The position numbers were made by a program, and so were the translations under genes. From Dehalococcoidia bacterium (GTDB lineage: Bacteria > Chloroflexota > Dehalococcoidia > SpSt-223), in the NCBI GenBank assembly GCA_025054935.1, contig JANWZD010000016.1, positions 1 through 64,000 of the forward strand: 64,000 nucleotides of DNA. Direction: 5' to 3'. Positions 1 to 64,000 of this stretch are shown piece after piece. Numbering within the stretch: position 1 is the first letter of the stretch; every line of letters starts with the position of its first letter. The notes under the pieces are model-generated. The model saw only the letters and a program-made list of their open reading frames with translations, did no database searches and was not told the origin of the DNA.

Positions 1-204
1 GATGATGCGCCCGCGGGGGACGCCGCCGACCCCCAAGGCGAGGTCGAGGGAGAGGATGCCGGTGGGGATGACCTCGGTACTGACGCGCTGCAGTTCCCCA
101 AGGCGCATGATGGCGCCTTTGCCGTACGCCTTCTCAATCTGCAACAGCGCCGCCTCCAGCGCGCGCGCGCGCTCCGCTGCCGGGTTCACAGTTTCAACGG
201 GCAT
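1..204 (-). CDS. recA: Recombinase RecA, N-terminal 68 residues (runs off the left edge)
   Basis: RecA forms the ATP-dependent filament on single-stranded DNA for homologous recombination and triggers LexA self-cleavage. Only the first 68 codons lie in the window. The visible part has the typical short N-terminal helix ([15 protein letters not shown]), then the [17 protein letters not shown] and GVPRGRI segments that precede the Walker A loop in RecA; the P-loop itself lies outside the window. The ATG at 204 is chosen because homology begins within a few residues of it and AGGAAGG lies just upstream. The promoter immediately upstream carries a LexA-type box, so SOS control is likely. Identity is nearly certain despite truncation by the window edge. 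Confidence 0.96.
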
Positions 205-222
205 CGTCCCCTTCCTACCTTT

Positions 223-267
223 ATAGAACTCTTGTTCTATTCTACCGCTCGCCAGCCGAGGTGGCAA
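223..267 (-). promoter_or_regulatory. recA promoter with overlapping LexA/SOS box
   Basis: Read on the minus strand, a -35 TTGCCA (262-267) and a -10 TAGAAT (239-244) are separated by 17 bp. A perfect 7-bp dyad ATAGAAC-N4-GTTCTAT occupies 223-240, 18 bp upstream of the recA start, and overlaps the -10. It contains GAAC-N4-GTTC, the LexA operator core of Gram-positive bacteria, so a bound repressor would block the polymerase. Motif and spacing are seen in the sequence; LexA binding is inferred. The rest of the gap up to about 530 shows no gene. Confidence 0.85.
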
Positions 268-530
268 GGGGGAAGAGAGAAGAGGGCGCAGCAGCGCCTG
301 CCGTCGCGGGCGTGGCGGGGAGGGGAGGGTGACCCTTCACCGCTTCTGATGGAATGCCTAGACAATGTAGAGAAAATCCAATACCTCTTTGAGGAGAGAT
401 ATGTGATATACTTGACCTCAAGAGCATGTTCAGCGACCCGCCCGGTAGCAGCTCCGACCCATTTCTGGGTCGAACGCCACTCCGCGTCGCGCTGACCGCT
501 CGGACATCGGCTGAAGGAGCCAGCGCAAGC

Positions 531-941
531 ATGGAGAAGGCCATGACCCCTCTCATGGACAAAACCTTGACCTGCCGCGATTGCGGGTCCGCCTTTCTGT
601 TTACGGTCAGCGAGCAAGAGTTTTACGCAAGCAAGGGGTTTATGCACGAGCCGACCCGCTGCCGCGACTGTCGTGCCCGGCGTCGCGCCGCGATCGAAGG
701 GAACTCCAGCTCGGGAGGAACATACAGCAGCGGCGGCGTGGCGGCATCGAGCTACGGCATGTCCTACGCCGCTGGCTCCGCCCGACGCGAATTCTTCTCG
801 GCGACCTGCTCCTCCTGCGGCAATGAAGCGCGCGTGCCGTTCCAGCCCCGCCCAGACAAGCCGGTGTACTGTTCTAACTGCTTCGAAACCCAGCGTTCCT
901 CTGGCGCGCCTTCCCGCGGCGGCCGCGCCACTCGGTGGTAA
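531..941 (+). CDS. Double zinc-ribbon protein
   Basis: A 136-residue protein with two four-cysteine zinc-binding modules. The first is C15-x2-C18 with C44-x2-C47, in the context LTCRDCG...TRCRDCR, matching the family of probable zinc-binding domains often found in bacterial CxxCxxCC-type proteins. The second is C93-x2-C96 with C114-x2-C117 (CSSCG...YCSNC). A Gly/Ser-rich linker joins them and the tail is Arg/Gly-rich. A nucleic-acid or protein binding role is plausible, but no specific function is established for the family. The start could be ATG 531 (AAGGAG 12 nt upstream) or ATG 543 (GGAG with optimal spacing); the cysteine core begins after both. It is transcribed convergently with the MFS gene that follows. 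Confidence 0.8.
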   Translation: MEKAMTPLMDKTLTCRDCGSAFLFTVSEQEFYASKGFMHEPTRCRDCRARRRAAIEGNSSSGGTYSSGGVAASSYGMSYAAGSARREFFSATCSSCGNEARVPFQPRPDKPVYCSNCFETQRSSGAPSRGGRATRW

Positions 942-998
942 GCGACCGCGCCCGCTGAGCGAGCGGCGAGGACAGCGTCGTCCTCGCTTGCTTCGTCT

Positions 999-2402
999 TT
1001 AATGCCGTCCGCGCAGGAGCGAAACCGCGATACCAATCGCTGTCACGCCGGCGACTGCCCAGAATGCCCAGCGGATCGCCAGAAACGGTTCCTCTGCTCC
1101 TCCCGTCAGTCGGGTCGCTTCAGCGTAGACGGTTCCTGCGAGCGCCACTCCAACTGCCATCCCAATGTTGCGCGTTGCGCCGGCAAGCGCTGCTGCAGTC
1201 GCACGGCTGCGCTCTGGCACGGCGCTAAGCGCCGCCGCATTGTTCGGGGTCGTGAAGAGGCCGATCCCAACACCAACGAGGGCAAGCCGCCACGCGAGGT
1301 CCACCGGAGATGCCTCTGGCGCTGCTGCCCCGAGGGCGGCGAGACCTGCGGTAACCAGTCCCACTCCCGTGGCGGTCAGCCCCCGCGACCCCCAGCGGTC
1401 AGCCAGCGTTCCTGCTGCCGGTGCCGACACCATGGTCGTCAGCGGGATGATGCTCAGCAGCAGGCCAGCTTGCGCTGCGCCGACCCCCTGACCGTCGATC
1501 AGGAAGAACGGCATCAGGAAAGGCGGTACCCATCCCCCGAGATAGAGGAACACGGCGCTCGCATTCGCGGAGGCGAACACGCGCGACCGAAAGAGCCGCA
1601 GGTCGAGCAGGGGAGCCTCGACCTGCAGCTCTCGGACGATGAAGCCTGCCGCGGCAGCGACCCCGGCGCCGATCAAGCCCGCCACGCCGAGGGAAGTCCA
1701 GCCCCACACCGGCCCTTGGGTGAAGGCGAGGAGGAGGGCGCCGCTCGCCGCTGTCAGGAGCAACGCGCCGAGCGTGTCGAACCGGCTGCGGTCGGTGCGA
1801 TGCGGCGCGTTGCCGGGAAGCCAGCGCGCAGCGGCGACCGCGACGGCAAGGGCAAAAGGAACGACGAACCAAAAGGCGGCGGGCCAGTCGCCGAAGGTCA
1901 TGGCGATCCCCCCGAGCGCCGGGCCGACCGCGAGCCCGACGTAGGTGAACGTGACTGTCCACCCGAGGGCTTGTCCGCGTCGGGTTGGAGGAACGACGCT
2001 GACCGTAATCGCCGGGCTGGTGGCAGTGGCGAGGGCGGTGCCGATGATCACCACGACGCGCGCGCCGAGGAGCAGCACAAAGTTTGGCGCCAACGCCGAC
2101 GCGAGCGAGCCTGCAGCGTAGCACAAGGTTCCCATGGCGAAGGCGCGCCGATTGCCGATGCGGTCTGCCAGCCACCCGGCGGGAAGCAGCGCCGATGTCA
2201 TGACGACGTTCTGGAGGAGAGGCACCCACTGGGCGACCACCAGGTCGACCTGAAACGTTTCGGCAATCCGCGGCAGCGCCAGCCCGGCTGCGCCGAAGCC
2301 TATCGCCGAAACAAACGAGCCGACCCCGGCAATGAGGAGGGGAAGCCACCAGCGCGGAGAGAGCGCCGTGCCGGCTGCCGACGCCTGCGTTTCCGTCGTC
2401 AT
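999..2402 (-). CDS. MFS drug-resistance transporter, DHA2 (EmrB/QacA-like) type
   Basis: A 467-residue integral membrane protein of the major facilitator superfamily, likely a proton-coupled exporter of toxic small molecules. The sequence shows about 14 hydrophobic segments. The loop 2-3 signature is LADRIGNRRAF and a second copy at mid-protein is LADRWGSRG. The C-motif-like GxxxGPxxGG appears as VGLAVGPALGG, typical of antiporter-type MFS. The ATG at 2402 places a short cytoplasmic tail before the first helix (LPLLIAGVGSFVSAIGF). Length fits the DHA2 group. The substrate cannot be read from sequence. It is a single gene, convergent with the zinc-ribbon gene and with 128 bp separating it from malQ. 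Confidence 0.88.
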   Translation of the reverse strand: MTTETQASAAGTALSPRWWLPLLIAGVGSFVSAIGFGAAGLALPRIAETFQVDLVVAQWVPLLQNVVMTSALLPAGWLADRIGNRRAFAMGTLCYAAGSLASALAPNFVLLLGARVVVIIGTALATATSPAITVSVVPPTRRGQALGWTVTFTYVGLAVGPALGGIAMTFGDWPAAFWFVVPFALAVAVAAARWLPGNAPHRTDRSRFDTLGALLLTAASGALLLAFTQGPVWGWTSLGVAGLIGAGVAAAAGFIVRELQVEAPLLDLRLFRSRVFASANASAVFLYLGGWVPPFLMPFFLIDGQGVGAAQAGLLLSIIPLTTMVSAPAAGTLADRWGSRGLTATGVGLVTAGLAALGAAAPEASPVDLAWRLALVGVGIGLFTTPNNAAALSAVPERSRATAAALAGATRNIGMAVGVALAGTVYAEATRLTGGAEEPFLAIRWAFWAVAGVTAIGIAVSLLRGRH

Positions 2403-2530
2403 GTGGGGCTCAGGGTATCACGCTGGCGGCGTGCTTGGCCGGCGCATTGCTCGGCGGTGCCGGTCGTCCTTTTCCGTTCGGCGGCGGGGGGCGAGGCGCC
2501 AGCAGCCGAACGTGCGGCGCGGCCGCCGCG

Positions 2531-4045
2531 CTAGGCGCCGAGGCGCCCGTAGAGCTGACACAGCTCACGAAACCGTGCCGCGATCGCGGGGCGAAGCGCG
2601 TCTGGAGCAACGCGCCAGGTCCAATTCCCCTCGGCCTGACCGGGGACGTTCATGCGCGCTTCAGAGCCGAGCGACAGCAGATCTTGCAGGGGCACGATGG
2701 CCAGCTCGGCGACAGAGGCGAGCGCAAGGCGGATGAAGTCCCAGGCGATGTCGGTTCCTGGTACCCCAAGATAGCGGCGGACGAGGTCGCGCTCTGTCTC
2801 GGTCGCGCTGGCATACCAGCCGGTTGTCGTGTCGTTGTCGTGCGTCCCGGTATAGACGACGGCATTGCGCTCATAGTGGAAGGGGAGGTAGGGATTGGCC
2901 GGGACGTCGGTGAAGGCGAATTGCAGCACTTTCATGCCGGGATAGCCAAGAGCGTCGCGCAGGGCGATCACCTCTGGCGTGATCAAGCCGAGATCTTCGA
3001 CGATGATGGGGAGCGGCCCGAGCGCGGCTTCCATTGCCTCGAAAACCGCCTTTCCCGGTCCGGGACGCCAAGTACCGTTGAGCGCGGTCGGCGCATCGGC
3101 TGGCACTTCCCAGTACGACTCGAAGCCGCGAAAATGGTCAATCCGGACGAGGTCGACGAGCGCCAGCATTGCCCGAAGACGCGCAATCCACCAGTCGTAG
3201 CCACGGGCGGCCAGCATGTCCCAGCGGTAGAGCGGGTTTCCCCAGCGCTGCCCAGTTTTCGAGAAGAAGTCGGGGGGGACCCCGGCGACGACGGTCGGCT
3301 CGCCCCGCTCGTCGAGGAAAAAGAGGTCCTGCTGGGCCCAGACATCGGCGCTATCGTGAGCGACGAAGATTGGAAGGTCGCCGAGGATCCAGATCCCGCG
3401 TTCGTTCGCTCGCTGGCGAATGCGGTGCCATTGGGTAAAGAACACCCATTGCACAAAGCGGTGATAGTCGACGCGGTCGGCCAGCCGCTCGCGCCATGCC
3501 GTCAGCGCCTCCGGCTGCCGGGAGCGCAGGGCCGGATCCCAGGCAGTCCACGGCCGGCCGCCAAAGTGTTCGCGCAGGGCAGCGTAGAGCGCCCAGTCTT
3601 CAAGCCATCCCCGTTCGCGGACGATGAACTCGTGATAGGAGCGACGGTCGCCCTTCCCGGAGACGAAACGCGCATGCGCAAGCGCCAGCGCTGCTGATTT
3701 CGCGACGTGCGCCGCCCGATAGTCGACCGGACCCTGCGGGGAGCCCGGGGTGCTCGCGACCTCCTCGGCGGTGAGCAGGCCCTCGTCGGCAAGGCGTTCG
3801 AGCGAGATCAGGAGCGGGTTGCCGGCGAACGCCGAGAGAGCGGCATAGGGCGAGCCGCCGGTGCCGACGGGCCCGAGCGGCAAGATCTGCCACAGCCGCG
3901 CGCCGGCATCGGCGAGAAAGTCGATCCATTCCTCGGCGACCGGGCCGAGGTCGCCCACGCCGTGGCGGCCCGGCAATGAGGTTGGATGGAGCACGATCCC
4001 AGCGCGCCGGCGACGCCAATCATAGGGGGGATGATTGTCCTGCAC
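2531..4045 (-). CDS. malQ: 4-alpha-glucanotransferase (amylomaltase)
   Basis: A GH77 enzyme that transfers alpha-1,4-glucan segments between maltodextrins in the cytoplasm. The N-terminus RRAGIVLHPTSLPG with GVGDLG and the Q-IL-P-L-GP motif (WQILPLGPVG) are diagnostic. The three catalytic regions are present in order: VRIDHFRGFESYW (nucleophile Asp), IIVEDLG (acid/base Glu) and YTGTHDNDTTTGWY (transition-state Asp). The frame is open further upstream, but the likely start is GTG at 4045, with AGGA just before it; this gives 504 residues, the usual family length. It stands alone between the MFS gene and a 735 bp gene-free stretch, so it probably serves glycogen or maltodextrin turnover encoded elsewhere. 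Confidence 0.93.
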   Translation of the reverse strand: MQDNHPPYDWRRRRAGIVLHPTSLPGRHGVGDLGPVAEEWIDFLADAGARLWQILPLGPVGTGGSPYAALSAFAGNPLLISLERLADEGLLTAEEVASTPGSPQGPVDYRAAHVAKSAALALAHARFVSGKGDRRSYHEFIVRERGWLEDWALYAALREHFGGRPWTAWDPALRSRQPEALTAWRERLADRVDYHRFVQWVFFTQWHRIRQRANERGIWILGDLPIFVAHDSADVWAQQDLFFLDERGEPTVVAGVPPDFFSKTGQRWGNPLYRWDMLAARGYDWWIARLRAMLALVDLVRIDHFRGFESYWEVPADAPTALNGTWRPGPGKAVFEAMEAALGPLPIIVEDLGLITPEVIALRDALGYPGMKVLQFAFTDVPANPYLPFHYERNAVVYTGTHDNDTTTGWYASATETERDLVRRYLGVPGTDIAWDFIRLALASVAELAIVPLQDLLSLGSEARMNVPGQAEGNWTWRVAPDALRPAIAARFRELCQLYGRLGA

Positions 4046-4780
4046 GGTTCCTATCCCGAGCGAGTGTGATGGCGCGCTCCCTCGGGCGGAGGAAGATCGT
4101 CCCGAGAGCATAGGCCTCATTATTGCGCCTCGGTGCGCCGGTTCCCAGCATGCTGCGCCTCTGTCCGAGGAGCGCAGCGCTCGCGCAGGCCAGCTTCTCT
4201 CCGCGGCGGAGGAGGGGATACCGCAGGCAGGCGCCTGCAGCATGCGCGGTGCCGGCAGCGCAGCGGAGTGATCCGCCCGCGCGGTTGCTCCTCCGCTCAG
4301 CGTTCTCCTTGAGCGCGGCCGACCGCGGCGGTGCACTGCGGGGAGACAGGGTTCCGCGTGGCCGGGAAAGCGCGCGCTTCCTTTCCATCCCTCGACCAAA
4401 ACCGCGCTGCAGGGTGCAGCCCGCTCCACGGCTGAGAGCGACCCTGCTGGCGCAGCGAGGTGAACGCTTCTCGGAGCGGCGACGCCTGCTCAGTCCCGAG
4501 CCCTGCCGCCGCCCCTCGCCGAGCCCCGCTACTTCCTCGAGGACGTGTTGCTCCCCGCTCGGCGCGCATGAGCGATGGCGGCGACAGAGACATACTGCTG
4601 GGGCAACGGCCGCAGGAGCGTTCGCGCCTCGCGTGGGCCCTCTGCACCGAATGAGCGGCTTCCTCCCGGCACACCAGTAGGCGGCAGCTGCGCGAGATGC
4701 TTCATCCCGCTCTTGGTCTCGGAAAGGCCGCTGCCTCGCCCCTTGAGCGGAGGAGACATTCTGCCGAAGGAAAGAGCGAG
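4046..4780. other. Intergenic stretch without a convincing gene
   Basis: About 735 bp between malQ and a small plus-strand ORF. All open frames here translate into Arg/Ala-rich sequence typical of GC-rich non-coding DNA, and none has a good ribosome binding site. No tRNA, clear terminator or repeat was recognised. Confidence 0.4.
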
Positions 4781-5101
4781 ATGGATGCCGCCCCTGACCT
4801 GCTCACGCGCGTTCTGGAACAGCTTCTCCCTGCGCTTGCCGATGCCGTCGCCGGACGGAGCGAGCGTCTTCTCATCTGGGTCGCGGTCGACCCCGCGACC
4901 GACCGGTGCGCAATCCGGTTTCTGACGCCGGCCTCGGTCATCCTTGCCGAACTGGCGGGGGAGCTGCCGCGCGGCGAGACGAACCGTCTTGCAAGCTGCT
5001 ATCCCGCCCTTGCCCTCCCCCTCATTGTGACGAGCCCCACACGCCTTCGCCGTTCTTGGCTGCAGCTTCACCACCAGCCCCGCCCGATTTCGCCCAACTG
5101 A
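4781..5101 (+). CDS. Small hypothetical protein
   Basis: A 106-residue ORF starting at an ATG preceded by GAAGGAAAGAGCGAG. The first two thirds looks like folded protein, with an amphipathic helix (LLTRVLEQLLPALADAV) followed by alternating beta-type segments (RLLIWVAVDP, CAIRFLTP, SVILAELAG). The C-terminus is Arg/Pro-rich and less protein-like. No family was recognised. The gene ends 34 bp before the HbpS/GlcG-like gene and may be co-transcribed with it. It may be genuine, but it could also be chance coding in GC-rich DNA. Confidence 0.45.
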   Translation: MDAAPDLLTRVLEQLLPALADAVAGRSERLLIWVAVDPATDRCAIRFLTPASVILAELAGELPRGETNRLASCYPALALPLIVTSPTRLRRSWLQLHHQPRPISPN

Positions 5102-5135
5102 GTATCCTCACGGCATCTCGAACGGGAGGAGCGTG

Positions 5136-5564
5136 ATGCCGACCAGCTTGACCCTCGCGGAGGCGCGCCAGCTGATCGATACCGCTTTGCGCTACGCCGA
5201 AGAGCAAGGGCTGGCGATGGCGGTAGCAGTAGTTGATGCGGGCGGCCATCCGATTGCAATGGCGAGGCTTGATACCGCCTCGATCCTCGCGGCAGAGTCG
5301 GTGATTTACAAAGCGCGCGCCGCGGCGTGGTTCAACCGTCCGACTGCCTCCGCTGTTGAGAGCGGCGCGCAGTGGCCGCATGTCTATCTCAGCTTCGCGA
5401 TCGCGGCGCAGGGCGCGATCACCCTCAGCAAGGGCGGCTTTCCGATCCTGCGCGATGGGCAGATGATCGGCGCAATAGGGGCGGCAGGCGGCACCGGCGC
5501 CCAAGATGAGCAGGTTGCGCGCGCTGCGCTCCGCGCCCACGGCTACCCGACATGGGAGGGATAA
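5136..5564 (+). CDS. HbpS/GlcG-like (DUF336) protein
   Basis: A 142-residue protein of the GlcG/HbpS family, a small alpha/beta fold seen as a heme-binding sensor protein in actinobacteria and as an accessory protein in glycolate or diol utilisation loci. Recognisable segments are LTLAEARQLIDTALRYAEE at the N-terminus, the MAVAVVDAGGHPIAMARLD core, the AAESVIYKARAAA helix, and the GGFPIL...IGAIGAAGGTGAQDEQVA region. ATG 5136 follows GGGAGGA by 5 nt; the adjacent GTG at 5133 would be too close. No heme, glycolate or sensor-kinase partner lies beside it, so its ligand is unknown. Confidence 0.85.
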   Translation: MPTSLTLAEARQLIDTALRYAEEQGLAMAVAVVDAGGHPIAMARLDTASILAAESVIYKARAAAWFNRPTASAVESGAQWPHVYLSFAIAAQGAITLSKGGFPILRDGQMIGAIGAAGGTGAQDEQVARAALRAHGYPTWEG

Positions 5565-5661
5565 TCTGCCGCTTCCTGTGACCGCGCGCTGCTGACGAGG
5601 CAGCAGGGACGAGGGGCGAAGTTCGCTCGCCATCGGGAGTTCCCTGAGCGGAAGAGGACAA

Positions 5662-5859
5662 ATGGCCATGACAAATCAGGACAATCGCTCAGGGAGGCTT
5701 GAGGTGGGAACCTCTCGTTTTTCTCGTCGGAACTGCCGATACTGCCAGCAACGGGAGGATGGCGTGACCCGAGACGACGCGTCGCCCAGCTTCACCGCTG
5801 GCGCGGCGCTCACGTCCCGAAGGAGGCAACGATGGAGGAGAGGTTTCTTCCTGAGGTGA
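5662..5859 (+). CDS. Possible small Arg-rich ORF (weak)
   Basis: A 65-codon ORF with an AGAGGA sequence upstream of its ATG. The protein holds one CxxC pair (CRYC) and many arginines. It overlaps the next ORF by 28 nt, so translational coupling is conceivable. There is no family match and the codon pattern is not strongly coding; it may be only a leader region. Confidence 0.2.
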   Translation: MAMTNQDNRSGRLEVGTSRFSRRNCRYCQQREDGVTRDDASPSFTAGAALTSRRRQRWRRGFFLR

Positions 5860-6122
5860 CGGGGGAACAAGCGGCGGTCAGAGGGGAAGCGGAACCCCTC
5901 GAGCTGGCGGATCGGCTTGGCCCCGAGGCGACGCGAACGCTCGTTGCCACCATTGTCCGTCAATTTCTTGCCGACGACCAGCGCGAAGTCTGGCGGCGGC
6001 GCCGCGAGCGCCTGCTCCATTTTCTGAATGTGGTCGAGCAGAACCTCGACTATGACTTGCGCGCGCGGGGGCTTGTCGACACCGCCGTGCGGGAGCATCG
6101 CTCCCTCTACCGCGGGAGATAG
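5832..6122 (+). CDS. Small hypothetical helical protein
   Basis: A 96-residue protein with a strong ribosome binding site (AAGGAGG, 5 nt before the ATG). It is acidic at the N-terminus, then forms what looks like two long helices (GPEATRTLVATIVRQFLADD and WRRRRERLLHFLNVVEQNLDY). It has no signal peptide, membrane segment or cysteine motif. It ends 131 bp before ispG, in the same direction. No family was recognised. The good translation signal and protein-like composition support a real gene of unknown function. Confidence 0.6.
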   Translation: MEERFLPEVTGEQAAVRGEAEPLELADRLGPEATRTLVATIVRQFLADDQREVWRRRRERLLHFLNVVEQNLDYDLRARGLVDTAVREHRSLYRGR

Positions 6123-6253
6123 ACCGCTGCAAGCCGAGCGGCTGCCGGTGACCGTGCGCGAGGGAACAGAAGCGCGAGGCAGAATGTCGTGCTGCCCTCT
6201 GGTAGAATCGCGTGCGCGGCGGATCATCCATTCCCGCCGGCGGAGCAGACGCG

Positions 6254-7456
6254 ATGGCTCTTTTGCTGCCTACGGACTCTCCCACGCTGCTGACGCCCCG
6301 CCGCCGCACTCGTCCGGTGCGCGTGGGGCGCGTCACGATTGGGGGAGGCCACCCGATTGTTGTCCAGTCGATGATCACCGAGGAGACGCGCAACGTCGAT
6401 GCCTGTGTCGAGGCGATCATTCGTCTTGCTGACGCGGGCTGCGAGCTCGTTCGGGTGACGACGCCGACCCTCAACGACGCGAAATGCCTCGGGGAAATCA
6501 AGAATAAGCTTGTTCAACGCGGCGTCGACATCCCGCTCGTTGCGGATGTCCACCATCAAGGGACTGACATTGCCGTTGCGGTGGCGGAGTTCGTTGATAA
6601 GGTGCGGATCAACCCGGGGCTGTTCGTCTTCCGCAAACCGCGCGGCCGGAGCGAAGAGTATTCAGAAGAAGAGATCCGTGCCGAGCGCGAAGCGATTGAA
6701 GAAGCGCTGGTGCCGGTCATCGAGGTGTGCAAGCGGCGCAACATCGCGATGCGGATCGGCGTCAACCACGGCTCGCTCTCGGAGCGGATGCTCGTGACCT
6801 ATGGCGATACGCCGCGCGGCATGGTCGAGTCGGCGCTGGAGTACATCCAAATTTGCGAGAAGTACGACTACCGCAATCTCGTCATCTCGCTGAAGGCTTC
6901 CCGCGTGCCGGTGATGATTGCGGCGAACCGGCTGCTGGTGCAGCGGATGGATGAGCTCGGGATGGACTATCCCATCCATCTCGGCGTTACGGAAGCGGGC
7001 GACGGCGAGTATGGGCGCATCAAGTCGACGGCCGGTATCGCCACGCTGCTGGCGGAAGGGATTGGCGACACCATCCGGGTTTCGCTCGCGGAAGACCCGA
7101 TCAATGAGATCCCGGTCTGCTATGACATCCTGCAGGCGTTGGGGCTGCGCCGGACCAAGACGGAGTTTATCGCTTGCCCGTCGTGCGGTCGGACGAAGTT
7201 TGACCTCCAAACGGTGCTGCGTGAGGTCAAGGCGGCGACCAGCCATCTCACCGGCCTGACCATTGCCGTCATGGGCTGTATCGTCAACGGTCCGGGCGAA
7301 ATGGCGGATGCGGACTACGGGTATGTCGGCAAAGCGGGGGGCATGATCTCGCTCTATCGCGGACGTGAGCTGATCAAGTCAAGCGTTCCCCAAGAGCGGG
7401 GAGTCGAGGAGCTGATCGCGCTTATCAAAGCCGATGGGCGCTGGGTCGACCCCTGA
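6254..7456 (+). CDS. ispG: 4-hydroxy-3-methylbut-2-en-1-yl diphosphate synthase (flavodoxin)
   Basis: IspG (GcpE) is the [4Fe-4S] enzyme of the MEP isoprenoid pathway that converts methylerythritol cyclodiphosphate to HMBPP. The 400-residue product has the family start [24 protein letters not shown], the VRVTTPT and [10 protein letters not shown] segments, and RINPG. The C-terminal cluster cysteines are in ACPSCGR and [11 protein letters not shown]. Start ATG 6254 is chosen for the GGAG 8 nt upstream and because homology begins near residue 17. A -10-like TAGAAT lies at 6203-6208. It is followed 50 bp later by the sugar-phosphate mutase gene. The pathway supplies menaquinone side chains and membrane isoprenoids. 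Confidence 0.96.
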
Positions 7457-7506
7457 GCCGAACTGATCGCGGCTGACCCGACGAACTTTAGCGCGAGGAA
7501 CACGAC

Positions 7507-8847
7507 GTGGACGTCGACCCGACGATCTTCAAGGCGTATGACATCCGCGGCATCTATCCGACCCAGCTGAATGAGGAGGTTGCCCGCGCGATTGGGCGTG
7601 CCTTTGTCACGTTCCTTGGCGCTGAGACGGTGATCGTTGGCCGCGATATGCGCACGTCCGGTCCGGCGCTGTTTGCGGCTGTCACCGACGGAATCCGCAT
7701 GCAGGGGGCTGATGTCATCGATATCGGGATGGTCAGCACTGACCAGTACTATTTTGCCTGCTCCAAGTTCGGCTGTCCCGGGATGATGGTCACGGCTTCT
7801 CACAATCCCAAAGAGTACAACGGCTTCAAAATGGTCAAACAGATGCCCTATCTGCTCAGCGGCGAGGAGGGCATCCAAGATCTTCGGCGGCTGGTCGAGC
7901 GGGGACATTTTCCTGCGCCGCGCCGCGTGGGCGAACAGCGCGCAGTTGATCTCCAAGACGAATTTGTCGCGGCGCTGCTCCGCTTTGTCGACGTGCGCGC
8001 GATCAAGCCGTTGAAGGTGGTGGTCGACACTGCCAACGGCACGGTAGGGCCTGCGCTCACCAAGCTGTATGCAGCGCTGCCGGTGACCCTTATCCCGATG
8101 TACTTCGAGCCGGATGGCACGCTTCCGCACCACGGGCTCGACCCGCTGCAGCCGGAGAACCGCGCTGAGATTGAGGCGCGCGTGCCGCAGGAAGGCGCAG
8201 ATGTCGGCTTTGCCTTTGATGGCGATGGAGACCGCTTCTTCGTGATCGACGATCGCGGCCGGTTTGTCCCGGGCGATTTCATCACTGCTCTGCTCGCCCA
8301 GTATCTGCTGCGGAAGCACCCTGGCAGCCGCATTGTCTATGATGTCCGCTCCTCGTGGGCGGTGCCGACCCTGATCCGCGAAGCGGGCGGGATCCCGCTC
8401 GTTGAGCGAGTGGGCCATGCCTTTATCAAGCGTCGGATGGCACAAGAGAATGCTCTTTTTGCGGGCGAGCTTTCGGGCCACTACTACTTCCGCGATTTCA
8501 ACTTTGCCGACTCGGGGATGATCCCCTCGCTGCTGATGCTTGAACTGCTTTCTACCAGCGGCAAGCGGCTGAGCGAGCTGCTTGCTCCTCTGGAAACGAC
8601 CTATTTCGTCTCAGGGGAGATCAATTCCCGGGTTGCGGACGCTGCCGCCAAGATGGAGGCAATCGCCGAACGCTATCGGGACGGCAAGGTCGAGCGGATC
8701 GACGGGGTTTCTGTCTCCTACGACGACTGGCACTTCAATGTCCGCGCTTCGAACACCGAGCCGCTGCTCCGGCTAAATCTTGAGGCGCTTTCGCGCGAAA
8801 AGATGGAAGAGAAGCGCGACGAACTGCTCGCCTTCATCCGCTCCTGA
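7507..8847 (+). CDS. Phosphomannomutase/phosphoglucomutase
   Basis: A cytoplasmic alpha-D-phosphohexomutase interconverting hexose 6- and 1-phosphates for glycan and sugar-nucleotide synthesis. The 446-residue sequence has all four family signatures: the N-terminal IFKAYDIRGIYP, the phosphoserine loop TASHNPKEYNGFK, the metal loop FDGDGDRFF, and the sugar-binding GELSGHYYF followed by a C-terminal phosphate-binding RASNTEPLLR. The start is GTG at 7507 with GAGGAAC upstream. Preference for mannose or glucose cannot be decided from sequence. It closes the ispG cluster and is followed by the large repeat region. Confidence 0.94.
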   Translation: MDVDPTIFKAYDIRGIYPTQLNEEVARAIGRAFVTFLGAETVIVGRDMRTSGPALFAAVTDGIRMQGADVIDIGMVSTDQYYFACSKFGCPGMMVTASHNPKEYNGFKMVKQMPYLLSGEEGIQDLRRLVERGHFPAPRRVGEQRAVDLQDEFVAALLRFVDVRAIKPLKVVVDTANGTVGPALTKLYAALPVTLIPMYFEPDGTLPHHGLDPLQPENRAEIEARVPQEGADVGFAFDGDGDRFFVIDDRGRFVPGDFITALLAQYLLRKHPGSRIVYDVRSSWAVPTLIREAGGIPLVERVGHAFIKRRMAQENALFAGELSGHYYFRDFNFADSGMIPSLLMLELLSTSGKRLSELLAPLETTYFVSGEINSRVADAAAKMEAIAERYRDGKVERIDGVSVSYDDWHFNVRASNTEPLLRLNLEALSREKMEEKRDELLAFIRS

Positions 8848-9097
8848 GCCGCAGCGCGACCACTCTCGTGCTGCCGGCACTCTGCCCTTGAGGATGCAGT
8901 GCTCTCAGCTTCGAGGGAAGTGCTGTCCGGGCATGGCTGCGCGGATCGGCGCGCCTGAGCAGGAAGGGTGCTTGCCTCTTGCCTTCGGGGGCCCCTTTCT
9001 CGTGCGTTGGCATGGGCGCTCCGGACCTCGCTGAAAGGCTGATCGCGCTCGGCCGCGATTTGTGCGCCTCCGGCAGAACGGGCGCGCGCTTTCGGCC

Positions 9098-9138
9098 GGG
9101 ATTGCCACGGCCCGCCTTCGGCGGGCCTCGCAATGACG
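9098..9138. repeat. REP-like palindromic element, copy 1
   Basis: Outer ends GGGATTGCCAC and TCGCAATGACG flank an 8-bp stem GGCCCGCC/GGCGGGCC with a TTC loop. The ATTGC and GCAAT of the ends are also inverted relative to each other. Similar copies occur at 10176, 10270, 32241 and 53671. Confidence 0.75.
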
Positions 9139-9880
9139 GGATGGTGCTGCCGGCGGCTGTTGCTCGATGTGGATGACGTCGGTGATGTCGCCGCCGGACT
9201 CGCAATGACGAGGTGGCGCCGCTGGCGGCTGCTGCTTCACGGCATTCGCGCTGCCGCTCCCGCTCCAGTACCTCGCAATGACGAGGCGGCGCCGCTGGCG
9301 GCTGCTGCACTTGGCGCCGGCGCGCCAGATGTCCGACTGCCGGCGCGCGATGACGGGATGGTGCTGCTGGCAGCTGTTGCTCGGGCGATTGGAGAGGACG
9401 GACGCTCGAATATATCCTCGCGATGACGAGGCGGCGCCGCTGGCGGCTGTTGCTGGTGAGGTGGATGCAGCCCTGCGGCCGGCGCGCGAAGTGCGCGATG
9501 ATGGAGGTGGGCAGCCGTCGGCTGCTGTTCACGAATTTGGGATTTAGCTGCGGTCGGCCGGCTCGCCGCGACGGTGAGTGTGATGCTCTCGCTGGTGTTC
9601 GCGACAGTGGAGTTCTGTGGCCCGCGGTCAGTTCGCGATGATGGAGTGCTGCTCTCGTCCTCGTTCGCGATGAGGGGTCGCGCCGGGATCCCGCGCGGCT
9701 CTGACGGTCGGCGCTCCGCCGCCCTCGTCGTTGTTGGCGACGGTGGGGTCCCGCGGGCCGCGGCCAGAGCGCAATGATGGGGCGGCGCTGCTGTCGTCCT
9801 TGTTTGCGACGGTGGATGGAGACCGCATCTCGTAGCCAGTTCGTAATGATGGAGTGCTGCTCTCGCCGTTCTTTTTGTCG
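9129..9880. repeat. Degenerate tandem array with 70-75 bp period
   Basis: Units begin at 9129, 9201, 9274, 9346, 9419, 9494, 9564 and 9634, then after a decayed unit at about 9770 and 9843. In the first five, a conserved half of about 37 bp starts CGCAATGACGAGG and ends GGCGGCTGCTGC; it alternates with about 36 bp that differs completely from unit to unit. Later units decay and show a half-period of about 35 bp with a TTCGCGAC or TGCGACGG core. The core is the reverse complement of the TCATTGCG end of the REP-like elements. No cas gene is in the window, and repeats differ by several bases, unlike a working CRISPR. Confidence 0.75.
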
Positions 9881-10175
9881 CTAGAGCGGGCGCGGTTGAG
9901 CGGGCCCGTTCCACTGCAGAAGAGTGCCCTCGTCGCGTTCAGTTGTCACTGTCATGAGGTCAGGCGCAAGCATCACGAGGTCAGGATCGCAAAGGCGCAA
10001 GCCGGTCGGGCTGCTATCGCGGCTGCGGCGGTGGACCGGGTCCGGCATCATCTCCTCCTCGAATGACCCACTGCCGCTCTGCAGTCACTGCGCGTCGCTA
10101 CGCAAGGAAGGTGTCGAGAACACCGCATCTCGCATCGCCCCGTTGCTCCATCGGCTGCCTCACCACCTCAAACGT

Positions 10176-10211
10176 CGTCGCGAGCCGCGCGCAGCGCGGC
10201 GTGGCGACCCC
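10176..10211. repeat. REP-like palindromic element, copy 2
   Basis: CGTCGCGAG followed by a 7-bp stem GCCGCGC/GCGCGGC with GCA loop and then GTGGCGACCCC. It has the same architecture as the other copies, with ATTGC ends mutated to GTCGC. Confidence 0.6.
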
Positions 10212-10269
10212 GATCGTGAAGGGAACCGCGCCCCGCCTCGCCAGCAGCGAGCGCTTTGGAGGTGAGGTC

Positions 10270-10312
10270 GGGGTTGCCACGGCCGGCGCAGAGCGCCGGC
10301 CTCGCAACGACG
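10270..10312. repeat. REP-like palindromic element, copy 3
   Basis: GGGGTTGCCAC, then a perfect 9-bp stem GGCCGGCGC/GCGCCGGCC around AGA, then TCGCAACGACG. It has the same orientation as copy 1. Confidence 0.7.
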
Positions 10313-10525
10313 CCTAACCAGCAGCGAAGCGCAACCACAGCGCCCGCCTGCAAACGACGCCCTCTCAGCAGCGCCCCCTCACCACCCTCTCTCCCGTAAA
10401 CGGCGCCTGACTAGCAGCGTTCCCGAGCCGCACAAGGATAGCCCCGAGGCCAATACGCGCTCTCCCGTAAACGATGCCCGACTAGCAGCGCACCGCAGAC
10501 CGGTCGCCCGCACGCCAACAACGCC
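10304..10525. repeat. Second degenerate array (GTAAACGATGCC...AGCAGCG units)
   Basis: Cores GCAACGACGCC (10304), GCAAACGACGCC (10350), GTAAACGGCGCC (10396), GTAAACGATGCC (10468) and GCCAACAACGCCC (10514) are spaced 46, 46, 72 and 46 bp. Most are followed by AGCAGCG, and two by CTCTCCC upstream. It directly abuts REP copy 3, and the 72 bp interval equals the period of the larger array. Confidence 0.55.
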
Positions 10526-10759
10526 CGACCGCGATGCACGTTTCTCGCCGCAGCAGGAGTAAGGATCAGTTGGAGAATCGCCGCCGACGCCTGACCGAGG
10601 ACGTGCATCGCACGTTCAGATCGCTTTCTCGTGTTGCTCTGTCCTACAGGGTGGACGGCAGACTGGCGAGAAGTACGGCGTTGCGAGGAGCGCTGAGGCG
10701 AAGAGCGCGCCTCGTGAGGCGGCGACTCGCCTGCAGCAGGCGGCACCTGCCCCTGACCG

Positions 10760-12709
<1,950 letters not shown>

Positions 12710-12775
12710 CCTCGTCTCCTGCCGCAGGTGGTGACGCGCCTCCCGGCGCCACCATTGTAGCGCAGGCGAACCCCG

Positions 12776-15085
12776 CTACTTGATCGCGTAGAGACGGCCT
12801 TCTTCCGTGCCGAGAAAGAGCAGGCCGCGAGCAATCGTTGGCGAGACGCGGATCTGACCGGGCAGCGCGATCTCCAAGACTTTTTCGCCGGTCGCCACAC
12901 TCAGGACGAGAAGGCGCTTCTCCTCAGCGGCGGTATAGACGAGGTCGCCGGCGATGATGGGCGGCGCGGCGGGGTCGCCGACCTGCACTTGCCAGCGCCG
13001 CTGACCATCCAGCGCATTCAGCGCTGTCAGTTTTCCGTCGGTCCCCGGGACGAGCAGCACAGTTCCTGCGGCGGCCATCGCCGCCCGGACCGGCGAAGCA
13101 ACATTCGCGCTCCACTTGTAGCCGGGCTGCGGTCCCGGCAGCCCGACTGGCAGTCCCCACAGATACAGCTGGGCCTGCAGCTCGCGGCGTTCCCACTCGA
13201 ACGGCCCTCCCTTGGCGAAAGGGTCGAGGGCATGGACGATGCCCCGGTCGTTCGCAACGTAAGCGAACCCGCCGGCAAGCAGCGGCGGCGCGTCGATCGC
13301 GCCTCCCGCCCGGTAGATCCAGCGAAGCCGGCCGGTGACAAGGTCGAGGAGGTGCACCCGGCCGTCCGCTGTGCCAGCGACGACAAGCCCGTTGCCGATC
13401 GCAAGCGGGGCGCCGATCGCTGACCCGGCATCATAGCTCCAGCGCAGCGAGCCGCCGACTGCGTCAAGCGCATACACCCGGCCATCGTGCGAGGCGACGA
13501 AGAGCACCCCATCCACTGCCGCCGGCGCCCCGCTGAGCGGTCCGCCGGTGCGATAGTCCCAGCGCACGCTTCCGCCCCCGCTCTCTAAAGCGACAACGCG
13601 GCCATCCTTCAGGCCGACAAATACCACTCCGTCGGCGATAGCAGGGCCCGCTTCTATCGGCCCAGTCCCTCGGAACTCCCACCGTGCTTGCCCCGTCGTG
13701 ACATCGCGCGCTACCACTCGGCCATCGGCAAGCCCGACGATGACGATACCTCCGGCGCTGACGGGCGGCGATGTGATCCCGGCGCCGAGACTCTGCTGCC
13801 ACACAACCCGTCCTTCGAGGACCATCGCCGCTTCCGCCGCGAACGAGGTACGCGCCGGGTTGTGCCCAGCCATCGTCCAGCTGCCGGCGGGCGATGCGGT
13901 TGTCAGGGTCGAGAGCGCGCTCCCGGAGACCGCTGTCGCCGGCGGCGCGGCGAACCGGCTGACCCCGATCACGAGGAGCGCGACTGCGATGCCGCTCAAG
14001 ATCGCCTCGGCCGGTCGGGCGCTGATCCAATGACGGAGCGTAGCGAGAAGATGCCGCGCCGCGTTCGCCAGAATGGCGGGGGCGAAGGAGGGCGAGCGCG
14101 GCGGCGACCCGTTGGCAGTGATGGCGGCTTGCCCGCGGCGGCGCCGCGAAACTGCGGGGGGGGCCTGCGCGACCCTGGGAGCGCTGCAGGAGGAAGAAGC
14201 CTCGACATGCTCAGTGCGGCGGCGCTCGGGCTCAGCGGCGGCAGCCGCTGGACGACGGTAGTGGAGCAGCAGAGAGCGCGGCGGTCGCCCCTCGCCTGAG
14301 GCGGCAACGAGAGCGCGCAGCACCGCGCCGGCGGCGGCGGGTCGGTCCTCCGGTCGCTCGGCGAGCGCGGCAAGCAGCGCGGCATCAACGGCGGGAGAAA
14401 GGCTGCCGACCACGGCGCTCGGCCGCGCGGGCGGCGCGCCGGACGACGTCGGGACCGGGGAATGCCCGGTCAGCAGCGCGTAGAGCAGCGCGCCGTATGC
14501 CCAGACGTCGCTCCGCGTGGTGGCAGGGTCGCCGGCGCGCTGCTCGGGCGCAAGGGAGAAGCGTTCCGCAAGCAGGGCGCCGCGCTGCCGAGGAGGGGCC
14601 AGCCAGACCAGCCGCGCCACGCCGAACTCGGCGACGGCCACAGAACCATCACTCCGCAGCAGGACCGCCGTCGGGTCGAGACCGCCGTGCACGACCCCCC
14701 GAGCATGCGCGTAGTCCAGCGCTTCCGCCACCCCTTGTGCGATTGGCAGCACTTCTCTCCAGCTGCGAGGATAGCCCATCAGTGCGGCGACGCTGCGCTC
14801 CGCATAGTCGTCGAGCACGAGATAGGGGACCCCCTCTGCCTCTCCCACATCGAGGAGGGGCGCGATATGCGGATGGCGCAGCTCTCGCACCGACGCCATC
14901 ACCTCGTAAAAGCGGGCGAGGAGACGGCCGTCGGCGTCGGTCGGCAGTTGGTCGAGCAGCCGGAGGACAAGCACTCGCGCGCCGGAGCGCACCCGGTAGG
15001 CTGTTCCCAGCCCGACAGGCCCGAGCCGCTCGACAACGCGGTAGCGACCGATAACGGCCAGCGGCGCTGAACGCGAGCGCTCCAT
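12776..15085 (-). CDS. Membrane pseudokinase fused to an extracytoplasmic PQQ-type beta-propeller
   Basis: A 769-residue protein. Residues 14-255 have a Ser/Thr kinase (PknB-like) fold: IGRYRVVERLG start, the HPHIAPLLDVGE hinge region, the APEQ (180) loop and SDVWAYGALLYALLTG helix are intact. The catalytic residues are not: the Gly loop is GPVGLG, the VAIK lysine is replaced (VLVLR, 38-42), HRDLKPxN reads HGGLDPTAV (133-141) and DFG reads EFG (153). It is therefore predicted to be inactive. An Arg/Pro linker leads to one membrane helix (about 361-379). Residues about 405-769 carry repeated VxWxxxxGxxIxSPPVxxG/VYVGxxDGRVxALD blades of a PQQ-like propeller outside the membrane. The start is ATG 15085, 7 nt after a TATACT box; a TTG at 15106 is the alternative. 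Confidence 0.85.
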   Translation of the reverse strand: MERSRSAPLAVIGRYRVVERLGPVGLGTAYRVRSGARVLVLRLLDQLPTDADGRLLARFYEVMASVRELRHPHIAPLLDVGEAEGVPYLVLDDYAERSVAALMGYPRSWREVLPIAQGVAEALDYAHARGVVHGGLDPTAVLLRSDGSVAVAEFGVARLVWLAPPRQRGALLAERFSLAPEQRAGDPATTRSDVWAYGALLYALLTGHSPVPTSSGAPPARPSAVVGSLSPAVDAALLAALAERPEDRPAAAGAVLRALVAASGEGRPPRSLLLHYRRPAAAAAEPERRRTEHVEASSSCSAPRVAQAPPAVSRRRRGQAAITANGSPPRSPSFAPAILANAARHLLATLRHWISARPAEAILSGIAVALLVIGVSRFAAPPATAVSGSALSTLTTASPAGSWTMAGHNPARTSFAAEAAMVLEGRVVWQQSLGAGITSPPVSAGGIVIVGLADGRVVARDVTTGQARWEFRGTGPIEAGPAIADGVVFVGLKDGRVVALESGGGSVRWDYRTGGPLSGAPAAVDGVLFVASHDGRVYALDAVGGSLRWSYDAGSAIGAPLAIGNGLVVAGTADGRVHLLDLVTGRLRWIYRAGGAIDAPPLLAGGFAYVANDRGIVHALDPFAKGGPFEWERRELQAQLYLWGLPVGLPGPQPGYKWSANVASPVRAAMAAAGTVLLVPGTDGKLTALNALDGQRRWQVQVGDPAAPPIIAGDLVYTAAEEKRLLVLSVATGEKVLEIALPGQIRVSPTIARGLLFLGTEEGRLYAIK

Positions 15086-15092
15086 GGCGCGC

Positions 15093-15098
15093 AGTATA
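15093..15098 (-). promoter_or_regulatory. -10 element placing transcription start at the pseudokinase ATG
   Basis: TATACT on the minus strand ends 7 nt before ATG 15085, the distance at which transcription usually begins. No Shine-Dalgarno sequence is present. A leaderless mRNA is inferred; the -35 is weak (TTTGCC at 16 bp). Confidence 0.45.
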
Positions 15099-15208
15099 GG
15101 AAGCAAGCAAGCAGGGCAAAAGCAGTTAGCGCGCAGGCTGCACCGAGCAGCCCAGGCGGAGCCACACCCGCAGTATCCCGCTCGCGCCGATGAGAGGGCT
15201 CGGAACGG

Positions 15209-16507
15209 CTAGTTCGCGGCGGTTTTGATCACGTGGAGCGCGATCTCGCCGACGAGCTGGAGCGTTGCCGGCTGAACGAAGTGGGCGAGGTCGGTCGGCT
15301 TGTGGTAGTTCTCGTCGATCCCGGTGAAGAGAAAAAGCGTCGGGACCCCGATGCGCGCGAAGGAGGCGTGGTCACTCCCGCCGCCGGCGTTGGTCACCTC
15401 GGGGAGGGAGCGGCCGAGCGCTGCCGCTTTCTCGCGCGCTGGGGCGCTCAGGCGGGGCGCGCCCGCTGCCGAGAGCCGGATGTCGATGCCGACCATATCG
15501 AGGTTGATCATGCCGAGCAGTCGCGCCCGGTCAGGCTCACTCAGCTGCTGGACATAGGCGCGGCTGCCGATCAAGCCGTTTTCTTCGGCGCCGAACAGGA
15601 TGAACCGCAGTTCGGCGCTCGTGGGGGAGCCGGCGAGCGCTCGCGCTAGTTCAAGAAGCACCGCCGAGCCGGAGGCATTGTCGTTCGCGCCGGGCGACCC
15701 CTCAACCGAGTCGAGATGGGCGCCGATGATGAGGATGCCCTCGCCGCTTCCTGGCCGGGAAGCGATGATATTCTCGCTTTCGATGGTCTCTTGGCGCGCC
15801 TCGACGGTGAGGGCGACCAGCACCGGGCCGGCAGCAGCCTCGCGCGCAAGCCGGCGACCGTCATCTCGCGAGATGAACACCGCCGGGATCGGTGCCGGCT
15901 GACTGAGCGACGGCTGGATCAGGCCCGCCTCGGTGTTATAGACGATCACGCCGGCTGCGCCGGCCGCGGCGGCGCGCTCAACCTTCTCTTGAAAGGTGAT
16001 CTGGCCGCGCTCGATCAAGGCGATCGCGCCGGCAACGGCAGCGGGGACCTCCCCCTCGCGGCCGAGGCCGGCCGGCACGAGCGGAGCGGTAACCTCGCCG
16101 CTGCCCGAGTTCGTCATCGCCACTGCCTCAAGGACACCCGGCTGAGGCGAGACCACCCGCACCTCGACCCGGCGGACGCGAAACTCGTCGAACCGAAAGC
16201 GCTGGCGCTCAACGTGGTAGCCGAAAGCGCGCAGCTGGTTCGCCGCCCAGTCAGCGGCCCGAGCATAGCCCGCCGACCCTGCTGGCCGCGGCCCGATGGC
16301 CGTTGCGAGGTGGTCAACGATCCGCCAAGCCCGCTCGCCTGAGAATGTCGGGTCGGTGCTGACCGACGGTGCCTCCGCCCACGGGCTGGAGGCGGCCGGC
16401 GCCGGCGGCGGGGCGGCTGCCGGCGCTGCCAGCCGACAGCCCACGAGGGGCGAAAGGAGAACGGCAAGAAGAACGGCGAGAAACGCCCCGGCGCAACGAC
16501 GAACCAT
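15209..16507 (-). CDS. M28-family zinc aminopeptidase, lipoprotein with PA domain
   Basis: A 432-residue secreted metallopeptidase. From the ATG at 16507 the product has a lipoprotein signal (MVRRCAGAFLAVLLAVLLSP) with lipobox LVGC; an ATG at 16543 is an alternative. A protease-associated domain spans about 120-230 (ALIERGQITFQEKVERAAAAG, VIVYNTEAG). The M28 catalytic domain shows its metal and catalytic residues in order: GAHLDS (His, Asp), GANDNASG (Asp), FGAEENGLIGSR (Glu-Glu), INLDMVG (Asp) and GGSDHASF (His). It likely releases amino acids from peptides outside the membrane. It lies between the pseudokinase and P-type ATPase genes in the same direction, with spacing of 90 to 120 bp. Confidence 0.93.
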   Translation of the reverse strand: MVRRCAGAFLAVLLAVLLSPLVGCRLAAPAAAPPPAPAASSPWAEAPSVSTDPTFSGERAWRIVDHLATAIGPRPAGSAGYARAADWAANQLRAFGYHVERQRFRFDEFRVRRVEVRVVSPQPGVLEAVAMTNSGSGEVTAPLVPAGLGREGEVPAAVAGAIALIERGQITFQEKVERAAAAGAAGVIVYNTEAGLIQPSLSQPAPIPAVFISRDDGRRLAREAAAGPVLVALTVEARQETIESENIIASRPGSGEGILIIGAHLDSVEGSPGANDNASGSAVLLELARALAGSPTSAELRFILFGAEENGLIGSRAYVQQLSEPDRARLLGMINLDMVGIDIRLSAAGAPRLSAPAREKAAALGRSLPEVTNAGGGSDHASFARIGVPTLFLFTGIDENYHKPTDLAHFVQPATLQLVGEIALHVIKTAAN

Positions 16508-16596
16508 CTGCTGACCCTGCCCACTCCGCACTGGCGCGGTCATTTCAGATAGTGTACGCGGCACCAGCTGGTTTCACTCGCCAGGCGCTCCATGCC

Positions 16597-19089
16597 TCAG
16601 CGGGAAGCGTTCGCCTCGCGCCGCACGCCAGCCAGTTCGGCAAGGTCGACTGCCAGAAAGCGGTCGAGCAGCCGACGCTGCCAGATGAAGAACAGGATCG
16701 CCGCCCAGACGACGACGACCAGCGCGATGAATGCATGCTCTGCGAGTCCGAGCGACGGCATCTCGAGCACCCAGTCCAGTTCCGGTACCGTCAGCACGGC
16801 GACGTAGGCGGCGAGGAGCGCGCCGGCGAGCACTGTCGGTCGCCGGTCGCCGCTGTAGCGCGCGCCGACTGCTAACCACCGAGTCGGCGGCTTCAAGAAG
16901 ATGAGCAGGACCAACCCGCACAGCACGGAAAAGGTGGCGACGGCGGCTTGGGCGTAGGGCAGCGCCAAATCGGTTGCTTGCTCAGGGGGGAGCTCAGGCA
17001 GCGCCGTCTGCACCTCGAGAAAACCGAGGATCAGAAAGACGATATAGATGAACAGCCCTGCAAGCGAAAGGGTCAGGGACGACGGCAGCATGAAGTAGAG
17101 CAGCGTGCGAATATGCCGCCCTTTTACCACTGGCCCCGGCTCTGCCCACGCCGCGAGAGCGAGCGTCGGGAGCCCCACGGTGAAGAAGGTCGAGATCGAG
17201 GCGGTCTTCGGGGTGAAGGGAAACCCGCCGACGATCGAGGTTGAGAGGATGAGCAAGGCGAAATAGACGATTCGGGTCAGAAAGAGCCGCAGGATGTCTT
17301 GCATGCCGTTCAGAATGCGCTGTCCTTCACGCACGGCGGGCGGCAGCGCGGCGAAGGTGTTGCCGAGAAGCACGATGTCTGCCACGGCGCGCGTCGCTTG
17401 GCTGCCGTCTTCCATCGCGATGCCGAGGTCGGCTTTCTTGAGCGAGAGGACGTCGTTTACCCCGTCGCCGATCATCGCGACGTAGTAGCCCCGCCGCTTC
17501 AGCGCGTCGACGAGAGCTTCTTTCTGCTGCGGCGTGATGCGGCCGAAGACGTTTCCCTCCTCCGCTGCCGTCTCCAACTGCGCCGGGCTCGCGCCGACCA
17601 AGTCGAGCCCCGAGACGACACGGATATCGCTCCACCATCCTGCCTGCCGCGCGAGCGCTGCTACGGTCACCGGGTTGTCGCCGGAAATGATCTTCAGCTG
17701 CACGCCGGTCTCGGCGAATTGCTGGAGCGTCTCTTTCGCTTCGGGGCGCAGTTCGTCCGCGAAAGCGATGACACCGATTGCTTCGAGTTCAGGGGGGAGG
17801 ACTGGCTGCCCATCGGCGCCGTACAGCGTTCCGCCCGGGCGTCGCGCGAAGAGCAGAACCCGCAATCCGCGCGCGACCCATGCCGCAACGATCTCGGCGG
17901 TCGGGTCGCTGATGAGGGCAGGCCGCACAATCTCCGGTGCGCCGAGGACATAGACTGTCCCCTCGAAGCGGAGGCCGCTCCATTTGCGCTCCGAGGAGAA
18001 AACGACTTCCTCCTCCACCGCCGCCGGCGTTCCGGGGAATGCCGCCGCGATCGCCTCGCTCGTTCGGGTGCCGCTGCTGGCGCTGGCGACAAACTGGCCC
18101 AGCAGCCGGCGCACTTCTGCCTCGTCCAGCCCGATCGCTTCGAGGCGCTCGAAGACGATCCGGTTTGTTGTCAGCGTTCCGGTCTTGTCGAGGCAGAGCA
18201 CCTCGACGTTCGCCAGCGACTCGATGGCGTTCGCCTGCTGAACCAAGGCGCCCCGCCCCGCGATGCGCACTGCGCCGGCGGCATAGGCGACGGCGATTGC
18301 CAAGAACAGGCCGTTAGGCACCAAGCCGAAGATCACCACCGCCGCTTGGACACTCTCCAAGAAGGAGATCCCGGAGAGGACGGCATTAACGACGAGCAGG
18401 ATCTCGAAGTAGACAACGGTCAGCAGCAGGACGCGGACGACGAGGTAGATCTTCCGCTGCAGCGGCGTCAGCACGCGCCGGAATGCCTTCGCTCCCGCAG
18501 TCAGCGAATGGGCGAAACTCTCGGCGCCGACTTTGGTCGCGACATAGCGTCCCGATCCGGTAATGACAAAGGAGCCGGAGAGGAGCAGATCGCCCTTCTC
18601 TTTCGGCACCCGGTCTGACTCGCCGGTCAGCAGCGACTCGTCGACCTCTATCCGGCTGTCGCTCGCAAGCACGCCGTCGACGACGATCTGATCTCCCGGG
18701 CCGACAACGAGCAGATCGCCGAGAACAATCTCCGACGGGTCGACGTCGCGCTCGACCCCGTCGCGCACTACGGTCGCTTTCGGCCGGGTGAGCAGCGCAA
18801 TGCGGTCGAGCACCCGCTTGGCGCGTACTTCCTGCACGACCGACACAATGACATTGACGAGGATCACGCCGACCGAGACGAGCGCGTCGGTCACCCGGCC
18901 GAGCAGAACAAGCGTGAGGCCGAGGCCGAAGAGGACGTTATTGATGAAGGTGAAAACGTTCTCGCGCAGGATCTGGCTATACGAGCGGCTAGAGGCGAGA
19001 GGCGCGGTGTTGCCTTGCCCGGCAGCGCGGCGCCGGGCCGCCTCTTCCGAGGTCAGCCCGGTCGGCGCGACATCCAAGGTCGTTGTCAT
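16597..19089 (-). CDS. Cation-translocating P-type ATPase (CtpE-like)
   Basis: An 830-residue ion pump. Domains in order: short cytoplasmic N-terminus (TGLTSEEAARRR), M1-M2, actuator with LTGES (155-158), M3-M4, the phosphorylation site DKTGTLT (Asp301), nucleotide domain, MIGDGVND hinge, and about six C-terminal helices. The layout resembles the CtpE group of P-type ATPases, reported as a calcium transporter in mycobacteria. In helix M4 the usual acidic ion-binding motif (PEGL in calcium-type pumps) reads VPNGL (257-261), so ion choice may differ. ATG 19089 is chosen because homology starts about residue 10. It is followed by the M28 gene 89 bp later. Confidence 0.9.
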   Translation of the reverse strand: MTTTLDVAPTGLTSEEAARRRAAGQGNTAPLASSRSYSQILRENVFTFINNVLFGLGLTLVLLGRVTDALVSVGVILVNVIVSVVQEVRAKRVLDRIALLTRPKATVVRDGVERDVDPSEIVLGDLLVVGPGDQIVVDGVLASDSRIEVDESLLTGESDRVPKEKGDLLLSGSFVITGSGRYVATKVGAESFAHSLTAGAKAFRRVLTPLQRKIYLVVRVLLLTVVYFEILLVVNAVLSGISFLESVQAAVVIFGLVPNGLFLAIAVAYAAGAVRIAGRGALVQQANAIESLANVEVLCLDKTGTLTTNRIVFERLEAIGLDEAEVRRLLGQFVASASSGTRTSEAIAAAFPGTPAAVEEEVVFSSERKWSGLRFEGTVYVLGAPEIVRPALISDPTAEIVAAWVARGLRVLLFARRPGGTLYGADGQPVLPPELEAIGVIAFADELRPEAKETLQQFAETGVQLKIISGDNPVTVAALARQAGWWSDIRVVSGLDLVGASPAQLETAAEEGNVFGRITPQQKEALVDALKRRGYYVAMIGDGVNDVLSLKKADLGIAMEDGSQATRAVADIVLLGNTFAALPPAVREGQRILNGMQDILRLFLTRIVYFALLILSTSIVGGFPFTPKTASISTFFTVGLPTLALAAWAEPGPVVKGRHIRTLLYFMLPSSLTLSLAGLFIYIVFLILGFLEVQTALPELPPEQATDLALPYAQAAVATFSVLCGLVLLIFLKPPTRWLAVGARYSGDRRPTVLAGALLAAYVAVLTVPELDWVLEMPSLGLAEHAFIALVVVVWAAILFFIWQRRLLDRFLAVDLAELAGVRREANASR

Positions 19090-19185
19090 CCCGCGCTTGA
19101 GGATAGCGCACCGCTCGAACGAGCAGCAGAAAGCGCGGCGGCGGGAACTGCTCCCGCCGCCGCACCTCAAGGCAGAGGCGCCAGT

Positions 19186-20478
19186 TTAGCCGATAGTCAC
19201 TACATTGGCGGTGCAGACCGTGCCGCCGACGAGGAAGTTGAAATTGAACGTGCCCGGCACGCCGATCTGCGCCTGCCAGCGCCAGACATAGCCTTTGCCG
19301 CCGCCCGAGACGCCGAGGAAGCGCGGGCTGCCGGGCCCTTGGACCGAGACGTTCACCGACGGCCGCGACGAGGTGACGGCGATCGTGAACAGTTGGTTCA
19401 CCCGCGGCCGGCCGGGGTCGAAGCTCATCTCCTCGTCGCCTTGGCAGGCCGCCGGCTTCGGCGGGGCCCACGGCTGCCACCACCAGGGAACCCAGGGGCT
19501 CCAATACGGCTGGTAGTACGGGACGGCAGGGGTGTACGGCACGTACGGATAGGTGTACGGCGCCCAGATCCCGTAGATGTAGTAGGGATAGACCATGGGC
19601 CGGTGATAGACCCCGTAGGGATACCAGTGGCCCCAGTGATAGTTCACGGGGTAGTACGGCTGGGTTCGGACGGAAGGCGGCGCGTAGTAGGGATAGTACG
19701 GCAGGTAGTAGTACGGCTGCGGCAGCGTCACCGCCGCGTAGGGGAAGGCGCCCCCAGCCCCCCAGCGGAGCTGCTCTGCGGTTGTCGGCTGCGCTGCCCC
19801 AACGGGAATGAGCCCCGCCGCTCCGAGCATGTCGCCGGCATTGGGCACAATCACGGCGCCTGCTGGCGCGAAACTGGTGGCAGTGCGCCATTGCTGGAGC
19901 GCAAGGCGCTCGGTCCGCAGCGTGACCACCGGGCCAAAATCCTCAAGGGCAACTGGCTGGCCGAAGATCGCAGCCGCGTTCGGGATGGCGTGATAGGCGG
20001 CGGCGATGCTGCCGTTCGCGGCCAGCAGTTCAGCGTTCGGCTCGCCGCCCGCCGGCACAGCGTAGGTCGAGGTCAGCCAGTCATCAAGCCCAGCGTCGGC
20101 GAGGATGCGCATCACGCTCGCGAGCTGGACCCCCGCCCCCGGCCGCCACTCGAGCACCCCTCGCTGGAACGCTTGGACGACCGCGTCATCGAGGACGAAC
20201 CGATGGGTTACCGGATAGCCCAGTGCGTCAACGCCGCCCAGCTGGCGGAATGCGTTGTAGAACGGGATACCGCCCGAGTCGAGCACGGCGAACCCCGTGC
20301 CGGCCGGCGCGGTGCCCCGCGTCTGCGTGAAGAACCACCCTCCTTGGACCGCCCAATCGTCGCCTGCTGCCGCCTCGCTCGCGCCCGGCAGCGCACTGAC
20401 AAGCAGAGCACCAAGCGCGGCGAGTGACAACGCAGCGCGGAGGGCACGGCGCGGCGCAGCAATCCACCGTCGTCGCAT
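19186..20478 (-). CDS. Secreted protein with LGYP-type repeat and Tyr/Pro/Trp-rich region
   Basis: A 430-residue exported protein. Residues 1-37 are a signal peptide (MRRRWIAAPRRALRAALSLA then an Ala-rich cleavage region). Residues 66-125 hold a module with LGGVDALGYPVTHRF and VQAFQRGVLEWRPG, a type common in Chloroflexota surface proteins. Residues about 254-340 are extraordinarily aromatic, with about two dozen Tyr and ten Trp among prolines (PYYYLPYYPYYAPP). A C-terminal beta-rich domain contains two cysteines (345 and near 422) that may form a disulfide. ATG 20478 follows GGAGGAGGT by a few bases, which decides the start. The function is unknown; a cell-surface or matrix role is a guess from composition. 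Confidence 0.8.
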   Translation of the reverse strand: MRRRWIAAPRRALRAALSLAALGALLVSALPGASEAAAGDDWAVQGGWFFTQTRGTAPAGTGFAVLDSGGIPFYNAFRQLGGVDALGYPVTHRFVLDDAVVQAFQRGVLEWRPGAGVQLASVMRILADAGLDDWLTSTYAVPAGGEPNAELLAANGSIAAAYHAIPNAAAIFGQPVALEDFGPVVTLRTERLALQQWRTATSFAPAGAVIVPNAGDMLGAAGLIPVGAAQPTTAEQLRWGAGGAFPYAAVTLPQPYYYLPYYPYYAPPSVRTQPYYPVNYHWGHWYPYGVYHRPMVYPYYIYGIWAPYTYPYVPYTPAVPYYQPYWSPWVPWWWQPWAPPKPAACQGDEEMSFDPGRPRVNQLFTIAVTSSRPSVNVSVQGPGSPRFLGVSGGGKGYVWRWQAQIGVPGTFNFNFLVGGTVCTANVVTIG

Positions 20479-20791
20479 CACTACCTCCTCCCGCACCGGC
20501 GCAGCGTTCAACTGGGCACAGTTCGCGCTGCCGGTATCGAAGCACCTCTCTCCGCTTTCGCGGCGGGCCGGCGAAGGGGGCGTGCTCTCGAAGCAAGCAG
20601 CGCTTCCTCGCCGTTTGGCCAGCCAACCAAGCACGCCGACATTCTACATTGCGCAGCATGACTGTCAAGACAGCGGCTCCGCCTATCCGGTTTGTGGAGG
20701 CGTCTTAGGCGGACCGCAAGATAGAGGGCACTCTTGGCGGCAGAACGGTTCGCCGCCCGGAGAGCGCGGAGACGAGGGAGGCGAAGGGCGG

Positions 20792-21091
20792 CTAGTTCTC
20801 GATATCGAAGAGCATAATCGAGTCGGGCTGGCCGGCCGAGGCAGGCCGGAGGACGCTCACGAGCGCCTTGTGAAGGTCGTGGGGCTCGTACTGGTTCTTC
20901 CCTTCGCGGTCGTCGAAGGTGAGGATGCAGCCGAAGTCGAAGCCGAGGGGCCGCGGGCCGACATTCTCGCCGGCGTGCACGCTGCGCACCGATTCGATGC
21001 CTTTGAGAGCGTAGCACGCCTGCTTCAGAGCGGCTTTCTCCTCGTCGGTGATCCCTTCCTTGAACTTCACCAAGATGATGCGGCTATACAC
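20792..21091 (-). CDS. Dabb-domain (stress-responsive A/B barrel) protein
   Basis: A 99-residue protein of the dimeric alpha/beta barrel (Dabb) family: MYSRIILVKFKEGIT start, a helix TDEEKAALKQACYALKGI, VRSVHAGENVG, FDFGCILTFDDREGKNQYEPHDLHKALV. These small proteins form dimers with a ligand pocket; some are enzymes, but most are uncharacterised. It is the last gene in the moaD-like/etfD/etfB/etfA direction, 65 bp after etfA with its own GAGGAGGG ribosome binding site. The gap contains a hairpin, so co-transcription is likely but not certain. A role in handling a substrate or product of the ETF-linked oxidation is inference from position alone. Confidence 0.85.
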   Translation of the reverse strand: MYSRIILVKFKEGITDEEKAALKQACYALKGIESVRSVHAGENVGPRPLGFDFGCILTFDDREGKNQYEPHDLHKALVSVLRPASAGQPDSIMLFDIEN

Positions 21092-21111
21092 ACGGCCCTC
21101 CTCGGTGTCGT

Positions 21112-21127
21112 CATCCGGTGCCGGATG
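21112..21127. terminator. Hairpin between etfA and the Dabb gene
   Basis: A 7-bp inverted repeat CATCCGG/CCGGATG with a 2-nt centre. No T-run follows, so it may be an mRNA-stabilising or attenuating hairpin, not a terminator. Confidence 0.3.
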
Positions 21128-21156
21128 GGGTGGCGCCCGCGGGGCGCTGCCTCATC

Positions 21157-22134
21157 CTACATCATCGCCTTCAGTTCTTTCGTCAGCGCGGGAACGATCT
21201 TCTTCCAATCCCCCTCGACGCCGAAGCGCGCTTGCTTGAAGATCGCTGCCTCGGGGTCTTTGTTGATGGCGACGATCGTCTTCGCGCCGCTGCAGCCGGC
21301 CATGTGCTGCACCGCTCCCGAGATCGCGACGGCGATGTAGAGGTTCGGCGAGACGGTCGTGCCGGTCAGGCCGATCTGCATGTGGGTTGGCACCCAGCCG
21401 GCGTCGACAGCGGCGCGGCTTGCCCCCACAGCGCCTCCGAGCACCTGCGCGAGCTCCTCGAGGAGCTGCCAGTTCTCCTTCGCCTCGCCGATTCCGCGCC
21501 CGCCTGAGACGATCACGGCGGCGTCTTGGAGCTTCGGCCCGCTTGCGCGCTCCTTTTGCTGCTCGATGACCTTTACTGGCCCCTCGGGAATGTCGACCGC
21601 GAGGGGAACGACATTGCCCTGACGGCTGGGGTCTGGGGTGAGCGGTTCTTGCGTCTTCGCCCGGATCGTGAACACTTGGGGCGTGCCGTCGGGGAGGACC
21701 TCAGCCATCGCGCTGCCGCCGTAGACCGGGCGGGTCGCGATCACCTGGCCGTCTTGCACCTTCAGGTCGATGACATCGTTCGCGAGCCCAACATGGCGCC
21801 GGAAGGCAAACCGCGGGGCAAGGTCGAGGGTGACGAGCGACTTGCCGAAGAGCACAACTGCCGGATCAGCGTGGGAGACGATCGCGTCAAGCGCCGGCAG
21901 GAACGTGGCGTTGGTGTATTTCTCGAGCGTCGGCGCCTCGACGACATAGACCGTATCTGCGCCGGCGTGGATCAGCTCATGAGCAAGGCCTGCAACGCCC
22001 TGACCAATGAGCGCGGCGCTCACGGGGCCGCCGATCTGGTCGGCGAGCCGGCGTGCCGCGCCAAGCGCTTCCTTTGTCACTGCTAGCAGGCTGCCTTCGC
22101 GGTGATCCGCGTAGACCAACACACCCGAAGCCAT
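21157..22134 (-). CDS. etfA: Electron transfer flavoprotein, alpha subunit
   Basis: A 325-residue FAD-binding subunit of the ETF heterodimer, which takes electrons from acyl-CoA or other dehydrogenases and passes them to a membrane quinone reductase. The N-terminus GVLVYADHREGSLLAVTKEALGAA is typical. The C-terminal FAD domain has VIVSGGRGIGEAKENW, GGAVGASRAAVDAGWVP, IGLTGTTVSPNLYIAVAISGAVQHM and the INKDPEAAIFKQA motif that ends all ETF-alpha proteins. ATG 22134 follows GGGGAGAG. It lies 54 bp after etfB in an operon whose first gene product resembles a membrane ETF-quinone oxidoreductase, so all parts of the pathway are together. Confidence 0.96.
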   Translation of the reverse strand: MASGVLVYADHREGSLLAVTKEALGAARRLADQIGGPVSAALIGQGVAGLAHELIHAGADTVYVVEAPTLEKYTNATFLPALDAIVSHADPAVVLFGKSLVTLDLAPRFAFRRHVGLANDVIDLKVQDGQVIATRPVYGGSAMAEVLPDGTPQVFTIRAKTQEPLTPDPSRQGNVVPLAVDIPEGPVKVIEQQKERASGPKLQDAAVIVSGGRGIGEAKENWQLLEELAQVLGGAVGASRAAVDAGWVPTHMQIGLTGTTVSPNLYIAVAISGAVQHMAGCSGAKTIVAINKDPEAAIFKQARFGVEGDWKKIVPALTKELKAMM

Positions 22135-22188
22135 CGTTTCTCTCCCCTGGTCGCCCGATGGGGCGAGCGTTCCTCTCTTCTTGTAACT

Positions 22189-22974
22189 CTAGATCACGCG
22201 CTCTTCGCGCAGGCGGCGCGCCAAGTTCGCTGCCTTCTCCTCCGGCGTGTCGCCCGGGATCCATTCGAGCTTCGATTCCACTTTGGGAACGTAGAGCCGC
22301 AGCAGCTTGACCTTGCGGCCGTTTGCGCTCAGGCCCAAGTCTGCCGCGGTCTTGACGTCGACCTTTGCGCGCGCCGCCGCCATGATCCCTTTCAAGGTGG
22401 GGTAGCGCGGCTGGTTCGCTTCGTTCGAAATGGCGAGCACCGCCGGCATCGGCACCTCGAGGATCTCGTAGCCGTCTTCGATCAGCCGTTTCACGCGCAG
22501 CGTCGACCCCACCACCTCGATGCCGGCGACCGGGGTGACGGACGGGAGGCCGAGCAGTTCGGCGAGCCCTTGCGGCACTTGAGCTTGGTCCCAGTCGGAC
22601 GCCTGACGGCCGCAGAGAATAAGGTCATACGCGCCGACACTTTTGATCGCGGCGGCGAGGACGCTCGCCGTCTGGAAGGCGTCGGCATCGTCGAAGGCGG
22701 GGTCGTCGATCAGCAGGCCGGCGTCGCAGCCCATCGAGAGCGCTTGTTTGATCGCGTCGCGCGCGCTCTCTTTGCCAAGCGAGATGACGGTAATCCGGCC
22801 GCCGTGCTGCTCCTTCAACTGAACTGCAGCTTCGACGGCGTTGGCATCGTACTGGTTCAGCGTTGGGGGGATACCCGCTGGGGGGACCACTTTCTTCGCC
22901 GCTTCGTCTACTCGGAATTGCGATGCCGGCGTTTCCGGGTCCGGCACCTGCTTGACGCAGACGATGATGTTCAT
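22189..22974 (-). CDS. etfB: Electron transfer flavoprotein, beta subunit
   Basis: A 261-residue partner of EtfA that holds AMP in canonical ETFs. It begins MNIIVCVKQVPDPE, followed by NQYDANAVEAAVQLKE, ILCGRQASDWDQAQVPQGLAELLG and the signature VKRLIEDGYEILEVPMPAVLAIS. The start codon overlaps the stop of etfD by 4 bp (ATGA), so translation is coupled. Subunit order D-B-A and the quinone-reductase-like partner suggest a standard respiratory ETF; a bifurcating ETF (with FAD in place of AMP in this subunit) cannot be excluded from sequence reading alone. Confidence 0.96.
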   Translation of the reverse strand: MNIIVCVKQVPDPETPASQFRVDEAAKKVVPPAGIPPTLNQYDANAVEAAVQLKEQHGGRITVISLGKESARDAIKQALSMGCDAGLLIDDPAFDDADAFQTASVLAAAIKSVGAYDLILCGRQASDWDQAQVPQGLAELLGLPSVTPVAGIEVVGSTLRVKRLIEDGYEILEVPMPAVLAISNEANQPRYPTLKGIMAAARAKVDVKTAADLGLSANGRKVKLLRLYVPKVESKLEWIPGDTPEEKAANLARRLREERVI

Positions 22975-25106
22975 TCCTCACTCCTCGCCGGGCCGGCCGG
23001 CGTCCCAGCGTGTACTGCTTGATCGATCAGTTCTGCAATATCGCGAACACGGAAGCGATCGACCGCGTCCTTCACCTTCACGCCATCTTCGAACATCAAG
23101 GTGCAGTAGGGGCAAGCGGCAGCAAGACCGCTTGTTCCGGTATCGAGCGCTTCCTGCGTGCGAAGATGATTGATCCGGCTTCCGATCTTCACTTCGAAGA
23201 AAGAATGCCCGCCGCCGCCGCCGCAGCAGAACGATTTCCGGCTGTTGCGTGGCATTTCAACGATCTTCAGCCCCGGAATTGCATTCAAGACGGCACGCGG
23301 CGCATCGTACAGCCCATTGTGCCGACCAATGTAGCAAGGATCGTGATATGTCACTGTCTCTTCAATGCGTCCCTGAACGCGCAAGCGGCCGCTCTTGATC
23401 AGTTGGTCGATATATTCTGTATGGTGCATCACGTCGTACTGGCCGCCGAACTGAGGATACTCATTCTTGATGGTATTGTAACAATGGGCGCAAGCTGTCA
23501 CGATTTTCTTGACGTTGTAGCCGTTCAGGGTGGCGATATTCTCCTGCGCGAGAAGCTGGAAGAGATATTCGTTGCCGCAGCGTCGCGCGGGGTCGCCGGT
23601 GCAGGTCTCTTCTCGGCCGAGGATGGCAAATCTCACTCCCGCCGCCTGCATTGTCCGTGCGAACGAGCGCGCGACCTTCTGATTGCGTTCGTCGAACGAT
23701 CCGGCGCACCCGACCCAGTACAGTACCTCGATCTCTTCGCCTTCTGCTGCTGCTTCCGCGAGGATCTTCACGCCGAGTCCGTTTGCCCAATCGGCGCGTT
23801 GCGCCTTCGGTGCTCGCCACGGGTTCCCGGATGCTTCCAAGTTGTTGAACAGCCGCTGCAGTTCGGGTGAGAAGCGGCTTTCCATCATGACGAGGTTGCG
23901 CCGCATATCGACGATCGCCGGAATGTGCTCGATGAACATCGGACATTCTTCCATGCATGCCCGGCAGGTCGTGCATGACCAGAGCACGTCGTCGCTAATC
24001 ACGTCGCCGACGAGCGTCCGGCCGTCCGGCGCAACGGAGGTGAGCGCCCCCTCTGCCGCTGCGCCGTTGGTTCCGGCGGCCCGCTGGGCAAGATAGCCGG
24101 GCCCCGCCGAAAGGAGATGGGCGCGGATGTCCAAGATCAGGGTCTTCGGCGAAAGGGGTTTGCCGGAAGCGGTCGCCGGACAGACGGCATGGCAGCGGCC
24201 GCACTTGATGCAGGCGGCGCTGTCGAGGAGCTGCTTCCAGGTGAAATCGGTCAGTTTGGCGACGCCGAGGGGCTCGCCGCGCTCGATCGCGCCTTCGAAG
24301 TCCTCAATCGGGCGCAGTGCCCGCCCCGCTTGCGGGTTGAAGAAGAAAATATTCAGCGGGCCAAAGAGCACGTGGCTCATCTTCGAGTAGCCGATCCAGG
24401 TCAAGACGCCGAGGGCTGCTAGGAGGTGAAGCATCCACATCGATTTGTGGAAACCGAGGACAAAGTCGACCGGCAGCGGCAGGAGCGCAAACGAAAAGAC
24501 ATAGGAAATCGGCGACCAGATAGCCCACTCGGGATGCTGAAGCGTTTCGGTAACGGCGAGCCGGGCTGCTTCAACGAAGAAGCCAGTCAACCCAACGACA
24601 GTGAACAGGGCGAGCGTGAGACCGTCATCGAATTGATATTCGAGCTTGCTCGCCTTCATAACGTAGCGGCGGTAGGCAGCCATGCCGACGCCGACGAGGA
24701 GGAGCAAGCCGAAGCTGTCGCCGAACAGCGAGTAAACGAGGTAGAACGGCCCGTTGAGAAAATGAATGCCGAAGAACCGCTCACCCCAGTAGTTCAGCGA
24801 CTCCAAGATGGTGATGATCGTGAGAACGACGAACGAGCCGTAGATGAAGGCGTGCATCGTTCCCGCGTAGGCGTCGCGGCTGGTGCGGCGCTGGCCGAGC
24901 CCGAAGATAAGCAGATGGCGCAGGCGGCCGAGGAGGTCATTCGCCCGATACTCTGGTTTGCCGATCAGCCAGAGGCGATACCAGCGGCTGATGCCCCACC
25001 CAAGCAGCCCGACCATGAGCGCCGCCCCAAGATAGAGGACGATGCGCTCATCGCCGATATTCCAGAAGCTATCTCGACAGGGCAGCGGAGAGCAGCGAGG
25101 TTCCAC
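22971..25106 (-). CDS. Membrane Fe-S oxidoreductase, EtfD-like (ETF:menaquinone oxidoreductase)
   Basis: A 711-residue protein combining three modules. The N-terminal 270 residues contain about six membrane helices of the NarI/cytochrome b type with conserved His. The middle has two [4Fe-4S] motifs, CIKCGRCHAVCPA and CTTCRACMEECPMF. The C-terminal third has two heterodisulfide-reductase type CCG modules, ending CAHCYNTIKNEYP and FCCGGGGGHSFF. The order matches proteins called EtfD, thought to pass electrons from ETF to menaquinone. GTG 25106 is preferred because AAGGA lies upstream; the frame is open to a TTG at 25160. Its stop overlaps the etfB start, tying its function to the ETF. Confidence 0.9.
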   Translation of the reverse strand: MEPRCSPLPCRDSFWNIGDERIVLYLGAALMVGLLGWGISRWYRLWLIGKPEYRANDLLGRLRHLLIFGLGQRRTSRDAYAGTMHAFIYGSFVVLTIITILESLNYWGERFFGIHFLNGPFYLVYSLFGDSFGLLLLVGVGMAAYRRYVMKASKLEYQFDDGLTLALFTVVGLTGFFVEAARLAVTETLQHPEWAIWSPISYVFSFALLPLPVDFVLGFHKSMWMLHLLAALGVLTWIGYSKMSHVLFGPLNIFFFNPQAGRALRPIEDFEGAIERGEPLGVAKLTDFTWKQLLDSAACIKCGRCHAVCPATASGKPLSPKTLILDIRAHLLSAGPGYLAQRAAGTNGAAAEGALTSVAPDGRTLVGDVISDDVLWSCTTCRACMEECPMFIEHIPAIVDMRRNLVMMESRFSPELQRLFNNLEASGNPWRAPKAQRADWANGLGVKILAEAAAEGEEIEVLYWVGCAGSFDERNQKVARSFARTMQAAGVRFAILGREETCTGDPARRCGNEYLFQLLAQENIATLNGYNVKKIVTACAHCYNTIKNEYPQFGGQYDVMHHTEYIDQLIKSGRLRVQGRIEETVTYHDPCYIGRHNGLYDAPRAVLNAIPGLKIVEMPRNSRKSFCCGGGGGHSFFEVKIGSRINHLRTQEALDTGTSGLAAACPYCTLMFEDGVKVKDAVDRFRVRDIAELIDQAVHAGTPAGPARSEE

Positions 25107-25212
25107 GGCGGCCGTCCTTTCGATTGAGCTTCCCGGCGGCTCAGGTGCCGCCGACCGCAAGGTGAGGGCGCGTTATCGACGCCGTCATGGCGGGGAACGA
25201 GGCGCCGCTGTG

Positions 25213-25461
25213 TCAAGAGCACGTGAGCGCGCCGCCGACCATCGGGTGCAGCAGCTCGACCTTGTCGCCATCGCGAAGCGGGGTTTCGGGCGGGGAGTGT
25301 TCGCCATTGATCGCGATCATGATGAGGTCGTGATCGCTTGCGGGAAACTCGCGGTCGAGGATATCGCGCGCGCGCATGCCCGGCTCAAACGGGATCTGCT
25401 GTTCTTTCTTGCCCGACCGCGACAACTGGGGCAAGTCAAGGTACATCACGACAGTGATCAC
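25213..25461 (-). CDS. MoaD/ThiS-like ubiquitin-fold protein
   Basis: An 82-residue beta-grasp protein: MITVVMYLDLPQL strand, the QQIPFEPGMRARDILDREF helix region, LIMIAINGEHSPPETPLRDGDKVELLHPMVGG. The LxDGDxVxLLxPxxGG ending is the sulfur-carrier signature, but here the Gly-Gly (76-77) is followed by five more residues, ALTCS. Classical MoaD and ThiS end in Gly-Gly, which is adenylated, so this protein would need trimming or works differently. It is the first gene behind the strong promoter at 25518-25547 and lies 107 bp before etfD. Its link to electron transfer is unexplained. Confidence 0.8.
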   Translation of the reverse strand: MITVVMYLDLPQLSRSGKKEQQIPFEPGMRARDILDREFPASDHDLIMIAINGEHSPPETPLRDGDKVELLHPMVGGALTCS

Positions 25462-25517
25462 GCGGCTCGCCCCTCGGCGACTGCTCCCTCGTATACGAAA
25501 ACCTGCACTCCCCGGGG

Positions 25518-25547
25518 ATTGTACGGAGCGTCAATCCGCCTCGTCAA
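25518..25547 (-). promoter_or_regulatory. Near-consensus promoter of the moaD-like/etf operon
   Basis: On the minus strand TTGACG (25542-25547) and TACAAT (25518-25523) are separated by 18 bp, matching sigma-70 consensus at 5 of 6 positions in both boxes. Transcription would start near 25511, leaving a leader of about 50 nt before the MoaD-like ATG at 25461. Confidence 0.7.
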
Positions 25548-25806
25548 ATGCGTTGGCCGCCGGGGAGGGCGCGCTCTGGGCGCGAAAGGAGCAAGCGGCG
25601 CAGAACGCGCTCGCCTCCTCGGATGCGATGGGCACGGGAGGAGGCGGTGCTTTAGGCGAGAATGCGCGAGACGGCGGTCGTTCTGTCGAGATAAGAAGCG
25701 CGCGTCGCGGCGAGTGCCGCATTCTCCCTCGGAGCTTCTGGAAGGATCGTCGGAAAAGGCTGGTCGCTGGGCGGCTGGGGGTGCTGCGCCGGCCTGCGGC
25801 TCGCTC

Positions 25807-25960
25807 GCAACGACAGGGAGCTGGACGTTCAGAGGCTCTCTAGGAAGTGAACCGTGCTGTCATCCCGACGGGCCTTGCAACGACGGTGACCCGGCGTGTG
25901 CGGAGGTTTGTGCCAGGGAGATGGCGTGCGCTCGCCCGCTGGACTCGGCAACGACAGCGA
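25807..25960. repeat. Three GCAACGAC cores at 70-71 bp spacing
   Basis: GCAACGACAGGGA (25807), GCAACGACGGTGA (25877) and GCAACGACAGCGA (25948) recur with 70 and 71 bp between starts; the sequence between them is unrelated. Core and period match the larger array at 9129-9880. Confidence 0.5.
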
Positions 25961-26235
25961 TCATGCACTTTTTCTGCGACTGTTGGCGGAGAGCGCACCG
26001 AACGGCAGGGGACTGTCCCAGTAGCCGGCGCGAGAGAGAAAGCGCAGGTCGGCTGTCGTGATGGGTAAGGGTGCGCGCTGGTTCGTGCGGGGGTACGGCG
26101 GAAGGGAGGCCGTCACCGGAACGAGGGGGAGGAGATGTTCTGCCCCTCGAGCAGGGCGGCAGAGCAGCTGTCACGGCAGGCGAGGATGCGGGCGGGTCTT
26201 TGATGCCTCAGAAAGTGCAAGGCAGGAGGGTGGCC

Positions 26236-26338
26236 GTCATTGCGAGCCCAAGGCGAAGGGCGCAGCACTCCTGCCGGCATTCGTCCCTCGTCCCGGTCGC
26301 CGCTCTTTTCCCCAGAAGCAAGGCGCATGGCAATCCCG
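26236..26338. repeat. Split REP-like half-sites
   Basis: GTCATTGCGAG (26236-26246) and GGCAATCCCG (26329-26338) are the two ends of the REP-like family but stand 82 bp apart with no central hairpin between them. This may be an expanded or interrupted copy. Confidence 0.4.
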
Positions 26339-26501
26339 TCCTCTCGGCCGCTCCTGTCGTCCGCAGGGCCTGACGGCATCGAGCGGCAATTCTGTCCGCG
26401 CCTCCTCTCTCCCAGCTGCGGCTCTCACGACGACTTCGCCCGAGCGAGGCCCGGCGCCTGAATGCATCGCGCCGACACGACGGGGCGCGCCGGTGCGGGC
26501 G

Positions 26502-27254
26502 CTACAGGTTCGACGCCCCAAGCGAGCGCCCGCCGCAGACGATCAAGGTCTGGCCAGTGATGTAGGACGCTTCATCCGAGGCGAGGAAGAGCACGGCGTT
26601 GGCGATGTCGATCGGTTCGCCGATCCGGCCGAGCGGGGTGTTGGCGAGCATACGCTGGATATTCTCTTCGCTTGTCTGCCGCAGCAGGTCGGTCATCACC
26701 GCCCCGGGCGCGACAGCGTTGACGTTGATGTTGAACTTGCCGAGCTCGAGGGCGAGCGCCCGCGTCATGCCCACCAGCCCGGCCTTCGACGCCGAGTAGT
26801 TCGATTGCCCCGGATTGCCGAGCATCGCCCGCGACGAGATGTTGACGATCTTGCCGTAGCGCCGCTCGCGCATGCCGGGCACGACACACTTGATAAAGTT
26901 CCACGCGCCGAACAGATTGATCCGCAGCACCCGCTCGAAGTCCTGCGGCTCCATTCGAAAGATCGACTTGTCGATGAAGATGCCGGCATTGTTGACCAGG
27001 ATGTCGACGCGTCCCAGCTCGCCGAGTGCCTGGTCGACCACAGCGCGCACGTCCTCGAAGTTCGCGACATCGCCGATGGCGACAAGCGCGCGCCGACCTT
27101 TCGCCCGCACGGCGGCTGCCGTTTTCTCCGCGCTGGCTCGGTCGATATCATTCACAACGACGTCTGCGCCTTCCTCTGCTAGCCGCAGCGCAATCGCCTC
27201 CCCGATCCCCTTGCCGGCGCCTGTGACTAGGGCGACCTTGTCACCGACTCGCAC
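26502..27254 (-). CDS. SDR-family oxidoreductase, FabG-like
   Basis: A 250-residue classical short-chain dehydrogenase/reductase. It has the TGAGKGIG cofactor loop near the N-terminus, DVAN, NNAGIF, the catalytic Ser in VNISSRA and the YSASKAG motif (Tyr, Lys), then VAPGAVMTDLL and a C-terminal SYITGQTLIVCGG typical of FabG/3-hydroxyacyl-CoA dehydrogenase-like members. A D or N after the second strand (NDID) favours NAD over NADP, which is a weak inference. GTG 27254, 7 nt after GAGGAGG, is the chosen start. It sits 60 bp downstream of the ThyX-like gene. The substrate is undetermined. Confidence 0.92.
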   Translation of the reverse strand: MRVGDKVALVTGAGKGIGEAIALRLAEEGADVVVNDIDRASAEKTAAAVRAKGRRALVAIGDVANFEDVRAVVDQALGELGRVDILVNNAGIFIDKSIFRMEPQDFERVLRINLFGAWNFIKCVVPGMRERRYGKIVNISSRAMLGNPGQSNYSASKAGLVGMTRALALELGKFNINVNAVAPGAVMTDLLRQTSEENIQRMLANTPLGRIGEPIDIANAVLFLASDEASYITGQTLIVCGGRSLGASNL

Positions 27255-27314
27255 AGTGGTCCTCCTCGTCCGAAGTTCGGCGGCAGTGTAGCCCAAGCGG
27301 CTGGCGGTGCGGCG

Positions 27315-28874
27315 CTAGCGGTCGAGCAAATCGATCGGCTCTGCCGGGTCGGTAGCGCGGACATGCCGTCCGAACTGGGGATAGCGCTCGCGCAGCCGCT
27401 CCGCCATCTCCCACGCAGCGCGGCGGTATGAAAAGTGGCCGCTCGGTTTGGTGCGCAGCTCGGCAATATAGGCCGCTTCGGCGAGGTCCATCTTGAAGAG
27501 CGACCGGCAGCGTGTCGCGAGGGGCAGCAGATAGGTCGCGGCATGAGGAGCGCGGCTCGCGAGCTGTCGGACGGCGTCGTGCGCCCCGGCGATCGCGTCC
27601 GCGTAGCGCTGATGGAGCCCGGCAGCGAGCGCGGCCTCTGCTGCTTCTCCAAGGCCCTCGCGGAAGACCTCTGCTGCCGGGTCGACCCCGTAGATCGGGG
27701 AGAGCGGCTGCAGGATCTGCACGCAGCGCCGATGGCGGTGGAAGTCGCGGTAGGCGCCGAGATCGATGAGGAGATCGAACTTGACCGCATAGCCAGACCG
27801 GTGGAGCCGAAGCAGGTCATCGTGCCGGCCTCGGCAGCGCATCGTCAGGTCGAGCACCGCGTGTTTGCGCTCGTCGCTCCAGCTGCGGACAACCCCCTGC
27901 ACTTGACGGTACGAGCGACCGTATTGGTCAGCGGAGAAGAGCGCGGTGGCGACCACTTCGTCGAGCGGGGTCTCGTCGTCGGCGAGCGCGACCCGCGCCG
28001 TCATGTCGGGCGGCAGGCCGTTCAGTTCGCGCCGCGCCAAGGCGACCAGCGCCTCATGCGTATGCGGGGAATAGCGGTCGGGGTGAGTATATTTGACCAA
28101 CGTAGGGGCGACCGGGGTCGGCGTCAGCCACGCGAGCACCTCCTCGAGCGCTGCCCGGGCCGATGCGGGCAGCTCGGGGTGGGCCGCGACCGCCGCGACG
28201 TTGTTGCGGATCGCCTCGAGCAAGGGGGCTTCGGCCGGTCGTTGACAGGCAGCGCGCAGCTCTTGCCCGATCTGGCGGACTTCCTCGTACTCATTCGCCA
28301 GCAGACGACTGATCTGCCGTTCCAGCACCCGAGCGCTCACCACTTGGCCGACGCTTGTCGCCGTGGCGAGGGGCAGCAGCCCGCGAGTGACATCAAAGGC
28401 GCGCGCGCGCAACGTTCGGCGATAGTCCCGCTCATCCATCGCTGCTGGCCGGGGCACGGTCGCGGTCAAGATGGCGAGCAGCGTCTCTGTCAGAGCGCGG
28501 TATTCCGCGAAGAGCCGATCCGCGACAGCGCGGAAGAACTCGGCGTCGTCTCCTTCAAGCCCCGGCGGGACGATGTAGCCAGTCCGCGAAAAATCCTGAT
28601 AGCGCGTTGAACGCTCCTGGCCATCCCAGAGCGGCTCGTCCACCAGCACAATCGCCGCCAAGATCGAGATGTCTTCGACCGCGAAGAACAGATGCGCGAG
28701 GTCCGCGATCGAGCGGTGGCCGTATTGAAAGTAGAACGTTTCCAGGAACCGCTCGGCTTTCTCCGCATTCAGTTCGGTGATGCTCTCCAGCATCGATTGA
28801 CTGGAGCGGCTGTATTTCGCCATTGCATACGCTTGGATCTCGGGGGGGACGCCAGTCACGCTATAGATCCGCAT
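27315..28874 (-). CDS. Tandem ThyX-fold protein (FAD-dependent thymidylate synthase-like)
   Basis: A 519-residue protein with two ThyX-like halves. The first (about 1-245) shows FYFQYGHRSIADLAHLFFAVEDIS and QERSTRYQDF, equivalent to the ThyX HxS...NexSxRY region, but the RHRxxS substrate motif is missing and reads VDEPLWDG. The second (about 260-519) has YTHPDRYSPHTHEAL and FDLLIDLGAYRDFHRHRR, with an RHR at 380-382 (FHRHRRC, 378-384). Duplicated proteins of this kind are annotated as thymidylate synthase-like, but catalysis has not been inferred from the key residues seen here. ATG 28874 follows GGGAGGTGA. If no other ThyA or ThyX exists in the genome it would be the candidate dTMP synthase. 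Confidence 0.75.
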   Translation of the reverse strand: MRIYSVTGVPPEIQAYAMAKYSRSSQSMLESITELNAEKAERFLETFYFQYGHRSIADLAHLFFAVEDISILAAIVLVDEPLWDGQERSTRYQDFSRTGYIVPPGLEGDDAEFFRAVADRLFAEYRALTETLLAILTATVPRPAAMDERDYRRTLRARAFDVTRGLLPLATATSVGQVVSARVLERQISRLLANEYEEVRQIGQELRAACQRPAEAPLLEAIRNNVAAVAAHPELPASARAALEEVLAWLTPTPVAPTLVKYTHPDRYSPHTHEALVALARRELNGLPPDMTARVALADDETPLDEVVATALFSADQYGRSYRQVQGVVRSWSDERKHAVLDLTMRCRGRHDDLLRLHRSGYAVKFDLLIDLGAYRDFHRHRRCVQILQPLSPIYGVDPAAEVFREGLGEAAEAALAAGLHQRYADAIAGAHDAVRQLASRAPHAATYLLPLATRCRSLFKMDLAEAAYIAELRTKPSGHFSYRRAAWEMAERLRERYPQFGRHVRATDPAEPIDLLDR

Positions 28875-29195
28875 CGGGTCACCTCCCGCTGGAACGCTTG
28901 CTTGCCTGACGATACGCTCCAAACACCGGTCCTGCTAGAAGTTATCTCGGATCGCGCGCGCGAAGGGAGAAGCCTCCTCGGGAGCGGCGCGGACGCGCCT
29001 CAGGTCGTGCTGTCGGCCGCTGCATCGCGGCTCGCTCGGCGGGCTGGAGAGCCCGCGACGTCTCGGCCGGCGCCCGGGGGCTGCGCCGCTGCTTCCCTGA
29101 GGGTGGATGCGGTTGGCGCTGAGCGCATGCGGCAGCGCAGCATCGCCCTTGACAACAGCGGCGCGGCTGGCAACGATCGCCTGCAGGGGGGTGTC
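28875..29195. other. Divergent intergenic region with a hairpin
   Basis: The 321 bp between the ThyX-like gene and the hotdog gene should contain both promoters. A 7-bp hairpin GCGGGCT-GGAG-AGCCCGC lies at 29039-29056. No consensus promoter was recognised and no gene is supported. Confidence 0.4.
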
Positions 29196-29615
29196 ATGAA
29201 AACCTTCGCCGATCTCGAGGTTGGCATGCGCTTGCCGCCGCTGAAGATGACGGTCACCGAGGAGTGGATTGCCACCGATCTCGCGCTGGCAGCCGACCCG
29301 AATCCGCCGGAGAAGAACCCCGATCACTTCGGCAGTGTCATCGCGCCGCCCGCCTTGACGAATGCCGATTTTGATCGCGTTCTGCGCGCGAACGGCTTCG
29401 ACATGTCCGGCGTGATCCCAACCAAAACCCGCCACGAGTATTTCGGCCCCCTGCATCTGGGTCAGACGATTGTCACAACGTGCGAAGTGATTGACAAGTA
29501 TGAGCGGAAGGGCAGAATTTATGTCACTTTCGAGTTTGTCACCTCGGACCTGACAGGGCGAGTGCTCGTGAAAAAGCGAGATACACTGCTCCAGATGCCA
29601 GTGGAGGCAGCCTGA
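29196..29615 (+). CDS. MaoC-like / FAS1-type dehydratase hotdog protein
   Basis: A 139-residue single-hotdog protein: MKTFADLEVGMRLPPLKMTVTEEWI start as in MaoC N-terminal domains, with NPPEKNPDHFGSVIAPPALTNADFDRVL and EYFGPLHLGQTIVTTCEVIDKYERKGRIYVTFEF. It probably forms a heteromer with the adjacent gene product, as do split MaoC-type enoyl-CoA hydratases, in which one subunit carries the active Asp/His. ATG 29196 follows GGGGGGTG. It is the first gene of a likely operon with the next hotdog gene (1 nt overlap) and an M20 peptidase. The acyl substrate is not known. Confidence 0.82.
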   Translation: MKTFADLEVGMRLPPLKMTVTEEWIATDLALAADPNPPEKNPDHFGSVIAPPALTNADFDRVLRANGFDMSGVIPTKTRHEYFGPLHLGQTIVTTCEVIDKYERKGRIYVTFEFVTSDLTGRVLVKKRDTLLQMPVEAA

Positions 29616-30022
29616 TGCAGGCGACGATCGAGACCCCGATTGGCGCTGCGTTGCCGGAATGGAGAGGCGTCGCCTCGAATGTGCACGCTCGGACTGATCG
29701 AGCGGGCGAGATGAATGTCCATGACGACGCGGCTGCGCAGAAGCTTGGCTTCCAACGCGGACTTGTTGCCGGCGGCCAAAGTCTCGCCTGGATCTCGCGC
29801 GCGCTTGTCCACTTTTTCGGGCCGACGTATTTCCAGACCGGCCGGCTCGAAGTGACCTACGTTTCCCCGGTGTACGACCAGGACCGCATCACGGTCAAGG
29901 GAGCGGTGCGCGCGCGTGTCCCCGAGGGGGAGGGGGTTCGGCTTGTCTGCGATGTCTGGCTCGAGCGTGAGGACGGCACGAAGGCGGTTGTCGGCACGGC
30001 CTCCGCAGTCGTTCGGGGCTGA
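29615..30022 (+). CDS. MaoC-like hotdog protein, second subunit
   Basis: A 135-residue hotdog protein whose start codon overlaps the preceding stop (TGATG), indicating coupled translation and likely complex formation. It has the MaoC C-terminal type features: NVHDDAAAQKLGFQRGLVAGGQSLAW (with an Asp and a following helix as in the hydratase 2 motif), FFGPTYFQTGRLEVTYVSPVYDQDRITVKG and LVCDVWLEREDGTKAVVGTASAVV. Reversible hydration of an acyl-CoA is the usual activity; the true substrate is not evident. The next gene starts 3 nt after its stop. Confidence 0.85.
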   Translation: MQATIETPIGAALPEWRGVASNVHARTDRAGEMNVHDDAAAQKLGFQRGLVAGGQSLAWISRALVHFFGPTYFQTGRLEVTYVSPVYDQDRITVKGAVRARVPEGEGVRLVCDVWLEREDGTKAVVGTASAVVRG

Positions 30023-30025
30023 GCG

Positions 30026-31354
30026 ATGACCGAACCGCTCCGTGCGGCGATCCGCGCGGCGATGCCGGCCGCCCGCGCCGACCTCGAGCGGCTCATCCGC
30101 ATCCCCTCGGTCGCGTTTCCCGGCTTTCCGTCCGAGCCGGTGCGAGCAGCGGCCGACGCAACGCGGGAGATCCTCGCCGCTGCCGGCTATCAGGGCGCGC
30201 GCCTGATTGAGATCCCGGGCGGGCAGCCGGCAGTCTATGCCGAGATCCCCCCTCCTCCTGGCGCGCCGACCGTGCTCCTCTACGCTCATTATGATGTTCA
30301 GCCCGCCGGCGACTGGCCCGAGGCCTTCACCCCTGTCGAGCGAGACGGGCGGCTGCGCGGCCGCGGAGCGGCGGACGATAAGGCGGGCATCATCATGCAC
30401 GCACTGGCAGCGCGCGCATATGACGGCCGGCCGCCCGTCGGCATCAAGGTGATCGTCGAAGGGGAGGAGGAGACAGGAGCAAGCCGCCTCGAAGCGACCC
30501 TCAGCGACTATCGCGACCTGCTGCGTGCCGACGCGATCGTCGTCGCGGACGCGGGCAACTGGAAACTCGGCGTGCCGACCCTGACCACGACCTTGCGCGG
30601 AGTGGTCAAGGCGGTCGTCGAAGTGCGGGCACTTGAGAAGGCCGTGCATAGCGGGCTGTTCGGCGGTCCGGCCCCGGATGCGCTGATCGCCTTAGTGAAG
30701 ATGCTGTCGGCACTCTACGATGATGAAGGCAACACCGTTCTCCCCGGGCTGGCGCGCGAGCCGTGGGAAGGGCTGGACTATCCCGAAGAGGAGTTTCGCC
30801 GGCAGGCGGGCGTTCTGCCCGGGGTCGCTCTCGCCGGCAGCGGCACGCTCTCTGAGCAGCTTTGGACAAGCCCCTCCGCCGCAATCATCGGGCTGGATGC
30901 GCCGCGGGTCGAGGGCGCGGGGAATGCGCTCGTGCCGGCTGCCCGCGCCGCCATCGCCCTGCGCATCCCGCCAAGGCAGGACCCGCAGGAAGCCTTCCAC
31001 CTGCTTGCGCAGCATCTCCGGGCGGTCGCGCCGTGGCAGGTCCAAGTCGATATCCGATGCGAGGGGGTGGGCGCCGGCTTTGCCGTCGATACTGCTGCTC
31101 CCGCCTTTGCCGCTGCCCGCCGCGCGCTCGAACGCGCGTACGGCCAGCCGGCGGTGCTGATGGGCTCGGGCGGGTCGATCCCGCTCATCCCTGCCCTCGC
31201 AGCCGCCTTCCCCGGCGCGGCAATCGTTCTGTGGGGTGTCGAAGACCCCGAGGCGGGCATCCATGGGCCGAATGAGGGCGTTGATCTCGCGGAGCTCGAA
31301 CGGATGGCGCTCGCGGAAGCGCTCTTCCTTGAAGAGTTGGCTGCTGCGTCCTGA
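30026..31354 (+). CDS. M20-family metallopeptidase (dipeptidase-like)
   Basis: A 442-residue zinc peptidase of the M20 (PepV/carnosinase/ArgE) family. Metal and catalytic residues appear in order: YAHYDVQPAGDW (His, catalytic Asp), GRGAADDKAG (bridging Asp), EGEEETGA (catalytic and metal Glu), VADAG (Asp) and HGPNEGVD (His) near the C-terminus. A lid/dimerisation domain occupies about 190-310. Length and the HYDVQP form fit di- and tripeptidases or N-acyl amino acid hydrolases. It lies 3 nt after the second hotdog gene, so they are probably co-transcribed, though the metabolic reason is not obvious. Confidence 0.93.
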   Translation: MTEPLRAAIRAAMPAARADLERLIRIPSVAFPGFPSEPVRAAADATREILAAAGYQGARLIEIPGGQPAVYAEIPPPPGAPTVLLYAHYDVQPAGDWPEAFTPVERDGRLRGRGAADDKAGIIMHALAARAYDGRPPVGIKVIVEGEEETGASRLEATLSDYRDLLRADAIVVADAGNWKLGVPTLTTTLRGVVKAVVEVRALEKAVHSGLFGGPAPDALIALVKMLSALYDDEGNTVLPGLAREPWEGLDYPEEEFRRQAGVLPGVALAGSGTLSEQLWTSPSAAIIGLDAPRVEGAGNALVPAARAAIALRIPPRQDPQEAFHLLAQHLRAVAPWQVQVDIRCEGVGAGFAVDTAAPAFAAARRALERAYGQPAVLMGSGGSIPLIPALAAAFPGAAIVLWGVEDPEAGIHGPNEGVDLAELERMALAEALFLEELAAAS

Positions 31355-31378
31355 GCGCGTCCGAATACAGGAGGACCG

Positions 31379-31900
31379 ATGCCGAGCCGCGCGCATCCTT
31401 GGCTGACTGCTCCCGCGCCGATGGCAGCGCTGCCGCGCGATCAGTTAGAAGACCGGATCGAGCAGTTGCTCGCCTCGCAGAACATGGCGGTGCTGGCGAC
31501 CGTCGACCGGCGCGGCGACCCGGTTGCCAGCCCGGTTGAGTATTACCACGCCGGTCTCACCGTCTACTTCGTCGCCGACACCGGCTCGCCGAAACTGGCG
31601 AACCTCCGGCGCCACCCGCGCGTCTCGCTCGCGATCTTTGCGCCGAACGTCGGCTGGGCAAGCGTCCGCGGCTGCCAACTCTTCGGTGAGGCGCGTGTCC
31701 TTGAGCCCGGCACGCCCGAGCACGCCGCCGGGATGGAAATCTACCGCTGGCAATCGTCCGCTGCTGACCTCGGCCGCCCAATCGTTGCGCCGCCCGCTAC
31801 GCCGCTGGTTGAGGTGACGCCGCACCGCATTGTCTATACCGAACTCTGGCTGCGCAAGCACGGGTATGCTGCCAAGCAGGTCTGGCGTCTCCAGCCCTGA
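31379..31900 (+). CDS. Pyridoxamine 5'-phosphate oxidase-like FMN/F420-binding split barrel protein (paralogue 1)
   Basis: A 173-residue PPOX-fold protein: LEDRIEQLLASQNMAVLATVDRRGDPVASPVEYYHAGLTVYFVADTGSPKLANLRRHPRVSLAIF is the flavin-binding barrel core, followed by GCQLFGEARVL and a C-terminal ELWLRKHGYA tail. Such proteins bind FMN, F420 or heme and are often reductases of unknown substrate. ATG 31379 follows AGGAGG. It begins 24 nt after the M20 stop and may be the last gene of that operon. It is clearly a paralogue (about two thirds identical by eye) of the gene at 32483. Confidence 0.88.
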   Translation: MPSRAHPWLTAPAPMAALPRDQLEDRIEQLLASQNMAVLATVDRRGDPVASPVEYYHAGLTVYFVADTGSPKLANLRRHPRVSLAIFAPNVGWASVRGCQLFGEARVLEPGTPEHAAGMEIYRWQSSAADLGRPIVAPPATPLVEVTPHRIVYTELWLRKHGYAAKQVWRLQP

Positions 31901-32113
31901 ACGGCGGATAACGCGCCTGCTCCTTGGCCGACAGCGGCTCCGCAGTTCTGCATGTCCGGAAGACCGCTGCTCGCGCCTCAACGTCGGTCGGTCGGGGGGC
32001 AGAACGGGTGCAGAGGACGGGGTTCCCGCGGCCCGCTGCGCCGGCCTTGCAGCGATGGTGAAGAAACGCATCTCCTAGCGGCAGTGGGCGCACGCGCGCG
32101 GCTGGCGCGTGCC

Positions 32114-32250
32114 GGGCGAGTATCAGGCGTGCCTGAATGCGTCAGAACGGTGCCGGCAAGGACGATACCGTCCCGTTATGCGCGGGCGAGTGGCAGTCGC
32201 GCCTGAAGGCGTCAAAACGGCGTAAGGAAGGACGATTCTGTCATTGCGCG
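32114..32250. repeat. 70-bp tandem duplication
   Basis: GGGCGAGTATCAG... (32114) and GGGCGAGTGGCAG... (32184) are two diverged copies of one 70-bp unit; both contain CGCCTGAAGGCGTCA-like and AAGGACGAT segments and end near GTC(A/C)..TGCGC. The second copy runs into TCATTGCGCG of the adjoining REP-like element. Confidence 0.7.
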
Positions 32251-32277
32251 CCGGGCGCAGCCCGGCGCGGCAATCCC
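32241..32277. repeat. REP-like palindromic element, copy 4
   Basis: TCATTGC, then a perfect 9-bp stem GCGCCGGGC/GCCCGGCGC around GCA, then GGCAATCCC. The orientation is opposite to copies 1 and 3. Confidence 0.75.
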
Positions 32278-32482
32278 CCTCACCACAAAGAGCGCCCATC
32301 CGCATGGAGCGCTAACCGGATCACCTTCCGGCAGGGCAATCCTGACCAGCGCGAAGAGTGCCTCCCGTCGGCCGCGAGGCGTACGCTGGGAGCACTCCTC
32401 GGCGCTGCGAACACATGCGTCCATCAACCGGTGAAGGGCGTGCCGTCGGCGCCGTACACTGCGCTGGCAGAGGGAGGGAACG

Positions 32483-33001
32483 ATGACCGCGAAGGCGCAT
32501 CCCTGGCTCGCTCAGCCGTCGCCGCGCGCGACCTTACCGCGTGACCAGCTCGAAGCGCGGATCGAGCAGTTGCTCGCGACCCAAAACATGTGCGTTGTCG
32601 CGACGATGGGGAAGAACGGTCCGGTTGCCAGCCCAGTCGAGTATTACCATCATGGCCTGACAATCTATTTCGTCTCGAACTCGGGCGCGCCCAAGCTCCG
32701 CAATATGGAGCGCGACCCGCGCATTTCTGTCGCCATCTTCCAGCCCTTGGTTGGGTGGGCGAGCGCGCGGGGCTGTCAGCTGTTTGGGAAGGCGGAGATC
32801 CTGCGGCCAGGCACTCCCGAGCACGAAGCCGGAATGGAGATCTATGCCTGGCAGAAGGGCGCTGCCGATCTCGGCCGCGGTTTTGACCAGCCGCCCCAGC
32901 TCCCGCTGATCAGGCTCGTTCCAGACCGGATCGTCTACACCGAGCATTACTTGCGGAAAGAGGGCTACGCGCCCCGGCAGATCTGGCGGCGCGACGGCTG
33001 A
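32483..33001 (+). CDS. PPOX-like split barrel protein (paralogue 2)
   Basis: A 172-residue paralogue of the protein at 31379, sharing AHPWL, LPRDQLE-RIEQLLA-QNM, PVASPVEYYH-GLT-YFV, VGWAS-RGCQLFG and the tail LRK-GYA. The flavin-binding residues of the barrel appear equally conserved, so both copies may be active. ATG 32483 follows GGGAGG by 5 nt. It is followed by a 1.4 kb gene-free stretch. The cofactor (FMN, F420 or heme) cannot be decided by eye. The duplication is separated by repeat DNA, which may have assisted it. Confidence 0.88.
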   Translation: MTAKAHPWLAQPSPRATLPRDQLEARIEQLLATQNMCVVATMGKNGPVASPVEYYHHGLTIYFVSNSGAPKLRNMERDPRISVAIFQPLVGWASARGCQLFGKAEILRPGTPEHEAGMEIYAWQKGAADLGRGFDQPPQLPLIRLVPDRIVYTEHYLRKEGYAPRQIWRRDG

Positions 33002-34422
33002 CGGCCGGCAGAGGGTGCACGAGGCAATACTTCCATCCTAGCGTGCAGGAAGGCGCGGCGTGGCCGGGCGGCAGGGCGGCGCCGCCCGGCCGCACGCTCC
33101 CCGCGAGACGGAGACGCACCCCGACAACGAGGGCCGTCTTCCGCCGCAAGCGCGCCTGTGCTTCAGAAAGGGGCGGAGCGCGCTCGCGCGGAGTTCGGCG
33201 GCGGCGCTGGGCGTCACCCTGTCGACGCGGGGCGGGCAGTCCGAGGCCGAGTTCCGGGCATCGCCGGCGCCTGCGCGTTCGCCCTGCCGCGAAACCGCGG
33301 GCCCTCCCGACACTCTCGGCGGCCCAGCATGGTACGGCGGAACCGCTCGCCGAAGGAGGCTGCTCCGCCGCCGAGGAGCGGGAAGCGCCGAGGACAGCGC
33401 CAACGCGATCCCGTCCCCCGTCCTCAGCGCATGACCCGCCGCAGGCCCATGCACGCCCCGATCCCCTTCTCGTTCCTGCGCGAAGTCATGGCCGCCGGGC
33501 GGACCGACCTGTTCGGACCCCTCTCCCATTTCGTTGAGGCCCCGCCACCCGCGCGGGCATGACGAAGTGACGCAGCCGGGCGCTCCGCTCCCCACAGTCG
33601 GACGCGAAAGAGCGCGCGTTCTGTCTCCGCTGCTCCCAGCGCACCGGCAGAGCCGCCGGCAGGGTGCGCGGCTGCTTGCAGCCGCGCGGGGTCTGCGGGA
33701 GCGACGGGCGCGCTGACGATCGCCTGCTGCTGGGGCGCGCGGCGGGACTCCCCCCGGCAGGATGGTTGGCATCGCGGCCGGCGTCGCGGGCCGTCCATCC
33801 GCTCTTCGGCACCCAGGGACAGCGACCGCGTAAACGATGGTGCGCAGCAGCTCACAGCGACAACCTGCCCTTCGGAACGCCGCAAAGCAGCCGCTCTCTA
33901 AGGACGACCGCGCGCGGCGCGCTCTTACTCTCGGCTGCGTGGCGAGCCGAAGCGGATACCTGCTCAGACACCGCTCCCTTGCCGCAGAGCCGCAGCATCG
34001 TCAGTGGGGGCGTGCAGTGCGCTGGCCCGTCCAAGCGCGGTCGGCCTCGGGCTCGATGCGCCGCTCGAGCAGGGTCTGCCGAAGCGAGCAGCGGCCTCGA
34101 CGACGTGCTCGACACGGTCCCTTCCGCGAGTTCCCGCTTGACCTCGCAGCACAGGTCGCCTCCGAAGCGGCCCGGGGCGCGCGCCTTGGAGGCCCGTTCC
34201 GTCTTGCGGGGCTGCAGACGGTCCAAATGGCCGGGGAGGATGGCCGAGGAACTGGTATCCTTAGCACGGCGCGTGCGTTGGCCGCGTCGACACCGAAGAA
34301 CTGTACCGCTGGGAGCACACACCTTCTGAAGGCGGAGGGGGCTTGCTCGCGGCGTGTCACGGGCCGGCGCTGCCTATCGCGGCCCGCTGCCGGAGCGGAG
34401 CACGGAGCAGAGGAGGAGCACA
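33002..34422. other. 1.4 kb GC-rich stretch without a convincing gene
   Basis: Several frames on both strands stay open for 100-220 codons, but the translations are Arg/Ala/Pro/Ser-rich with no recognisable domain, and none has a good ribosome binding site. A GTAAACGATGGTGCGCAGCAGC sequence, similar to the array cores at 10396 and 10468, occurs near 33831. It may be decayed coding DNA or structural spacer. Confidence 0.4.
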
Positions 34423-35490
34423 ATGGTTCGCCCGCAGATCGGCACCACCCCTGCGTTCACCGAGCTTGATACCGAACTGTATCTCGATTTCGTCCAAGGA
34501 CTGTTCGGCTTCGTCAGCAAACTTGACGCCGCCGCCCGTCCGCTCGTTGAAGCGGAATATGCTGCCTTCCGTGAGCGCGAGGGGCGGCCGATCACGGACA
34601 TCAACGAGGCGCACGAGCGGTTCGGCAAGCTGCCGATCGTCGCTGCGCGGCATCGCATTCGCCATGCCATCCAGACGATGAACCATACTGCTGTCCGCAC
34701 CGACCTCGAGCGGCGGCGAGAGGAACTGCTCGCGGAACTCGACCGCGCCGAGAAGATGGGGCCGGGCACGCTTCAGTACGACCCGAACTGGAAGATCCCT
34801 GAGTACGCTACGCGCGAGATCCATCGGCTGCGCGGCGGCTACGTCACCGACCCCCTCGCCGGGTACTTCTACCACGCCAACACCCGTCAGTTCTACGGAG
34901 GGCGCAACGACTACGACGAGATGCACCAAGCGCAAGTCGACAAGCTCCCCATCCCGGCGGATGGGCAGGTGCGGCGGATCCTCGAGATGGGGTGCGCCTC
35001 CGGGCAGAGCGCGACCGCGCTCAAGCGCCGCTTTCCGAACGCCGAGGTCTGGGCGATCGATGTCGGCATCCCGATGCTCCGCTACGCGCACAAGCGCGCG
35101 GTCGACCTCGGCCTCGAAATCCATTTCAAGCAGGCGCTCGCCGAAGATACCGGCTTTCCGCCCGCCTCGTTCGACATGGTCTATGCCTACATTCTCTTCC
35201 ACGAGCTGCCGCTCGAGATTGCGGAGAAAGTGTGCGCCGAGGCTGCGCGGATCGTGCGTCCTGGCGGGCTCTTCCTCGTCCTCGACTTTCCGACCATCGA
35301 TACACCGATGGGGCAGGCGCGCGGCATTTACGGCGAGATCCTCGGCGATATCGACCGCCGGCATAATGAAGAGCCGTATCGCGAAGCGTTCACCCACTCC
35401 GATTTCAGCGCGATGCTGCGCCGCCACTTCCCCAAGGTCGAAGTGATCACCGAGGGCTTTGGGCTGCCGCTGCGCGTTGCCACGCGCTAG
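34423..35490 (+). CDS. Class I SAM-dependent methyltransferase
   Basis: A 355-residue protein. Residues 1-170 form an N-terminal region without a familiar motif, largely helical (TELDTELYLDFVQGLFGFV, RTDLERRREELLAELDRAEK), and an aromatic stretch (YFYHANTRQFYGGRNDYDEMH). The Rossmann methyltransferase follows: ILEMGCASGQSATALKRRFP (motif I), VWAIDVGIPML (motif II), FDMVYAYILFHELP (motif IV) and RIVRPGGLFLVLDFP (post-motif). ATG 34423 follows GAGGAGG. The N-terminal extension resembles the substrate-specificity regions of small-molecule methyltransferases, but no substrate is evident. It is convergent with the next gene. Confidence 0.88.
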   Translation: MVRPQIGTTPAFTELDTELYLDFVQGLFGFVSKLDAAARPLVEAEYAAFREREGRPITDINEAHERFGKLPIVAARHRIRHAIQTMNHTAVRTDLERRREELLAELDRAEKMGPGTLQYDPNWKIPEYATREIHRLRGGYVTDPLAGYFYHANTRQFYGGRNDYDEMHQAQVDKLPIPADGQVRRILEMGCASGQSATALKRRFPNAEVWAIDVGIPMLRYAHKRAVDLGLEIHFKQALAEDTGFPPASFDMVYAYILFHELPLEIAEKVCAEAARIVRPGGLFLVLDFPTIDTPMGQARGIYGEILGDIDRRHNEEPYREAFTHSDFSAMLRRHFPKVEVITEGFGLPLRVATR

Positions 35491-35507
35491 GCCGCCTGCG
35501 ACACCGT

Positions 35508-35981
35508 TCAGGCGTCTCTCTCGGCGCCATCGCGCCCAAGGTCGGCGTTGTCGGCATCGGTGTCGAGCAGCTGCTGCGCGGCAAGGCGGAAGCCGGCTTC
35601 GAGCGCTTCGACTTGGCGGACCACCGTCTCGCAGGTAGCAACAAACTCAGCGGTGGTGATCAGGCTCGGGGGCAGGTTGTGCATGTAGGAGACCACCGCC
35701 TGATTGTTCACCTGCTCGATGCACCAGAAGCCGCGCTGGTTGTGCGCGTTGCGCTCGAGGAGAAAGGCGAGCAGCGGCGCCGGCAGGTCCTGCGCCGATG
35801 CCTCGCGGATCGCGCTCTGGCAGGAGAATTCCCACACCTCTCCCATATCGATCACGAGGAGCGTCTGGGTGCTCTCACCAATCCCAAAACGGATGATTGC
35901 CCGCTGATCGTCGAGATCGTGGATCGCGATCCCGGCGGCATCGGCGAGGGTCTGGATATGCGCGCGAAAGCCGTTTCCCAT
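35508..35981 (-). CDS. Hypothetical protein, YbjN/chaperone-like fold possible
   Basis: A 157-residue acidic protein with AGGAGGAGG 4-5 nt before its ATG. The pattern HDLDDQRAIIRFGIG, TQTLLVIDMGEVWEFSCQSA, PAPLLAFLLERNAHNQRGFWCIEQVNNQAVVSYMHNLP followed by long helices (TAEFVATCETVVRQVEALEAG) resembles the alpha/beta YbjN and type III secretion chaperone-like fold, where small proteins bind partners. That similarity is by pattern only. It has no membrane segment. It is convergent with the methyltransferase gene (17 bp between stops). Confidence 0.7.
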   Translation of the reverse strand: MGNGFRAHIQTLADAAGIAIHDLDDQRAIIRFGIGESTQTLLVIDMGEVWEFSCQSAIREASAQDLPAPLLAFLLERNAHNQRGFWCIEQVNNQAVVSYMHNLPPSLITTAEFVATCETVVRQVEALEAGFRLAAQQLLDTDADNADLGRDGAERDA

Positions 35982-36614
35982 CGGCCTCCTCCTCTCGGCG
36001 ACTGCCCACCCGCATTGTGCCGAATTGCGGCCCGAATGTCGCCCACTTGATGCGCTCTGTTCTCAAGAGCGAGAGATGTCCGGCGCGCGCAGGCAGACGT
36101 TTCACGCCGGCGCGAGAGCGGTGCCGATGTCATCGCCCGCCTCAAGGCCAGAGCGCGCCGGCCCCAGCACGCTTCGGCCGCGCTCGCCGCTCTCCTCTCC
36201 TGCGGCCGAGAGCGTGACGCCCCCTCGCGTTGAGGCGCTGACTCCCCGTCGCCCAGAGCGGGCGCACCTTCCCTGCCGGCAGAAAGGCGCGCGCCTGGCC
36301 CACCGTGTTCCGCCCGACCCTGGCCGACGCCCGCTCGCTGCGGCGGGCGACAACGCGCTCGGGTGAACTCCGGCGGGGCGGCAGGCAGTTCCCGGGAGCT
36401 GCGTGCTGCTGCTGCCGCTCAAGGGGCGAGGCGCACCGGGACCGTGCCGCTTGCGGCAGGGAGGACCGGGAGCGCGGTTCGGTCGTCGCCGAGGCAGGAC
36501 GGCGCCAATCGAAAAGAGGGCCGCGCTCCAGTATCGCCTGTCCCGTCGTGTACACTTCAAGCAGGCACGTTCCCGTAGAGAGAGGCGGGCGCCGATTGTG
36601 CGGCTCGGATCGGC
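35982..36614. other. Intergenic region upstream of lepA
   Basis: A 633 bp GC-rich region lying between divergent genes. A TACACT at 36551-36556 might be a -10 for lepA, with a leader of about 50 nt, but no clear -35 was seen. No gene is supported. Confidence 0.35.
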
Positions 36615-38444
36615 ATGGATCAGCGCTATATCCGCAATTTCTGCATCATCGCTCATATCGACCACGGCAAGTCAACCCTCGCGGATCGACTGCTTGAATA
36701 CACCGGCACCATAAGCGAGCGCGAGATGGAAGAGCAGGTGCTCGACTCGATGGACCTCGAGCGCGAGCGCGGCATCACCATCAAGCTGCATCCGCTCCGG
36801 ATGTATTACACCGCCAGCGACGGCATCGAATATGAACTGAACCTGATCGACACGCCGGGGCATGTCGACTTCACCTACGAGGTATCGCGCTCGCTCGCGG
36901 CGGCAGAGGGGGCGATCCTCGTCGTTGATGCCAGCCAAGGCATTCAGGCTCAGACCCTCTCGAACGTCTATCTCGCGCTGGAGAATGACCTCCACCTGAT
37001 CGCTGTCGTCAACAAGATCGACCTGCCGAATGCCGACCCCGAGAAGGTGATCCACGAGATCGAAGAGGTGATCGGGATCCCCCGCGAGGACATCATCCTC
37101 GCGAGCGCAAAGGAAGGACGAGGCACGCGGGAGATCTTGGAAGCGATCGTTCACAAAATTCCGCCGCCCGCCGGCAATCCAGATGCGCCGACGCGCGCGC
37201 TTATCTTCGACTCAAAGTATGACCCCTACAAGGGCGTGATCGCGTATGTGCGCGTCGTCGATGGCAGGCTCGAACGGGGGCAGAAGCTGCTCCTGATGTC
37301 GAACCAGAAAGAGATCGAGCCGGTCGAGGTGGGCATCTTTCGCCCGGAGATGACGCCGGTCGATCGTCTCGAGGCGGGTGAATCGGGGTATGTCGCCACC
37401 GGCTTGAAGCAGGTGCGCGAGTGCCGCGTGGGCGATACGATCACGCTCGCGGAGACGCCGGCTGCCGAGCCCCTGCCGGGCTACCGACCTGCCAAGCCGA
37501 TGGTGTTTGCGGGGCTGTACCCCGTCGACGGCGCCGATTATCCGCTGCTTCGCGACGCCCTCGACAAGCTGAAGCTGAACGATGCGGCGCTCGTCTATGA
37601 GCCGGAAACCTCGGCGGCGCTCGGTTTCGGCTTTCGCTGCGGATTTCTCGGCCTGCTCCATATGGAGATCATTCAGGAGCGGCTCGAACGCGAGTACGGC
37701 CTGCAGCTCCTCGCCACCGCGCCGAGCGTCGAATATCACGTCACCAAGACCAACGGCGAGGTAGTGGTGGTGGACAACCCCGCCGACCTGCCGCACGGCT
37801 CCGTGATCCAAGAGATCGCCGAGCCGTGGATGACGATCACAATCATTGTTCCCGCGCGCTACATCGGCCAGATTATGGAGCTCGTCACCTCGCGACGCGG
37901 GGAGTTCGTCAAGATGGAGTATCTCGAATCGTCCGGCCGCTCCGATACGGTGGCGGGCGATCAGCGCGTCTTGCTGCAGTACGACATCCCGCTCAGCGAG
38001 ATCCTCGTCGACTTTTACGACCAGCTGAAGTCGCGGACACAGGGCTACGCCTCGCTCGACTATGCGTTCAAAGAGTATCGCGCCGGCCGGTTGGTGAAAC
38101 TGGACATTCTGGTCAACAATCAGCCGGTCGATGCTTTGTCGATCATCGTCGACGCCGGCTCTGCGTATGAGCACGGCAGGCAGCTCGTCGAGAAGCTCCG
38201 CGGGCTCATCCCGCGCCAGCTGTTCGATGTCCCCATTCAAGCGGCGATCGGCAGCCGCGTCATCGCCCGCGAGACCGTGCGGGCGCTGCGCAAAAATGTG
38301 CTCGACAAGTGCTACGGCGGCGATGTCACGCGCAAGCGCAAGCTGCTCGAGAAACAGGCCGCTGGCAAGAAGCGGATGAAGCGGATCGGGCAGGTGGAAA
38401 TCCCCCAAGAGGCGTTTCTTGCCGTTCTCCAGTTGAGCCGCTAG
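36615..38444 (+). CDS. lepA: Elongation factor 4 (LepA), ribosome back-translocating GTPase
   Basis: A 609-residue translational GTPase that acts on stalled ribosomes. The G domain shows [19 protein letters not shown] (G1), the RGITIK switch, [12 protein letters not shown] (G3), [12 protein letters not shown] (G4) and LASAKEGRG (G5). Domains II and III follow ([38 protein letters not shown]). The LepA-specific C-terminal domain ends with AKCYGGD-type [24 protein letters not shown] and [14 protein letters not shown], which separates it from EF-G. The start ATG 36615 fits homology, although its Shine-Dalgarno is weak. It is followed by a 269 bp gap to the convergent hemE with no recognised feature. 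Confidence 0.97.
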
Positions 38445-38713
38445 CGCTCGTTGCGCCGGTCGCGCCCGCTGCCGCCCCAACCGAAGCCGTGTCGGCAGTC
38501 CCGAGTGCCCGGCGCTCCTGCCCGCAGCTCGGGCGGCGGTCGCCGCCAGCGCATGCCAGCAGCGGGGTCCGATGGTCCCGCACCGACGAGCTGCGCGCTA
38601 TTGCGCAGCCTCCCGCGCTCGGCGCCACGCGCAGGGGAGCTGGCGGCCGCGCAAACTGCCAGAATGCGGCGCGCCGCCGGTTGCTGCGCCGGCCTCGGGG
38701 CTGAGCGAGTGCG

Positions 38714-39736
38714 TTAGGCGGTCAGTTCGTGAACGAGCGCGACCGTCTCGCGCAGCGCCTCTGCCGACGTGCCGGGGAGGACGCCGCCGCCGAGATTGAC
38801 GATATGTCCCGGCCGACCGTCTGCCTCAGCGAGCAGGGCCGCGACGCCCTCGCGCAGCGGCGCGCCCCGGGTGAGCAGCAGGGTCGGGTCGAGGTTGCCC
38901 TGCACTGCCCGGCCTCCTCCGCGCTCCCAGGCGGTGCTGAGCGGCACGCGATAGTCGATGCCGAGCGCGTCTCCGCCGGCCGCGCTCATCGCTTCGAGAA
39001 GGTGCGCGTTGTTCGTTGCGAAGTGGATAGTCGGCGTGCCAGTCAGCGCGGCGAAGATCCGCGCGGTGTAGGGCGCTGCGAAGCGCATCCAGTCGTCGCG
39101 TGAGAGCACCCCTGCCAGCGAGTCGAACAGCTCGATCACGTGGGCGCCCGCGGCGACTTGGGCACGCAGGTGGCGAGCAGTCACCTCGGCGAGCGCGCTG
39201 AGCAGCGCGTCCCAGGCGGCGGGCTCGGTGCGCAGAAAGGCCTTTGTCACTCGCCAGTCGGCGGAGTGACCGCCTTCGATAAGGTAGGCGGCGACGGTGA
39301 AGGGTGCGCCGGCGAACCCGATGAGCGGCACCCGCTCTCCCAGCGCCCGTCGCGTCAGGCGGATGCCCTCGAGGACGTAGTCAAGGGCTGGCTCTGCTTC
39401 CTGAGGACGGAGCCGCTCGATATCGGCGAGCGAGCGGATGGGAGGGTCGACCCGTGGCCCGACCCCGGGGAGAATATCGAGCGCCGCCCCCATTGCTCGA
39501 GGAATGAGCAGAATGTCGGCGAAGAGGATCGCCGCGTCAACGCCGCACCGCTCCACAGGTTCGAGTGTCACCTCGGCGACGACCTCCGGCCGCTCGCACA
39601 TCTCGAGAAAGCGCAGCCGTTGCGCGATTGCGCTGAAGCGCGGCATCGCTCGCCCGGCCTGCCGGTGGAACCAGACCGGCGGCCGCGGGGTGGGGCGCCG
39701 TGCGAGCGCGCGGAGGAGCAGATGGTCTTCCTGCAC
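38714..39736 (-). CDS. hemE: Uroporphyrinogen decarboxylase
   Basis: HemE decarboxylates uroporphyrinogen III to coproporphyrinogen III in heme synthesis. The 340-residue protein has the N-terminal RQAGR motif (VWFHRQAGRAMPRF), the catalytic aspartate in AAILFADILLIP, GFAGAPFTVAAYLIEGG, VIELFDSLAG, and the C-terminal AVQGNLDP and HIVNLGGGVLPGTS. The start is GTG 39736, 5 nt after GGAGG; earlier in-frame starts would add an unrelated tail. Heme demand here is high because the act operon encodes at least six heme sites. It is divergent from the alpha/beta hydrolase gene (37 bp between starts). Confidence 0.95.
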   Translation of the reverse strand: MQEDHLLLRALARRPTPRPPVWFHRQAGRAMPRFSAIAQRLRFLEMCERPEVVAEVTLEPVERCGVDAAILFADILLIPRAMGAALDILPGVGPRVDPPIRSLADIERLRPQEAEPALDYVLEGIRLTRRALGERVPLIGFAGAPFTVAAYLIEGGHSADWRVTKAFLRTEPAAWDALLSALAEVTARHLRAQVAAGAHVIELFDSLAGVLSRDDWMRFAAPYTARIFAALTGTPTIHFATNNAHLLEAMSAAGGDALGIDYRVPLSTAWERGGGRAVQGNLDPTLLLTRGAPLREGVAALLAEADGRPGHIVNLGGGVLPGTSAEALRETVALVHELTA

Positions 39737-39764
39737 AGGAACCTCCGAGGTGTCTGCCACGCGA

Positions 39765-39793
39765 ATTGTGCCTATGATCCTGCCTGCCGTGAA
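39765..39793 (-). promoter_or_regulatory. Possible hemE promoter
   Basis: On the minus strand TTCACG (39788-39793) and CACAAT (39765-39770) are 17 bp apart, placing the start about 22 nt upstream of hemE GTG. It overlaps the first codons of the divergent hydrolase gene. Confidence 0.35.
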
Positions 39794-40697
39794 TAGACCG
39801 CCCGTCCTCCTCTTCGTCCAACATGGCTGGGCAGATCGTGCCCGCTCGCTGAGCGCCCTTGCGCGCCGGCTTGTCACTCCCACGACCACCGTGGTCAATC
39901 CGGACCTCGGCTTTTTTCAGACCTGGACGCGGATGGACCTCCTCGTCGACCGAGTAGAACGGGAGGCGGCCGCGGCGATCGCGGCCGCGCCGGGGTCGCT
40001 CATCCGTGTTGTCGGGCATTCGATGGGCGGGCTGATCTGGCTGGAAGTGCTGAACCGCCACCCGGAGTGGTGGACCCGCATCGATGGGGTGGTGCTCCTC
40101 GGCTCCCCTATCGGCGGTGCGCGCCTTGCGCATCTTGCTGATCCGCTCGATCTCACGATCGGGCGCGACCTTAAGGTAGACCGCCGGCCGCTGGCGAGCC
40201 AGCTGGCAAGGCGCATGCGCCTCCTCTCAATCGCGGGGAAGTCTGATGCTGCAGGGGATGGCGTTGTCCGCATTGCTGACGCCACGGCGCCTGGCATCCG
40301 GACTGTCGTTGTGCCGGGCGTGCCTCATCGCGATCTTCGGACGAGCCGGCCCGTTCTCCTCCTTGCCCGAGAGTTCTTCCGCAACCGGAAGACGACTATG
40401 CCGTCCCCGCAAACCCTCATCGCTCGGCTGCGCGCGATCCCAGGGATGACCGACAGTCGGCAGCGATCGATCTTCCTGCCTCCGCTTGCGGTGCTGTTCC
40501 GCGACGGCACAACGCTGCTCGCAGGCCGGACGGTGCTCGGGGTCACCGAGGTTGCTCTCGTCGCGCCGGCCGGCACGCCGCTGTACGCTGGCTACGTCGG
40601 CAAGGACGCCGTCGTTCACCTCCGCGCCGGCCTCGCGGCGATCGCCGCAGACTACGCGAGCGCTATCCTCTGGGCAGCGCAGCAGAGAGAGGGATGA
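39774..40697 (+). CDS. Alpha/beta hydrolase with a C-terminal extension
   Basis: A 307-residue serine hydrolase-like protein. The fold begins with PPVLLFVQHGWADRA (oxyanion-type HGW), and the nucleophile elbow is GHSMGGLIW (81-86). A possible acid follows near VVLLGSPIGG and the His in VPHRDLRTSRPV. The last 110 residues (from GMTDSRQRSIF) form an additional beta-rich domain (ALVAPAGTPLYAGYVGKDAVVHLRAG) not usual in simple hydrolases. The start may be ATG 39774 or GTG 39789. Its stop overlaps the next hydrolase gene by 4 nt. Lipase/esterase activity is only inferred. Confidence 0.8.
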   Translation: MILPAVNRPPVLLFVQHGWADRARSLSALARRLVTPTTTVVNPDLGFFQTWTRMDLLVDRVEREAAAAIAAAPGSLIRVVGHSMGGLIWLEVLNRHPEWWTRIDGVVLLGSPIGGARLAHLADPLDLTIGRDLKVDRRPLASQLARRMRLLSIAGKSDAAGDGVVRIADATAPGIRTVVVPGVPHRDLRTSRPVLLLAREFFRNRKTTMPSPQTLIARLRAIPGMTDSRQRSIFLPPLAVLFRDGTTLLAGRTVLGVTEVALVAPAGTPLYAGYVGKDAVVHLRAGLAAIAADYASAILWAAQQREG

Positions 40698-41689
40698 ACG
40701 TGCGGGGACAGCTCGTGCGCCGCCTCGGTATCGGGATTGCGGCGAGCTGCGCTGCCGGACTGGGCACCGCATGGCTGACGCGAGTTCGGACCGACCACCT
40801 CCGCAGTCGGCCGAACCCGGCGACCACCTATGACGAAGCGATGGCGCGCTTTCAGGCGCTGGCCGCGCTCGATGGACCCGCCGTCAACCCGGTCTGCCGA
40901 TCCGCATTGCTGACCCACGGGCGGCGCGTGCGGCGAGCGATCGTCTTCATTCACGGGATGACCAACTGCCCGGCGCAGTTCGAGCCGTTAGGCCGGTTGT
41001 TCTTCGAGCGCGGCTACAACGTGCTCCTGCCGCGCATGCCGCAGAATGGCTACGCTGACCGGATGACAACTGCGCTGTCCCGCCTGACCGCGGAGCAGCT
41101 GCGCGACTTTGCCGACCAGATCGCGGATATCGCGGCAGGGCTGGGAGAGGAGGCCATTGTCGCTGGCCTGTCAGCGGGCGGGGTGGTCGCTGCTTGGATC
41201 ACCCAGTTTCGCGCCGACATTGCGCGCACCGTCCTGATTGCGCCCTCGCTTGGGCTGGGCCGCTATCGCCCCACGCTTCAGCAGCTGCTGCTGCGGGCGC
41301 TCTTGCGGGTGCCGAACATCCAGACACAACGTCTCCGCCCCTTTGAAGATGGCCCGCCGTACAGCTACTACGGCTACTCAACGCGCGCCCTTGGCGAGGT
41401 GCTGCGCCTTGGGCTGGCGACAACGCGGGCGGCGCTCCAAGGACCGCCGGCCGTGCAGGACGTGATCGTCGTCACGAATGCTAACGACGCGGCTGTGAAC
41501 AACAATGTCACGCGCCGGCTCATCGCTCTCTGGCAGGCCCAGGGGCTCGAGCGCGTCACCTCCTATGACTTCCCGAAGCGTGCCGGTCTTGTCCATGACC
41601 TGATCGACATTCATCAGTCCAAGCAGCGGACCGACCTCGTCTATCCGACGCTGCTCGATCTGATCGACCGGCCGGCGGCGCGCGTCTGA
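40694..41689 (+). CDS. Alpha/beta hydrolase, membrane-anchored or secreted
   Basis: A 331-residue hydrolase. The N-terminus has a hydrophobic stretch (LGIGIAASCAAGLGTAWL) that may be a signal or anchor helix. The fold then shows AIVFIHGMTNCPAQF (oxyanion loop), NVLLPRMP and the nucleophile elbow GLSAGGVVAAW (158-163), with Ser160 as the expected nucleophile. The acid may lie near VTNANDAAVNNN and the His in GLVHDLIDIHQ. It overlaps the preceding hydrolase by 4 nt, so the two are one operon, but they share little beyond the fold. The substrate is not evident. Confidence 0.85.
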   Translation: MNVRGQLVRRLGIGIAASCAAGLGTAWLTRVRTDHLRSRPNPATTYDEAMARFQALAALDGPAVNPVCRSALLTHGRRVRRAIVFIHGMTNCPAQFEPLGRLFFERGYNVLLPRMPQNGYADRMTTALSRLTAEQLRDFADQIADIAAGLGEEAIVAGLSAGGVVAAWITQFRADIARTVLIAPSLGLGRYRPTLQQLLLRALLRVPNIQTQRLRPFEDGPPYSYYGYSTRALGEVLRLGLATTRAALQGPPAVQDVIVVTNANDAAVNNNVTRRLIALWQAQGLERVTSYDFPKRAGLVHDLIDIHQSKQRTDLVYPTLLDLIDRPAARV

Positions 41690-41699
41690 CGTCTCAGAC
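41684..41699 (+). terminator. Hairpin across the end of the second hydrolase gene
   Basis: GTCTGA-CGTC-TCAGAC forms a 6-bp stem with a 4-nt loop that includes the stop codon. No T-run follows, so intrinsic termination is uncertain. Confidence 0.3.
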
Positions 41700-43095
41700 C
41701 TGCCTGCGCGGAAAGCGCCCGACGCATTGCCCGCCGCGCTCTCTACGCGCAGGAGGCCGCTCCTTCCCTCCCGATGAGGGCCATGCTCATCAAGGGCGCG
41801 CCCGGCCGACCTCCGCGCTAACTGGACGGGGGCTGCACGTTCAGTTGGAGGACCATCGGGGTTCGGACAAGCGGTCTCGTCAAACGGACAGTCAGCTGGG
41901 GGCGGCGACGGGGGCGCGGGGCTTTTCTGCGCATGGTTGCCCTCGCGTATCGGAGACGGTGAGCGGCCAGACTATGACAAGTATATGTCAAATCACAGAC
42001 GAGGTGTGTAATTGATCTGTTAGCCTCGTAAATCCTCGGTGAAGTTCTCTTGCCGCTCCTCAGGCACCGCTCCGCGCGGGAGACCGCTCGTCTGGGCGTT
42101 ATGACGCCGCGCGGCGCGGCGGCGCTCGGAGGGAGGGCGCGACCTGCTCCGGCGCCCCAGCCGCGCCCTCGTTCGGGGAGAACGGACGGCGCAGCTCCTG
42201 AGCGCGCGCCTTCCCGGGGACGGTCGTGTCGGCGCCGACGGCTTGTCTTCCCCCTGCGCTTCGCTCCGGCACGCGCGCGACGCGGTCGCGTATCGTCCCG
42301 CTCCGCGATTGCAACCATTCGCTGGAGACAGCGGACGGCGACAAGGTCTTGCTTCGCGAGCTTTTCTGGCGGGAACTCAGCTTCGGCCAGACGCCTCGCC
42401 GACTTGCCCGCGGCAGGGCGCGTCAGCCGGCGCGTTGCTACAATCGCTCCTTGCGGCCGCGGTGCGCGTGAAGCAAGCGGTCGGTACGGATACGCCTCCA
42501 TGGAGCGAACCCAAGCGGGCTGGCGTCCCCGGACAACCCTGCAGCTGCCCGGCGCGCCGGCAGTCGGCCGCGGCGCACGGCGCAGCGCGCTTGCGGAGTG
42601 CAAACCGAGCTTCCTCGCGGTGATGGCGGGCGGCCTTGCAGGGCGCGGCGGCTCGGTCGTGCGTGGCCCCGCGATCACCCGCGTGATCGCCGCGAGCGGC
42701 GTCTTTCGCACTGGCGGGGCGGCTGGCGCTCGCAAAAGCAACTTCATCTTCTCGGGCGCGCTCGGGGCGCCGATTGCTCACCCTGTCGTCAACAGCCGCC
42801 CGGAAAGCAGTCCGAATGCCGGCGGCATAGCGGCTGCGGCCGTCCGCACGAGGCTGCTCTCCGGCGGCGCCGTCCGCTTCACGCAGGGGAGCACCGCCGG
42901 CGCGGCCGTTGGCAGGGGGACCGACAGCAGCGGCGCGAGCGCGCGCAACCAGCGAGGAGCATATTGGCTGACGAGACGGCAGCGCGTTGAGCGGGCGGCC
43001 GAGGGTGAGGTCGCGGTCTCCCGAGGGGCGTTCCTATCGCCTTGCTCGGCCAGCCGGCCGGTTGCCCGCGGGCAGCGCAGCGGGAGAAGGTGACA
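41690..43095. other. 1.4 kb gene-free stretch with an AT-rich island
   Basis: Frames of 300 or more codons are open on both strands, but they are Arg/Ala/Pro-rich and have no domain. At 41963-42040 the base composition drops to about half AT and holds a dyad at 41975-41990. The remainder is GC-rich and shows no recognised element. Confidence 0.4.
41975..41990. promoter_or_regulatory. Operator-like dyad TGACA-N6-TGTCA in an AT-rich island
   Basis: A perfect 5-bp inverted repeat TGACA/TGTCA with a 6-bp centre. A TGTAAT (42007-42012) follows 16 bp later, 5 of 6 to the -10 consensus, with no good -35. It could be a regulator site or promoter for an unrecognised transcript to the right. Confidence 0.35.
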
Positions 43096-45063
43096 ATGCC
43101 GATGAGCGACTATCCCCATGTCTTCTCGCCCTTCGATCTGGGCGGTATCCGGCTCAAAAACCGGATTTTCATCAGCGGCCATACGACGAATTTCGGCGAG
43201 AATACGCTGCCGAGCGATCGCGATGTCGCCTATCACGCCGAGCGCGCGAAAGGCGGCGTCGGACTGATCTTCACGGGCGGCATTCGCGTTCATCCGGCGA
43301 GCGTCGACCGGGCGCAGTGCATTGTCGCCTATGATGAGCGGGCACTGCCGCGTTTCCGGCAGATCACCGAGGCCGTCCATGCGCACGGCATCCCAATCTT
43401 CGCTCAAATCCTCCACACTGGGCGGCAGACGACAAACGTCCACCTGCGCATGCCGTCGTGGGCGCCCTCCCCGGTGCCGTGGTCGGCGACCGGCGCGATC
43501 CCGCATGAGATGACGCCGCGTGAGATGGAGGAGGTGAAGGATTCCTTCGTCTTCGCCGCTCAGCTTCTCGCGGATGCTGGCTACGACGGATTGGAGGTGC
43601 ATTTCGGGCATGGGCACCTCCTGCATCAATTTCTCTCGCCGGCGGTCAACAAGCGCCAAGACGACTACGGCGGCAGCGTCGAGAACCGGCTCCGCTTCCC
43701 GCTCGCCGTGCTTCGCGCCGTTCAGCAGGCAGTTGGCGATCGCATGGTGGTGGGCATTCGAGTCTCGGGGGATGAGCTCGTTCCCGGCGGCCTCGGCCTC
43801 GCGGAGAGCGTCGACCTGATCGCACGCATCCATCAGGCGGCGCCTGTCCAATTCATTAATGTCTCGGTGTCGGCGTACGCCTTGCCGAGCATCGGCTTTC
43901 ATGTCGCCGAGATGAACTATGGTCTTGCCCCCTTCCGCCACGTTGCCTTCGCCGTGCGCGAGGCGGTCCCCGACGTGCCCGTCTTCACGATCATTCGGTA
44001 TACCACCCTTGCTGCCGCCGAGGAGACGCTTGCGACCGGCAAGGTTGACCTTGTCGGGATGACGCGCGCCCACATGGCGGACCCTCATCTGATCAAGAAG
44101 ACAATCGAGGGACGCGAGGCGGAGATCCGTCCGTGCGTCTCCTGCAACTTCTGCATTGGTCAGCTTGCCAAGATGGTGCCGATCACCTGCATGATGAACC
44201 CGACGGTGGGCAAGGAGCGGGAATGGCCTGTTGATCCGCCCAAGACCGCCGCGCCGCGCCGAGTGTTGGTGGTCGGCGGCGGCCCCGCAGGACTGGAGGC
44301 AGCGCGCCTCGCCGCCGAGATGGGCCATCATGTCACTCTCTGGGAGCGGTCGGATGCGCTCGGCGGGCAGCTGCGGGTGGGGCAGCGGGGCGCCGGCCGG
44401 AGCGACCTCGGGCTCGCCATCGATTACTTCACCCGCCAGCTCGACCGGCTTGGCGTCGACGTTGTCCTCTCCTATGAGGCGACGCCAGAGCGGATCCGCG
44501 CCGCAGGGGCGGAGGTGGTCATTCTCGCGCTCGGTTCGACGCCAACCCCTCTTGTCATCGAGGGGTACGGGCCGGCGCCGACGGCGGCGGAGGTGCTCGC
44601 CGGCGACCTCGCTTCCTATGCCGGCCGCCGAGGGGTTGTCGTCGACTTGATCGGCAGCTGGGCAAGCGCCTCTGTGGCGGAGACCTTAGCGCGCGCTGGT
44701 GCGCAGGTCACCCTCGTCTCGCCCGGCGACGTCGTCTTCTGGGATATCAACATGTACAGCCGGGCAACAGCGATCGATCGGCTGGTCGCTCTCGGCGTCG
44801 TTCTTCGGATGTACCGCCGGCCGCTCCGCTATGAGCAGGGGGCGCTCCTCATCGGCGATGTGCTCTCCAGCATCGAGGAGCGTCTCGAAGGGGTGGAGTG
44901 GATCGTCGCCGTCACACCCAATACGCCGCAGGCGCTGCTTGCACGCGAGCTGGAGAACGAGATCCCCCAGCTGATCACGATCGGCGACATGCGCGCTCCG
45001 CGCTCCTTGCTCGAGGCGATCTACGAGGGACACGCCGCCGTTCGCGCTCTCAGCGCGGCGTAG
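43096..45063 (+). CDS. Old Yellow Enzyme / dienoyl-CoA reductase-type NADH:flavin oxidoreductase
   Basis: A 655-residue three-domain flavoenzyme. Residues 1-335 are an FMN TIM barrel (SPFDLGGIRLKNRI, QILHTGRQT, GYDGLEVHFGHGHLLHQFLSP, NKRQDDYGGSVENR). Cys347, 350, 353 and 365 form the C-x2-C-x2-C-x11-C [4Fe-4S] site. The C-terminal half has two Rossmann regions: RRVLVVGGGPAGLEAARLAAEMGH (FAD) and GVVVDLIGSWASASVAETLARAGAQVTLV (NAD). This layout is that of 2,4-dienoyl-CoA reductase and of trimethylamine dehydrogenase-type enzymes; the substrate cannot be chosen by eye. If it is a dehydrogenase, the ETF could be its electron acceptor. ATG 43096 follows GAGAAGGTGA; ATG 43102 is possible. Confidence 0.9.
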   Translation: MPMSDYPHVFSPFDLGGIRLKNRIFISGHTTNFGENTLPSDRDVAYHAERAKGGVGLIFTGGIRVHPASVDRAQCIVAYDERALPRFRQITEAVHAHGIPIFAQILHTGRQTTNVHLRMPSWAPSPVPWSATGAIPHEMTPREMEEVKDSFVFAAQLLADAGYDGLEVHFGHGHLLHQFLSPAVNKRQDDYGGSVENRLRFPLAVLRAVQQAVGDRMVVGIRVSGDELVPGGLGLAESVDLIARIHQAAPVQFINVSVSAYALPSIGFHVAEMNYGLAPFRHVAFAVREAVPDVPVFTIIRYTTLAAAEETLATGKVDLVGMTRAHMADPHLIKKTIEGREAEIRPCVSCNFCIGQLAKMVPITCMMNPTVGKEREWPVDPPKTAAPRRVLVVGGGPAGLEAARLAAEMGHHVTLWERSDALGGQLRVGQRGAGRSDLGLAIDYFTRQLDRLGVDVVLSYEATPERIRAAGAEVVILALGSTPTPLVIEGYGPAPTAAEVLAGDLASYAGRRGVVVDLIGSWASASVAETLARAGAQVTLVSPGDVVFWDINMYSRATAIDRLVALGVVLRMYRRPLRYEQGALLIGDVLSSIEERLEGVEWIVAVTPNTPQALLARELENEIPQLITIGDMRAPRSLLEAIYEGHAAVRALSAA

Positions 45064-45073
45064 CCGCTCGGTC

Positions 45074-45115
45074 GGGAACTTTTTCCCTCTCGGGTCGGGA
45101 AGAGCTCCTCTTCCC
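45074..45115 (+). terminator. Paired hairpins after the flavin oxidoreductase gene
   Basis: A small stem GGGAA-CTTT-TTCCC (45074-45087) is followed by an 8-bp stem GGGAAGAG-CTC-CTCTTCCC (45097-45115). The shared GGGAA/TTCCC sequences could pair alternatively. This may be a terminator or an attenuator before the gene at 45208; there is no strong T-run after the second stem. Confidence 0.4.
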
Positions 45116-45207
45116 TGCCGCACTGGGCAGTACCTATGCTCATCGTACCGCGGCAACGCCCCTTCCTCGAAAGGCCGACAGGGGAGCCGCGTTCTCGAGG
45201 AGGTTCT

Positions 45208-45750
45208 ATGGGACTGTTGGACCGACTGTTTGGACGACCGTCTGCCCAGCAGGCACCTTCGCCGCCGCCAGCGGGCGCGATGACCGACCAGCAGGCGATC
45301 GCCCGCTACCGCTACCTGCTCCAGACTGCGCCGCCTGAAGCGATCGAGCAGGCGCACCAAGAGGCGTTCGCCAAGCTGACCCCAGAACAGCGTGAACTGG
45401 TTCGCCGAGAGCTGAACGCCGTGGTGCCGCCGCACGAGCAGGCGACGAAAGATGACCCGGCGACACTCGCGCGCGTTGCCACCCGCGCCGAAATGCGCCA
45501 GCCGGGCACCCTCGAGCGTGCCTTCGGCGGCCGGGGGCCTGGCTTGGGGACGATGATCGGCGCCAGTCTCCTCTCGAGCATCGCCGGCGCCTTCATCGGC
45601 ACCATGATCGCTCAGCAGCTGCTGAGTGGATTCGGAGACCCCATGGCCATGGCCGAGACGGGGCCGCTCGCTGATGCAGGGGCAAGCGATCCCGGAGACG
45701 ACTCTCTCGATGCCGCCGACTTCGGCTTCGGCGATTTCGAGGAGTTCTAA
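45208..45750 (+). CDS. Hypothetical protein with duplicated domain (paralogue A)
   Basis: A 180-residue protein with GAGGAGG 5 nt before its ATG. The core, about residues 35-110, contains RYRYLLQTAPPEAIEQAHQEAFAKLTPEQRELV and DDPATLARVATRAEMRQPGTLERAFG. A Gly/Ala/Ser-rich stretch (GLGTMIGASLLSSIAGAFIGTMI) that could insert into or pack against a membrane follows, and then a very acidic tail (ASDPGDDSLDAADFGFGDFEEF). No known function was recognised; similar proteins are found as uncharacterised bacterial proteins. Its neighbour at 45791 has the same core, so the two may work together. Confidence 0.75.
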   Translation: MGLLDRLFGRPSAQQAPSPPPAGAMTDQQAIARYRYLLQTAPPEAIEQAHQEAFAKLTPEQRELVRRELNAVVPPHEQATKDDPATLARVATRAEMRQPGTLERAFGGRGPGLGTMIGASLLSSIAGAFIGTMIAQQLLSGFGDPMAMAETGPLADAGASDPGDDSLDAADFGFGDFEEF

Positions 45751-45790
45751 GTCGCGGCAACGAGGGCTGTGCCTCAAACGAGGGGAAGTC

Positions 45791-46249
45791 ATGGTGCTCG
45801 CTGTGAACCGTCCTGACCGCTCTCTCCCGCAGTCGGCAACGATGCCGGAAGAGTTCAACGGCGTGCTGGCCGCCTCGCTCGACTGGCCGGAGCTCCAGCG
45901 CTACCGCTACTTCCTCTGGTTTGCGCCGGGACCGGCTGTTGAGCGCGCGCATGAAGAGGCGTTCGCGCGCTTCACGGCGGAGGAGCGGGAAACCGTCCAC
46001 CGAGTGTTGTGCCGCCGGCTCAGTCCCATCGACCAGTGGGACCCGGCGCTCGAAAAGACCGATGAGCGCACCCTCGCCTTTCTCGCAACCCGTGTCGAGC
46101 TGCGCCGGCCCGGCGAAGTGGAACGAGCCCTCCGCCGCCGTCTTCCCGGCGCACCCGACTTGCTGGCGAAGCTGGTCAACGGCGTGATCGCGTCGAGCGC
46201 TGGTCGCGCTTTCTTCCAGGAGGCAAGCGAGCGGATGATCCCATCCTGA
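45791..46249 (+). CDS. Hypothetical protein with duplicated domain (paralogue B)
   Basis: A 152-residue protein with the same core as the preceding gene: RYRYFLWFAPGPAVERAHEEAFARFTAEERETV and DERTLAFLATRVELRRPGEVERALR. It lacks the acidic tail and the Gly-rich segment is replaced by LVNGVIASSAGRAFFQEA. Start ATG 45791 is preceded by GAGGGGAAG. Lying 40 bp after the paralogue and 153 bp before the two-component genes, it may be co-transcribed with the former. The duplication is recent enough to be obvious by eye but diverged in both ends. Confidence 0.75.
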   Translation: MVLAVNRPDRSLPQSATMPEEFNGVLAASLDWPELQRYRYFLWFAPGPAVERAHEEAFARFTAEERETVHRVLCRRLSPIDQWDPALEKTDERTLAFLATRVELRRPGEVERALRRRLPGAPDLLAKLVNGVIASSAGRAFFQEASERMIPS

Positions 46250-46389
46250 CCGCGCATCCGCGCGCTGCCGGCCGTCCCCGCCCGGCCGGCCCTTCCCCTT
46301 TACCCCCCGGCGATGCGGCGCGACCCCCTGCCGTTTCCCCACACCGCGCGCCGCCTCTCGCCGGGGTAGCATATCTTTTAGCGGCTCCG

Positions 46390-46395
46390 TACGAT
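46390..46395 (+). promoter_or_regulatory. -10 element next to the histidine kinase start
   Basis: TACGAT lies 7 nt before ATG 46403, and a GTAGCA-like -35 is 18 bp upstream of it. No Shine-Dalgarno precedes the ATG; a leaderless transcript is inferred. Confidence 0.4.
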
Positions 46396-46402
46396 CTTCG
46401 AC

Positions 46403-47779
46403 ATGGCCGAGCAGCAAGACCCCGCCCGATGGCAGCTTCTGCGCCAGTTGCGCTGGCCGCTTGCCGCGATCTTTGCGGCCTCCTTTGCCCTCGTCCGGCT
46501 TCTTGAGACCAGCCTCCTCAACACCATCCGCAGTGAAAGCCGCGATCTCATCGACCTTGTTGTCTGGAGCGCAATCGGCGCCTTGGGGATCTGGGTCTGC
46601 CTGACGTGGCTGGCAAGCCGGGAAAGGCACCACCAGGCCAGCCTCGAAGCGACCCTCGCCGAGCAGCGGCGGCTGAATGCCGAACTGGAGCGGACGAACC
46701 GTCACCTGCGTCTTCTCAGCGAAGTAACCCGCCGGTTCGCGTCCTCCGCCACCCTCGATGAGATCCTCGACGCGGCTCTGAGCGCACCAGCGCAGCTCGT
46801 GCCGGTCGAGGCGAGCGCAATCGTCCTGCTCGACGGGGGCGACCCTACGGAGGTGCGCCGGAGCGGCGCAACGGCAGAGACGCTTGCTGTTCGTCGCCAT
46901 GCGCTCGGCCTTCCGGAAATCGCGCCGAGCCTCACGGAAGCGCGATCGCTCACCTCGCCGTGGGGGGAATGTCTTCTCCTGCCGCTGTACGACGGGCTTG
47001 CGGTGATCGGCTGGATTGAGCTGTATCTTGGTTCTGTCCGCTCCACCGAAGATGAGCGGACACTGCTGTGGACGATCGGGCTGGAGGTTGCCGAGGCGAT
47101 CAGCGGGGCGCGCCGCCGAGTGCGGGAAGCGGTGGCGGTCTATCAACTTGATCGCGCCATTGCTGAAGAGCGCGCTCGGATTGCGCGCGATATCCACGAC
47201 GGCGTTGCGCAGAGCCTCGCCTTCCAGCGGATGCGGGTTGATCTCTGGTTAGACTGGGTCGAGCGCGACCCGGAGCGACTGCGCGCCGAGCTGGTCAACC
47301 TCAAGGCGATGCTGCGGGAGCAGATCGGCGAGATACGCCGCGCCATCTTCGCCTTGCGCCCCCTCCAGTTCGATGAAGTGGGCTTTCTTGCCGGCCTCAG
47401 CCGCTATGCGCTCGAGTTCGCCAATCAGCACGGGTGGCAGATCGAGATCGACACCGCCGACGCGCCGGCAGAGCTCTCGCCGGAGGTCGAAGCCGCCTGC
47501 TTTCGTGTCGTCCAAGAGGCGCTGACCAACGTGGCAAAACATGCCAAGGCACGACAGGTGACGCTCACCCTAGCGGCGTCGTATGGCGGGCTGGCGGTGA
47601 CCGTTCGCGACGACGGCTGCGGCTTCGCCGCACCGCCGCGCGGCGGGCTGGGGCTGCAGCTGATGCGCGAGCGGCTGGCAGCGATCGGCGGCCGCGTCAG
47701 CGTCACCAGTCAGCCGCAGCAGGGCACGGTCGTTCGGGCGTGGCTGCCGCTGCCGGCGCGCTCCTTGGTGGCCTCCTAA
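46403..47779 (+). CDS. Sensor histidine kinase, NarL/HisKA_3 type with GAF-like domain
   Basis: A 458-residue membrane sensor. Two N-terminal membrane helices (about 18-35 and 51-70) flank a very short external loop, so it probably senses an internal or membrane signal. A coiled segment (79-105) leads to a GAF-like domain (about 115-235). The dimerisation/phosphoacceptor region has RARIARDIHDGVAQSL with His265, the HisKA_3 pattern. The ATPase domain contains CFRVVQEALTNVAKHAKA (N-box), DDGCGF (G1) and GGLGLQLMRERLAAIGG (G2). It overlaps the response regulator gene by 1 nt (TAATG), so the pair is cognate. Its stimulus is unknown. Confidence 0.92.
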   Translation: MAEQQDPARWQLLRQLRWPLAAIFAASFALVRLLETSLLNTIRSESRDLIDLVVWSAIGALGIWVCLTWLASRERHHQASLEATLAEQRRLNAELERTNRHLRLLSEVTRRFASSATLDEILDAALSAPAQLVPVEASAIVLLDGGDPTEVRRSGATAETLAVRRHALGLPEIAPSLTEARSLTSPWGECLLLPLYDGLAVIGWIELYLGSVRSTEDERTLLWTIGLEVAEAISGARRRVREAVAVYQLDRAIAEERARIARDIHDGVAQSLAFQRMRVDLWLDWVERDPERLRAELVNLKAMLREQIGEIRRAIFALRPLQFDEVGFLAGLSRYALEFANQHGWQIEIDTADAPAELSPEVEAACFRVVQEALTNVAKHAKARQVTLTLAASYGGLAVTVRDDGCGFAAPPRGGLGLQLMRERLAAIGGRVSVTSQPQQGTVVRAWLPLPARSLVAS

Positions 47780-48426
47780 TGCCAATCCGCCTCCTCCTCG
47801 CAGACGACCATCGGATGTTCCGCCAGGGCTTGCGCGAGTTGTTGGAGCGTCAGCCCGCAATCGAGGTTGTCGGCGAAGCGGCGACCGGTCCTGAGGTGAT
47901 CGCTGCCGTCGAGACCCTCCGCCCCGATATCGTCCTGCTCGATATTCAGATGCCTGGGCTCAACGGTGTCGAGGTTGCCAAGCGGCTTGCGGCCAGCCAC
48001 CCCGAGGTGAAGCTGATCATGCTGACGATGTATCGGGAGGACCAGCACCTGATCGAGTCGATCCGGGCCGGAGCGCGGGGCTACCTCCTGAAAGACGCGG
48101 ACGCCGAGGAGCTGATGACCGTGATCAGCCGCGTGGCGCGCGGCGAGTCGGCGCTCGACCCGTCGCTCGTCGCCGGGGTGTTTGCGGCCGTTCGAGGTGA
48201 GATACGGCCGGGCGGCGGGCCGCTCACTGAGCGCGAACTGGAGATTGTCCGTCTTCTCGCCGCCGGGCACGACAATCGCACGATAGCCGCTCGGCTCTAC
48301 CTTTCGGAAAAGACGGTCGCAAATCGGCTGAGCGAGATCTTTCAGAAGCTCGGCGTCACCAATCGGACGCAGGCAGCCCTTGTCGCCATTCAACGCGGTC
48401 TCGTCTCACCAGACGAAGCGAACTGA
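47779..48426 (+). CDS. NarL/LuxR-family response regulator
   Basis: A 215-residue regulator. The receiver domain has the acidic pocket in LLLADDHRMFRQ, the phosphorylated Asp55 in DIVLLDIQMPG, Thr83 in MLTMYRE and Lys105 in GYLLKDA. A LuxR-type helix-turn-helix follows (LTERELEIVRLLAAGHDNRTIAARLYLSEKTVANRLSEIFQKLGV). Its ATG overlaps the kinase stop, so translation is coupled. It probably binds DNA as a dimer after phosphorylation by the adjacent kinase. Target genes are not evident, but the paralogue pair upstream is a natural first place to look. Confidence 0.94.
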   Translation: MPIRLLLADDHRMFRQGLRELLERQPAIEVVGEAATGPEVIAAVETLRPDIVLLDIQMPGLNGVEVAKRLAASHPEVKLIMLTMYREDQHLIESIRAGARGYLLKDADAEELMTVISRVARGESALDPSLVAGVFAAVRGEIRPGGGPLTERELEIVRLLAAGHDNRTIAARLYLSEKTVANRLSEIFQKLGVTNRTQAALVAIQRGLVSPDEAN

Positions 48427-48503
48427 GCGTCGCGCCTCCTCTCCTTGCGCGGTCTCATCGCCGTGTCCGCTATCATGAGGCGCACTACGTGCAAGGAGTG
48501 AGC

Positions 48504-48935
48504 ATGGCAGTCGAGATCCCGGTCAAATGGTGGCGCTATCTCGGAGACCAGAAGATCGCTCGGCTGGCGACGGCCGACAAGCGCGGACGTCCCCATGTCA
48601 AGCCGACGTGGTACATTGTCTTCGAGCACAATATCTACATCGGCACCCAGAAAACCCGAAAAAGCTTCCGCAATATTCTCGAAAATAATCACGTCTGCTT
48701 CTGTGTCGACTCCGGGACGCGGGAGGACGAGTACAAAGGCATCATCATTTGGGGCTCAATGGAACTGCTGCCCGAAGACGATTTTCATGTCCTCTTCCGG
48801 CAGTTTCTTATCCAGCGCTACTACGGCACTGAAGATAACCCGGGATATCAATACGTCCGTTCGCTGCCCGCGCCTCAGCTGATGCGCCTCAAGCCGACCA
48901 AGATCTACACCTGGGACTTCTCCAATTTTGCCTAG
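48504..48935 (+). CDS. PPOX-like split barrel protein, third paralogue
   Basis: A 143-residue flavin-reductase-like protein: IPVKWWRYLGDQKIARLATADKRGRPHVKPTWYIVFEHNIYIGTQKTRKSFRNILENNHVCFCVDSG, the family core in which a nucleotide or F420 phosphate is bound. It differs from the 31379/32483 pair and is shorter. AAGGAG lies 9 nt before ATG 48504. Downstream SLPAPQLMRLKPTKIYTWDF is typical of the F420- or FMN-binding PPOX group. Cofactor and substrate are unresolved. It stands alone between the two-component genes and prs. Confidence 0.86.
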   Translation: MAVEIPVKWWRYLGDQKIARLATADKRGRPHVKPTWYIVFEHNIYIGTQKTRKSFRNILENNHVCFCVDSGTREDEYKGIIIWGSMELLPEDDFHVLFRQFLIQRYYGTEDNPGYQYVRSLPAPQLMRLKPTKIYTWDFSNFA

Positions 48936-48989
48936 CGGCGGTGGGCGCAGTTCGTCCTCCACGGCGCCTTCTCGGGGCTGGGCGGAGGC

Positions 48990-49187
48990 TTAGAGCAAGG
49001 TGCTCTGTCGGCGCTGGTAGTCGACAGCGGGCGGCGAGGTCATGCCGCCGACCCGCCGCGCCAGCCCGTGGAGGGCGGCGTTCTCGCTGTCATATTCCCA
49101 GCGTCCTTCGGGGGTCTCGGCGATCCACTTGCGCCGCTTCTTATCGAAGTAGACGCGGTTCGGTCGCGATTTTGGCTCGTCGCTCAT
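48990..49187 (-). CDS. Small basic hypothetical protein
   Basis: A 65-residue protein with AGGAG a few bases before its ATG at 49187. It reads KSRPNRVYFDKKRRKWIAETPEG then RWEYDSENAALHGLARRVGG, i.e. a short beta-hairpin (YFDKKRRKWIAE) and a helix. No cysteines or membrane segment are present. It lies divergently from prs. No family was recognised, but composition and a strong ribosome binding site support a real gene. Confidence 0.6.
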   Translation of the reverse strand: MSDEPKSRPNRVYFDKKRRKWIAETPEGRWEYDSENAALHGLARRVGGMTSPPAVDYQRRQSTLL

Positions 49188-49350
49188 CGTTCTCCTGCGT
49201 GTGGGAATAGCTGCCGGTTCTCGCTCTCCTCGTGGTATCATACTGCGGGCGGGGGAATCCGGTCGACGCGATGGTCAAGCACACGGGGCGCGCGTCGCGA
49301 TGCCCCGTCTGGGCACACGGTCGCGCAGCAGCGACGGAGGAAACGCAGGA

Positions 49351-50343
49351 GTGGCCCGAGAGATCGCGGTCTTCTCTGGACGAGCGCATCTCAGCCTTGC
49401 TGAAGCCGTTTGTCAGGAACTCCACATCCCCCTCGGCCAACGCCAACTCTTCGATTTCACCAACGGCCAGACGTTCGTCAAGTACGAGCAGATGGTTCGC
49501 GACCGGGATGTGTTCATCATCCAGCCCGGCGCGGCGCTGCCGAACGGGTCCGTCAACGACGCGATCATGGAGCTGCTCATCATGATCGAGGCGGCGCGGC
49601 GCGCGTCGGCGTGGCGGGTCACGGCGGTCATGCCGTATTTCGCCTACGCCCGGAGCGACAAGAAGGACCAGCCGCGGGTGCCGATCACGGCGCGGCTGAT
49701 CGCCGACCTGCTGGTCGCGGCGGGCGTCAACCGCGTGCTGACCCTCGACCTCCACGCCGGCCAGATCCAAGGGTTCTTCCCGGCGACGGTGCCGGTCGAC
49801 GAGGTGACCGCATTTCATCTCCTCTGCGATCACATCTCCAGCCGGCGCTTTCGCAATCTGGTCGTGGTCGCCACCGATCTCGGCTTCGCCAAGCGCGCCA
49901 AGAATTTCGCCCAAGTGCTTGGGGCGCCCGTCGCCTTTGTCGCCAAATCGCGTCTTGGGAACACCGACCTGACGGAGGCAGAGCACCTCATCGGCGATGT
50001 CGCCGGGCGGGTGGCGCTGCTCGTCGACGACGAGATCGATACCGCAGGCTCGATCACGTCTGCGGCGCGCATCTGCATCGAGCACGGCGCCACAGAAGTG
50101 TATGCGGCAGCAACCCACGGGCTTTTCTCGGGGATGGCAATCGAGCGCCTCGCGCAGTCGCCCATCACTGAGCTGATCGTCACCGATAGCTTGCCCCAGC
50201 ATACCGTTTGCGAGCGGCTGCCGAAGGTGACTGTACTGCCAATTGCGCGTCTCATCGCGGAGGCGATCCACCGCATTCACGAGGGCGAGAGCGTGGGCGC
50301 GCTCTACCGTACCCTCTATGGGGACTGGCTGCCGGTTTCTTAG
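49351..50343 (+). CDS. prs: Ribose-phosphate pyrophosphokinase
   Basis: PRPP synthetase makes phosphoribosyl pyrophosphate from ribose 5-phosphate and ATP for nucleotide, histidine and tryptophan synthesis. The 330-residue sequence has IAVFSGRAHLSLAEAVCQEL, the FTNGQTFVKYE region, the ATP-side loop YARSDKKDQPRVPITARLIADLL, DLHAGQIQGFF, and the PRPP-binding loop VALLVDDEIDTAGSITSAA, which has DTAGS where DTGGT is usual. The start is GTG 49351 with GGAGGAAACGCAGGA upstream; the in-frame extension to 49201 has no coding character. It ends 32 bp before secA. Confidence 0.94.
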   Translation: MAREIAVFSGRAHLSLAEAVCQELHIPLGQRQLFDFTNGQTFVKYEQMVRDRDVFIIQPGAALPNGSVNDAIMELLIMIEAARRASAWRVTAVMPYFAYARSDKKDQPRVPITARLIADLLVAAGVNRVLTLDLHAGQIQGFFPATVPVDEVTAFHLLCDHISSRRFRNLVVVATDLGFAKRAKNFAQVLGAPVAFVAKSRLGNTDLTEAEHLIGDVAGRVALLVDDEIDTAGSITSAARICIEHGATEVYAAATHGLFSGMAIERLAQSPITELIVTDSLPQHTVCERLPKVTVLPIARLIAEAIHRIHEGESVGALYRTLYGDWLPVS

Positions 50344-50363
50344 CCGCCTGCAGGGGGGACTGG

Positions 50364-50369
50364 TAGAAT
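50364..50369 (+). promoter_or_regulatory. -10 element abutting the secA start
   Basis: TAGAAT ends 6 nt before ATG 50376, so transcription would start at or next to the start codon; no Shine-Dalgarno is present within range. The -35 (TAGCCG or TTAGCC) is weak. A leaderless secA mRNA is inferred. Confidence 0.45.
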
Positions 50370-50375
50370 TTGCGT

Positions 50376-53129
50376 ATGCTCAAGTGGCTGAAGAACCTCC
50401 TCATTAGTGACTCACCCGAGAAGACGATCAAGCGGCTTACCCCCATTGTTCAGCAGATCAATGAGCTCGAGCCGCAGTTTGTTGGACTGAGCGACGAGGC
50501 GCTGCGCCGCAAGACCGAAGAATTTCGGCAGCGGCTCGCCGACGGCGAGGGGTTAGACGACCTGCTGCCCGAGGCATTCGCTGCCGTCCGCGAAGCAGCG
50601 CGCCGCTCGATTGGGCTGCGTCACTTCGATGTCCAGCTGCTGGGCGGCATGGTGCTTCACGAAGGCAAGATTGCGGAGATGCGGACGGGCGAAGGGAAGA
50701 CCCTTGTCGCCACGCTGCCCGCTTACCTGAATGCGCTGACCGGGCGCGGCGTCCATGTGGTCACAGTGAACGACTACCTCGCTAAGCGCGATGTCCAATG
50801 GATGGGGCCGGTGTATCATCGGCTGGGCGTCTCGGTGGCGTCGATCCAGCACGAAGCATCGTTCTTGTACAACCCGGAATGGACAGAAGGCGACCCGCGC
50901 TTTCTTCATCTCCAACCGATCACGCGCAAAGAAGCCTACGCTGCAGATATTACCTACGGGACGAACAACGAGTTCGGCTTCGACTATCTTCGCGACAACA
51001 TGGTAGTCGACCTGTCTCAGCGCGTGCAGCGAGGGTGGTACTATGCCATCGTCGATGAGGTAGACAACATTCTGATCGACGAAGCGCGAACGCCGCTCAT
51101 CATCTCCGGCCAAGCGGAAGAGCCGACCGAGAAATACTATCACTTTGCGCGCGCAGTGCAGAATCTCCAGCCGGAAGAGGATTACACGGTTGACGAGAAA
51201 ACCCGCTCGGTAATGTTAACTGATCAAGGGATCACTCGAATCGAGCGGATTCTCAAGATCGATAACCTCTTTGATCCGGCGAATTTCGAGATTGCCCACC
51301 ATGTTCAGAATGCGCTCAAGGCGAAAGTGCTGTTCAAGCGTGACCGCGACTATGTCGTGCGAAACGGCGAAGTAGTGATCGTTGACGAGTTTACCGGTCG
51401 GCTGATGTTTGGTCGCCGGTGGTCAGACGGCCTCCATCAGGCGATCGAGGCGAAAGAAGGGGTGAAGATCCAGCGAGAGAGCGTCACGCTGGCAACGATC
51501 ACCTTCCAAAACTACTTCCGCATGTATGAAAAGCTCGCCGGGATGACCGGAACGGCGCTCACCGAACAAGAAGAGTTTCATAAGATCTACAACCTGGACG
51601 TCGTTCCCATTCCAACCCATAAGCCGATGATCAGGATCGACTACGGCGATGTGATCTATAAGACCGAGAAAGCGAAATTCAATGCCGTTGTCGAAGAGAT
51701 CATCGCTGAGCATAAAAAAGGCCGACCGGTCCTTGTCGGCACAGTCTCCATCGAGAAGAGCGAATATCTCTCCAGTTTGTTGTCGAAGCGCGGGATCCCG
51801 CACAATGTGCTCAACGCCAAGTATCATGAGCGTGAGGCATTGATCGTCGCTCAGGCTGGCGCGCCCGGCCAAGTCACAATTGCCACGAACATGGCAGGTC
51901 GCGGCACCGACATCATCCTTGGCGGCAACGTCGATCTGATGACCGACGATCTGCTGCGGAAGCAGGGAATTGAGCCGCATCAGGCGACGGAAGAACAGCG
52001 CGCTGCTGCGCGCGCCGAGGCCACTGCCCTCTGGGAGAAGCAGCGGGAGCAGGTCGTCGCTGCGGGAGGGCTGCATATCATCGGCACCGAGCGCCATGAA
52101 GCGCGCCGCATCGACAATCAGCTTCGCGGACGCGCCGGTCGTCAGGGTGATCCCGGGTCGTCTCGCTTCTTCGTCTCGCTTGAAGATGACATCATGCGCC
52201 GCTTCGGCGGCGATCGTGTCAAGAAAATCATGGAATGGGCCGGCATGGAAGAGGATGTGCCGATCGAACATCCTCTGGTCAGCAAGTCGATTGAGACGGC
52301 CCAGACCAAGGTCGAGGGATATAACTTCGACATTCGGAAGCACGTCGTTCAGTATGACGACGTGATGAATAAGCAGCGCGAAGTCATCTACGGCGAGCGG
52401 AACAAGATCCTCTCCGGTGCCGACCTCAAGGCAAATATCCGGGAGATGATCCACCGCTCCCTCGAGAACCTGATCGCACAATATGTCGGCGATCGCGTCG
52501 ACGAAGAGACCGATTTCGAGCCGCTGCTGAATCAGATTCGAATGATCTTCCCCCTGCCGGCTGAGATTACGCCGGAGTATCTCTCGAGGATGAGCGCCGA
52601 CGAGGTGATCGATGTCATCCTCGAGGCCGCCGACCGTGCCTATGAAGAGAAAGAGCGCGAGGTCGGCAGCGAGAACATGCGCTTGCTGGAGCGGCTTGTC
52701 CTCCTCCGCGCGATCGACACCAACTGGGTCCAGCATCTGACCCAGATGGAGCATATCCGCGAGGGAATTGGGCTCCGTGCCTATGGCCAGGCCGACCCGC
52801 TGGTGGCATACAAGAAAGAGGCGTTCGCGCTCTACGACGAGCTTCGCGCAAACATTGAGCGCGATACTGTCAACATGATCTATCACGTCGGCATTCTTCA
52901 GACGCCGCCTCCGCCCCCGGCGGTCCGCAATATTCAGGAAAACCGTCCCCCAGACGCCGAGTCGGCCGCGCGCGCGCGTGCTGCCAGCCGCGCAGTGGCC
53001 CCTCCCGCTCGGAATGGCGCTCGCGCCGCCGCTCCTGTCGCCGTGGGCGCAGGCCGCAAGGTCGGACGCAACGAGCCGTGTCCCTGCGGAAGCGGGCGCA
53101 AATACAAGAAGTGCCACGGCGCCCTCTGA
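50376..53129 (+). CDS. secA: Preprotein translocase ATPase SecA
   Basis: The motor that drives secretory proteins through SecYEG. The 917-residue protein contains NBD1 with MRTGEGKTL (102-110), the FDYLRDNM and [20 protein letters not shown] segments, the preprotein-binding domain, NBD2 with [10 protein letters not shown], and the Q-R-R region [26 protein letters not shown]. The C-terminal zinc tail [12 protein letters not shown] is complete, which usually recruits SecB-type chaperones or lipids. Start ATG 50376 is chosen over TTG 50370. The enzyme serves the many exported proteins in this window. It is the end of the prs direction and is followed by repeats. Confidence 0.98.
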
Positions 53130-53863
53130 GCGTGGCCTGAGTCAAAAAGGCGTTCATCCCTCTGCGGAAGCGCGGCCTCGTTCCTTCTCTCGCTGAAGGG
53201 GGGGAGGCGTTTCTGCGCATCGCCGCCAGCAGGAATAGCTTGCTGATTCCCTCGGCGCTGAGCGGATGGCGCTGTTCGGGGTGAAGAGCGCCGGCGCTGA
53301 CCCCGCCTGCCCACCGCCGGCCGCCAACGAGGTCTCGTTGCTGTCGCGGCGAGAAAGGTCAGCGCGAGAGCGCGTCACATGCCTGCATGCTGGCCCGCAG
53401 CGTGCCGGCGTCGCAGAAGGGGCGCTGCGAGCAGGCGGAATGCACCAGCCAGAGGAAGGCGGTGATTGCCGAGCGTCGCTGAGAGGGCGTTGTCGCGACC
53501 AGAACGTCCAGCTAGCAAGGCTGCGCGTCATGCCAAGAAGGTCGCTCGACTGAAGCGGCGTTTTGAGGCACGGGCGGGATGGACGAAGCGTCATTGCGGG
53601 GACAACGCGGCGCTGCCGGCACCGAACGCTGTCGCAGCGCTCCACCGGCTCGCGCCCGAGCAAGAAAACGTTATGGCGAGGAGGGCGCGAAGCGCCCGAC
53701 GCGACAATCCCGATCAGCCCTGCCCCGCCGCTGTGCCGCAGCGAGCGAGAAAGAGGCGGTAGGCAGCAATACGCCGCTGCAAAACGTGCCGAGCCGCCGC
53801 CGGCGATTTGGCTTGCGCTGCGCGCCCCTCGAGACGGCCCGCCTATCGCGCGGGAGAAGGGGG
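53130..53863. other. Gene-free region between convergent secA and act operon
   Basis: A 734 bp gap with a REP-like palindrome at 53671-53712 and a TCATTGCGGG half-site at 53591. The open frames are short and Arg-rich. It separates two convergent transcription units, as do the repeats at 8.8-10.8 kb. Confidence 0.5.
53671..53712. repeat. REP-like palindromic element, copy 5
   Basis: TTATGGCGAG, then a 6-bp stem GGGCGC/GCGCCC around GAA, then GACGCGACAATCCCG. The ends are diverged from TCATTGCGAG and GGCAATCCC by a few bases. Confidence 0.65.
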
Positions 53864-54451
53864 TTATTGCCCGCGCTGAAGGCGGCGGATCTTATTCACC
53901 AGCAACCAGCGGTCCTGCTCGTTGAGCAGATTGCCGAAGGGCGGCATGCCGTTCTGCGTGCCTTCGGGGTTATAGTTCAGGCCGCTCGTCAGAATGTAGA
54001 ACAGGTCGCCGTCGGTTCGGTTCACGGTTACGGGGTCTTTCAGGCTCGGCGCGGGACGTCCTTGATAGGCAGTGAAGAAGGCATTGGCGCGCCCGTTCCC
54101 TTCTCCCTGCGGGCCGTGGCAGAAGGCACAGTTCGTCGCATAGAGGGCGTCGCCGCGCTGGGCGTTTTGAGTGAGCGGAATAGGGTTCTGCAGGCGGCTT
54201 GCTTCGACTGCGCTTGGCTTGTAGTTTGCGCCTGTCACCGGTACCGCGCCCTCGGGGGGATACAGCCGTCGCGGCTCTTGCGAGCGGAACGACTGTTGGT
54301 AGTGCATCTCGGGGAAGAGGTCAAAAGGATACTGGCCGCCGGCAAACGGCCAGACGTTGCCGTTCAGCGGTTGATTCACCGTCGGAGTGCAGGCGGTCGA
54401 CAGCGCGCTTGCGCCTATCGCGAGGGCTGCAAGAATGAGCGGGAGTCGCAT
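53864..54451 (-). CDS. actE: Alternative complex III subunit ActE, monoheme cytochrome c lipoprotein
   Basis: A 195-residue lipoprotein. The signal peptide ends in lipobox STAC (Cys21). One heme c site CAFCH is at 108-112, and a distal Met lies in NGMPPFGN. ActE carries electrons within alternative complex III, the menaquinol:cytochrome c (or cupredoxin) oxidoreductase that replaces the bc1 complex. The N-terminal part (MHYQQSFRSQEP, RRLYPPEGAVPVTG) matches the conserved FxxEPR-PPxGTVPxG region of ActE. It is the last gene of the operon, 11 bp after actD. The terminal position and the one heme fit family layouts. Confidence 0.9.
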   Translation of the reverse strand: MRLPLILAALAIGASALSTACTPTVNQPLNGNVWPFAGGQYPFDLFPEMHYQQSFRSQEPRRLYPPEGAVPVTGANYKPSAVEASRLQNPIPLTQNAQRGDALYATNCAFCHGPQGEGNGRANAFFTAYQGRPAPSLKDPVTVNRTDGDLFYILTSGLNYNPEGTQNGMPPFGNLLNEQDRWLLVNKIRRLQRGQ

Positions 54452-54462
54452 CGGCGCTCTCC

Positions 54463-54996
54463 TTAGCCGGCTCGCCCGGCAGCGGCCGCTTCCCGAACGA
54501 CATCTTCGGCGCCGACCCGCTGAAAGATCGCCTCTGCTTCGGCCAGCCGCTCCGGCGACCCTTGCGCCACAATGCCGATGAAGCCGTCGGTCGTGATACG
54601 CGGGTCGTAAACGCCGCCTTCGAGGTTGGGGAGGCGCGATTCAAACAGCGTGCCGAGAATGGTGAAGATGATCGCGCCGAGCATCGTCCCTTCGTAGGTG
54701 ATGATGACCATCGGCGGGATCGAGAGGATCGGTTTCCCGCCGGTGATCATCGGATAGGTGATCTGCATCCCGCCGGTGATCAGGATGCCCGCGACGAAGC
54801 CACAAATCGCGCCGATGATGGGGAAGATGAACAGCCGGTGCGGCGCGACATGCTCCCCAAAGACCTCTTCGGGATAGGGACAGCCGGTCAAGATGTCATA
54901 GTCGCCTTTGTGCGGGTCGAAGCCCGCGTTCTTGAGCGCCTGCGCGGCATCAGCCGCCAGCTCGGGCGTTTTGAAGAGGCCGAGAATCTGTGCCAT
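54463..54996 (-). CDS. actD: Alternative complex III subunit ActD
   Basis: A 177-residue membrane protein of the DUF3341 family. It has an N-terminal soluble domain (LGLFKTPELAADAAQALKNAGF, YDILTGCPYPE), two membrane helices (LFIFPIIGAICGFVAGILIT and a second near VIITYEGTMLGAIIFTILGTLF) and a short cytoplasmic tail. ActD packs against the two NrfD-like subunits of the complex. The ATG at 54996, 7 nt after AAGGAG, gives the standard length; an upstream extension is not protein-like. It is tightly spaced: 5 bp after actC and 11 bp before actE. Confidence 0.92.
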   Translation of the reverse strand: MAQILGLFKTPELAADAAQALKNAGFDPHKGDYDILTGCPYPEEVFGEHVAPHRLFIFPIIGAICGFVAGILITGGMQITYPMITGGKPILSIPPMVIITYEGTMLGAIIFTILGTLFESRLPNLEGGVYDPRITTDGFIGIVAQGSPERLAEAEAIFQRVGAEDVVREAAAAGRAG

Positions 54997-55001
54997 CGCC
55001 C

Positions 55002-56372
55002 TTACTCCTTCACAATCGCCGGCACGCGCATCCGGCCGAGCGGAATGTCGGCAGTAAACTTCTGCCCCTCTTTGATCTCCCAGAGCGGGATCGGTGGGCA
55101 CACCTTCGAGAACAGCAGCAGGAACAGCCCGACGAGCGCGACCGACCCGATGACGAGGCCGATCTCGACGAGGTTCGGGTTATAGACGTTCCACATGTAG
55201 GTGAACTCTTCTTTCTGCTCGAGGGCGGGAACGATCAGCCAGAACCGCTCCGACCACATCCCGATGTTGACGAGAACCGAGGTCCAGAACATGAGGGTGA
55301 TGTTCCGCCGGTTGCTCCGCTTCAGCCAGAGCGGGATGGGAATGATGAACGAGGTGATCAGCACAACCCAGAAGAGCACTCCCCACGGCCACGAGAAGAA
55401 GCGCAGTTCCATCACCACCAGCTCGGCGGGCTCGGCGGCGTAGATCGCGTAGAAAACGTCGAGCATGAAGAAGTAGAGCCAGGTGCAGGCGACAGCGATC
55501 AGCAGCCGGCCGATCGCATCAAAGTGCTCGGGGCGGAGGTGGTTCCGCCAGCCGAAGAACTTCCGCATAATCGCCATCAGCGTCAGCACTGCAGACACGC
55601 CGGAATGCACTGCGCCGATCACGAAGTAAGGGGCGAAGACGGTCGCGTGCCACACGGGAACGAGCGAGACAGCGAAGTCCCAAGACACGATCGAGTGGAC
55701 TGAGACGAAGACCGGCAGAATGAGCGCCGAGAGCAGCACGCCGACGATCGTCTGCATCTTCCATTGGCGTGGCGTACCCCGCCACCCCAGCGCGAGGGCG
55801 CCGTAAATCGTCTTCCGCATTCCGGTCGACCGGTCGCGGATGGCGGCGAAGTCGGGGATGAGCGCCACGAGCACAAACAGCGCCGACCCCGTCAGGTAGG
55901 TGAAGATGGCGCTCGGGTCCCACACGAGCGGCGAGCGCGGGTTCGGAAAGATCTGGTGGTTGAAGTCGTACGGGAAGACCCAGTAGACGATCCGCCACGG
56001 CCGGCCGGTGTGGATCAGGGGAAAGAGGGCTGCGGTCGCGAGCGAAAAGACCGTCATGGTCTCGGCGGCGCGCGTAATCGGCCGCTTCCATTCTGCTTGG
56101 GTTAACCGGAGGATTGACGAAATCATCGTTCCGGCGTGGCTGATGCCGACCCAGAAGACGAAGTTTGTGATCATGAAGCCCCAGAAAACCGGCCGGTTCA
56201 GCCCGGTCAGCCCGAGGCCAAAGATCACCATGAAGGTGAACGAGATCACCATCAGCGAGGCGATCAGCGCAAGGATCGTCGCCGAGACCCAGAACCGCAT
56301 CGGGGTCACAAAGATCGAACGAAGCAGCTCCTCGTTGATCTGCCGGTCGGTCAGTGTCACGCGTTCTTGCAT
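55002..56372 (-). CDS. actC: Alternative complex III subunit ActC, NrfD-like quinol-binding membrane protein
   Basis: A 456-residue integral membrane protein with about ten helices. Features include ISHAGTMISSILRL in an early helix, HTGRPWRIVYWVFPYDFN, NPRSPLVWDPSAIFTYLTGSALF and SWDFAVSLVPVWHATVFAPYFVIGAVHSG, which are ActC signatures. NrfD-type subunits bind quinol and may couple to proton movement. It starts 4 bp after the stop of the other NrfD-like gene and is followed by actD after 5 bp. In the most common operon order, C precedes D directly, supporting the assignment, while the other NrfD gene is assigned to ActF. Confidence 0.9.
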   Translation of the reverse strand: MQERVTLTDRQINEELLRSIFVTPMRFWVSATILALIASLMVISFTFMVIFGLGLTGLNRPVFWGFMITNFVFWVGISHAGTMISSILRLTQAEWKRPITRAAETMTVFSLATAALFPLIHTGRPWRIVYWVFPYDFNHQIFPNPRSPLVWDPSAIFTYLTGSALFVLVALIPDFAAIRDRSTGMRKTIYGALALGWRGTPRQWKMQTIVGVLLSALILPVFVSVHSIVSWDFAVSLVPVWHATVFAPYFVIGAVHSGVSAVLTLMAIMRKFFGWRNHLRPEHFDAIGRLLIAVACTWLYFFMLDVFYAIYAAEPAELVVMELRFFSWPWGVLFWVVLITSFIIPIPLWLKRSNRRNITLMFWTSVLVNIGMWSERFWLIVPALEQKEEFTYMWNVYNPNLVEIGLVIGSVALVGLFLLLFSKVCPPIPLWEIKEGQKFTADIPLGRMRVPAIVKE

Positions 56373-56376
56373 CGTC

Positions 56377-57747
56377 TTACTCCGGCTTCCCGATCACAAC
56401 CACCTGGCCGAGAAGATACTTGCGTCTCGTCCGGTAGAGCAGCCCTTCCTTCATCTCCCAGAGGTTCAGCCGCGGGACGAGGCGAAGGGCGACGAGGTAG
56501 AGAAAGACCGCGCCGCCGATAAACCCCGGGATGATCAGCAGATCGGCGAGGTCTGGCCACTGGAACGGCGGAATGACCTCCACCAGCTCGCCGCCGTGCT
56601 GCGTGAGCGACCACGGTCCGACAAAGAGCCGCACATTGTTCATGAAATTGCCGAAGAGCACGATACAGGCGACCACAATCGGCCCCCGAATGCTCTTCCG
56701 GATGGGATTCCACATCAGGATGAGCAGCGGAAGGACGAAGTTGCTCAGGAAGGCGAGCAGGAAGGGAATGAAGTAGGGGCCGAACATCAACAGCTGCAGC
56801 AGCTGAATCTCGTTCGGCTTGCGGCCGTACCAGAAGAGGATGAAAGCGGACCACCAGAAGTAGAACCAGAGCAGCGACAGGGCGAGCAGCAGTTTGCCGA
56901 GACCCCAGAACTGGTCGAGGCCGATGTAGTCTGCGTAGCCAAATCGGCGGTAGAGGCCGAGCGTCACGATCAACGTTGCAACGCCCGCCTGCAGACCCGT
57001 GATCGAGAATTGCGCCGGGTAGACCGCGTCGATCCAGCCGGGAACGAGCGACATCGAAAAGTCGGTCGCGATCAGCATCCCGGCGAAGACATACATCGCA
57101 AGATAGAAGGCGCCGAGCGGCGTGAGCGCTGTCCGCGCCACCCGCCACTGTTTCATCCCGCCAATCCATCCTGCTGCCCGGTCAAGCAGCGGCCCCCGGA
57201 TGCCGCGGTCGCGCAGCGCAGCCCAGTCGGGAACAGCGGAGACAGAGAACATCGCAAGGCCGACTGCAGCGAGCCCGAGCAGAGCGAGAAAGTCATAGAC
57301 CCACGGCGCGCCGGGCCAGCCGAACCAGATCGTCCGCTGGCCGGGAAGCCGAGTTGGGAGCACAACGAGCAGCGGGATGGAGAGCAGCACCAGCAGCAGG
57401 GCGGTCACGGTGAACGCTTCGGCGGGCCGCGTGAACGGGCGGCGCCAATCGCCTTTCACGAGGCGTGTCGCAATCGCCGGCAGGGGCGCGGCGACGAAAG
57501 CGCACATGATGAAGGCGAAAGTCGCTGCGGTCCACCCCCAGCCAGTCGAAGGGGTAGCAAGCAGGATCTTCAGGGCGAGCCCGACGATGCCGACAACGAA
57601 GAGAATGCCCGTCACAAGCGTCCACGTCCGCAGCTGCGGCGCGGGGTTTTCGTAGCGCCGGGCGAGATCGGTAGTCAGCGAGGCGCTGGTATAGGTTGGC
57701 AGCTCCGGGCCGTGGGGCCCGGCGGCGTGATAGGTGTCGTCAGCCAT
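56377..57747 (-). CDS. actF: Alternative complex III second NrfD-like subunit (ActF-like)
   Basis: A 456-residue membrane protein with about ten helices, related to but clearly different from ActC. It has a hydrophilic N-terminus (YHAAGPHGPELPTY), helices such as WTLVTGILFVVGIVGLALKI and the NPIRKSIRGPIVVACIVLFGNFMNNVRLFVGP segment, and ends with LNLWEMKEGLLYRTRRKYLLG. ActF lacks the quinol-site residues seen in ActC in known complexes; whether that is so here cannot be judged by eye. Its place between the Fe-S subunit and actC is not the usual A-B-C-D-E-F order, so the name is an inference. Confidence 0.82.
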   Translation of the reverse strand: MADDTYHAAGPHGPELPTYTSASLTTDLARRYENPAPQLRTWTLVTGILFVVGIVGLALKILLATPSTGWGWTAATFAFIMCAFVAAPLPAIATRLVKGDWRRPFTRPAEAFTVTALLLVLLSIPLLVVLPTRLPGQRTIWFGWPGAPWVYDFLALLGLAAVGLAMFSVSAVPDWAALRDRGIRGPLLDRAAGWIGGMKQWRVARTALTPLGAFYLAMYVFAGMLIATDFSMSLVPGWIDAVYPAQFSITGLQAGVATLIVTLGLYRRFGYADYIGLDQFWGLGKLLLALSLLWFYFWWSAFILFWYGRKPNEIQLLQLLMFGPYFIPFLLAFLSNFVLPLLILMWNPIRKSIRGPIVVACIVLFGNFMNNVRLFVGPWSLTQHGGELVEVIPPFQWPDLADLLIIPGFIGGAVFLYLVALRLVPRLNLWEMKEGLLYRTRRKYLLGQVVVIGKPE

Positions 57748-57837
57748 CAGGGTTCCCCTTGCGCGCGCTGCTCTCCCAGCCGGCGGCGCGCAGACCCGCG
57801 CGCTCCTCAGTCCTGCGACACGACAGCATGGGCGACA

Positions 57838-58572
57838 TCAGCGGCTCTTCTCCGCGCCTTGGTAGTTCGGGTCGACTTTCTTCAAGTGATAGACCCCCGG
57901 CTCCGTACCCAAATGCTCGAGGAGCCGGTAGTGACGCGCATCCTTCGCCAACTGGCTGACCAAGCTCGACGGGTCGGCCAAGTTGCCGAAGACGATCGCG
58001 CCTGTCGGGCACGCTTGGGCGCAGGCGGTCGTGAATTCCTGATCGCGCACGGTGCGGCCTTCGAACTTGGCCCGCCGCTCGGCCCGGCGGATGCGCTGCA
58101 CGCAGAACGTGCATTTCTCCATGATGCCTTTGGAGCGAATGGTGACGTCCGGGTTCAGTTGGAAATTGAGGGGCTCTGGCCACTCGCGTTCCCAGTAGTT
58201 GAAGTACCGCGCGTGATACGGGCAGTTGTTGGCACAGTAGCGTGTTCCGACGCAGCGGTTGTAGACCTGAACGTTCAGCCCCTCGGGGTTGTGATAGGCG
58301 GCATAAACGGGGCAGACAGGCTCGCACGGCGCGTTCGTGCAATGGACGCACAAAACCGGCAAGTAGCCGACCTTGACCTTCGCCGGGTCGTTCTCATCGA
58401 TGCCCGACCAATAGCGTTCGACCCGAATCCACTGGATCGAGCGAGCCTGGAGAACAATATCCGGCGTGTTGAGGGGGATGTTGTTCTCCGCCTGACACGC
58501 CACAACGCACGCCTGACAGCCCGTGCAGCGGTCGAGGTCGATCACCATGCCCCAACGCTTTCTCTCCGCCAT
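57838..58572 (-). CDS. Alternative complex III iron-sulfur subunit (ActB2 domain as a separate gene)
   Basis: A 244-residue ferredoxin-type subunit. Four cysteine sets fit four clusters: CTGCQACVVAC near the N-terminus, CVHCTNAPCEPVCP, CVGTRYCANNCPY, and CTFC with CAQACPTG. In alternative complex III the ActB protein normally combines a molybdopterin-like B1 domain and this B2 domain; here they are separate genes with 26 bp between them. It likely passes electrons from the quinol site of ActC to the hemes. ATG 58572 follows GAGGATCGACG. A gap of 90 bp to the next gene is the largest inside the operon. Confidence 0.92.
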   Translation of the reverse strand: MAERKRWGMVIDLDRCTGCQACVVACQAENNIPLNTPDIVLQARSIQWIRVERYWSGIDENDPAKVKVGYLPVLCVHCTNAPCEPVCPVYAAYHNPEGLNVQVYNRCVGTRYCANNCPYHARYFNYWEREWPEPLNFQLNPDVTIRSKGIMEKCTFCVQRIRRAERRAKFEGRTVRDQEFTTACAQACPTGAIVFGNLADPSSLVSQLAKDARHYRLLEHLGTEPGVYHLKKVDPNYQGAEKSR

Positions 58573-58598
58573 CGTCGATCCTCGCGGCGCGGTTGCGC

Positions 58599-60824
58599 CT
58601 AGCTATCCTTGTTCGTGATTTTCAGCGCCTCAGCGCCCTTGAGCTGGACGGCCGGCACATAGCCCTCGAGCTTCGTCAGCGGCACACGCCGGCCGGTTTT
58701 CGTCAGCCGCACCCTCGTCGCCGCCCACGCAAGGGCTCCCGTCTGCGGCTCGGTTAGGTCAGCAAGAAGGCCGATCGGATTGACCCCCACCCCTTTCTGC
58801 CAGCGGCCGCCTGCGGTGTGGCCGTTCCCGATCGGGATCGCGACCGTCCAGTCAGGGGTGCCGTAGTTGATGTAGACCGGCGCCTCGATCCGGCCGGTTG
58901 GGCTTTCGACGACGACCACGTCGCCTTCCCGCACCCCGAGCCGGTCGGCCACCCGCCGGTTGATCTCGACCCAGGTTCCCCAGGCCATTGTCGTCACTGG
59001 GTCTGGCGTCTGCTGCAGCCAGGGCAGCTGTGCCCCCTCGGGCGAGCCGAGCGTCGGCGACATGAACGGCTGGAGGAAGAACGGATAGCTGTCGTCGCCG
59101 GCAAAGCGAGCGGGCTCGGGCGAGGTGGCGAAGCTTGCCGGCCGCGTCGCCGCTGCCTGCGTGATCGCTGTTGACCACCACCCGCCGCGCTGCTGCACCC
59201 CATTCAGGAAGAGATCGAACGTCTCCGCAGTCACAGAGCCGGCGCGACGGTCAAAGAACGGCTGCACGAACAGCCGCGCCCCGTCGCGGATGGTAGGGAA
59301 CGGCACAGCCCGCACGACCTCCCCGCCGATCGCGCGCATCACGTCAAGAATGGTGTCGCCGAACTGCCGCGTATCGAACACGCGGTTGACAACCGGCTGC
59401 TTGAAGGTCACGACTTGGTATCCCGGGCCGTGATCCGGCACCTCGACGCCCCACTCTTCGAGCGGGCTGTGCGATGGCAGGATCAGGTCGGCGAGTTCGC
59501 TCGTTTCGTCGGGCAGGGTCGAGAAGCTGATGACACGGCCGGCGTTGAGCATCACCTCGCGAACACCGAGCGCCGGCGGCAGCGAAAAGACCGGATTGAC
59601 GTTGAAGACGAGAATAACTGCCGCGCTGCCGAGCTGGCGCAGGCGGATCATCTCCCCTTGCCAGCTCGTAAACGAACTCGTTCCGCTGCGGAAAGGAGCG
59701 GTGAAATTCGGAATTGCGGGCGGCGCGGGGTTGAGGCGCACGCCGCCGGGCCGCCCGACTGTGCCAAGGAGGTGGTTCAAATTCAGAATCTGGGTCAGGT
59801 TGAACAACCCGTTGGTGTGCGCCCCCGCTGACCCGCCCCCGATCACGACTGCGGGACGGTTCTGCCCCAGCCGTTGGGCGATCGCTCGAATGCGTTCGGC
59901 CGGAATACCAGTCTGCGCGGCGACTTGGTCGGCAGCAAAGGCCGCCAGCGCTTGCGCTCCGCCGCTGGGATAGGCGGCCGGGTCGCCGAAGTTCCCCGCC
60001 ATCAGCGCCTGCGCGATTGCCAGCGCGACAAGCCCTTCCGATCCCGGGCGGCAAGGAACGTACTCGTCGGCATTCGCGGCGGTCGCCGAAAAGCGCGAGT
60101 CGATATGGATAAGATAGCCCCGCGTCGCTTTTCCTTGGCGGAACTGCCCATAGCCGATGCCGCTCCGCACCGGGTTGCCCCACGCTCCCAGCCAGTCGGC
60201 GCCGATCGAGAGCACCGTGTTGGCGCGCGCGAGGTCGTAGTCGGGGAGCGCCTCGGCGCCGAAAACCCGCTGAACGGCAGCGCGGTAGACCGCGTCATCG
60301 TTCAAGTCGAGGGTGAGCAACGACCCCCCGAGGGCGCGGACGAACGCCTCGACGGCGACCAAAGTGGGACCGCTGAGCGGCGGGGTCATCACGACGAGAC
60401 GGCCGCCTGTCGCCCCACGGACCGCTTCGGCGGCCTGGGCGATAGCGTCGCTCCACGAGAGCGGGGCGTAGTTTCCGCTACCGCGCGGCCCGTTCAGGCG
60501 GAGCGGCCGCTGATAGCGGTCGGGGTGATAGAGCAACTGGACAAGCGCTTGATCCCAGACGCTCGATTTGCCTTGGTTGACTGGATGGTCGGGATTGCCT
60601 TCGACCTTGAGCGCGCGGCCCTCCATCACGCGGACGATGACGCCGTTGCCACGCGTGCCGGCGGTGGCATACCAGTTGTCGCGGCCGGTGACCAAGTCCT
60701 CGGGAATGCGCGTCGGGCTTTCGACCTTCATCTCGCGCGCGGGGATCGTGCAGCCGGCAAAGACGACCGCTCCTGCGGAGGAGGCGCCGGCGAGTTTCAG
60801 AAAGTCTCGGCGACTTGCCGCCAT
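58599..60824 (-). CDS. Alternative complex III ActB1 domain, molybdopterin-oxidoreductase-like, Tat-exported
   Basis: A 741-residue protein related to molybdopterin oxidoreductases. It begins with a twin-arginine signal (SRRDFLKLAG) ending in a lipobox-like FAGC. In the fold, GNGVIVRVMEGRALKVEGNPDHPVNQG is conserved, but the N-terminal CxxC cluster motif is absent, matching the ActB1 domain, which carries no Mo cofactor or Fe-S in known complexes. It is separately encoded from the Fe-S B2 part. The start ATG 60824 follows AGGAGGAG. It is 26 bp upstream of B2 and 9 bp after actA. The protein probably sits on the outer face of the membrane. Confidence 0.92.
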   Translation of the reverse strand: MAASRRDFLKLAGASSAGAVVFAGCTIPAREMKVESPTRIPEDLVTGRDNWYATAGTRGNGVIVRVMEGRALKVEGNPDHPVNQGKSSVWDQALVQLLYHPDRYQRPLRLNGPRGSGNYAPLSWSDAIAQAAEAVRGATGGRLVVMTPPLSGPTLVAVEAFVRALGGSLLTLDLNDDAVYRAAVQRVFGAEALPDYDLARANTVLSIGADWLGAWGNPVRSGIGYGQFRQGKATRGYLIHIDSRFSATAANADEYVPCRPGSEGLVALAIAQALMAGNFGDPAAYPSGGAQALAAFAADQVAAQTGIPAERIRAIAQRLGQNRPAVVIGGGSAGAHTNGLFNLTQILNLNHLLGTVGRPGGVRLNPAPPAIPNFTAPFRSGTSSFTSWQGEMIRLRQLGSAAVILVFNVNPVFSLPPALGVREVMLNAGRVISFSTLPDETSELADLILPSHSPLEEWGVEVPDHGPGYQVVTFKQPVVNRVFDTRQFGDTILDVMRAIGGEVVRAVPFPTIRDGARLFVQPFFDRRAGSVTAETFDLFLNGVQQRGGWWSTAITQAAATRPASFATSPEPARFAGDDSYPFFLQPFMSPTLGSPEGAQLPWLQQTPDPVTTMAWGTWVEINRRVADRLGVREGDVVVVESPTGRIEAPVYINYGTPDWTVAIPIGNGHTAGGRWQKGVGVNPIGLLADLTEPQTGALAWAATRVRLTKTGRRVPLTKLEGYVPAVQLKGAEALKITNKDS

Positions 60825-60833
60825 CGGCTCCTC

Positions 60834-61364
60834 CTACTTGTGACAGGTCCAGCAATCGACTGGAGCGCTGTTCTCACGGTGGCAGTTCAAGCAGTCTCCC
60901 ATCCCGAGCGCCCGTACCTGCTTCACCCGACCAAGCGGCATCTGATCGATGTTGGTGACATCGCCATGGCAGGTCGCGCAATCAAAGCCCCGCGCAATGT
61001 GGGTCCAATGGACGAAACCAACGTGATCCGGCTGGCGATGGACGCGCACCCAGTTGATCGGGTCGTTCGTGCGGTAGGAAGTGATCAGCTTTTGGATCTC
61101 GGGGGACTGCGTCTTAACGACTACGTGGCAGAAGAGACACAGTTCGACCGGCGGGATGGTCGCATGCGCCTCGGTGTCGACGCCGCGGTGACAGAAACGG
61201 CATTCCATCCCGAGGGCGGAAACATGGACGGTATGGGGAAAGTTCACCGGCTGCTCTGGGCCGGGAGCCATCTGGGCGGCGAAGGCGAGTCCTGCCACGC
61301 CGACACCGACGAGGAGCAACGCGGCAATCAGCGCCGTACCGAGGACAAGGCTTCTCCGATTCAT
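60834..61364 (-). CDS. actA: Alternative complex III subunit ActA, pentaheme cytochrome c
   Basis: A 176-residue membrane-anchored multiheme cytochrome. An N-terminal helix (SLVLGTALIAALLLVGVGVAGLAF) anchors or exports it. Five CxxCH motifs are at 55-59, 76-80, 129-133, 158-162 and 171-175 (CRFCH, CLFCH, CATCH, CLNCH, CWTCH), with additional His residues (HTVH, HVGFVHWTH) to act as distal ligands. This is the usual heme count for ActA. It starts the tight gene cluster and is preceded by 245 bp containing a perfect TATAAT. Electrons from ActB pass through it to ActE or external cytochrome c. Confidence 0.94.
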   Translation of the reverse strand: MNRRSLVLGTALIAALLLVGVGVAGLAFAAQMAPGPEQPVNFPHTVHVSALGMECRFCHRGVDTEAHATIPPVELCLFCHVVVKTQSPEIQKLITSYRTNDPINWVRVHRQPDHVGFVHWTHIARGFDCATCHGDVTNIDQMPLGRVKQVRALGMGDCLNCHRENSAPVDCWTCHK

Positions 61365-61564
61365 TCAGCTTGCTCCACCACACCCGCGTCTGCCTGCGAG
61401 CGGTTGGCCCTCTCACGCCACGCGGCGAGGCTGGGAACTGCATCGTCAACCAGAGTAGCTAGCGTTCCCTCTTCCGCCGCGACGTGCGCGAGGGAGCATG
61501 ATGTTGCTGTGTCTTCCAGACGAGGGCGGGAACCCGTCGGAATGCGGCGCCAGCGAGACCGCGC

Positions 61565-61570
61565 CATTAT
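61565..61570 (-). promoter_or_regulatory. -10 element for the act operon
   Basis: A perfect TATAAT read on the minus strand, just upstream of the actA start region. A small CCCC/GGGG hairpin lies at 61576-61589, and no good -35 was found. Transcription would start near 61558 and leave a leader of about 194 nt before actA, unusually long in this window. Confidence 0.5.
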
Positions 61571-61609
61571 AGCCCACCCCTCTTGCGGGGACGCCGCGCC
61601 GGCGCGCAC

Positions 61610-61924
61610 CTAGATCCAGACGCGCGGCCAGAACGGCAAGACCGCCGGGTAATAGGTCATCACCGCAACCACGACAGCCACAAACGCCCCCGTCAGCAGC
61701 GCCACCGCGCCCACGAGAAACACCGGGCGAAGGCGGAACAGGCGCGCTAACACCGGGTTCTTCCGCTCGGCCCGCGCCTGTGTCGCTTCGAACGAGGGGA
61801 TGACGATAATGGCTGCCGCCAACGAGAACGCCCCAAGCCCTCCGAGGAGGACGAGCAGGAACAGCAGCCAGGTACTCACAGCAAGCGATTGCCACTGCGC
61901 CGCAGTGAACTGGGCCTCTGACAT
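61610..61924 (-). CDS. Small two-helix membrane protein upstream of the act operon
   Basis: A 104-residue protein with two strong membrane helices (LAVSTWLLFLLVLLGGLGAFSLAAAIIVIPSF and VFLVGAVALLTGAFVAVVVAVMTYYPAVLPF) and a basic loop between them (ARAERKNPVLARLFRLRP). The start is ATG 61924, next to GAGGAAGGTCA. It is separated from actA by 245 bp that include a promoter, so it may belong to an independent unit. Position and size resemble small accessory subunits reported for some alternative complex III or oxidase clusters, but there is no sequence motif to prove it. Confidence 0.65.
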   Translation of the reverse strand: MSEAQFTAAQWQSLAVSTWLLFLLVLLGGLGAFSLAAAIIVIPSFEATQARAERKNPVLARLFRLRPVFLVGAVALLTGAFVAVVVAVMTYYPAVLPFWPRVWI

Positions 61925-62444
61925 TGACCTTCCTCGCGGGGTTTCCGGTTGGCGTGGATGCGTGACACCGACGAGTGCGGGGACGACCGTATCATACTCG
62001 TTCGCCACAACTGATGCAAAGCCACCCCACGAACAAGCCCGTCACGCTGGCCAGCGGCGTTGCGAAACTCGTCTGCCCATCGCGAAAATGGTTGCACAGT
62101 ATAAACTTTGCGGATTTCCCGCCCCCGTTGCTACTGTATTATTGCTATGGCGGCTGGAGAGCGCGCCGAATGCGAGCGGCGCTGAGGATGGCGCCAGCGA
62201 AATTCGGCGCTTGGGGAGCGCAGGGGCGCAGCTCCCCGCAGCGAAGAAGAGGAGTGCTGGGCTCGCTGCACTGCTCCCTGCTCGAAGCCGGAGGATCGGG
62301 GAGCCTGCTCTTGCAGCGCCTCCTCGCGACAGATCGGTGTCGGTCGCGGGCCTGACGGCGGGCACGCCAAGTCCGGAAGCGGCTCTCTCCGGGAGACAGA
62401 CGTCCCAACCGGCGTCATCTCGAATTGCGAGAGCCCCTGTCGCT
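61925..62444. other. Divergent intergenic region
   Basis: A 520 bp region between the minus-strand small membrane gene and the plus-strand cytochrome gene. It includes a promoter pointing left (61991-62019) and an AT-rich island at 62097-62150 with TATAAA and TATTAT boxes, which may drive the rightward genes. The rest has no recognised feature. Confidence 0.45.
61991..62019 (-). promoter_or_regulatory. Promoter of the small two-helix membrane protein gene
   Basis: On the minus strand TTGCAT (62014-62019) is followed after 17 bp by TATGAT (61991-61996). The start would fall about 60 bp before ATG 61924. Confidence 0.5.
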
Positions 62445-62882
62445 ATGGCCGAAAAGAACGTCTCGATCCTCGCGTCTTGGCTCTCTTCTGACGAACACCA
62501 ATCTCGGCGTCAGCCGTCGCGCTCCGCCTTGCTCCTCAGCAGGGGCGCGGTCGGGCTCGCCGTGGTGGGAATGCTGGCGCTCGCCTCGGCAGCATGCGGC
62601 CCGTCGGACCCGGTCTCCGAAGGACGCCGGCTTGTCGTTCAGAAAGGATGCACCGGCTGCCATGTCATCCCCGGCGTCGGCGGCGGCGGTGTTGTTGGTC
62701 CGGGGCTTGCCGGTTTCGCCTCCAAGCCCACGATCGCGGAGACAATCCCGAACACCCGCGACAATCTGGCGCAGTGGCTCACCAATCCCTCGAGCCTGAA
62801 ACCGGGTACCGCCATGCCAAGCACTCGCCTCTCATCTGCAGAGACGGAAGCGATTGTGGCGTTTCTCCAAACCCTGAAGTAA
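62445..62882 (+). CDS. Monoheme cytochrome c lipoprotein
   Basis: A 145-residue c-type cytochrome. Counting from ATG 62445, the lipobox ASAAC ends at Cys51, the heme site CTGCH is at 69-73, and a Met ligand lies in GTAMPST (about 120). The domain has the GC-P GPxLxG loop typical of small class I cytochromes. The N-terminus before the hydrophobic segment is unusually long (about 30 residues) and no Shine-Dalgarno is seen; an in-frame TTG at 62529 would give a normal signal peptide, so the start is unsettled. It lies 33 bp before the SCO gene and could receive electrons from ActE. Confidence 0.82.
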   Translation: MAEKNVSILASWLSSDEHQSRRQPSRSALLLSRGAVGLAVVGMLALASAACGPSDPVSEGRRLVVQKGCTGCHVIPGVGGGGVVGPGLAGFASKPTIAETIPNTRDNLAQWLTNPSSLKPGTAMPSTRLSSAETEAIVAFLQTLK

Positions 62883-62915
62883 CGGGGTCGCGGGGGTGAC
62901 CTAGAGAGAGGGGCG

Positions 62916-63524
62916 ATGAAGCGTCTGGTAGCGCTCTCTGTCGTTTCAACTGTCGCGTTTGTCCTCGTTGTGGCGGGCGCGGTGACGATCCTGCTCACCT
63001 CTCAGCGGAAGGCGGTGACCGCCTCGCTGATCACTCCCCCGCTTCCTGCGGCTGACTTTACCCTCCGCGATACCAGCGGCCAGCTCGTTGCCCTCAGCAG
63101 CCTGCGGGGCAAGCCGGTGCTGCTCACGTTCGGCTACACCAGCTGCCCGGATGTCTGCCCGATTACGCTCGCGAAGCTGGCGTATGCCAAGAGCCAACTC
63201 GGCGCTCGGGGCCGCGACCTTCACGTCATCTTTGTCACGGTCGATCCCGAGCGGGACCGGCCCGACGTCGTCCGCGCCTATCTCGACCGGTACGACCGTT
63301 CGTTTATCGGGCTCATCCCTACGGCTGAGGAGCTTGAGCAGGTCGCGAAGCTGTATCACCTTGTCTACGAGAAGGAGCCAGCCAGCGAGGCGCTCGGCTA
63401 CATCATCAACCACACGGCGGCCACGATCGTGATCGACCGCGAGGGGCTGGTGCGGATGCTGTTCTGGCCCGAGATGACCCCAGACGAAATGGCAAGTGAC
63501 CTGCGAACGGTGCTGGGACTATGA
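62916..63524 (+). CDS. SCO1/SenC-family copper chaperone
   Basis: A 202-residue membrane-anchored thioredoxin-fold protein that inserts copper into the CuA site of cytochrome oxidase. It has a single N-terminal helix (LVALSVVSTVAFVLVVAGAV), then FTLRDTSGQLVALSSLRGKPVLLTFGYTSCPDVCP with the copper-binding CxxxC (Cys77, Cys81) and the third ligand His166 in IINHTA. ATG 62916 follows GAGAGAGGGGC. It overlaps the PCu(A)C gene by 4 nt and follows the cytochrome c gene by 33 bp. It implies a CuA-type oxidase encoded nearby, probably just beyond the right edge. Confidence 0.94.
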   Translation: MKRLVALSVVSTVAFVLVVAGAVTILLTSQRKAVTASLITPPLPAADFTLRDTSGQLVALSSLRGKPVLLTFGYTSCPDVCPITLAKLAYAKSQLGARGRDLHVIFVTVDPERDRPDVVRAYLDRYDRSFIGLIPTAEELEQVAKLYHLVYEKEPASEALGYIINHTAATIVIDREGLVRMLFWPEMTPDEMASDLRTVLGL

Positions 63525-63976
63525 AACGCGCTCTTCTTCTCTTCATCAGTGGGCTTCTGCTTGCGGCGTGCGCTCCGACCGGTGCGCAAGGAGGGAGCAT
63601 CCGCGTTGAGGATGCGTGGAGCCGTCCGGCCGCTGCTGGCGCGAACGGCGCAGTCTACTTCACGCTGCGCAGCGGCGGCGCTGCGGACCGCCTCGTTGCA
63701 GCGTCGAGCGACGTGGCGCGTGCTGTCGAACTGCATCAGACGACGATCGAGGGAGGCGTTGCCCGAATGGCGAAAGTGCCGAGCATCGACGTGCCAGCAG
63801 GCGGGAGCGTCGAACTGAAGCCCGGCTCCTATCACGTCATGCTGATCGGGCTCAACCGCGAATTGCGAAACGGCGATAAGTTCTCCCTCTCCCTCTCCTT
63901 CCAGAGCGGCGCTACCTCGACCGTGCAGGTAGAAGTGCGGGGGAACGCTCCCGCGTCAACGCACGGCGGGCACTGA
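63521..63976 (+). CDS. PCu(A)C copper chaperone, lipoprotein
   Basis: A 151-residue periplasmic or surface copper-binding protein. It has a lipobox LAAC (Cys17) and the copper motif H72-x10-M83-x21-H105-x-M107, an exact match to the family pattern H(M)x10Mx21HxM. It delivers Cu(I) to cytochrome oxidase together with SCO. The start overlaps the SCO stop by 4 nt (ATGA), indicating coupled translation. Downstream the window ends after 24 bp, so the genes that follow are unseen. Confidence 0.94.
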   Translation: MKRALLLFISGLLLAACAPTGAQGGSIRVEDAWSRPAAAGANGAVYFTLRSGGAADRLVAASSDVARAVELHQTTIEGGVARMAKVPSIDVPAGGSVELKPGSYHVMLIGLNRELRNGDKFSLSLSFQSGATSTVQVEVRGNAPASTHGGH

Positions 63977-64000
63977 CCAGCTGTCCGATGCGCCGCGGGT

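Follow-up and report, generated by a model that had tools for sequence, protein, structure and literature searches.

A gene from a hot-spring Chloroflexota (Dehalococcoidia) genome, G000, encodes a kinase fold that lacks the catalytic landmarks of its class and is joined through a membrane helix to a PQQ-type propeller. The question raised by this locus is whether the kinase part is a working, non-catalytic component or a relic. Bacterial pseudokinases are experimentally largely unexplored (PMC12599244). We analyzed the gene in a 64,000-nucleotide stretch of contig C16 (the window), in the same-genus relatives G001 (HOT.Cluster.3) and G002 (KatS3mg060), and in a wider Dehalococcoidia family. 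We find that the protein (the query) is a membrane pseudokinase with a BamB-like propeller and that its kinase part is a selected non-catalytic fold, as the original prediction proposed, and we think it probable that the protein serves as a docking or signaling part without catalysis.

Loss and retention in the kinase fold

The gene and the altered sites of its kinase part are as follows.

12776..15085 (-), pseudokinase, membrane helix and propeller gene, 769 aa, ATG start
14300..15052 (-), kinase-fold domain, residues 12-262 (PF00069, E 4.9e-17, 62.6 bits vs a cut-off of 31.7; alignment)
14960..14962 (-), former VAIK Lys, now Arg42 within VLVLRLL (Tyr in G001; alignment)
14681..14689 (-), HRD changed to HGG, residues 133-135, identical in three species (alignment)
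14621..14629 (-), DFG changed to EFG, residues 153-155 (GFG in G001; alignment)
14447..14452 (-), site of a genus-specific 9-residue deletion after residue 212 that removes helix alphaG (alignment)

Seven catalytic residues (K, alphaC Glu, HRD Asp, K+2, N+5, DFG Asp and P+1 Thr) were scored with the five canonical kinases of the query's own genome as the reference, and we found the query keeps 0/7, as do all three species of the genus. HRDLKPxN has become HGGLDPTA (Asp for the HRDxK Lys and Ala for the Asn), the alphaC Glu is Val, and the P+1 'GT' is lost; APE, SDVW, the alphaF Asp and the late Arg are preserved. The motif losses, the retained APE and SDVW motifs and the coordinates of the gene are as originally predicted. 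The helix alphaG deletion, common to all three orthologues, is an additional loss, and a low-confidence structure model has no helix at residues 207-230. Hence, the protein falls outside the active Hanks-type Ser/Thr kinases (PknB-like), since the VAIK Lys, HRD Asp and DFG Asp are absent, and it is a pseudokinase by its recognizable kinase fold and a motif loss conserved among orthologues.

The substitutions are only partly the same in the three species: HGG is fixed (G/G/G at the HRD Asp), whereas the residues are R/R/Y at the VAIK Lys, E/E/G at the DFG Asp and A/A/V at N+5. Because the residues that replace the VAIK Lys and the DFG Asp are not the same in every species, the suggestion of an ATP-binding sensor is not supported. 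Arg42 and Glu153 are conservative changes found in two of the three species, and weak nucleotide binding is possible. The ATP-site positions drift, but alphaE (WREVLPIAQGVAEALDYAHARG) and DPATTRSDVWAYGALLY (alphaF/APE region) are invariant in the three species, which suggests that what selection maintains is the kinase fold and surfaces remote from the ATP site.

The same positions bear on the idea of a domain with altered catalysis, as in SelO or SidJ. Kinase folds without the standard motifs provide a precedent (PMC12599244), but SelO and SidJ retain nucleotide- and metal-binding residues (PMC12599244, Table 1), whereas the Lys, Asn and DFG-Asp sites of the query are lost and variable among the three species. 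We consider this reading very improbable.

Both orthologues are full length (74% identity for G002 and 62% for G001) and carry the same catalytic losses, so the catalytically intact close relatives that would have pointed to recent decay are not found in G001 or G002. The dN/dS values, which are rough because dS (1.1-2.1) is near saturation, are 0.15, 0.24 and 0.12 for the kinase part in three pairwise comparisons and 0.11, 0.17 and 0.15 for the propeller; in comparison, canonical kinases give 0.06-0.14 between G000 and G002. The kinase part is slightly above most active kinases of the genus, and some relaxation of selection on it is possible. Recent decay was rejected, given losses fixed in three species and low dN/dS at a dS of about 1 or more. 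Chance or sequencing error was also rejected, with an open frame and losses common to three separate assemblies. Hence, these ratios indicate that purifying selection maintains both the dead kinase domain and the propeller, in agreement with the selected non-catalytic fold first proposed.

The upstream region and the neighboring genes hold three further features.

15091..15114 (-), 24-bp upstream block CTGCTTGCTTGCTTCCTATACTGC with a -10-like TATACT, last base 7 bp before the ATG
10760..12709 (-), acetyl-CoA synthetase (acs), downstream neighbor (PF00501/PF16177), conserved in G001 and G002
15209..16564 (-), M28 peptidase with a PA domain, upstream neighbor (PF04389, PF02225)

The open reading frame spans 12776-15106 (-), and translation probably starts at the ATG at 15085, since the conserved block with its TATACT sits just 5' of it. 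A TTG start at 15106 is unlikely, as the conserved -10-like box falls between TTG and ATG. The 24-bp block is identical across the three species within intergenic DNA that has otherwise diverged, and its 23-bp core occurs as a single copy in each of the three genomes with up to three mismatches allowed. A standard sigma-70 scan returned no -35/-10 pair. The block is a probable gene-specific promoter/operator, and its position suggests a leaderless mRNA made from the gene's own promoter. The order M28 peptidase, pseudokinase-propeller, acs is the same in G001 and G002.

Elsewhere in the window, a secreted protein is encoded at 19189-20478 (-) that has about 20 paralogues in G000; the domain of this family (FTQTRG...LGYPxTxRF...QAFQRGVLxW) is without a Pfam match at 1e-5. 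Several kinase-fold genes have copies nearby, among them those of both propeller pseudokinases of G000. In a post-hoc permutation, the proximity of kinase genes to this family gave p 0.003 in G000 and 0.06 in G002 at 6 kb, a statistically weak link and a lead only. The region 48001-52000 has local G+C down to 0.606 relative to about 0.64-0.69 for most of the window.

Membrane helix and propeller

The C-terminal half of the protein holds the following features.

13952..14005 (-), probable membrane helix, residues about 361-378 (sequence hydrophobicity; model helix 358-379)
12779..13807 (-), eight-bladed BamB-like propeller, residues 427-769 (PF13360, PQQ_2, E 5.5e-66, 223 bits)
13118..13216 (-), family-defining insert between blades 5 and 6, residues about 624-656 (...QAQLYLWGLPVGLPGPQPGY)

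Basic residues before the membrane helix suggest an N-inside topology. Structure prediction served one half of the protein well: in a full-length model from three sequences, the propeller has eight blades and a pLDDT of about 80-90 over most of its length, and the kinase part is modeled poorly (mostly below a pLDDT of 50, and at 44 in a single-sequence model). With Foldseek, the nearest structures to the propeller are the designed eight-bladed Cake8 (TMt 0.91), BamB (about 0.8) and YxaL. BamB is a protein-binding propeller. The propeller of the query, with the same fold, may bind a partner as well. It may also be the input of the sensor, as originally suggested.

A propeller that senses PQQ or redox state and signals through the kinase fold, like the Deinococcus kinase with PQQ-interacting domains, is suggested by the family name PQQ_2 and by the statement in PMC12599244, citing Rajpurohit and Misra 2013, that PQQ is reported to stimulate some such kinases. 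However, a PQQ_2 match alone is no sign of PQQ binding, the fold is BamB-like, and the PQQ dehydrogenase model gives 73 bits against a cut-off of 480. A PQQ sensor is therefore a highly unlikely account of this protein.

A Dehalococcoidia family with graded kinase loss

A profile of seven full-length members was run against 393 genomes of the class, and the family set studied has 16 kinase-bearing and 16 propeller-only members. The insert of ~30 residues between blades 5 and 6 is present in 32/32 members and in 0/12 other PQQ propellers (six Streptomycetaceae kinases and six from the class or the query's own genome). In a 400-genome Chloroflexota sample, only five proteins outside the class, all kinase-type, matched at E 1e-85 or better; their alignment to the family stops before the insert, and HRD and DFG are intact in the three that were examined over their whole length. 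Many family members carry a Cys4 zinc-ribbon motif before the membrane helix.

Across the family, the kinase part runs from near-intact through degenerate to absent, partly at one conserved locus. All 16 kinase-bearing members are without the P+1 Thr, and 15 of the 16 have lost the second loop Gly. HRD Asp is lost in nine members (five have Asn, three Gly and one Ser), which takes a minimum of four changes on the kinase tree, and the VAIK Lys and DFG Asp were each lost at least twice. The member in G346 still has K, HRD and DFG, having lost the alphaC Glu and P+1 Thr; the most degraded kinase part is that of the query genus. The query trio lies on a long branch outside the clade of the other 13 members (split 98/97), so its kinase part either diverged early or arose by a fusion of its own. 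Since the trio does not nest among the other 13, the lessons of the wider family may not all transfer to it, and the kinase tree by itself cannot separate kinase loss from kinase gain.

A second insert-bearing propeller pseudokinase of G000, L086 (C15:4006-6222), has 33% identity to the query and HGN in place of HRD; its K and DFG are intact. The orthologue in G002 reads HGD; hence, this Asp changed within the genus.

The repeated, independent changes of catalytic residues and the absence of the whole domain in many lineages are what would be expected if the kinase domain were a drifting remnant heading for loss and only the propeller mattered. However, the kinase part of the query has a dN/dS of 0.12-0.24 at near-saturated dS, with 66-76% identity and invariant blocks. 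Moreover, between L088 (G007) and L090 (G065), whose dead kinase part has HGD-NSRD and NAG for DFG, conservation is 92% in that part and only 77% in the propeller. We therefore hold a drifting remnant to be improbable. With all seven catalytic residues lost in the three species and the kinase part under selection, a non-catalytic role remains our reading. Since the propeller and its insert persist where the kinase part is absent (G121 and G381), the sequences indicate that the propeller is the conserved core of the family and the kinase fold its non-catalytic module.

The recurrent family locus is holA←, →gene→ychF→hemW. We found ychF directly downstream on the same strand at 11 loci (G004, G055, G007, G065, G073, G346, G321, G080, G121, G016 and G019), divergent holA upstream in G007, G065, G346, G321, G089, G121 and G381, and hemW following in G346, G321, G089 and G381. 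The family gene adjoins ychF, holA or hemW in 13/21 loci examined, so the linkage is frequent and not defining; in the query genus, the gene is off this locus, between the M28 peptidase and acs genes. In G121 and G381, the gene at the same syntenic locus is propeller-only and bears the insert. A YchF search (TIGR00092, 20 genomes) found one clear YchF in nearly all genomes and two in G280. The YchF proteins of the class are divergent, with several below the TIGR00092 cut-off (L092:9181-10293, L091:8270-9391, L093:5329-6435 and others), and the YchF encoded at the corresponding position beside the propeller gene of G080 is a typical one.

The kinase content of these genomes bears on the proposal that the pseudokinase serves an active Hanks kinase as allosteric partner or substrate, as MviN does PknB. 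MviN is a membrane pseudokinase that is phosphorylated by PknB and recruits FhaA (PMC12599244), and G000 has 11 kinase folds, five canonical and six degenerate (query included). With five canonical kinases, scaffolding of a partner kinase is possible in the query genome. However, alphaG, an important docking surface, is deleted in the query, and a degenerate family member is the sole PF00069 match in G007 (90% complete). A family member is likewise the sole match in G346 (94% complete), G321 (96%), G074 (75%) and G004 (54%), and a PF00069 search of G121, G381, G016, G019 and G384 returned no match. Hence, within the completeness of these metagenome-assembled genomes and the reach of PF00069, scaffolding a partner Hanks kinase cannot be the family's general role, and we regard it as unlikely for the query.

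The other five degenerate folds of G000 are at C2:181844, C15:4057, C2:336822, C16:76004 and C3:138701 (L006, L007, L008, L010 and L011); L006 (HRN, DFS) has a dN/dS of 0.04, lower than any canonical kinase tested. The propeller-only proteins L104 (G019), L100 (G121) and L102 (G381), from genomes without a PF00069 match, have a membrane helix and some a zinc ribbon, which may be their whole cytosolic part.

Proposed role and known systems

In the reading that we favor, a docking or signaling part without catalysis, the protein would cross the cytoplasmic membrane once. Outside, the propeller with its hydrophobic family insert would bind a protein or envelope partner; inside, the kinase fold would be unable to transfer phosphate and would probably no longer bind ATP. 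As a docking or dimerization module, it may report the propeller's state to a partner in the cytosol, or it may simply tether that partner at the membrane. The recurrent linkage makes YchF a concrete candidate partner. By a bolder extension, which we put forward as doubtful, a class-wide system would have the insert-bearing propeller act across the membrane as a regulator of the translation ATPase YchF, first via an active kinase and later, in many lineages including the query, via a dead fold or none. If true, the receptor family would have outlasted the enzymatic activity of the kinase fused to it, in cells where further Hanks kinases may be absent.

The family forms a graded natural series, from near-intact to dead to no kinase, on one conserved scaffold. 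Part of it shares a single syntenic locus, and part of it comes from genomes without another Hanks kinase. This series makes a post-catalytic role of the kinase fold testable without a partner kinase in the background.

Among known systems, MviN (ActPs3) and EssB/YukC are likewise membrane proteins with a cytosolic pseudokinase as a scaffold (PMC12599244), but they are without a propeller, MviN is a PknB substrate, and EssB serves type VII secretion. BamB shares the eight-bladed fold (TM-score about 0.8 by target length); however, it is an outer-membrane lipoprotein of the BAM complex, whereas the query is membrane-anchored and fused to a kinase fold, and it scores 157.3 bits with the NCBIfam equivalog model for BamB, below the cut-off of 285.2. 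AfsK and other Streptomyces propeller kinases have the same kinase, linker and PQQ-type propeller architecture, but six plasmid-borne Streptomycetaceae examples keep K, HRD and DFG and are without the insert, and the query scores 110.9 bits against an AfsK cut-off of 1300.

A literature search on Chloroflexi pseudokinases or Dehalococcoidia propeller kinases found nothing relevant, and the actinobacterial propeller proteins L154-L158, candidate pseudokinases, gave no kinase-domain match to the family model. The nearest published description is that of ActPs1, bacterial pseudokinases primarily of Actinobacteria, close to Act1 and with a constraint pattern of their own family (PMC12599244). As in the query, all three catalytic motifs are substituted in ActPs1, PQQ_2 is C-terminal to the pseudokinase in many of them, and the G-helix, deleted in all three query orthologues, is missing in about 60%. 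In contrast, the query's host is a Chloroflexota of the class Dehalococcoidia and its propeller bears a family-specific insert, with ActPs1 compared by description only. Hence, the pseudokinase-PQQ_2 architecture is already known from ActPs1 (PMC12599244), and what is new here is the host phylum, the insert family, the graded kinase loss and the ychF locus.
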